Below, one piece after another: positions 1-35,375 of a stretch of 35,375 nucleotides of DNA (positions are counted from its first letter, which is position 1; the number at the start of each line of letters is the position of its first letter). The position numbers were made by a program, and so were the translations under genes. The notes beneath the pieces were generated by a model. That model did not search any database, was not told where the DNA came from, and saw nothing but the letters and a program-made list of their open reading frames with translations. Source of the DNA: Candidatus Hydrogenedentota bacterium (GTDB lineage: Bacteria > Hydrogenedentota > Hydrogenedentia > Hydrogenedentales > CAITNO01); the NCBI GenBank assembly GCA_903822375.1, contig CAIJOU010000393.1:1-35375 (forward strand), read 5' to 3'.

Positions 1-11
1 CTACCCAAAAA

Positions 12-761
12 GTGAAGGTTGAGATTGAGTCCGACCCAAACAACTTTCGAGTTTCCCTTATGAAGCGTCAAGATAACGCTGGTCTCCAAGAAGGCGTGCG
101 AGAACAAGTAGAAAAGAGCGTAGTCATTTCGGCAGGGACGATCAGTTTCGATTACGGTGAGCCTCGGGTCTTTCTGAGCCGTGTTGGGAAGATTCCGGTG
201 ATTCTCCTGGACAACGTTTCGGGTGGCAACTGTCCGAATGGTGGAACGTTTATTGTGGTGTCTCTTGAGGCGGACAACATGCTTCATGTTGTAGGAACTG
301 CGGTGCCAACTTGGTGGGATGATAATGAGCCGTTTGAACTCATCTATTTTTACGATATTCTTGGATTGAATCCGTGGGTAGGTGGTAGCTTATCCCCGTA
401 CGTAAGAATCTACCTTAAGATAAGTAATGGAAAGCTTACGCCTGACAAGGAGAAATGCATAGCCAAGTGGAAGAGCACGATATTAAAGGAGGAGGGGAGG
501 CTACGCGAGAAGTTACTGCTAGAATGTGGCTTAGACAAAATCGCTTACAGGTTTTCATTTATTTTGGAGAAACTGCTGATTGACTACCTAAACGGAAAGG
601 GGGAAGAAGCTTGGCTAAACTTCCAGACCAATCTTAAGCCTCTTCTAGATAAGAATGGCGAACTGGTAACCCATGAGAGCATCGAGAAAGCAGGGTACAC
701 ATCAACGGAAATTGAGGACTATCTGCGCAAGAAAATGTCAGGGCAATGTAAAGACAGTTGA
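12..761 (+). CDS. hypothetical protein, possibly 5'-truncated by the window edge
   Basis: 249-aa ORF starting at GTG; the frame is open to the left edge (acc caa aaa gtg), so the true start may lie upstream. Looks AT-richer than the rest of the window. No family recognised. Confidence 0.6.
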   Translation: MKVEIESDPNNFRVSLMKRQDNAGLQEGVREQVEKSVVISAGTISFDYGEPRVFLSRVGKIPVILLDNVSGGNCPNGGTFIVVSLEADNMLHVVGTAVPTWWDDNEPFELIYFYDILGLNPWVGGSLSPYVRIYLKISNGKLTPDKEKCIAKWKSTILKEEGRLREKLLLECGLDKIAYRFSFILEKLLIDYLNGKGEEAWLNFQTNLKPLLDKNGELVTHESIEKAGYTSTEIEDYLRKKMSGQCKDS

Positions 762-931
762 ATCTGAGATTCGATGAAGGCCTGTCTCATAACCCAAAGG
801 TCATGGGACAGAGTCCTTTCCCTATCAACCTTGACTCCAGATTCCCGCTTGAACGAGCGCTCGGATTCTGAAAGCCGCGACCAACAGTCGTAGGCGTGGC
901 CGATTTCCCCTTCTGAAACGATAGGAGTTGC

Positions 932-2311
<1,380 letters not shown>

Positions 2312-2346
2312 TCCTCCGTCCCGCCGCTTTCCTGGTCAGCGCGTTT

Positions 2347-4611
2347 TCAGCGCACAAAGAACACGCGGTCGACGAACAGGTTGTCGACCTCGGCCGGATT
2401 GTTCATGGGCGCCACCCAGATGTACATGCCGTCGTTGAGTTGATGTGTCCCAAGGTCAATCACGGCGTACTTGTCCTTCGTTTCCTCTATCGTCGACACC
2501 CGCTGGGCAACCGGGACCTTTGCCTTTTCATCGTACAGCCCGAGCATGCACGCATTGCCCTTTTGCACCCTGGCATCGCACCGGAGCACCACATAACAGT
2601 GAACGGGGCCCAACGCGGCAAAGTCCGCTGAAACGGCGTACTGAACGGCCCACTGCGTGTGGTTGGCGGGCATGCGGGCCGCCTTGCCGTCGGATGCCGC
2701 GGGGTCGTCGGCAATCTGGGACCAGTTGCCCTGGCCGGCCAGGCGAAACTCGTTGTCCTGAATATCCACCCACTGGTCTTCGGTCAGGTTCTTGCACTGC
2801 TCCGGCGGCGGGGCCTGCGCCCGGAATCTTGCGCGCAGGTCTGATTCGAGTTCCTTGAACGGACGGCCCTCGGCGTATTGTCCAACGTTGAAACTGTTGC
2901 AGGTCTTGATGAATTCCTCGCATGCCGCAACGGGGTCGGATGGCCCCGAGAACGGTTGGTTGCGCAGACGCGCGGACCGTTTCAACTCCGTATAGCGGTT
3001 CAGCCAGGCATAATCAAGCGGCAGCCGGGCCCGCCGGACCCGCGCACTCAGGGCAGGGTCGCCCGCGACGGCCTTTTCCGCCTGGGCAAACAACGCCACA
3101 GCTTCGTTGAGGTCGCCCAGTTCCAGCCACGCGGAGGTGTCCGCCGCGTAGCAGTGCATGGCGGCGCCTGAACGCGAGACCGCGTCGTGCATGCGGTCGA
3201 TGTAACGGCGCAACGGCCATGCAGCGGGGCCGTAGTAGCCCGAGAGAAACTCATCGATAAGGGCGTTGGCGTCGCGGGAGGGCTCCCACATGAGATGGGC
3301 CAGCAGCCACGCGCGCAATTCGACGAAGTCGCCGCAGGACGAGCCCGCGTCGCCCTGCTCGAAAAGGCCGGCCGCCTTGTTGGCCACAAAGCACCGGATG
3401 TTGGGCGCAAGCACCTGAAGGTTGGGATGGGGCAGCAGGTATTGCGCGAAATTGGTCACGTAGTCCCAGATGTACAACTGGCCCGAGATGGAACTCCACG
3501 TTTCGATATCGCGCTTGAAATCGGCGTTGGCGGGCCCTGTGGCCAGCGGTTCGGGAAAGGTGCATTCGATGGAGCACAGACGGACGATGACGTTTTCGCG
3601 GGGCCGCGTGATTCCCGGGGCCTTGCGGGTGTACTGGTAGGCCAGCGTCTCCACGAGAACGTCGGGGAACTCCTTTTGAATCCGTTCGGCCACGCTGTTC
3701 ACAAAGCGCAGCAACAGGCCGGAAGGCGCACCCTCCTCCTTTTCAACGGCGGCGCAGGCGGGGCACTGGCAGTTGCCGGCGCAGTCATTCTGCGCGATGG
3801 AAATGATTCCGGCCCCGGGGTCTTTCCGGATCCATTCGAGGGCGTTCTTGACCAGTTCATCCTGCACGGCGGGATTGGTCAGGCACAACTGCGCGCCTTC
3901 TGAAACCCGCTTCCCGTCAATCTCGCTGTACCATTCCGGATGCTCCTTGAAATACTTAGCGGGGGGGAGCAACTGGTAGAACGTGTGGCACCAGCCGAGG
4001 ATGCTGTAATGACCGCCCTGTTCGGGCGGGATGCGATCAAAATGGCCGTTGCACTTGCTGCGCGAGGCGAATTGACCGTCGAATGCGTCCCGGTAGAAAG
4101 CCTCGCGGTAAAGGAGCTTCGGCGTGTACACCTTCTCGATTCGCGGAATCTCCAGCGTCGGCTTTGATGGAATCGTGCTTTCCGTGGACGACCACCAGCG
4201 GCAACCCACCACGTCTTCCAGAAAGGTGTAGACCGCATAGAGCGTCCCGCGGGGCCGGCCGCCGGACAGCAACAGGACGTCGCCGTCGGTCTTGATCACA
4301 ATGCCGTCATGCTTGAGTGTCGCCAAATCCAACTGCGGCAGGACGACGTGCACCCGCGGGCTTTGCCCCACGACAATCAGTTTGCCTACGGTGGGTGCGG
4401 CACGCTCCTCCTGCAACGGCAGTGTTGCGCCCGTCACCTGCTTCAGAAAGGCCTGCAACTCGGTCGCCGCAGTACGTTCCGCCGGAATCGCCCCGTCGGC
4501 CACCACAATGGTGTACTCCGATACGCCTTCGCGCGTCAGGAGCAACGCGTCCGCCCTGCATGAAATAAGGAACAGGGAAACGATGGCGAGAACCGCCGCA
4601 ATAATACGCAT
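2347..4611 (-). CDS. DUF4838 domain-containing lipoprotein (alpha-glucuronidase-like N-terminal region)
   Basis: 754-aa ORF, AGGAGG RBS, signal peptide with lipobox-like LISC; GCRWWSSTESTIPS and SIAQNDCAGNCQCPAC blocks typical of DUF4838 proteins. Confidence 0.8.
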   Translation of the reverse strand: MRIIAAVLAIVSLFLISCRADALLLTREGVSEYTIVVADGAIPAERTAATELQAFLKQVTGATLPLQEERAAPTVGKLIVVGQSPRVHVVLPQLDLATLKHDGIVIKTDGDVLLLSGGRPRGTLYAVYTFLEDVVGCRWWSSTESTIPSKPTLEIPRIEKVYTPKLLYREAFYRDAFDGQFASRSKCNGHFDRIPPEQGGHYSILGWCHTFYQLLPPAKYFKEHPEWYSEIDGKRVSEGAQLCLTNPAVQDELVKNALEWIRKDPGAGIISIAQNDCAGNCQCPACAAVEKEEGAPSGLLLRFVNSVAERIQKEFPDVLVETLAYQYTRKAPGITRPRENVIVRLCSIECTFPEPLATGPANADFKRDIETWSSISGQLYIWDYVTNFAQYLLPHPNLQVLAPNIRCFVANKAAGLFEQGDAGSSCGDFVELRAWLLAHLMWEPSRDANALIDEFLSGYYGPAAWPLRRYIDRMHDAVSRSGAAMHCYAADTSAWLELGDLNEAVALFAQAEKAVAGDPALSARVRRARLPLDYAWLNRYTELKRSARLRNQPFSGPSDPVAACEEFIKTCNSFNVGQYAEGRPFKELESDLRARFRAQAPPPEQCKNLTEDQWVDIQDNEFRLAGQGNWSQIADDPAASDGKAARMPANHTQWAVQYAVSADFAALGPVHCYVVLRCDARVQKGNACMLGLYDEKAKVPVAQRVSTIEETKDKYAVIDLGTHQLNDGMYIWVAPMNNPAEVDNLFVDRVFFVR

Positions 4612-4707
4612 GATGCCGATCCCTCCTTTTTGTGGAGCGCTAACGTCAGGGGGAAAAAGAGTGCGATGCGAACCCGTCTTCCAGCGGACATATTACCCGA
4701 AACAGTT

Positions 4708-5532
4708 CTACGAAGAAAGTGAACCCGCCTGATTGAAACTGTCCCGGATCAGCGCCAGGGTGTCCGGCGCATACCCCGCATAGTGGTTGTTCACATAACC
4801 GAAGACGGGAAAGCGGCGCTCGATAAGTTCCTTCAGGCGCGGCACCCATTCGTCCACCTCGAGCCGCCGATCCACAATCGTTTCATTCCAGGTCGTGGTG
4901 AGCTTCTCGGTCGCGTAGCGGTCACCGAGCCAGCGGACATACGCGAAGGGGCCGGTCAGGACCCCTTCCCTGGCAAACAGCTCTCTGGGCCGATACATCC
5001 ACGGATGGTCGATGAGCGCCAGGGCAACGCCGCGTTCGGCCAACAGTTCAAACAGCGGTTTCCCGAGCCAGGTCTTGTTGCGGATTTCAACGGCCCACTG
5101 GAAACCATCCGGCAGCGAGGCCAGAAACGGTCCCAAACGCCGCAGCAGTTCGTCTTTCGTCATGCCACTGGCCTTGGAGAAATAGGGGAGTTGGAACAGA
5201 ATCGGGCCGAGACGCGGACCGAGAACTGACATGACGTCCAGAAAAGCCTTCAACTCTCCCCCGCACTGGACAAGACATTTCTCGTGGGTAATGACCTGGG
5301 GCGCCTTGGCGGCAAAGATGAACGCCTCCGGCGTGCGGTCCCGCCAGCCTTCCACGACGGACTTGCGGGGCGTGGCGTAGAAGGTGGCGTCGATTTCCAC
5401 GGTGTCCAGCTTGCGGGCGTATGCGGCGATGAACTCGGCCGGAAGAGTTCCCGGCGTGTAGAATTTGCCGACCCAGTCGGGGCAACTCCAGCTGGAAGTG
5501 CCGAGACGGAGAAGAGACCTGTTGGCGTTCAT
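4708..5532 (-). CDS. DUF72 (YecE-like) family protein
   Basis: LGTSSWSCPDWVGKFYTPGTLPAEFIAAYARKLDTVEIDATFYATP and the C-terminal YVNNHYAGYAPDTL motif; RBS aaggag. Confidence 0.92.
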   Translation of the reverse strand: MNANRSLLRLGTSSWSCPDWVGKFYTPGTLPAEFIAAYARKLDTVEIDATFYATPRKSVVEGWRDRTPEAFIFAAKAPQVITHEKCLVQCGGELKAFLDVMSVLGPRLGPILFQLPYFSKASGMTKDELLRRLGPFLASLPDGFQWAVEIRNKTWLGKPLFELLAERGVALALIDHPWMYRPRELFAREGVLTGPFAYVRWLGDRYATEKLTTTWNETIVDRRLEVDEWVPRLKELIERRFPVFGYVNNHYAGYAPDTLALIRDSFNQAGSLSS

Positions 5533-5580
5533 GGCGAAAGTACTCCTTACTTAACAACGTCTGCAAACCCGCCCCTGTTC

Positions 5581-5891
5581 CGAATGGCACTGACTTGGGA
5601 CGAAATGCCGTTGTTTCGCACTTTCAGCGCTTTTATGTTCTTTCGGTTCCGGCTTCCCAGGGCGTTGCTCCGGGCTGTCTTGTTAAGCGCCTTCGGCGCG
5701 CAGAATGAAGCGACCACTGACGCCCGGAAGGCCCACTGTCCTCGGGCGGAATGTTCAGAGTTCCGGTCCTCCGGCCCGGAGGGCCAAAACATGACAGCCC
5801 GGGGCAACGCCCCGGGTAATGGCGATACCCAATCCCCCCACCCGCCCTGAAAAGGCGAAACAAGCCTGTTTCCTTGCGCCAGTGCCATTCG
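5581..5891. mobile_element. putative non-autonomous MITE-like element
   Basis: Perfect 12-bp terminal inverted repeats CGAATGGCACTG (5581-5592) / CAGTGCCATTCG (5880-5891). Similarity extends inward: TTGTTTCGCACTTTCAGCGC on the left versus TTGTTTCGCCTTTTCAGGGC on the reverse complement of the right end. Flanked by direct repeats CGCCCCTGTTCC (5570-5581 and 5890-5901). No transposase ORF. Confidence 0.65.
5768..5816. repeat. GC-rich palindrome cluster inside the MITE-like element
   Basis: CCTCCGG-C-CCGGAGG (5768-5782) and CCCGGGGC-AAC-GCCCCGGG (5798-5816), both perfect. Confidence 0.8.
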
Positions 5892-6083
5892 CCCCTGTTC
5901 CAAAGTCCTCAATGGATATACCATGCCAGGCTGTCAAACAGGGAATCACGACCGGCGGCATAGCCCGTGCTTTAGGATTGTTATGAATTTTGCGGATCGG
6001 ATCTTATTGCGAAAAGCCGGGCGGGTAGTTTACCGTAGCGTCCAGTGCCATTGCCGTTGAAACAAGAAAACCGGAGGTTTTTC

Positions 6084-7280
6084 ATGCCCGTCGACGACAA
6101 GCGTTTTCGCGTCCTGGTGGTGGACGACACGGCCGAGAATGTGGATGTCCTTGCCGGCATTCTCACGGAGCACTTTCGTGTCAGCGTCGCCCTCGACGGC
6201 GCCAAGGCGCTGAAGATTGTCCGGAGTGACACCCCCCCCGACCTGATTCTGCTCGACGTCATGATGCCCGAAATGGACGGATACGAGGTCTGCCGCCGCA
6301 TCCGGGAGAACCCGGACACGCGCGACATCCCCGTCATCTTTGTGACGGCGAAGGCGGAAGTCGAGGACGAGACCAGGGGCTTTGAACTGGGCGCCGTTGA
6401 TTACATCACCAAGCCCGTCAGCCCGCCCGTTGTGCTGGCCCGCGTGAGAACCCATCTTCTCCTGAGGGAGTCGCGGTGCCGGATGGAAGACCTGTCGCGG
6501 AAACTGGCGCGGTACCTTCCCCCCCAGGTGTACCGCTCTATTTTTGAGGGCAAACAGGACGCCCGCATCGGAAGCAGCCGCAAGAAGCTTACGGTGTTCA
6601 TGTCCGACATCGTCGGCTTCACCAAGAAGACCGACCGTATGGAGGCCGAAGACCTCACCGCGCTGCTGAACAGCTATCTCAACCGCATGACCAGCATCGT
6701 GCTTGCGCACGGGGGAACCCTGGACAAGTACATTGGCGATGCAATTCTCGTATTCTTCGGCGACCCGGAGTCGAAGGGCGTGAAGGAGGACGCCGTCGCA
6801 TGCACAGCGATGGCACTCGACATGCGCGCGGCCGTCGATGAACTGTGCGTTGACTGGCGGAACCAGGGCCTCTGCAACAGTTTTGAGATCCGGATGGGAA
6901 TCACCACGGGCACCTGCACGGTCGGCAATTTCGGAAGCGAAGAACGGATGGACTACACGATTATCGGAGGGCAGGTGAACCTCGTCAACCGGCTTCAGGG
7001 CGCTGCAGTCCCCGGTGAGATTCTTGTCGGACCCGAAACTTTCGCCCTCGTCGGCGATGTGTTCCAATGTGCCAGGAAGGAGCCGATTCATGTGAAGGGC
7101 TTTGACGAGCCCGTGCAACCCTACCAGGTTGTCGGCGTTCGTTCGTGCGTCGATGACGAAAGCAGGATCGAAGACTCCCGCAAAGGCTTTGCGCTGTCGC
7201 TTGACCCCACGGCAGTCGCCCTGGAAGATCGCAAGTTGGTTGTTGAGAAGCTGCGCGCGGCCATTTCCAGTCTGCATTAG
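6084..7280 (+). CDS. response regulator receiver (REC) - class III adenylate/guanylate cyclase
   Basis: GGAGG at 6073-6077 upstream of ATG 6084; REC motifs VLVVDD, DLILLDVMMPEMDG, KPVSPP; cyclase motifs FMSDIVGFT, GTLDKYIGDAILVFFG, MDYTIIGGQVNLVNRLQ. Confidence 0.93.
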   Translation: MPVDDKRFRVLVVDDTAENVDVLAGILTEHFRVSVALDGAKALKIVRSDTPPDLILLDVMMPEMDGYEVCRRIRENPDTRDIPVIFVTAKAEVEDETRGFELGAVDYITKPVSPPVVLARVRTHLLLRESRCRMEDLSRKLARYLPPQVYRSIFEGKQDARIGSSRKKLTVFMSDIVGFTKKTDRMEAEDLTALLNSYLNRMTSIVLAHGGTLDKYIGDAILVFFGDPESKGVKEDAVACTAMALDMRAAVDELCVDWRNQGLCNSFEIRMGITTGTCTVGNFGSEERMDYTIIGGQVNLVNRLQGAAVPGEILVGPETFALVGDVFQCARKEPIHVKGFDEPVQPYQVVGVRSCVDDESRIEDSRKGFALSLDPTAVALEDRKLVVEKLRAAISSLH

Positions 7281-7486
7281 ACCGGGCCCGGTTCGACCTC
7301 CGCGGGGTGACGCATTCCCGTGACACAGACAGGCGGGCCCGTTTGGAGAATTGCAGGGAGCGCGCCGCCCAAAGGCCGTCCAGACGCAATGGCGGCCCTG
7401 TGGCAGAACAATGACGTGCGCGAATTGATGGAATTATCCCGGTCCGCCACCGGGCCGCCGCTTCCCCGGCTTGAAAGGAAGAGTCC

Positions 7487-10400
7487 ATGACCATTGCACG
7501 GCGTTTAATCGTTCTGGTGGCCGTACCCCTGCTGGCCCTCGTTGGCCTGGGCGTCTTTACCCGGACCGAACTGGAGGGGATCGGGACGCGCAGCCAGTTC
7601 ATGGCCGGAACACAAATAGACAGTCTCGCAACTCTGGGCAACCTGTCCCGGACTTTCGCGGAACTGCGGGTGGATGTTGGAAGCTACCTGCTGAACCGTG
7701 ACGAATCTGAACGGGACCGGATTCGGGCGGCGTTCGCCGCCGACAAGGCGGCATTCAGCCAACTGCTCCGCGAGTACGAAAACTCGCAAACCTCGGACGC
7801 GGAGGACCGTCGCCTGCTGCATGAATATCAGAAATCGAGCGCGCAATGGGTCGCCGACGCCGAGAGAATAATGTCCGCAGTCAACGGGGAAGACAAGGAC
7901 GAGGCCGCAGCGGCGACGTTCCGTCTTCGAACAGAATTGGGCAGCCGCCTCAACGCGATATCGGGCGAATGGATTCAGCACAACGAACAGCTGGCCAAGA
8001 ATGTCGGCGGGTTGGTGCTCGCTTCCATCGAAGTTTCCCTGCGGCGAATACTTGTCGCCGTCGGCGGCACTTTGGTTCTGGCGGCACTTCTCGGATGGCT
8101 GACATTCCGCAAGATCGTGCACCCGATCCGCGCGCTGGAAAGCTCCGTCAAATCCATCGCCTGCGGCGAATACGCCAAAGAGGTTCCCTTTGCGAAGGGC
8201 GCCGATGAAATCGGCGATCTGGCGCGCTCGGTGGAGGTGCTCAAGCAGGGCGCGGCGGCAATGGAGGAACAACGGTGGGTCAAGTCCAACGCGGCGAGAC
8301 TCAGCGGCAGTCTGCAGGGTGCCGCCTCGCTGGACGAATTCGGCCGCCAATTGATATCCGGGCTCGTACCCGTGCTCGGGGGCGGTGTCGCCGGCTTCTA
8401 CGCGGTGGAAAACGACAGCGACCGCCTGCGGCGCGTCGCAGGCTACGGGCTGGCCGAAGACGCGCAAACGGCGGACTCCTTCCTGCCGGGCGAGGGACTG
8501 GTCGGCCAGTGCGCGGTGGAGCGCAAGCCGGTCACGCTCGCCAATCTGCCCCCCGCCCACTGCCGAATCGACTCCGGTCTGGGACAGTCCGCACCGACCC
8601 AGGCGGTGGCATGCCCGCTGCTTTCCCGCGACACGCTTCTGGGCGTGGTTGAGTTTGCCTCATTTCGAGCACTGACGGCGAAAGAGCAGGCGCTGCTCGA
8701 CGAACTGCTGCCGGTGGCGGCGATGGGCCTGGAGATTCTCCAGCGCAACCTGCGCACGCAGGAACTCCTGCTGCAAACCCAGGAACAGGCCCGCCAGCTT
8801 GAGGAGCAGACCGAAACGCTGACGCAGTCGCAGGGAGAATTGCTCGCCCGGCAGCACGAACTGACGGCCCAGCGCGCGTACCTGCGCACCAGCGAGGAGC
8901 GCACGCGCCAGATCCTCGACTCCGCGTCGGAGGGCATTTTCGGCATGGACACCGAAGGCTGCGTCACCTTTGTGAATCCGGCGGCGTGCCGCATGCTGGG
9001 GTTCAGCGCGGAGGAACTCGTCTTCCAGTCCGCACACACCCTTATCCACCATCACCGGCCCGACGGCAGCGAGTACCCGAGGGAGGAATGCCCGATGTTT
9101 GCCGCCTACACCCGCGGCGAGGCGAGCAGGATTGACGATGAGTTTCTCTGGCGCAAAGACGGCACGGGATTCTCCGCCGAATACGGCGCCATGCCAATTC
9201 TCAAAGACGGCGAGATTGTCGGCGCCGTCATCAGCTTCAGCGACATCACCGATCGGAAGCGGCAGGAACTGGCGCTGGCGGCCAGCGAACGCAAGATTCG
9301 CAACATTCTGGCCACGTCCAACCAGGGCTTCTGGCTGATTGACAATGACTCCGGCACATTGGATGTGAACGACACCATGTGCAGGATTCTGGGTCGGTCC
9401 CGGGAGGAGATTCTGGGACGGACCCCCCTGGACTTCGCGGATGAGGAGAATCAGCAGATTTTCAAGGAGAACCTCGCAGCGCGCGCCAAGGGCGAGTCCG
9501 GCAGCTACGAGGTCTCCCTCAGCCGGCCGGACGGAACGCAGGTGCCATGCCTGCTCAGCGCAACCCCGCTGTTTGACGACAACGGACAAAAGATCGGGGC
9601 GTTTGCGCAATGCGCCGACATTACGGACATGAAACGGATGGAAAAGGAGGTCCGCCACCAGAACTTTCTTGCCGACCAGGCACTGGATCTCGCCAAGGCC
9701 GGGTACTGGCATGTTCCGCTGGACGGCTCGGGTTGGTACAACTCCTCTGAACGGGTCGTGTGCATCAATGGCGATATCCCAAGCCCCGACAACCGCTACC
9801 ATCTGGACGAGTGGGCGGCCCATGTTGCCGAAGGCGACGAGGCCGCCGCCAAGGCGACCCTGGACAACTTCAACGCCGCCGTGGCGGGAACCATCCCCAT
9901 CTACGACACCATCTACGCCTACAAGCGGCCCGTGGACGGGCGGGTTGTCTGGATTCACGCGTTGGGGCATGTTGTCAGGGACGCGAACGGAAGACCCACC
10001 GACATGTTCGGCGTCAACCAGGACATTACCGACCTCAAACAGCAGGAAGAGGAGCTTCTTCAGGCAAAGAGCGAAGCCGAGGAGGCAACGCTGATGAAGT
10101 CCATGTTCCTGGCGAACATGAGCCACGAGATCCGCACCCCCATGAACGCCGTCATCGGCATGGCGCACCTGGCGCTCAAGACCAATCTCACACCAAAACA
10201 GCGCGACTATGTGAGCAAGGTTCACAGTGCCGGCATATCGCTGCTCGGCATCATCAACGACATTCTTGACTTCTCCAAAATCGAGGCGGGCAAACTGGGC
10301 ATCGAAACCACCGACTTCCGCCTGGACGAGATGCTTACCTCGGTGGTCAACCTCACGGGACAGAAGGCGCACGAAAAGGGCCTCGAATTCCTGATCGACG

Positions 10401-12295
10401 CCCCCTCGTCGGTTCCCCAGTATCTCAGGGGCGACCCGCTGCGGCTGTCGCAGATACTCATCAATCTGCTCGGCAACGCGATCAAGTTCACCGAAAGCGG
10501 GGAGATCCGGCTCAAGATCGAACTGCTTGAGCAGACCGGTGACCGCCTCGAACTGGAGTTCACCGTTCAGGATACGGGCATCGGCATGACGCCCGAGCAG
10601 GCCGCGAAACTCTTCCAGCCCTTCACCCAGGCCGACATGTCCACCACGCGCAAACACGGCGGCACCGGCCTGGGCCTGACCATTTCACGCCGGCTCGTGG
10701 AGTTGATGGGGGGCCGGATCTGGTTCCAAAGCGAGCCCGGATCCGGCAGTTCATTCCACTTCACCGTGAGGGTGGGCCTCGGCGCGGAAAAGGTGGCCAA
10801 ACGGATTATCCCCGGCGTGTTCGACCGCCTCAAAGCGCTCGTGGTGGACGACAATTCGGCCGCACGCGAGATCATGGTGGATTCGCTGGCCCCCGTCGTC
10901 CATCACGTCGATGCGGTCAGTTCCGGCCCCGAAGCCCTCGCCGCCGTCACCGAGCAGGATGCGGGCGAACCCTATGACGTCATCTTCATGGACTGGCGCA
11001 TGCCCGGCATGGACGGGATAAAGACCGCCCGGCTAATCAGGCAAAACACGTCGCTGCGCAAGCGACCCTCCATTATCATGGTCACGGCCTTCGAAAACGA
11101 GGAGATCCGCGAAGAGGCGGAGTCGATTCCGGTGGATGACTTTCTCATCAAACCGGTAACGAAATCCATGCTCGTGGACAGCCTTGTGAACGTTTTCGCG
11201 CCGAACCGTGAGGCGTCGGGCGAGGTCCAGACCGCCGCCCGGGAGCAGGGACTCAGCCTGGGCGGCGCGCGGATCCTCCTTGCGGAAGACAACGACATCA
11301 ACCAGCAAATCGCCATGGAACTGCTGGCGGGCGTGGGGGCCGCCATAGATGTGGCCAACAACGGGCAGGAGGCCGTTGAAAAGCTGTTTGGCGCCGCACA
11401 GCCTTACGACCTCCTCCTCATGGACCTGCAGATGCCCGAAATGGACGGATACCAGGCCACGGCAAAAATCCGTTCCGACAACCGCTTTGCCAAGCTGCCC
11501 ATCATTGCAATGACCGCGCATGCCACGGTCGAAGAACGCCAGCGCTGCCTTGATTCCGGAATGAATGACCACATCTCCAAACCCATCGACCCGGTCGCAA
11601 TGTATGCCACGCTTGAGCGTTACTATCGCGTTGCCGCCCCGCCCGAGAAGTCCCGGCCGGCGGCGCCCGCAGCCTCTCCGGCGTCCCCGCCCGAAGTGCC
11701 CGAGATAGCGGGCCTGGACACCACGGACGGGGTCAGGCGCGTTGCCGGAAACACAAGGCTCTATCTCAGTCTGCTTCGTCGTTTTGCGGCACAGCAGGCT
11801 GACACAACGGTCCGTATTGCCGAACACCTGACACAGGGCGACAGGGCCACCGCCGAGCGCCTCGCCCACACGCTCAAGGGAGTCGCGGGCAACATCGGCG
11901 CGGGCGTGGTGCAATCCCGTGCCTCCGACCTGGAGGCCGCCATACGGGAAGGGCGTCCGGCCGAAACCACCACCCGCTGCCTGGAGGAAGTGCAGCAGGC
12001 GCTGGGCCCGCTCGTCCTGGCCATCAAGAATGCGCTGCCGCCGGAAACAGTCACCCCCGGCCCGGCCGTTGAGATCGACTGGACCGAGGCAAAGCCCCTT
12101 GTTGCACGGCTGGACACGCTGCTCGCGGAATACGATGCCGAGGCTTTGGACATGTTCTCCGCATCCGCAGAGTTGCTCCGCGCCGTTCTGGGCGCGTCGG
12201 CCGCCCCGGTCGAGCATTCGCTGCGCGACTATGACTTCGAAACGGCACTGTCGCTGTTGCGCGAGGCAAGAACCCGCATTCCCGAACTGGGTTAG
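7487..12295 (+). CDS. hybrid histidine kinase (transmembrane sensor-HAMP-GAF-PAS repeats-HisKA-HATPase-REC-REC-Hpt)
   Basis: 1602 aa; H-box FLANMSHEIRTPMNAVIG; HATPase motifs GTGLGLTISRRLVELMGG; two REC blocks (FMDWRMPGMDG, LMDLQMPEMDG); Hpt motif AHTLKGVAGNIG; PAS-type blocks before the H-box. Confidence 0.95.
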   Translation: MTIARRLIVLVAVPLLALVGLGVFTRTELEGIGTRSQFMAGTQIDSLATLGNLSRTFAELRVDVGSYLLNRDESERDRIRAAFAADKAAFSQLLREYENSQTSDAEDRRLLHEYQKSSAQWVADAERIMSAVNGEDKDEAAAATFRLRTELGSRLNAISGEWIQHNEQLAKNVGGLVLASIEVSLRRILVAVGGTLVLAALLGWLTFRKIVHPIRALESSVKSIACGEYAKEVPFAKGADEIGDLARSVEVLKQGAAAMEEQRWVKSNAARLSGSLQGAASLDEFGRQLISGLVPVLGGGVAGFYAVENDSDRLRRVAGYGLAEDAQTADSFLPGEGLVGQCAVERKPVTLANLPPAHCRIDSGLGQSAPTQAVACPLLSRDTLLGVVEFASFRALTAKEQALLDELLPVAAMGLEILQRNLRTQELLLQTQEQARQLEEQTETLTQSQGELLARQHELTAQRAYLRTSEERTRQILDSASEGIFGMDTEGCVTFVNPAACRMLGFSAEELVFQSAHTLIHHHRPDGSEYPREECPMFAAYTRGEASRIDDEFLWRKDGTGFSAEYGAMPILKDGEIVGAVISFSDITDRKRQELALAASERKIRNILATSNQGFWLIDNDSGTLDVNDTMCRILGRSREEILGRTPLDFADEENQQIFKENLAARAKGESGSYEVSLSRPDGTQVPCLLSATPLFDDNGQKIGAFAQCADITDMKRMEKEVRHQNFLADQALDLAKAGYWHVPLDGSGWYNSSERVVCINGDIPSPDNRYHLDEWAAHVAEGDEAAAKATLDNFNAAVAGTIPIYDTIYAYKRPVDGRVVWIHALGHVVRDANGRPTDMFGVNQDITDLKQQEEELLQAKSEAEEATLMKSMFLANMSHEIRTPMNAVIGMAHLALKTNLTPKQRDYVSKVHSAGISLLGIINDILDFSKIEAGKLGIETTDFRLDEMLTSVVNLTGQKAHEKGLEFLIDAPSSVPQYLRGDPLRLSQILINLLGNAIKFTESGEIRLKIELLEQTGDRLELEFTVQDTGIGMTPEQAAKLFQPFTQADMSTTRKHGGTGLGLTISRRLVELMGGRIWFQSEPGSGSSFHFTVRVGLGAEKVAKRIIPGVFDRLKALVVDDNSAAREIMVDSLAPVVHHVDAVSSGPEALAAVTEQDAGEPYDVIFMDWRMPGMDGIKTARLIRQNTSLRKRPSIIMVTAFENEEIREEAESIPVDDFLIKPVTKSMLVDSLVNVFAPNREASGEVQTAAREQGLSLGGARILLAEDNDINQQIAMELLAGVGAAIDVANNGQEAVEKLFGAAQPYDLLLMDLQMPEMDGYQATAKIRSDNRFAKLPIIAMTAHATVEERQRCLDSGMNDHISKPIDPVAMYATLERYYRVAAPPEKSRPAAPAASPASPPEVPEIAGLDTTDGVRRVAGNTRLYLSLLRRFAAQQADTTVRIAEHLTQGDRATAERLAHTLKGVAGNIGAGVVQSRASDLEAAIREGRPAETTTRCLEEVQQALGPLVLAIKNALPPETVTPGPAVEIDWTEAKPLVARLDTLLAEYDAEALDMFSASAELLRAVLGASAAPVEHSLRDYDFETALSLLREARTRIPELG

Positions 12296-12304
12296 GGGGG
12301 CGCC

Positions 12305-13462
12305 ATGCTTGAAACCGGCAACGTACTGGAAGCTCCGACCATCCTCGTTGTGGACGACACCCCGGACAATCTCACGGTGATGAGCGGCCTGCTCAAAGAC
12401 CTCTACAGGGTGAAACTCGCCAGTTCGGGGGAACGCGCCCTCAAGATCGCCGTATCCCCCACTCCGCCGGACCTGATACTGCTCGATATCATGATGCCCG
12501 GCATGGACGGCAGCGACGTGTTGCGGCAACTCCGCACAGACACGCGGACTCGAGACATTCCCGTGATCTTTCTTACCGCCAAGTGCGAGGCGGAGGATGA
12601 GCGTTCCGGGCTTGAGTTGGGCGCAGTGGACTACATCACGAAACCCGTCAGTCCGCCCATCGTGCTGGCACGGGTCAAAAACCATCTCGACCTCAAGCGC
12701 ATGCGCGACTTTCTCCGGTCACAGAATGCGTTTCTGGAAAAGGAGGTGGCCAGCCGCACGCAGGAGATCAAGGCCATTCAGGACGTCACCATAGTCGCCC
12801 TGGCATCCCTTGCGGAGACCCGGGACAATGAGACGGGCGGCCACATCCGCCGAACCCAGTTGTATGTGCGCACCCTGGCCTGCAGGCTCCAGAGCCATCC
12901 GCGCTTCGCATGGTTTCTGACAGACGCCACCGTGGACCTCCTTTACAAATCGGCCCCGCTCCACGACATCGGCAAGGTGGGCGTGCCGGACAGCGTGCTG
13001 CTCAAGCCGGGGCGGCTGACCGCTGAAGAGCGGGAGGTCATGAACACGCACACAACGCTCGGCCGCAACAGCATCGAACAGGCCGAAGCGCAGCTCGGCA
13101 TCAGGGTGGGATTCTTGACGATGGCCAAGGAGATTGCACTGTCACATCAGGAGAAGTGGGACGGCAGCGGATACCCGCAGGGTTTGTCCGGTCACCAAAT
13201 CCCCATTTCCGCCCGGCTCATGGCGCTGGCCGATGTTTATGACGCCCTCATATCAAAGCGCCTGTACAAGCCGGCCTTCCCCCATGACAGAGCCCGTGAA
13301 ATCATTGTTGACGGCCGGGGGACCCATTTCGACCCCGATGTTGTCGACGCGTTCCTCGGGGCGGAGAACGAGTTTCGAAGCATCGCCGGCGAGCATGCCG
13401 ACCACGGGCAGGCCTTCGACCCCGCAGAAGGGCCGGATTCAGACCGTGCACTGAACAAATAG
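12305..13462 (+). CDS. response regulator with HD-GYP phosphodiesterase domain
   Basis: REC motifs (ILVVDDTPDN, LILLDIMMPGMDG), HDIGKVGVPD and SHQEKWDGSGYPQGLSG. Confidence 0.95.
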   Translation: MLETGNVLEAPTILVVDDTPDNLTVMSGLLKDLYRVKLASSGERALKIAVSPTPPDLILLDIMMPGMDGSDVLRQLRTDTRTRDIPVIFLTAKCEAEDERSGLELGAVDYITKPVSPPIVLARVKNHLDLKRMRDFLRSQNAFLEKEVASRTQEIKAIQDVTIVALASLAETRDNETGGHIRRTQLYVRTLACRLQSHPRFAWFLTDATVDLLYKSAPLHDIGKVGVPDSVLLKPGRLTAEEREVMNTHTTLGRNSIEQAEAQLGIRVGFLTMAKEIALSHQEKWDGSGYPQGLSGHQIPISARLMALADVYDALISKRLYKPAFPHDRAREIIVDGRGTHFDPDVVDAFLGAENEFRSIAGEHADHGQAFDPAEGPDSDRALNK

Positions 13463-13464
13463 AA

Positions 13465-13497
13465 CCGCCGGGATGGGGAGTCAATCCATCCCGGCGG
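13465..13497. terminator. bidirectional terminator-like hairpin between convergent genes
   Basis: CCGCCGGGATGG-ggagtcaat-CCATCCCGGCGG, perfect 12-bp stem between HD-GYP (+, ends 13462) and the prepilin gene (-, ends 13535); the minus-strand side continues into T-rich TTCTATTTGTT. Confidence 0.75.
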
Positions 13498-13534
13498 CTG
13501 TTCTACGATGCAGCTTCCCTGTCTGGAAAAAGCA

Positions 13535-14509
<975 letters not shown>

Positions 14510-14562
14510 GATAACTCCTTTTCAGATGTTGGTTAACGACTGAATTCGACGCATTGCGAATA

Positions 14563-14578
14563 AGCAAGAGTTGTGCCA
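14563..14578 (-). promoter_or_regulatory. sigma-54 -24/-12 promoter upstream of the prepilin-like gene
   Basis: Minus strand reads TGGCACAACTCTTGCT; consensus TGGCACG-N4-TTGCW differs at one position. Located about 54 bp upstream of the start codon. Confidence 0.8.
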
Positions 14579-14766
14579 TGACTTCGCGTGCCGGCACTCA
14601 GTGTGCCCTCAGGAATACAAAAGGGGGCTGGTGCGAGGGACAGTAAAAGAAGGGATGAAAACAGCCAAGATGACCACACTTTGGTCGAAGCACGCCGCAA
14701 GCCGGCCTTGAATGCTCATTCTTTGCGCGGCGGCGAAGACCCGGAGTTGGTGTGGGAATTCTGCTG

Positions 14767-14818
14767 TCTTGCAGAAATGCAACCGTCCGGAGCACCCACC
14801 TCTTGCGTTTCTGCAAGA
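14767..14818. promoter_or_regulatory. candidate paired enhancer (UAS) sites for a sigma-54 activator
   Basis: TCTTGCAGAAATGCAA at 14767-14782 (+) and TCTTGCAGAAACGCAA on the minus strand at 14803-14818 (15/16 identical); each core is a dyad TTGCN-N4-TGCAA-like; centres about 34 bp apart and about 205-240 bp upstream of the -24/-12 element. Confidence 0.5.
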
Positions 14819-14833
14819 GACGGGGAGATCGAC

Positions 14834-16213
14834 TCAGGAAGCGGAGCGTTCAGGATCACGCGCATTGACGCCCAAATCGGCGAGCTTCCGATAGAGCGTG
14901 GACGGGTTAATGTTCATGCGGCGGGCCGCCTCTTCCTTGTTGCCGCCGCACTCGGCAATCACGCGGGACAGAAAGTCGAGTTCAAAGAAACGGACCGCGC
15001 TCCGCAGGTCATCGGGCGCGGATGTGTGCACGGCGTCAAGACCGCCAGACATGTTTTCAGGCAGTTCGGCCGGCGTAATGTATCCGCCGCGGCTCAAAAT
15101 CATGGCGCGTTCGATGACGTTGCGCAGTTCGCGCACGTTGCCCGGCCACGCGTAGGCCAGCAGGCAACGCATGGCGTCCTGGGTGAGGCCAAGACATTGC
15201 CGCTTCAACTCACCGTTCAGTTTCTGCACCAGATGCTCCACCAGCGCGGGGATGTCCGAGCGACGCTCGCGCAGGGGCGGTATCGGGATCTCAAACACGG
15301 CGATTCGGAAATACAGGTCCGTGCGAAAGTGACCGGTTTCAGCAAGTTTGCGCAGGTCTTTGTTTGTGGCGGCAATGATGCGGGCACCGAGTGATTTCAG
15401 CTTGGAACCGCCGACCGGCATGAACTCTTTCTGTTCGAGCACGCGCAGCAGTTTGGCCTGAAGCATAAGGGGCATTTCACCGATCTCGTCGAGAAGGATT
15501 GTGCCGTCACCGGCGAGTTCAAAGAAGCCGGAACGGTCTCCCACGGCGCCTGTGAACGCGCCGCGCACGTGGCCGAACAGTTCACTTTCCAGAAGCGCTT
15601 CCGGAATGCCGGCGCAGTTTATGGCAACGAAGGGTTTGTCTTTCGTGCCGCCCAGGCCATGAACGGCGCGCGCCGCAAGTTCTTTACCCGTGCCTGATTC
15701 ACCCGTAATCAGCACCGTGCTGCGGGTGGCGGCCACCTCGCCGATGTGGCGCATGGTGGCCTTCATGGACTCGCTCTGGCCCACTATGGGCAGCGATTCC
15801 GTGCTGCGCGACACCTGCCGGCGGAGCACCTGCACCTCGCGGGTCAGTTCCTTGAGTTCGGCGAGACGCCGGACTTTGCCGATGACATCCTCAAAGACGA
15901 TGGGCTTCATGACATAGTCGCACGCGCCTTTTCTGAATGCGGTAATCGCCGTGTCCAGGTCGGCATGGGCGGTCAGCATGATCACGCGCAATTCGGGCCT
16001 CAACCGCATCATGCTGTCAAGCGCGTCTATGCCGCTCATGCCGGGCATCATGATGTCACAAAGGACAATGTCGGGGTCCCACTCTTCCAGGATGGCCAAC
16101 CCCAGTTCTCCCGAAGGGGCGGTGCGGCACTCCATGCCCCGCAGGCGCAACAGTCCGGCCAGATCCTCCCGGAACAACTCTTCGTCGTCTATGAGCAAGA
16201 CCTTTGTTGTCAC
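14834..16213 (-). CDS. NtrC-family sigma-54-dependent response regulator (REC-AAA+-Fis HTH)
   Basis: GESGTGKE Walker A, GAFTGA loop, Fis-type [28 protein letters not shown] start overlapping the stop of the upstream histidine kinase. Confidence 0.96.
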
Positions 16214-17868
16214 GCAACGTCTCCGTTTGGGGCAGATGGCGAAAGCGACGATGGCTCGGTCACGGGGAGCAGAACGCGAAAGCAGGCGCCGCCTTCGGGA
16301 CCGTTTTCAAAAACGATCCCGCCTCTGTGGCTCGTTATGATCGATTTGGCGATGTTGAGGCCCAGCCCCATCCCATCGGACTTGGACGTGTAAAAGGCGT
16401 CAAACATCTTACTTTTCGCCTCTTCCGTTATGCCTGTTCCCGTGTCGCGAAACGCCACTTCGGCCATCTGTCCGGCAACGCGGGTGCTCACCGTCAGCGT
16501 CCCGCCATCCGGCATGGCCTCAAGCGCGTTCAGCCCGAGATTCAGGAAGACCTGAATCAACTGATCGGACGTCGCTGTCACTGTGGGTGAAACAGTCGCA
16601 AGTTCCATGCCAATGTGGCAGCGCTTGGCGCGTTCGTGAAAGCGAACCACATCCAATGCATCCGACACCAGAGCGTTGACGCTGCACACCGTCGGCTCCA
16701 GGCGCGGCGGATGCGAAAAGCGGGCCACCCCGTAGACAATGCGGGAGATCCGTGAAATCTGCTTCTGCAGAACGTCGAAGCTTTCAGTCCAAAGTGCCGG
16801 GTCGTCATTCTCCTGCATCAGACTGAGCCGGGTGGAAAGGGAGGCTAGCGGATTGCCGATTTCATGCGCCAAACCCGCCGCCACAACCCCCAGCGTCGCC
16901 AGTTTGCTGGAACGCAGCAGTTCGACTTCCTCGCGTTTGCGGTCTGTGATGTCGAGGCCGAAGGAAATCGTGCCCGTTACGCGGCCTCCTTCAATGACTT
17001 CGCTGTTGCTCCATGCAATTTGGCGGTCTTCGCCGGACTTTGTCAGTATTGGCCCTTCCAGATGTTTTGGTATTCCTTTTGTCAGGCTGACCAGAAGTTT
17101 TTCTTTCGCGCCCGGATAACGGTCCGGCGGCATCAGCGTGTCGAACCAGCCGCGCGCCTCAAGCTCTTCGTGGGTGTAGCCGGTGATGCGTTCAGCCGTC
17201 TCGTTGAAGACCCGGAGCTTTCGTGCGTTGTCCAGACCGATCACAATGACATTTGCCGTGTGAATCAGGTTTTCCGCGTAATCGCGCGCCGCCTGCGCGT
17301 TCTGTTCGGCGAGTTTGCGCTGCCGCATTTCCTCAAGCAGGCCCTCGTGCTTTACCTGAAGGCTTGCCCAAGAATCCACCAGGCCGCCCATCGCGTAGTA
17401 AAGCCCCGCGAACAGGAGAAATATGCCGCCGACCAGGGAGAACCATCTCAAGTTGCCGCGGATCAGGGAGTTGTTGCCCACGACCACCCAGTTGTCCAAT
17501 GCACGAACGTCTTTCGTCATGTCCAGTATAACCGTCATGACGAGGAAAATCCCGGCAAGAATAAGGACGTTGCGCACATAGGGTTTTTCCGGCACCGACC
17601 TAATCAACAGTATGGCCGGCATGTTCAAGATTACAACGGCGAACAGTGTCATTACATTCGAGACGAACGGCGGGTGCCAGAACTGGTCAATGAAATGGCC
17701 GGCCAACTCAATGGCAAGGGCGACAACGATGGCAACCGTGATACGCTGTGTCATCTTGGCGGGTGCAAACCATAAAAACGGGGTGCTCCGATGCGGTTCC
17801 GGTGCCTTCGGAGGGACCGGTTCGGGGGTTCGTCCAGTCGGAACAGGTGCTACGTGGTTCGATTGCAT
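16210..17868 (-). CDS. membrane PAS-domain sensor histidine kinase
   Basis: Several N-terminal hydrophobic segments, PAS region, H-box LGVVAAGLAHEIGNPLASLSTRL, HATPase motifs DTGTGI and GMGLGLNIAKSI; 4-nt overlap with the NtrC-type gene. Confidence 0.95.
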   Translation of the reverse strand: MQSNHVAPVPTGRTPEPVPPKAPEPHRSTPFLWFAPAKMTQRITVAIVVALAIELAGHFIDQFWHPPFVSNVMTLFAVVILNMPAILLIRSVPEKPYVRNVLILAGIFLVMTVILDMTKDVRALDNWVVVGNNSLIRGNLRWFSLVGGIFLLFAGLYYAMGGLVDSWASLQVKHEGLLEEMRQRKLAEQNAQAARDYAENLIHTANVIVIGLDNARKLRVFNETAERITGYTHEELEARGWFDTLMPPDRYPGAKEKLLVSLTKGIPKHLEGPILTKSGEDRQIAWSNSEVIEGGRVTGTISFGLDITDRKREEVELLRSSKLATLGVVAAGLAHEIGNPLASLSTRLSLMQENDDPALWTESFDVLQKQISRISRIVYGVARFSHPPRLEPTVCSVNALVSDALDVVRFHERAKRCHIGMELATVSPTVTATSDQLIQVFLNLGLNALEAMPDGGTLTVSTRVAGQMAEVAFRDTGTGITEEAKSKMFDAFYTSKSDGMGLGLNIAKSIITSHRGGIVFENGPEGGACFRVLLPVTEPSSLSPSAPNGDVA

Positions 17869-17945
17869 AAGCTCACCCTCGCAGTGCTAATCACCGCCAT
17901 TGGCTTCAGGCTCTCGCCGGCCCGTGAGGTTTTCTGGAGCCAAGC

Positions 17946-19361
17946 CTATTTCATTTCGCTCAGGAGTTTCCGAAAGTCGGGGTTGACGTCCAGTATATGG
18001 CCGGCGGCCCCGCGCAGTTTGTCGATCTGGTCCCGTTTCAGCTTGAACGCTGTTGGGATGCTGTTGAGATAGCTTCGCTCTGCCTCGTCTGGAACCCGGT
18101 CAAAGTCAACCTCAACGAAGTGGTACTCAAGGTCTTTGCCCGCCAGTTCCGGGAAATGCTCGGGAACGGCGTCCTTGCCGTACAACTGGGTTATCCGCGC
18201 GTTTAACTGGCGCTGCTCCGCAGACTGGCTGATGTAGGACCTCATCAGGGCGAGTTCCGCGTCGGTGAAATTGCCCAACGGCGCCGAGGTCGCAACGCCA
18301 AGCACCTTGAGCAGGCTAAGCCCTTTTCCCTTGACATCCCAGCCAGTTCTTCTGTTTTCCGCCTTGGCGTTCACTGTAATGACGACGACCTTCCTGGTCG
18401 CCATGTTCTTGAGCGGAACGCTCGCCATGTCACCCGGGAAGTTGCCGCTTATGATTTGCAGAACGGGCAGAAGACCGAGGTTGTCGGAGACGCCGCCGTC
18501 ACACAGGTGCACAAACGAGCGGCCCGGTTTGATGTAGGTGTCGGTTTCCAGCGCATATCTGTACCGAAAACTTCCAACATTCTTGCGTTCCAGTTCCTCC
18601 ACCATCCAGACGGGAGGAACATAATCGTCTTTCTTGGGATAGTTCCGCAGGGTCATTGGGGCGAGCAATCCCGGAAACGACGCGGACGCCGCCACCGCAT
18701 TGCCAACAGGGTAACTGGCCAGGTCGGAATAGAGCAGGTCAAACTGCCGCTGGGTGAAATCAAAGCGGCTTCCCATTTCTGCATCGGTGGAATTGAGCAC
18801 GATGAAGGGCCGCCGGTTCAGCTTCAACAGGTCCGAGAAGGTCTTCTTCTCAAAAATATCCCTGCTGAAGTCGTCGCCCAGCATGTCTGAGCGCCCATAC
18901 AGGGGCGAGGCGAGTTTCGGCCAGTTCGTGGGCGTGAGGACCTGCTTGATGAGATTGCCCTGGATGTTCTTGTACAGGACCTTGTCCGGAAAATCCTCAA
19001 ATATCCGGTCCCCGAAGAGGCCGAAATAGGCGGCCGGAAGGCTGCCGCCGGACACGGAGGAGATGACATCCACCTCATCCAGCAGACGGCGCCGTTTCCC
19101 TTCCCACACAATCTCCGTGTCGTGCAGCTTCTCGAGCACCCCATAGCAGAATGCGGCGGCGCGCGTGCCGCCGCCGGAGAAAGTCAAAACCACGAGCAGA
19201 CTGTCGGAGTTGTTCTCACCGGGCGCGATGTTCGCATAGCGGTAACCGGCACCCTGCACATAATGGTCCATCGGCTTGTTCTGCACGGGAATCGTGTTGC
19301 AGCCTGTCAGGGCCAGCGCCACCCATAGGAGCACGCAGGTGTGAACAGTCTTTCGAAGCAT
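17946..19361 (-). CDS. patatin-like phospholipase family lipoprotein
   Basis: Lipobox LTGC; FSGGGTRAAAF oxyanion motif, SVSGGS nucleophile elbow, DGGVSDN catalytic Asp motif. Confidence 0.92.
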   Translation of the reverse strand: MLRKTVHTCVLLWVALALTGCNTIPVQNKPMDHYVQGAGYRYANIAPGENNSDSLLVVLTFSGGGTRAAAFCYGVLEKLHDTEIVWEGKRRRLLDEVDVISSVSGGSLPAAYFGLFGDRIFEDFPDKVLYKNIQGNLIKQVLTPTNWPKLASPLYGRSDMLGDDFSRDIFEKKTFSDLLKLNRRPFIVLNSTDAEMGSRFDFTQRQFDLLYSDLASYPVGNAVAASASFPGLLAPMTLRNYPKKDDYVPPVWMVEELERKNVGSFRYRYALETDTYIKPGRSFVHLCDGGVSDNLGLLPVLQIISGNFPGDMASVPLKNMATRKVVVITVNAKAENRRTGWDVKGKGLSLLKVLGVATSAPLGNFTDAELALMRSYISQSAEQRQLNARITQLYGKDAVPEHFPELAGKDLEYHFVEVDFDRVPDEAERSYLNSIPTAFKLKRDQIDKLRGAAGHILDVNPDFRKLLSEMK

Positions 19362-19391
19362 GGTGCCTTCTCTCCTGTTGCCCTACAACGG

Positions 19392-19416
19392 CGCCGGTTC
19401 TTCGACGAATCCGGCG
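19392..19416. terminator. possible hairpin downstream of iolG
   Basis: CGCCGGTTC-ttcgac-GAA(t)CCGGCG stem with one bulge, between iolG (stop 19477, -) and the patatin gene; no clear T tract. Confidence 0.35.
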
Positions 19417-19476
19417 GGCAACACAATAATCATGGTTCTTTATGGGCCGATGAGAGCACGCTTTTCCTAATCGGGG

Positions 19477-20502
19477 CTATCTTTCCTCGATCTCGTCCAG
19501 GCGAACCGGCCGGTTTTCTTCATGAGAGCGGCGGGCGGCGATGCCCAGGGCCACGGCCGCGCGGCCGTCCACGCCGGTGACCGGCGTCGGGGTTCCATCC
19601 AATACCGCATCCACAAAGGCGGCCATCTCCACGAGGAAACTGTCGAGGTAGCGATCCATGAAGAAATTGAGGGGCAGGTCGCGATGCACGGTCGTTGCGT
19701 CGCTGATGACCGCGGTGTTGGGGTGGTTGTTGCTCACCGTCGCACCGCCCGCACTGCCCAGCACCTCCACGCGCTGGTCATAGCCGTAGACCGCCTTGCG
19801 GCTGTTGTCGATGACGCAGAGCAGCCCGCCGGCAAATTTGAGCGTGACCAAAGCGGTATCCAAGTCGCCCGCTGCGCCGATGGCCGGGTCCACCCGCACC
19901 GCACCCGCCGCGTACACCTCCTCCACCTCGTCACCCGCCAGGAAGCGGGCCATGTCGAAGTCGTGGATGGTCATGTCCAGGAACATGCCGCCCGAAACCT
20001 TGACGTACTCAATGGGCGGCGGTCCGGGATCACGGCTGATGATATGGAGCAGATGGGGCTCGCCGATTTCCCCGGCAAGAATGGCCTTGCGCACGCGCGC
20101 AAAATTGGCGTCGAAACGACGGTTGAAACCAATCTGGAGCTTGACGCCCGCCTGCTCCACCGCGTCCAGCGCCGTGTCGATCTCCTTGAGCGTGCGCGCG
20201 ATGGGCTTCTCGCAGAAGATCTGCTTGCCCGCCTTGGCCGCTTCCTCGATCATCGTGGCGTGCAGGTCCGTTGGCGAGCAGATAACCACCGCATCGATGG
20301 CGGGGTCGTTCAGCACTGCAAGATGGTCCGCCTCGACCCGGTCCACGCCGAGCCTTTTACCGAATTCCTGCGCCGCCGCCAGATTCACGTCCGAAATGGC
20401 CACCAAACGCGCGCGGGGAATACGGTAAGCGATATGTTCCCCGTGCACCTTGCCAATGCGCCCAACGCCAATCAGTCCAACATTCAATCGCTGCTGTGTC
20501 AT
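19477..20502 (-). CDS. iolG: inositol 2-dehydrogenase (Gfo/Idh/MocA family)
   Basis: GLIGVGRIGKVHGEHIAYRIPRARLVAISD, CEKPIARTLKEID, GGMFLDMTIHDFDMARFL; embedded in an iol cluster. Confidence 0.85.
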   Translation of the reverse strand: MTQQRLNVGLIGVGRIGKVHGEHIAYRIPRARLVAISDVNLAAAQEFGKRLGVDRVEADHLAVLNDPAIDAVVICSPTDLHATMIEEAAKAGKQIFCEKPIARTLKEIDTALDAVEQAGVKLQIGFNRRFDANFARVRKAILAGEIGEPHLLHIISRDPGPPPIEYVKVSGGMFLDMTIHDFDMARFLAGDEVEEVYAAGAVRVDPAIGAAGDLDTALVTLKFAGGLLCVIDNSRKAVYGYDQRVEVLGSAGGATVSNNHPNTAVISDATTVHRDLPLNFFMDRYLDSFLVEMAAFVDAVLDGTPTPVTGVDGRAAVALGIAARRSHEENRPVRLDEIEER

Positions 20503-20503
20503 G

Positions 20504-21433
20504 TTATAACTCCAGTGTCTTCAGATATTCGCGGTTTCTGCGGGCGCTCTCTTTGGGCGCGCCCATGCCCGGCAGCACATCCTGCTCGACAGTTATGAAC
20601 CCATTGTATGCCCGGTCACGAAGCCATTGCGTGGTCCAGGGGAAATCCACGCAGCCTTGGCCCAGTTCGCAGAAGACGCCTTTGCCCACGGACTGGAAAT
20701 AGTCCCAGCCTTCGGCGGTCGACTGCGCGGCCACCTTGGGCTCGCAGTCCTTGTAGTGCATGTGCGTGATGCGGTCGGCAAAACGCTCCAGACCTGCACG
20801 GGTCAGGCTGCCGTCGCGGTCGCCCGCGCCGAAAGCGTAGTGTCCCGTGTCGAAAACAAGGCCCAGCAGTTCGGGACTGGTTCGCTGAAGGAGGGCGTCA
20901 ATCTCTTCGGGCGTCTCCACATAGCCCGCGCAGTGATGGTGGAAGCCGACGGGCAGCCCCGTGGCCTCGCGCACCGCGCGCGCGACGGTCTCCACGCCCT
21001 TGGCGAAGAGGGCCCAGCCCGCGTTGCACAGGCCCATAGCCGCCGTCACGCGCCCGGCGTTTTCCGTGCGCTGGGCAACGCTGCCGTTGTCATCGGCGAG
21101 GATGATCATCGGCGCATGGTCGGGCGACGCCGCACCGGCCAACAGCCGGGCCACACGCACGGCCGCTTCCGCGCCGGCCGCATGCGCGGCCTCGCTGCAA
21201 AAACGGACGGGCACGAAAGCGCCGACCATGGTAATCCCGCGCGGCTCCAGCACGGCGCGCAGCGCGGCGGGTTCGGTGGGCATGAAGCCCCAATCGCCGA
21301 ACTCGGTGCCGCGGTAACCCGTTTCGGCCAGTTCGTCGAGCATGCGCTCGCAGGTGAGCGGCTGGCCGCTCAGCCCTTCGAATTCCAGGCTGCCCCAGGA
21401 GCAGGGCGCATTTCCGACGCGAATCGAAGTCAT
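20504..21433 (-). CDS. iolE: inosose dehydratase-like TIM-barrel protein (IolE family); ORF extends to 21442
   Basis: VGNAPCSWGSLEFE, HHHCAGYVETPEEID, FDTGHYAFGAGD, HMHYKDCEPKVA; the second ATG (21433) has the better-spaced RBS. Confidence 0.85.
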   Translation of the reverse strand: MTSIRVGNAPCSWGSLEFEGLSGQPLTCERMLDELAETGYRGTEFGDWGFMPTEPAALRAVLEPRGITMVGAFVPVRFCSEAAHAAGAEAAVRVARLLAGAASPDHAPMIILADDNGSVAQRTENAGRVTAAMGLCNAGWALFAKGVETVARAVREATGLPVGFHHHCAGYVETPEEIDALLQRTSPELLGLVFDTGHYAFGAGDRDGSLTRAGLERFADRITHMHYKDCEPKVAAQSTAEGWDYFQSVGKGVFCELGQGCVDFPWTTQWLRDRAYNGFITVEQDVLPGMGAPKESARRNREYLKTLEL

Positions 21434-21480
21434 AAGAACCATCCCTTGGGTCCGAACCTATCTCGCCGACATTGCCCACC

Positions 21481-21683
21481 CCGTCATTGCGAGGAGGGCT
21501 CCAGCCCGACGTGGCAACCTCTTGAAACCACAACACGACATCCGGGTCAGCGCGAGCAAGAGATTGCTTCGCTGCGCTCGCAATGACGGATTAACCTCGT
21601 TCCCAAGTTGTGCTTGGGAACGCACTTATCCGCGAAGTTGCACTTCGCAAGCGCAATAATGTGAACGCGGCTGGCCGCCGCGT
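21481..21683. repeat. cluster of four consecutive palindromic (REP-like) elements in the iolE-iolA spacer
   Basis: CCGTCATTGCGAG (21481-21493)/CTCGCAATGACGG (21577-21589); CGTTCCCAAG-TTGTG-CTTGGGAACG (21598-21622); GCGAAGT-TGC-ACTTCGC (21632-21648); ACGCGGC-tggcc-GCCGCGT (21665-21683). Confidence 0.85.
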
Positions 21684-21710
21684 CCACTTTGACGCGCAGT
21701 TATCGCTTTC

Positions 21711-23183
21711 CTAGAAATGCCGGCTCCATTCCTTGGGCCAGCGCTCGACGACCACTTTCGTCTCGGTGAAGAACTCCACGGCGTGCTCGGCCTGCCCATG
21801 GAGATCGCCGAAGAAACTGTCGGCCCAGCCGCTGAAGGGGAAGAAGGCCATGGGCGCGGCAACGCCGATGTTGACGCCGATGTTCCCGGCCCGTGCTTCG
21901 GTCCTGAACCGGCGGGCGGCGGCGCCGCTGGCGGTGAATATGCAGGCCATGTTGCCGTAGGCCCGATCATTCACCATGGCGATGCCCTCTTCCAGCGTCT
22001 CGGCGTGCATCAGGCTGAACACGGGGCCGAAGATCTCCGTCCGGGCGATTTCGCCGTGGTGCGACACGTCGTCCAGCAGGGTCGGGAAGACGAAATACCC
22101 CTTCTCGAAACCCGGCACCTTTTGCCCGCGCCCGTCCACCAGTGCCCGTGCGCCCTCGGCCTCGGCAACGCCGATGAGGCGCTCGATGCGGGCCTTGCTC
22201 TCGGCGCTGATCACGGCGCCCGTCTCCGCGTTCTCGTCCAACCCGTAACCCACCCGGCGCGCGCGGGTCACCGCACTAAAACATTCCCTGAATTCATCGC
22301 GCGCCCCGCCGATGGTGATACCCGTTGAAAGCGCAAGACAGCGCTGGCCCGCGCAGCCGTAGGCCGAATCGGCCAAAATGCGCGTGGCTGTTTCCATGTC
22401 GGCATCGGGCATAATCAGCACCGGATTCTTGGCACCGCCCTGGCACTGCGCCCGCTTGCCGTTGGCCGCAGCGCGCGCGTAGATGGCCCGCGCGGCGGCG
22501 GTGGAGCCGACCATGCTGATCGCGCGTATTTCCGGATGGTCCAGAATGGCGTCGACGGTGGCTTTGCCGCCGTTCACCAGTTGCAGCACGCCCGGGGGCA
22601 GGCCAAGCTGGTCCACCAGTTCAAACACGCGCTGCTGGGTCACAGGACATTTCTCGCTCGGCTTCACGATGAAGCAGTTGCCGGTGGCGAGCGCGTAGGG
22701 CAGGAACCAGAACGGGATCATGGCCGGGAAATTGAAGGGCGCGATCATCGCCGCCACGCCGATGGGCTGGCGGAACATGTGCTCGTCTATGCCCTGCGCT
22801 ATATCCTCGTTGTTGCGCCCCTGCATGAGCATCGGGGTCCCGCAGGCCACCTCGACGTTCTCGATGGCGCGGCGCAGTTCCCCAAGGCTTTCCTTGTGGG
22901 TCTTGCCGCATTCCTCGGTGCAGGAACGGGCCAGCGCATCCAGGTTATCCTCCAGCAACTGTTTCAGCTTGAAGAGATACTGGATGCGGTCGGGCGCGGG
23001 AACCCTGCGCCAGGCCGGAAACGCCGCCGCCGCCGCGCGGGCCGCCAAGTCCACCTCTTCCCCGGGGGAAAGCGGCGCGTCCACGATGTGCTCCGCGGTG
23101 CCGGGGTTGATGACGGGCAGGCATTCTGCCGCCCCGGAAGCGACCCACTGCCCGTTAATGTAATTCAACAAACGCTTGGCCAT
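21711..23183 (-). CDS. iolA: CoA-acylating methylmalonate-semialdehyde dehydrogenase
   Basis: MMSDH-type [43 protein letters not shown], catalytic Cys in [10 protein letters not shown]. Confidence 0.93.
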
Positions 23184-23214
23184 AGTTTTCTTTCCCGCGT
23201 ACTTCTTTGACTTT

Positions 23215-23243
23215 CTAGACCCTAGACCCCAGACCCTAAACCC
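23215..23243. repeat. heptameric tandem repeat (CTAGACC-type) in the iolD-iolA spacer
   Basis: CTAGACC CTAGACC CCAGACC CTAAACC, ending at the iolD stop codon. Confidence 0.8.
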
Positions 23244-25112
23244 TCAAAAGTAGTACCGTTCCTTGGCGCGCATCTCTTCCCATCCTTTACGGGCTTCACG
23301 CACCGACTCCATTTCACTGACTTCCGCCACGGGCACATCCCACCAACTGTCGTAGCCGGGCACGTTTACATAGCGGTCGTTTTGGATGTAAATCACCGTG
23401 GTCTTGTCGATCGTTTCCGCCGTCTTGATGGCCGCCGCAAAGTCGTCATAAGTCTTGCACTCGATGACATGCGCGCCGAGGCTGCGGGCGTTGGCCGCCA
23501 AGTCCACCGGAAGCACCTCGACGTTCTCGCCAACCGCGTCGCCGGGAAGCACGTCGTCCTGCGGGTAGACATAGCGCGTCGCAAAGCCTTCCTGGCCGAG
23601 CGAGCGGCTCAGCGAGCCGATGCTCTTGTATCCGAAGTTGTCAAAGATGATGATGGTCAGCTTAAAGCCTTCCTGGATCGACGTGACGATTTCGGAATTC
23701 ATCATGAGGTAGCCGCCGTCACCCTGCATGATGTACACGTCGCGGTCGGGTGCGGCCATCTTGACGCCCAGCCCGCCGGCAATCTCGTAGCCCATGCAGC
23801 TGTAGCCGTATTCGAGGTGGTAGTTCTTCGGGTGGCGCGAGCGCCACAGCTTGTGCAGGTCGCCCGGCAGCGAACCCGACGCGCACACCATGATGCTCTC
23901 GGGCTTGCCAATCTCGTTTACCGCGCCGACCAGTTCGCCCTGGCTGGTCAGCGGCGTGTTGCGGATGGCGTAAATGCGGTCCACCTCGGCTTCCCAGGCG
24001 TCGTGCAGCTCGCGCGCCTTGGCCTGGTAGGCGGCGTCGGTCTGGGAGCCGGCAAGCGCCTCGCCCAAATCCTCGAGCACGGCGCGGGCATCGCCCAGCA
24101 CCGGCATGGCGGAGTGCTTGTTCGCGTCAAATTCGGCCACGTTGATATTGATGAAGCGCACGTTTGGATTCTGGAACTGGGTCTTGCTGGCGGTGGTGAA
24201 ATCGCTGTAGCGCGTGCCGATGCCGATGACCAGGTCCGCCTCGAGCGCGATGGCGTTGGCTGCGCTGGTTCCCGTCACGCCGACGGCGCCCAGATTCAGC
24301 GGATGGTCATAACGCAGGCTGCCCTTGCCGGCCATCGTCTCGCCGACGGGAATGCCGGTCTTTTCGACGAACGCCTTGAGTGCGTCGCAGGCGTCGCTGT
24401 AGATCACGCCGCCACCCGCCACGATCATCGGGCGTTTCGCGCCGCGAATCCACTCGGCCGCGCGGGCGAGCGCCGCCTTGTCGGCACGGACGCGCGGTAT
24501 ATGCCAGACCCGCTTGTTGAAAAAGTCTTCCGGATAGTCATAGGCCTCGGCCTGCACGTCCTGCGGCAGCGCCAGGGTCACCGCACCCGTATCGGCGGGG
24601 CTGGTCAGCACGCGCATCGCCTCGGGCAGCGCGCAGAGAATCTGGTCGGGCCGGTTGATGCGGTCCCAGTAACGGCTGACCGGCTTGAAGCAGTCGTTGA
24701 CGGAAATGTCCTGGCTGTGCTCCGATTCGAGCTGCTGAAGCACCGGAGCCACGTTGCGACGCGCGAAGATATCGCCCGGCATGAGCAGCACGGGCAGCCG
24801 GTTGACGGTCGCTCCCGCCGCGCCGGTAATCATGTTGGTTGCGCCCGGACCGATCGAGGACACGCAGGCAAAGGTCTGCAGGCGGTTCTTCATCTTGGCG
24901 TAGCCCGCCGCCGCATGCACCATGGCCTGTTCGTTGCGGATCTGGCGATAGCGGAAATCGGGGTTCTGCTGCAGTGCCTGCCCGATGCCCGCCACGCAGC
25001 CGTGGCCGAAGATGCCGAAGCATCCGGCAAAGAGCGGCTGCTCCACCCCGTCCCTCTCCGAGTATTGATTCTTCAGAAACAGAATCACTGCCTGCGCCAT
25101 TGTCATTCGCAT
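23244..25112 (-). CDS. iolD: 3D-(3,5/4)-trihydroxycyclohexane-1,2-dione acylhydrolase (ThDP-dependent)
   Basis: MTMAQAVILFLKNQYSERDG...PLFAGCFGIFGHGCVAGIGQAL; ThDP-binding QGDGGYLMMNSEIVTSIQEG; AGGAGG RBS upstream of ATG 25112 (ORF extends to 25145). Confidence 0.95.
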   Translation of the reverse strand: MRMTMAQAVILFLKNQYSERDGVEQPLFAGCFGIFGHGCVAGIGQALQQNPDFRYRQIRNEQAMVHAAAGYAKMKNRLQTFACVSSIGPGATNMITGAAGATVNRLPVLLMPGDIFARRNVAPVLQQLESEHSQDISVNDCFKPVSRYWDRINRPDQILCALPEAMRVLTSPADTGAVTLALPQDVQAEAYDYPEDFFNKRVWHIPRVRADKAALARAAEWIRGAKRPMIVAGGGVIYSDACDALKAFVEKTGIPVGETMAGKGSLRYDHPLNLGAVGVTGTSAANAIALEADLVIGIGTRYSDFTTASKTQFQNPNVRFININVAEFDANKHSAMPVLGDARAVLEDLGEALAGSQTDAAYQAKARELHDAWEAEVDRIYAIRNTPLTSQGELVGAVNEIGKPESIMVCASGSLPGDLHKLWRSRHPKNYHLEYGYSCMGYEIAGGLGVKMAAPDRDVYIMQGDGGYLMMNSEIVTSIQEGFKLTIIIFDNFGYKSIGSLSRSLGQEGFATRYVYPQDDVLPGDAVGENVEVLPVDLAANARSLGAHVIECKTYDDFAAAIKTAETIDKTTVIYIQNDRYVNVPGYDSWWDVPVAEVSEMESVREARKGWEEMRAKERYYF

Positions 25113-25294
25113 GGACCGACCTCCTGGTGTTTTGTCCCTGGCCATCGCCGCAATTAACCGAAGTTGAAGTTCAAGAACGTTCCGGAGCCCCGCCCCGAAG
25201 GGCGGCAGACAACCCGGCTATTATGCCGAACGGGCGGGCCAAAATCATACCATTTCCGAGGCTTGGGAATGGCTCCGTTTTGGGCTTGGGCCGC

Positions 25295-25365
25295 AGAATC
25301 TTGGAGTGCGGCGTCGTTCCGCCGCACTCCACAGGGGCCGCACGTTCACGTGCGGTGCAGATTCT
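25295..25365. repeat. nested inverted repeat (three-way-junction-like) in the iolC-iolD spacer
   Basis: Outer AGAATCT (25295-25301)/AGATTCT (25359-25365) enclosing TGGAGTGCGGCG-tcgttc-CGCCGCACTCCA (25302-25331) and CCGCACGT-tc-ACGTGCGG (25338-25355). Confidence 0.75.
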
Positions 25366-25377
25366 CCAAATCGAACC

Positions 25378-26406
25378 TCACAGGCCACCCCGAGTCTCGA
25401 CAAACTCCATCACCTCGTCCCAGGTGGGCATGAAGTTTGCGCAGCCGTGCTTCGTCACGACGATCGCGCCGCAGGCCGCGCCCAGCCGCCCCGCCTTGCG
25501 CCAGCCCATCCCGCGGATATGCCCACAGATGAAACCGGCCGCGAACGCGTCGCCCGCGCCCAGGATGTTGTAGACCTCGACGGGATAGCCCGGCGCGTCT
25601 ATTTGCTCGACCCCGCCGTTATCCCGCTTGACATGAACCCTCGCACCGTCGGCGCCGCGCTTCTGCACCAGCGCCTTCGGGCCCAGCGCAAGCAACCCCT
25701 CAATCCCCGCGTCCACGTCGCCCGCGACCTTGGTATCCGACACCTGCGAATGAGTCAGCGTGATCTGCGCGGGGTCGCGCAGCATCGCCGCGTTAATCTC
25801 GTCGTCCGTACCCAAAACGATGTCCACCAGCGGCAGGATGGCACGTGCCGTCACGCCAAAAGCACGCGGGTCGTGCCATTGGTCCGGCCTAAAGTCGATG
25901 TCGAAGACCACTTCGGCACCGGCCGCGCGCGCCTGTTCCGCCGCGAAGAAGGTGGCGCTGCGGCTGGGCTCTTTGCAGAGATTCGTTCCGGCAAACTGGA
26001 ACACTTTGCACCGCGTCACCGGGGCAGCCAAGACATCATCAATGGTCAATTCGATGTCCGCGCAGTTGTCTCGGTAATAGACCAACGGGAATCGGTTCGG
26101 CGGTTCAATGCCCAGCACCACGGCGCTCGTCCGGTGGCCCGGCTTGCGCGTAATGAAGCCGGTTTCCACGCCTTCCTTTCCCAAGAAATGCAGGATGAAG
26201 TCGCCGACCGGGTCCGGGCCCAGCGCGGTCAGCGCGACGGTGTTCATGCCCAGCCGCCGCCCGCCCACACTGATGTTCAACGGCGATCCGCCGACATAGG
26301 CCGCGAACTTGGTAATCTCCACAAAGGGCGCGCCGACATCGTCGCTGTACAGGTCAATGGACGAACGGCCCATGTGTACGGAATCAAATAGCGTTTCTTG
26401 TGTCAT
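25378..26406 (-). CDS. iolC: 5-dehydro-2-deoxygluconokinase (PfkB family)
   Basis: MGRSSIDLYSDDVGAPFVEITKFAAYVGGSPLNISVGGRRLGM; NILGAGDAFAAGF; start at MTQETLFD with upstream GGGGAG (ORF extends to 26427). Confidence 0.93.
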   Translation of the reverse strand: MTQETLFDSVHMGRSSIDLYSDDVGAPFVEITKFAAYVGGSPLNISVGGRRLGMNTVALTALGPDPVGDFILHFLGKEGVETGFITRKPGHRTSAVVLGIEPPNRFPLVYYRDNCADIELTIDDVLAAPVTRCKVFQFAGTNLCKEPSRSATFFAAEQARAAGAEVVFDIDFRPDQWHDPRAFGVTARAILPLVDIVLGTDDEINAAMLRDPAQITLTHSQVSDTKVAGDVDAGIEGLLALGPKALVQKRGADGARVHVKRDNGGVEQIDAPGYPVEVYNILGAGDAFAAGFICGHIRGMGWRKAGRLGAACGAIVVTKHGCANFMPTWDEVMEFVETRGGL

Positions 26407-26444
26407 AAGGGGCTCCCCTCGGCACACGACTTCATTCGGAAATG

Positions 26445-26927
26445 TCAGAGGTGATGCCTGCTTACGTAGTTATTGATCTCACACGTGAACGAAAGAATAA
26501 CCTTTTCAAGATCTTCGACCAGCGTACGCATCTTGCTCCACTGCAATTCATGCAGATAGGCGTGACGGAACAGATGCCGGAAACTGAGATACTCCCCAAG
26601 ACTAACGTGCAGTTCCTTGCTGAGAATGGCTGGCCGTCCGCCAATGGGGTTCGCGAGCGTGTTCAGAAGAGCGGTGTGCCACATGAATGATTTGGAACGC
26701 AGATCCGCGTCAGCCCCTTCATTTTTGGCAACGTGGGTCAATATGCGCTCCATAGACGTGTACGCGGAGTGGAGAAGTGCAGACAGTGCATCCAATTCCT
26801 CCATTGACGGGTAATCGCGCAGGCTCCTTGCGATGAGTTCGCGCCTTGACCCAATGAGGACGTCGAGTCGCTTTAGTTCAGACGCGATCAGGAGATCCAA
26901 GTCATGCGACACGCAGGAAATCTCCAT
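26445..26927 (-). CDS. HepT-like HEPN-domain putative toxin
   Basis: 160-aa mostly helical protein with RHLFRHAY, matching the RX4HXY HEPN RNase motif; overlaps an upstream MNT-type nucleotidyltransferase. Confidence 0.8.
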   Translation of the reverse strand: MEISCVSHDLDLLIASELKRLDVLIGSRRELIARSLRDYPSMEELDALSALLHSAYTSMERILTHVAKNEGADADLRSKSFMWHTALLNTLANPIGGRPAILSKELHVSLGEYLSFRHLFRHAYLHELQWSKMRTLVEDLEKVILSFTCEINNYVSRHHL

Positions 26928-27180
26928 GCTCTTTCAAGTAATCCAGGGCCGGGCCGGACTCATCCAAATCCACGACATCCGCCGGGATCGACAGGGCGCA
27001 GAGCACCTCCCCCACTGCGCGGTAAAAATGCTCGGGCGGCATGCCGCGAATAGCCAAATCCACATCGGATTCGGGTGCCGCTTCACCACGCGCGTGCGAG
27101 CCAAAAAGATATACCTCCTGAGCGCCATGGCGAAGCAAAATGGCTACCGCTTTGTCAATCTCGGCGCTAATGTTTTCCAA
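26902..27180 (-). CDS. MntA-like minimal nucleotidyltransferase, putative antitoxin
   Basis: GSHARGEAAPESDVD, an exact GSX10DXD motif; TTG start with a GGAG RBS; 26-bp overlap with the HEPN gene. Confidence 0.85.
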   Translation of the reverse strand: MENISAEIDKAVAILLRHGAQEVYLFGSHARGEAAPESDVDLAIRGMPPEHFYRAVGEVLCALSIPADVVDLDESGPALDYLKEHGDFLRVA

Positions 27181-27244
27181 GGTTGTAATCTCCAGTCTTT
27201 CTTCCTATACAGCCATTATAGCACGGGCCGCGATGGCTTCCGCG

Positions 27245-28135
27245 TCAATACAGCGGTAGACGCCCATCGACGCCCCGGTAGTTCTCCTTCACCCAACTGT
27301 ACCGAGGATCGTCCCGGGCCATGAGGCTTTGCGCGCTGCCCGCGAGCACGTTTAGATAATAGGTAGTATAGCCCGGCGCGCTGACCACGGGATGATAACC
27401 CTCCGGCACCAGCACGGCACAACCGTCCCGCGCAAGCATGACCGCGTCAATCGGGAACCCGGCCTGATGCAGCGGACAACCCTCATCGGTGTAGACCCGC
27501 TGAAAGGCGTAGCCTTCCGGCGGATTAATCCGGTAATAGTACACCTCTTCGAGGTCGGCCTCCAGAAGATGGCCCGCCTCGTCCAGCGCATGCACGTCGT
27601 GCTTGTGCGGCGGATAACTGCTCCAATTCCCGCCCGGGGTGTAGACCTCGACCAGCACCAGCCTGTGCACCGGCGAACCGGGCGGCAGCAGATCGTTAAT
27701 CTGCCTGGTCACGTTGTCGCCGCCACGCAATCCAATGCGAACGGTGTCGGGCTTGATGAGCCAAGGCTCGTGGTCTTCATCTGTGGGACACCAGGTTGCG
27801 GCGAATTCCCCCGCTTCTTCCGCCGTTACGCTAAAGGCCGTGTGCCGCGGCAAATACAACGCGTGCGCCGCACCCTCAAAGGGTGAGCGTCGCCCGCCGA
27901 TGCCGGTCCATGTGCCTTTGTCCGATTCGACCGTGTAGCGTCCGCTGAGATTCACGAATGCCAGTTCGTTCTCACCGGTCTCAAAACTCCAAGATTTGCC
28001 CGCCTCCAATTTCCGGACCTGGAAAGAAATCAACTCCCAGTCGGCACTCTCTGGAGTAATCGAAAGGCTCAATCCTGGATCTTCCGGGTGCCGGGGAGGG
28101 CTTACTGTCAGGTTCTCTGCGTTGTACTGCTTCAT
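27245..28135 (-). CDS. iolB: 5-deoxy-glucuronate isomerase
   Basis: WSSYPPHKHDVHA, LEEVYYYRINPPEGYAFQRVYTD, VLVPEGYHPVVSAPGYTTYYLNVLAG. Confidence 0.95.
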   Translation of the reverse strand: MKQYNAENLTVSPPRHPEDPGLSLSITPESADWELISFQVRKLEAGKSWSFETGENELAFVNLSGRYTVESDKGTWTGIGGRRSPFEGAAHALYLPRHTAFSVTAEEAGEFAATWCPTDEDHEPWLIKPDTVRIGLRGGDNVTRQINDLLPPGSPVHRLVLVEVYTPGGNWSSYPPHKHDVHALDEAGHLLEADLEEVYYYRINPPEGYAFQRVYTDEGCPLHQAGFPIDAVMLARDGCAVLVPEGYHPVVSAPGYTTYYLNVLAGSAQSLMARDDPRYSWVKENYRGVDGRLPLY

Positions 28136-29175
28136 TGTGCGTTTCCCATGGTTCTTCCGACAGACTTCAGTTCCTCACACGCCCGTACCACGCGTGCCGC
28201 CATGCCTCCGCGCCCCTTTTCCAACCAAGTGCTTGCGAGATAATCCTGTTTCACGCCCACTTCTCCGTCGACCATCAGCACTCCGGTATAGCGGGTGAAC
28301 ATGTGGTCCGCCACAGCGCGGGTTAGCGCATACTGGGTGTCGGTATGGATGTTCATCTTGACCACACCATAATCAAGCGTCTCGTGTATCTGGGCTGTTT
28401 CCGTTCCGGAGCCCCCGTGAAACACCAGCCACATGCGGGAATCTTTTCCGTGGCGGGCCATTACCGCCTCCTGACCTTTTTTCAGGATCTTCGGCATCAG
28501 TTTCACATGTCCCGGCTTGTAGACGCCGTGCACATTGCCGAAGGTGGCCGCGAGCATGAAACGGCCGCCCTCTACCCTGCTCAGCGTTTCATAAACCTGC
28601 AGCATGTCTTCCGGCGTGGTGTAAAGCTTGGCATTCGGCGCGCCCGTGATTCCGTCTTCCTCGCCGCCAACAACGCCCGCCTCCACCTCCAGGATTATCT
28701 CGTTGTCGCGGCAAAGCGAAAGCAACTCTTCCGCGATGCGCAGGTTTTCGCCCATGGGCAAATCACTGCCGTCGTACATGTGGCTGTGGAACAGATTTGG
28801 CAGGCCCTCTGAACGGCGGCGTGCCGTCTCGGCAATGAGTGGTTTCAAGAAGGAATCCACTTTCGACGTGGGACAGTGATCAGAATGGATGGCCACATAG
28901 ACCCCGACTTTTTCGGCGACCCGGCGCGCATGCTCCGCCAGCGTGATTGCCCCCAGCACCGGATCTTTCGCCGGGCCGGAAGAATGCATTCCCGCAGCGA
29001 CGGAGATTTGAACAATGCCGTCGCTTTGCGCCTGGACAAAGCCCTCAATGGCGGCGTTGAGACTGGTCAATTCCAGCACGTTGATTGCCGGATAGGCAAA
29101 GCCCTCCGACAAAGCCCGGTCAAGCATCCGGACATACATGGCATGGTCGGCTACCGGCATGATGCTCTTCTCCAT
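28132..29175 (-). CDS. class II fructose-bisphosphate aldolase-family protein, probable DKGP aldolase of the iol pathway
   Basis: VAIHSDHCPTSK, LFHSHMYDGSDLP, ILEVEAGVVGGEEDG, ATFGNVHGVYKPG, LVFHGGSGT, GVVKMNIHTDTQ; ATGA overlap with iolB. Alternative start at 29160. Confidence 0.9.
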   Translation of the reverse strand: MEKSIMPVADHAMYVRMLDRALSEGFAYPAINVLELTSLNAAIEGFVQAQSDGIVQISVAAGMHSSGPAKDPVLGAITLAEHARRVAEKVGVYVAIHSDHCPTSKVDSFLKPLIAETARRRSEGLPNLFHSHMYDGSDLPMGENLRIAEELLSLCRDNEIILEVEAGVVGGEEDGITGAPNAKLYTTPEDMLQVYETLSRVEGGRFMLAATFGNVHGVYKPGHVKLMPKILKKGQEAVMARHGKDSRMWLVFHGGSGTETAQIHETLDYGVVKMNIHTDTQYALTRAVADHMFTRYTGVLMVDGEVGVKQDYLASTWLEKGRGGMAARVVRACEELKSVGRTMGNAQ

Positions 29176-29195
29176 GATGCGGCGAAGCCATGAAT

Positions 29196-29230
29196 AATTA
29201 GGAATTGGGAATTAGGAATTAGGAATTTCG
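29196..29230. repeat. heptameric tandem repeat (AATTAGG-type) upstream of the aldolase gene
   Basis: AATTAGG AATTGGG AATTAGG AATTAGG AATTTCG, five heptamer units. Confidence 0.85.
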
Positions 29231-29251
29231 AATGCATGTGCAGGGAAATCA

Positions 29252-32200
29252 TCAGTGGTTTCGTGCCGGTTGAGTCGCCGGGATTTGAGACTCTTTGACG
29301 GGTCCAGTTTCCGCAGACTGCCTGAATGAAATCAAATCGCGCCGCGGATTCGCCCATGCCTTCGAAACGGCGGCGTTTACGAGGTTGAGTGCAAGTGTAT
29401 AGTCCGGGTCTTCCGCATTGGCGTAGATGGCTTGCGTGCATACCTTCCGTCCCTGCGGCGATTGGCCGCGCGGCGCCGCCAAGAAAAGACTCTGTTCGGG
29501 ATGCTTCAAGTCTATCCAGTCGAGTCTCGTGACCTCGTCCGGTTCATGGCAGGCCGCGCAACGCCGTTCATGTATCTGGCGGAGTGCCCCGAGCAGTTGC
29601 TTGTCGGCGGCCAAGTCGTAGGCGGCCTCCGCGGGGCGCTTGTTCACAAAGCGGTCGTGATAGGGCGCGTTGGCGTCAATCCACATGGTCAGGCGCAGCC
29701 GCTCGTCCTCGGTGAGTTTCACCTTGCCGGGATGCTTCTCGTCGTCCAGAACGGCGACAAGCCTGCTCTTGCGGGAACCGTAGGCCCCGGACGGCGTGAT
29801 GCTGGCATCCTGCGCGCGCGCCGCGGACATGGAAATCAGGTTCTTCGTCAGGATGGTCTCATACGCACGGTTGTGCCCGTAGCCGGCCACCTGTTCGTCG
29901 AAAGAGATCAACCCCCCGGAGAAATCCAGCCCGCCGGCGGGCTTGAGGCCCCCGTGACACTTCACGCAGTTTCTGTCGAGGACCGGTTGCACATCTCTCA
30001 AGAAACTAATCGGCTGGTCCCCCCAGGGAGCCGGAAGCATGGAATCCGAACCGTTCCTCAGCGCCGCCGTGGTCTTTTCTCCGGGCTGCACGGGCGCACC
30101 GGCCCGGGATTCGTGGCAACCCGCACAGCCGCGAACCTCTCCCGGTTGGAAACTGACAAAGGACCGCATCCGCCGCAGTTCCATGCGGTTTTCGTCAAGT
30201 AGTTGGAAATACACCGCCGTATCGGCGGGAACATGGAAACGCACGCTCCCGTCCGGCTGCACCGGCACGTCGCCGAGAATGCGAATCGGTGTCCAGTTGG
30301 TCAGGTTCTTCCGCTCCGCACCCGGTCCGGCGTAGCGGTGATCCTCGCCGTAGCGTTGCCCGCCGGTCTCATTGTCGTAGGGCCAGCCTATCGGCTCGGC
30401 AATTCTCAGATAGCGAATCTTGTCCGCCGGAATGTCCGGGCTGCCGTGGGCGATGTCGTTCACGATGCACAGCGCCCCGTTTGCCGCCATGTTCGTTCCG
30501 TCCGGAAGCACGGACGGAAGCGGCCTTGGGCGCAGGGGAATGGGTGAGAAACAGGAAATGGCCGGGTCGCGGCAGATCAGCTCCTTGTTCCCATAAACGT
30601 CCACAAAGTACAGCCCATAACCGGCAGGTTCGGTGCTCTTGCTGCCGTGGGTGTACGACACCAGGAAGCTCTTTTCGGAAAGGGGCCAGGGCGTGCCGTA
30701 GAAGCCGTCGTAGTCGGACACGCCGCCCTCGGGCACGGGCACGCCGTCCATGCCCCCCTCCGGGGGATTGATGTTCGGCGTCACAATGCCGATGCCGCGC
30801 GGTTCGTTAATGCCCATGCGGTGGTCAAACACCACCAACGGCCCAACGGGAAGGGTGTGATGGCCCGCCGCAATCGCCACCAGTTTGCCGCTGCCCGGTA
30901 TGGACCGGGTCTCCTCCAGCGCCCAGGGATTGACAAAATGCTGCTTGAAGATCGCGTCGGCGCCCGTTCCGTCCGGCCGGATCACCCAGGGTGACTGAAT
31001 AAAGGCCCAACTCCGCTCGTGATATTCCCAGCGGGTGTAGGCGATCACGCCGTTGTCCAAACAGTGCGGCAGATAGTCGCCGTCCTTGTTCGCGCTGAGC
31101 CGGCGGATACCGCCGCCGTCCGGTCCCATCACGTAAAGGTTGCAGCTCGTCTCGTCCTTGTCGTACTCGTTGCATTGGAGCGAAGTGCCGCAGCGCTCCG
31201 AGACAAAGACGATGTCGCCACCGGGCGTATAGGTCGGGTCCAGGTCGCTCCATTCACCGGAGGTCAACTGGCGGACACTGCCGTCTTCCAATCGCAGTTC
31301 GAAGATGTGAATGGGCTCCACTTCCCGGCGGAGCCGATAGCTCTGTGCGCGGTCCAGCCAACCCTCCGGCGGATTCTCGCTCTTCGCGCGCGCATAGCCA
31401 AACACGATGCGGCTGCCGTCATACCACAGGTCCACCCCGTGCACATGGCCCGGTCCCAGGGCGTTGTTGAGCAGTGCGCGAACCGTGACGGCGGGCGTGT
31501 CCGAAGGCTTGTCCCGAAGGTCGGCAAGGAAGACGAAGAGCCCATGGCTCTCAGGACCGGACGAGAGCACACAGAGGTCTCCCCCGGGTTTGGAGACCCA
31601 GGGCATGTGGTTCAGGCAGACATCGGGATAGGTTTCCTGGGTGAACCGCTTGACGAACAACAACTGCTCGAAATCCAGCAACGGGTTGCGCAGCACCAAC
31701 CCCCGAAGTATCCAGCGAACGTCGAGATAGATCCCACGGAGAGTTTCCGCGGAAACATCTGCGGGCAAAGCGGCTAACCGCGCTGCCATGGCGTCCAGTT
31801 CAGTCACAGAGGAGGAGACATCAATTCCCTGCTCTTGAAGGCGGGATGCCTCCCTACGCGCGCGGTCAAGGTATACGGCAACCGGATACTCCACCGGAAC
31901 GGTTGCTTTTGCCGTGGACCAGGGACTCAGGCTGCACTGGTCTGCGGGCCGGCCCAGCGCGAGATTTTTCGTGTCGTCTCCGAGCGCGTAGACCTCGACT
32001 TCGTCGAGATGCAGAAAGATGGGCGCGGAGCTGGGAATGACCAGCCGGAGGTGCCGGGTCTTCAATCCCTGGTCGCCGAAGGAGACTTCGAGGGGCGGGG
32101 CGCCGCTGATTCCGCCGAAATGATGCCCCTTATTATCATGGCATAGCGTCCAGTCTTTGCCGTCGCTGGACGCGAATACCTGCAACGTGTCCGCATTGTG

Positions 32201-32566
32201 CAGACCGGGCGCATAGTCAAGCCGGTTGTAGACGACAACCCGCCCGATAGTCTTCTCCTCGCCCAAGTCCACCTGCCACCAGGGGTTGGCCTCCTGGCCC
32301 GTGTGAAATCCGTAGGCACCGTTCTTGACGCCGTCGCAGGCACCCGCCGCATCCGACTGGGTTGTCACGGGACGCTGGAGACTGAGAATCCAGTCGTCTT
32401 CCACCAGCTTTCGCAGCTCGCCCGCAATGGAACTGCGGTCTTGCGGATGGCTAAGGCAGGGGTCGGGCAATGGGGGCACCCGGTCGGCGGCAAACGCCAT
32501 TGTGGACAGGTTCAGCAAGACCAGCCAAAGGACTGCGATTCTCGGCAAAACACTTCTATGCGACAT
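29252..32566 (-). CDS. large secreted F5/8 type C + beta-propeller-like protein with three CXXCH haem sites (HzsA-related type)
   Basis: Signal peptide MSHRSVLPRIAVLWLVLLNLSTMAFA (ORF extends to 32677); discoidin-like NPWWQVDLGEEKTIGRVVVYNR; TolB/PD40-like SDLDPTYTPGGDIVFVSER; CAGCH, CVKCH, CAACH. Confidence 0.8.
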   Translation of the reverse strand: MSHRSVLPRIAVLWLVLLNLSTMAFAADRVPPLPDPCLSHPQDRSSIAGELRKLVEDDWILSLQRPVTTQSDAAGACDGVKNGAYGFHTGQEANPWWQVDLGEEKTIGRVVVYNRLDYAPGLHNADTLQVFASSDGKDWTLCHDNKGHHFGGISGAPPLEVSFGDQGLKTRHLRLVIPSSAPIFLHLDEVEVYALGDDTKNLALGRPADQCSLSPWSTAKATVPVEYPVAVYLDRARREASRLQEQGIDVSSSVTELDAMAARLAALPADVSAETLRGIYLDVRWILRGLVLRNPLLDFEQLLFVKRFTQETYPDVCLNHMPWVSKPGGDLCVLSSGPESHGLFVFLADLRDKPSDTPAVTVRALLNNALGPGHVHGVDLWYDGSRIVFGYARAKSENPPEGWLDRAQSYRLRREVEPIHIFELRLEDGSVRQLTSGEWSDLDPTYTPGGDIVFVSERCGTSLQCNEYDKDETSCNLYVMGPDGGGIRRLSANKDGDYLPHCLDNGVIAYTRWEYHERSWAFIQSPWVIRPDGTGADAIFKQHFVNPWALEETRSIPGSGKLVAIAAGHHTLPVGPLVVFDHRMGINEPRGIGIVTPNINPPEGGMDGVPVPEGGVSDYDGFYGTPWPLSEKSFLVSYTHGSKSTEPAGYGLYFVDVYGNKELICRDPAISCFSPIPLRPRPLPSVLPDGTNMAANGALCIVNDIAHGSPDIPADKIRYLRIAEPIGWPYDNETGGQRYGEDHRYAGPGAERKNLTNWTPIRILGDVPVQPDGSVRFHVPADTAVYFQLLDENRMELRRMRSFVSFQPGEVRGCAGCHESRAGAPVQPGEKTTAALRNGSDSMLPAPWGDQPISFLRDVQPVLDRNCVKCHGGLKPAGGLDFSGGLISFDEQVAGYGHNRAYETILTKNLISMSAARAQDASITPSGAYGSRKSRLVAVLDDEKHPGKVKLTEDERLRLTMWIDANAPYHDRFVNKRPAEAAYDLAADKQLLGALRQIHERRCAACHEPDEVTRLDWIDLKHPEQSLFLAAPRGQSPQGRKVCTQAIYANAEDPDYTLALNLVNAAVSKAWANPRRDLISFRQSAETGPVKESQIPATQPARNH

Positions 32567-32699
32567 GATTCCGGTCCTGCTAAGTTCGGAGCGGTCAAGA
32601 GTCAGATTCATCTCCTCCTGCCTGCAACAAGGTTGCCCCGGCTCGCTGCTCCCAATGGGGTCCGACAGGGACATCATTATGTGGGTGGTCAGTCACTAC

Positions 32700-32731
32700 A
32701 TTCAATTTCCCGCAAATGCGGGAGCTTGAAT
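32700..32731. repeat. nested inverted repeat in the divergent intergenic region
   Basis: ATTCAA-ttt-CCCGCA-aa-TGCGGG-agc-TTGAAT. Confidence 0.7.
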
Positions 32732-32746
32732 TTCAAAATGTTTTGT

Positions 32747-32759
32747 ATGACACTGTCAT
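32747..32759. promoter_or_regulatory. candidate operator palindrome
   Basis: ATGACA-C-TGTCAT, perfect 13-bp dyad between divergently transcribed genes. Confidence 0.35.
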
Positions 32760-32791
32760 TGTTGGAGATTGCTTCTGCCCGCCGTAACGCA

Positions 32792-32849
32792 GGCGTCCCG
32801 CCTGCCTTGTGTCTTGTTTCCTCCATCAGGACAGGGCAGGCGAGACGCC
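32792..32849. repeat. long imperfect inverted repeat
   Basis: GGCGTCCCGCCTGCCTTGT (32792-32810) / ACAGGGCAGGCGAGACGCC (32831-32849): 19-nt arms with 2 mismatches. Confidence 0.75.
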
Positions 32850-32895
32850 CGCGGCACGCAATCGGCAAAAGAACTACAAAAAGGAATTTGCGGAA

Positions 32896-33723
32896 ATGAG
32901 GACACTGTTTAGACTTTCCCTGCTTTCCCTGCTGGTGCTCCTGCCGGCCCTAGCGGGCGCGGACACGGCTGCGATCATTCCCCTTGAGCGCGCCCATTCG
33001 CACAATGACTACACCCGCACGCGGCCGCTGCTCGACGCGCTGGACGTGGGCTTCTGCAGCATTGAGGCGGACATTTATCTGGTGGACGGTGAACTGCTCG
33101 TCGCGCACGACCTGAAGGCCGTACGCCCGGAGCGCACGCTGCGCGCCATGTACCTCGATCCCCTGCATGAGCGCGTGAAGAAAAACGGCGGGCGCGTTTA
33201 CCCCGGCGGACCGGTTGTGACACTGCTGATCGACATCAAAGACGACGGCCCAACAACCTACGTCCGCCTGCGCGAGGTGCTCAAGGAGTATGCGGACATG
33301 CTCACGTCCTTCACTCCCGAAAGCGCCAAGCCCGGCGCGGTGACCGTCATCATCACGGGCAACTGCCCCCGTGACGTCATGGCCGCCGAAGCCACGCGCC
33401 TGGCTGCCGTGGACGGACGCCGGGCCGACCTGGACAGCGATGTGTCCGCCAATCTGATCCCGTGGGTCAGCATGGACTGGAACACCGTGTTCAAATGGAA
33501 GGCAAAGGGGGACATGCCCGCGGACGAGGCGGCGCTTCTGCATGACATGGTCGCAAAGGCCCATAACAAGGGGCGGCGTATCCGCTTCTGGGCATTGCCC
33601 ACGCCCGCCGTGTCCTGGCCGCTGCTTTATGACAACGGCGTCGATCTGCTCAACGCCGACAACCTCCCCGCACTGCAGAAACTCCTGCTCGAACGCATGG
33701 ACAAGAAGAGCGCCTCGAAATAG
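32896..33723 (+). CDS. exported phosphatidylinositol-specific phospholipase C / glycerophosphodiester phosphodiesterase-like protein
   Basis: Signal peptide MRTLFRLSLLSLLVLLPALAGA; RAHSHNDYTRTRPLLDALDVGFCSIEADIYLVDGELLVAHD catalytic region. The ORF open from 32809 covers an intergenic repeat; ATG 32896 is preferred. Confidence 0.85.
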   Translation: MRTLFRLSLLSLLVLLPALAGADTAAIIPLERAHSHNDYTRTRPLLDALDVGFCSIEADIYLVDGELLVAHDLKAVRPERTLRAMYLDPLHERVKKNGGRVYPGGPVVTLLIDIKDDGPTTYVRLREVLKEYADMLTSFTPESAKPGAVTVIITGNCPRDVMAAEATRLAAVDGRRADLDSDVSANLIPWVSMDWNTVFKWKAKGDMPADEAALLHDMVAKAHNKGRRIRFWALPTPAVSWPLLYDNGVDLLNADNLPALQKLLLERMDKKSASK

Positions 33724-33760
33724 ACGAGAACGCCTTGGATGAACCGGGCACGCCCCCCTG

Positions 33761-33859
33761 TGGTGCGGCGGCAATCCGCCTGCGGCGGAAGCTTTGGCTC
33801 ACATTGCGCATCGAACCAGCCAAAGCGGTGTCGCTTTGCGCTCTGCCACCGCACTCCAA
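33761..33859. repeat. palindromic intergenic repeat sharing an 11-mer with the iolC-iolD spacer element
   Basis: GCTTTGGCT (33791-33799)/AGCCAAAGC (33818-33826); GGCGG/CCGCC and AAAGCG/CGCTTT hairpins; CCGCACTCCAA (33849-33859) is the reverse complement of TTGGAGTGCGG at 25301-25311. Confidence 0.65.
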
Positions 33860-33877
33860 AACGCGCGTTGCCCCGTG

Positions 33878-34735
33878 TCAGAACGTCACGTCGGCCAGAC
33901 TGCCCGTGAATGGGCCAGGCTTTTCCATTTTCAGCGAAGTGACCGCCGCCGCAAAGCTGCAGGCTTCCGCCGGGGTGTGGTTCTGGCGCCAATAACAGTA
34001 CGAGGCGAAGCAGGTGTCCCCGCGCCCCGTCCTGCCGGACAGGTTTCGCGGTGTGAAGGGGGCTGCATAGATTTCGCCGTCCACGCACACCAGCACTTCA
34101 CTGCTGTGCGTGAGCATGACCTCTTTCGCGCCCCACGAGGCGAGGATCTTCGCGGCGCGCCGACGGTCGGTCTCTCCTGTGAGGGTCTCGGCTTCCGCAT
34201 GGTCGGTTTTGAGGTAATGGACCGCCGCGATCACTTCTTTCTTGTTGTCCCAGTCGCGAAAGACCATGGGGCCGTTGTCATTCACGCGCATGAACCCCTG
34301 GGCGTCAATGGCGACTTTTCCGCGTTCGCACATCTCCAGTACGAACGGTTCGGGAAACTCGCCTTTCATCAACCCGCCAAGGTAATAGACGTCCGCACTG
34401 ACATCCCGCGGCACGTCGTCCAGCGTAAAGGGGTCCACCATGCCGAGTGCTTCACAGGTGCGCCGGTCACGGTCCGCCGTGTGATAGGTGTTCCGGATGG
34501 ACGTCGTGTGCTCGGATTCACGGAACTTGTGCGGCACGCCGTATCGCTCGAAAACGTCCAGCGCCGAGCAGTCATCGGGGTTGAGCTTGGTCACCGCCAG
34601 AATATTGGCGCCGAGATGCCTGACCGCCACCGAGGAATACACCACCGCACCGCCGATGGAATACTCTGTGTCTTCCGGCGTGATAATGATGTCTTTGGAT
34701 ACGGCGCCGAGAATCAGCAAATCATAATGGGGCAT
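33878..34735 (-). CDS. PfkB family carbohydrate kinase
   Basis: SIGGAVVYSSVAVRHLGANILAVTKL; C-terminal signature SGRTGRGDTCFASYCYW; start ATG 34735 just after the stop of the upstream transporter gene (ORF extends to 34774). Confidence 0.88.
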   Translation of the reverse strand: MPHYDLLILGAVSKDIIITPEDTEYSIGGAVVYSSVAVRHLGANILAVTKLNPDDCSALDVFERYGVPHKFRESEHTTSIRNTYHTADRDRRTCEALGMVDPFTLDDVPRDVSADVYYLGGLMKGEFPEPFVLEMCERGKVAIDAQGFMRVNDNGPMVFRDWDNKKEVIAAVHYLKTDHAEAETLTGETDRRRAAKILASWGAKEVMLTHSSEVLVCVDGEIYAAPFTPRNLSGRTGRGDTCFASYCYWRQNHTPAEACSFAAAVTSLKMEKPGPFTGSLADVTF

Positions 34736-34740
34736 GGGTT

Positions 34741-35352
34741 TCAGTCCTTCGCCTTTACATTCCACAGGAGGCATGCGAGCGCCACCGAAACGACAGCCGC
34801 GCCCAGCCAGAACAGGAAGACACTGTTGAAGTCATGGGTGAGCCTGCCGTCCACCGTCGACGCGCCCGCCTCAATCAGTTTGCCGCTGACCTTGTCCTGC
34901 AAAGCGGCGCCGAGATAGCTGAACATGCCAACCACTCCCATGGCCGCGCCGCTGGCCCGCTTCGAGCAAATGTCAATCGCAATGAGCCCGCCCACAAACA
35001 CAAGCAGGCCGCCAAGTCCCAGGCCGAACAGGGCGATACCGGCCAGATGCGACGGGTGAAACTTTGCGGTCACCTTCAGTTGCTTGGGCAACTCCTCCAC
35101 GGCGCATCCCGTCCAGAAGAGATACCAGCGGTCATTCTTGATCAGCCACACCGCGTTCTCGTCAATTTTCGCCTTCTCGTCCTTTTTCGCCTCGTGGAAC
35201 TCCGCTGTTGCCCGGGCGGGAAGCTGAATCTGTTTCTGGCGGAAGATTTCACGCAATGAGTCATCCACCGGACCCGCCTTCAACGCCGCCTTCCGCGATC
35301 CCCGCTTCCGCGAACTCGGCAAGTCCGAGCTGGAAACCCTGAAGCTCTCCAT
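34741..35352 (-). CDS. MFS transporter, OPA/GlpT-UhpC-like C-terminal part (probably truncated by the window edge)
   Basis: IAIDICSKRASGAAMGVVGMFSYLGAALQDKVSGKLIEAG typical of organophosphate antiporters; only the C-terminal transmembrane region is visible. Confidence 0.75.
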   Translation of the reverse strand: MESFRVSSSDLPSSRKRGSRKAALKAGPVDDSLREIFRQKQIQLPARATAEFHEAKKDEKAKIDENAVWLIKNDRWYLFWTGCAVEELPKQLKVTAKFHPSHLAGIALFGLGLGGLLVFVGGLIAIDICSKRASGAAMGVVGMFSYLGAALQDKVSGKLIEAGASTVDGRLTHDFNSVFLFWLGAAVVSVALACLLWNVKAKD

Positions 35353-35375
35353 CTCGGTTCTGACCCCCCTGGTCC

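Follow-up and report, generated by a model that had tools for sequence, protein, structure and literature searches.

The IS4 subgroup of insertion sequences (ISs) has been described as having ends that read -AATR and target site duplications (TSDs) of 10-13 bp (PMC2266710). Since 2010, Acido-Lenti-1 has been listed as a small RNA to which no function has been assigned (Weinberg et al. 2010, PMC2864571). In the stretch of DNA analyzed here, which is 35,375 bp long and is called the window, features of both are found in a 309-bp non-coding segment at positions 5582-5890, which has IS4-type ends and contains no transposase gene. We consider it highly probable that this segment, to which no strand is assigned, is a non-autonomous cut-and-paste MITE that is moved by an IS4-subgroup transposase and that holds paired modules between its IS4 ends.

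An earlier note on this DNA had described the ends as 12-bp inverted repeats with direct repeats at the edges. CGAATGGCACTG is indeed located at positions 5581-5592, with its exact reverse complement at 5880-5891, and both edges of the element carry CGCCCCTGTTCC. The bases and the presence of a duplication stand, but the proposed lengths of 12 bp for the terminal inverted repeat (TIR) and 9 bp for the TSD do not. Because related intact ISs begin with GAATGG, the TIR is 11 bp long and the TSD is the 11-bp GCCCCTGTTCC. In this frame, the left TIR GAATGGCACTG is placed at 5582-5592 on the plus strand and the right TIR at 5880-5890 on the minus strand (reading CAGTGCCATTC on the plus strand), and the two copies of the TSD are placed at 5571-5581 and 5891-5901, both on the plus strand. 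At the left end, 22 of the first 25 bases are identical to a truncated IS end on contig C791 of the same genome, while the right end agrees with the IS consensus in the first 11-13 bases only. The whole window was scanned for perfect 11-bp inverted repeats located 100-600 bp apart, with perfect direct repeats of 9 bp or more on their outer sides, and the single match was the element at 5582-5890. A weaker combination of 8-bp inverted and 8-bp direct repeats occurred once in 200 shuffled windows. A single DNA strand of the element folds back on itself over nearly its whole length, as an imperfect hairpin with an energy of -81.5 kcal/mol (z = -5.6) that was matched by no shuffle. The observation that the interior holds no plausible gene was also correct, as only chance ORFs overlap the 309-bp segment.

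An IS with the same termini, which the earlier note had proposed to look for in the host genome, is present on contig C2. The contig starts at AGAATGGCACTAACTTAAGG, and CTTAGTGCCATTCG follows a 482-aa transposase that NCBIfam places in the IS4 family (216 bits against a cut-off of 115) and that also matches DDE_Tnp_1 in Pfam. Its D-75-D-114-E residues and exact Y(2)R(3)E(6)K motif (YRRRWAVELYFRDIK) agree with the pattern D(60-110)D(100-150)E plus Y(2)R(3)E(6)K of the IS4 subgroup. The GAATG ends likewise agree with the NAATR ends of the subgroup, and the TSDs of 10-11 bp fall within its range of 10-13 bp, these lengths being taken from seven relatives, with the left flank on C2 cut off by the contig start. 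Related transposases are encoded by two MAGs of the Hydrogenedentota and a third labelled Pseudomonadota (60% identity), by Nostoc and its relatives (about 40%), and by a Verrucomicrobiales MAG (35%), and the elements examined around them have GAATGGCACT-type ends. The Hydrogenedentota MAGs, as the closest named relatives of the transposase, make this the probable phylum of the window. Full IS4-family elements with such termini and exact 10-11-bp TSDs are found in the Nostocales, in the Verrucomicrobiales MAG, and in a genome from the family of the window. All seven of the related ISs with exact TSDs are in the GAATGG frame, which is adjoined by 11-bp TSDs in four cases (CATAAAGATAC, CGGACTTACCC, GGTTCTGGGCC, and ATACCTGTCCC) and by 10-bp TSDs in three (GGGTTGAGCC, GGTCGAAGTC, and CATTATAACC). 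The MITE thus has TIRs in common with C2, C791, and these relatives, and its exact 11-bp TSD compares with 10-11 bp in the relatives of its partner. From the common ends and the TSD length, the 482-aa protein on C2 is the best candidate for the enzyme that moves the 309-bp element.

On C2 (L022/L023), an apparent antisense accessory ORF separates the transposase from the left IS end. Behind the same end on C791 (L018, near 3930-4170) lies a remnant that resembles this ORF by eye and is fused to the neighbouring frame. The Hydrogenedentota IS at L137 has GGGACAGTATA to the left of its left end (about 185-200) and TATACTGTCCC to the right of its right end (about 2061-2077), and these flanks are inverted rather than direct, which suggests an unusual insertion or assembly.

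Many of the left flanks across the MITE family read GGGACGCTTCC or are close to it, and ISs in relatives from the family and order of the window adjoin ATACCTGTCCC, TAGTCTGTCCC, and TATACTGTCCC. Taken together with GCCCCTGTTCC, these flanks have in common the form of an 11-mer that ends with CC and sometimes starts with GG, which may reflect a target preference. IS231, which also belongs to the IS4 family, prefers GGG(N)5CCC. A preference of this kind would explain insertion beside REP-like sequence near RAYT genes. We considered GGGACGCTTCC as a part of the element itself and rejected this, as it is missing at the window copy, and is placed on both sides of the related locus L108 in the direct orientation expected of a TSD. 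The left flanks of several copies in one genome, G001 (L104, L106, L107, L109, L112, and L113), also have a stretch further upstream in common, approximately TGACGGAATTCAGGGGGAAATGGCGACGCTT, which suggests that these copies were inserted into another repeat or were amplified along with it.

Eleven bases of the right end of the element recur as CCAGTGCCATT at positions 6042-6052, just upstream of the response-regulator/cyclase gene, where neither a module nor a second end accompanies them. The earlier note took this sequence for a possible partial copy of the terminus, and it is present as described. Allowing at most three mismatches, the 16-base end has 48 matches genome-wide, compared with 45 for a reversed control, and since it is no commoner than the control, the solo end may be indistinguishable from chance.

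The genome from which the window derives is a draft of 967 contigs with a completeness of 83%, in which multi-copy elements break the contigs. A 332-bp query gave 18 matches in this genome. The best of these besides the window itself were located on C380 (82% identity over query positions 11-261), C954 (81% over 79-283), and C861 (89% over 14-105), all of which are incomplete and have no recognisable right end. When the query is cut back to GAATGG...CCATTC, the copy on C380 aligns from position 1 of 309 at 82% identity, and two alignments in one genome of the same genus also start at base 1, which places the left boundary of the copies at the TIR. Apart from the window copy, an intact right boundary is found only for a shorter form, in two single-module relatives with both ends, namely L108, which is 217 bp long and has flanks GCGACGCTTCC and GGGACGCTTCG that match at 9 of 11 positions, and L117, which is 200 bp long and has no clear TSD. 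The copies on C380 and C954 repeat the unequal module pair of the window and its spacer, which indicates that the compound multiplied as a unit. Two genomes from the same genus contain 32 and 35 related matches, and of 68 genomes from the order, only those belonging to this genus gave matches at E <= 1e-18; no element copies matched in phage or plasmid records. The MITE reading of the earlier note is supported by the multiple copies, by their common left boundary, and by the IS with the same termini in the genome. The note had also proposed to look for copies with different flanks; the window copy is the only one in which both ends, and the TSD, are perfect. No empty site was found in relatives, where the orthologs of the neighbouring genes, one for the cyclase (G002:C971, 82% identity) and one for the DUF72-like gene (G001:C19, 80%), have unrelated upstream DNA and were uninformative on this point.

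The inverted similarity that had been noted inside the termini (TTGTTTCGC...) represents an inverted pair of three-hairpin modules, and the GC-rich palindromes reported alongside it can be refined to Acido-Lenti-1 modules. Module A is located at 5612-5705 on the plus strand (67.8 bits with the family profile) and module B, which is inverted, at 5767-5862 on the minus strand (51.3 bits); the two face each other and are non-identical. The profile built from the family describes a 94-nt module with the hairpins GCNCTTTCAGNGC, CCCGGGGC-GTT-GCCCCGGG, and GCGCCTTCGGCGC, the second and third of which correspond to the Rfam family Acido-Lenti-1 (RF01687), catalogued as an sRNA. The matches to RF01687 at 5656-5700 in module A (26.3 bits) and at 5772-5816 in module B (31.5 bits) do not reach the curated cut-off of 37, which is passed by ten other copies in the same genome. 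Among 75 distinct copies, 88-100% of the cells at the hairpin positions contain standard or G-T pairs, with double changes at the third pair of hairpin 1 (C-G in 33, G-C in 15, and A-T in 13) and at the second pair of hairpin 3 (C-G in 53 and G-C in 19). Acido-Lenti-1 was identified in 24 of 40 relatives, distributed over many families of the order. At least 20 matches are present in several of these genomes, often in close inverted pairs (for example, G007:C108 and G004:C236), a pattern that resembles an interspersed repeat more than an sRNA encoded at one locus.

Within the genus, the modules are found singly, as convergent pairs, and as divergent pairs, and the modules in the window are homologous to lone modules elsewhere in the genome. 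An IS4-type end (at most 2 mismatches in 13) is present in the flanks of 13 modules, 28-32 nt outside the module, a frequency that is biased upward by the choice of loci, made partly by likeness to the element; this bias affects the constant spacing less. A shuffled flank reaches such an end with a probability of 0.0008. Most modules do not have IS4-type ends, which suggests that the three-hairpin module is probably a wider and older repeat that was captured between IS4 ends to give the MITE.

The modules that lack IS4-type ends, and their occurrence singly or in convergent and divergent pairs in the fashion of REPINs, would also be consistent with a different mobile unit, in which a RAYT (Y1) transposase would move the hairpin module on its own as single-stranded DNA and the IS4-like ends would be incidental. 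A RAYT-like Y1 transposase gene is located on the minus strand of C2 (L023, 1524-2228), directly beside the right end of the IS4 element; it reaches 67 bits for REP_Tyr_transpos, where the cut-off is 80, and it is bounded by GGGACAGACTACGAATT-type repeats, as judged by eye, and not by the three-hairpin module. However, RAYT/Y1 transposition leaves no TSD, whereas the ends of the window copy are of the DDE type and adjoin an exact 11-bp TSD. Furthermore, the distance between IS4 end and module is constant in the 13 copies, and the boundaries of the copies fall at the IS end rather than at the edge of the module. Movement of the element in the manner of a REPIN is therefore quite improbable.

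It is less probable still that a regulatory or sRNA locus is resident here, in which case the segment would represent an Acido-Lenti-1 RNA and the terminal repeats would be a coincidence. Although Rfam classifies Acido-Lenti-1 as an sRNA, the hairpins covary, and the element sits between divergent genes, the covariation is equally consistent with DNA hairpins, the DNA found at this place beside orthologs of the neighbouring genes is unrelated elsewhere in the genus, and the segment recurs elsewhere in the genome. The combination of TIR and TSD is also far beyond chance, and neither a sigma-70 promoter nor a terminator-like site was found, which is a weak test in this phylum. An internally deleted IS that has lost its own transposase gene, with the module-like palindromes being secondary, would account for the likeness of the left end to C791, but is just as implausible, as past about 25 bp the element has no resemblance to the IS on C2 or C791 and its modules are clearly homologous to the lone modules.

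According to the preferred reading of a non-autonomous MITE, an IS4-family (subgroup IS4) transposase would bind the GAATGGCACT ends, cut out the 309-bp unit, and insert it at a staggered 11-bp target, thereby duplicating GCCCCTGTTCC. The cut-and-paste mechanism is carried over from studied members of the IS4 family, and the mobility of the element is likewise deduced from its sequence features. The non-coding interior, in which two REP-like modules of three hairpins each (Acido-Lenti-1 type) form an inverted pair, would have been brought between the IS4 ends rather than being an original part of an IS, and the module pair and the ends would then have multiplied as a unit within the genus.

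These results name an IS4-subgroup transposase as the probable driver of the MITE family and connect an Rfam "sRNA" that had been an orphan with mobile DNA. They suggest that some of the Acido-Lenti-1 "RNA" copies are mobile DNA. More tentatively, and with somewhat less than even confidence, we propose that Acido-Lenti-1, at least in this order, is a REP-like mobile DNA module that spreads both alone and as inverted pairs in IS4-family MITEs, with its hairpins being kept as DNA. This provides a testable alternative where gene-adjoining matches to Acido-Lenti-1 are taken as regulatory RNAs, for example at the proteases of Tannerella (PMC13298647). In a literature search that covered few subscription papers, no description was found of IS4-family MITEs from this phylum or of Acido-Lenti-1 as a mobile repeat. 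The MITE family is apparently undescribed; as a type of element, the MITE is ordinary.

Similar to the IS4-family MITEs and mobile insertion cassettes, such as MIC231 of IS231 (cited in PMC2266710), the element is non-autonomous, has IS4-family ends and a target duplication of about one helix turn, and would depend on a transposase in trans. It differs from the MIC231-type cassettes in that its ends are the GAATGGCACT ends of subgroup IS4 rather than the CAT... ends of IS231, and in that it carries paired hairpin modules rather than passenger genes. With the IS4 subgroup (PMC2266710) it shares the NAATR ends and a TSD within 10-13 bp, and its partner transposase has the YREK motif; however, the element contains no transposase and has not kept the WTW motif at end positions 14-16. 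Both modules in the window have the two-hairpin pattern of the Acido-Lenti-1 RNA (RF01687; Weinberg et al. 2010, PMC2864571), but they fall below the curated cut-off, are adjoined by a constant third hairpin, and form an inverted pair inside a transposable unit. Similar to REPINs and BIMEs with RAYT (PMC3116915, PMC2817692), the modules are short, palindromic, arranged in inverted pairs, and scattered between genes, while the element differs from these in its 94-nt three-hairpin module and in having DDE-transposon ends and a TSD.
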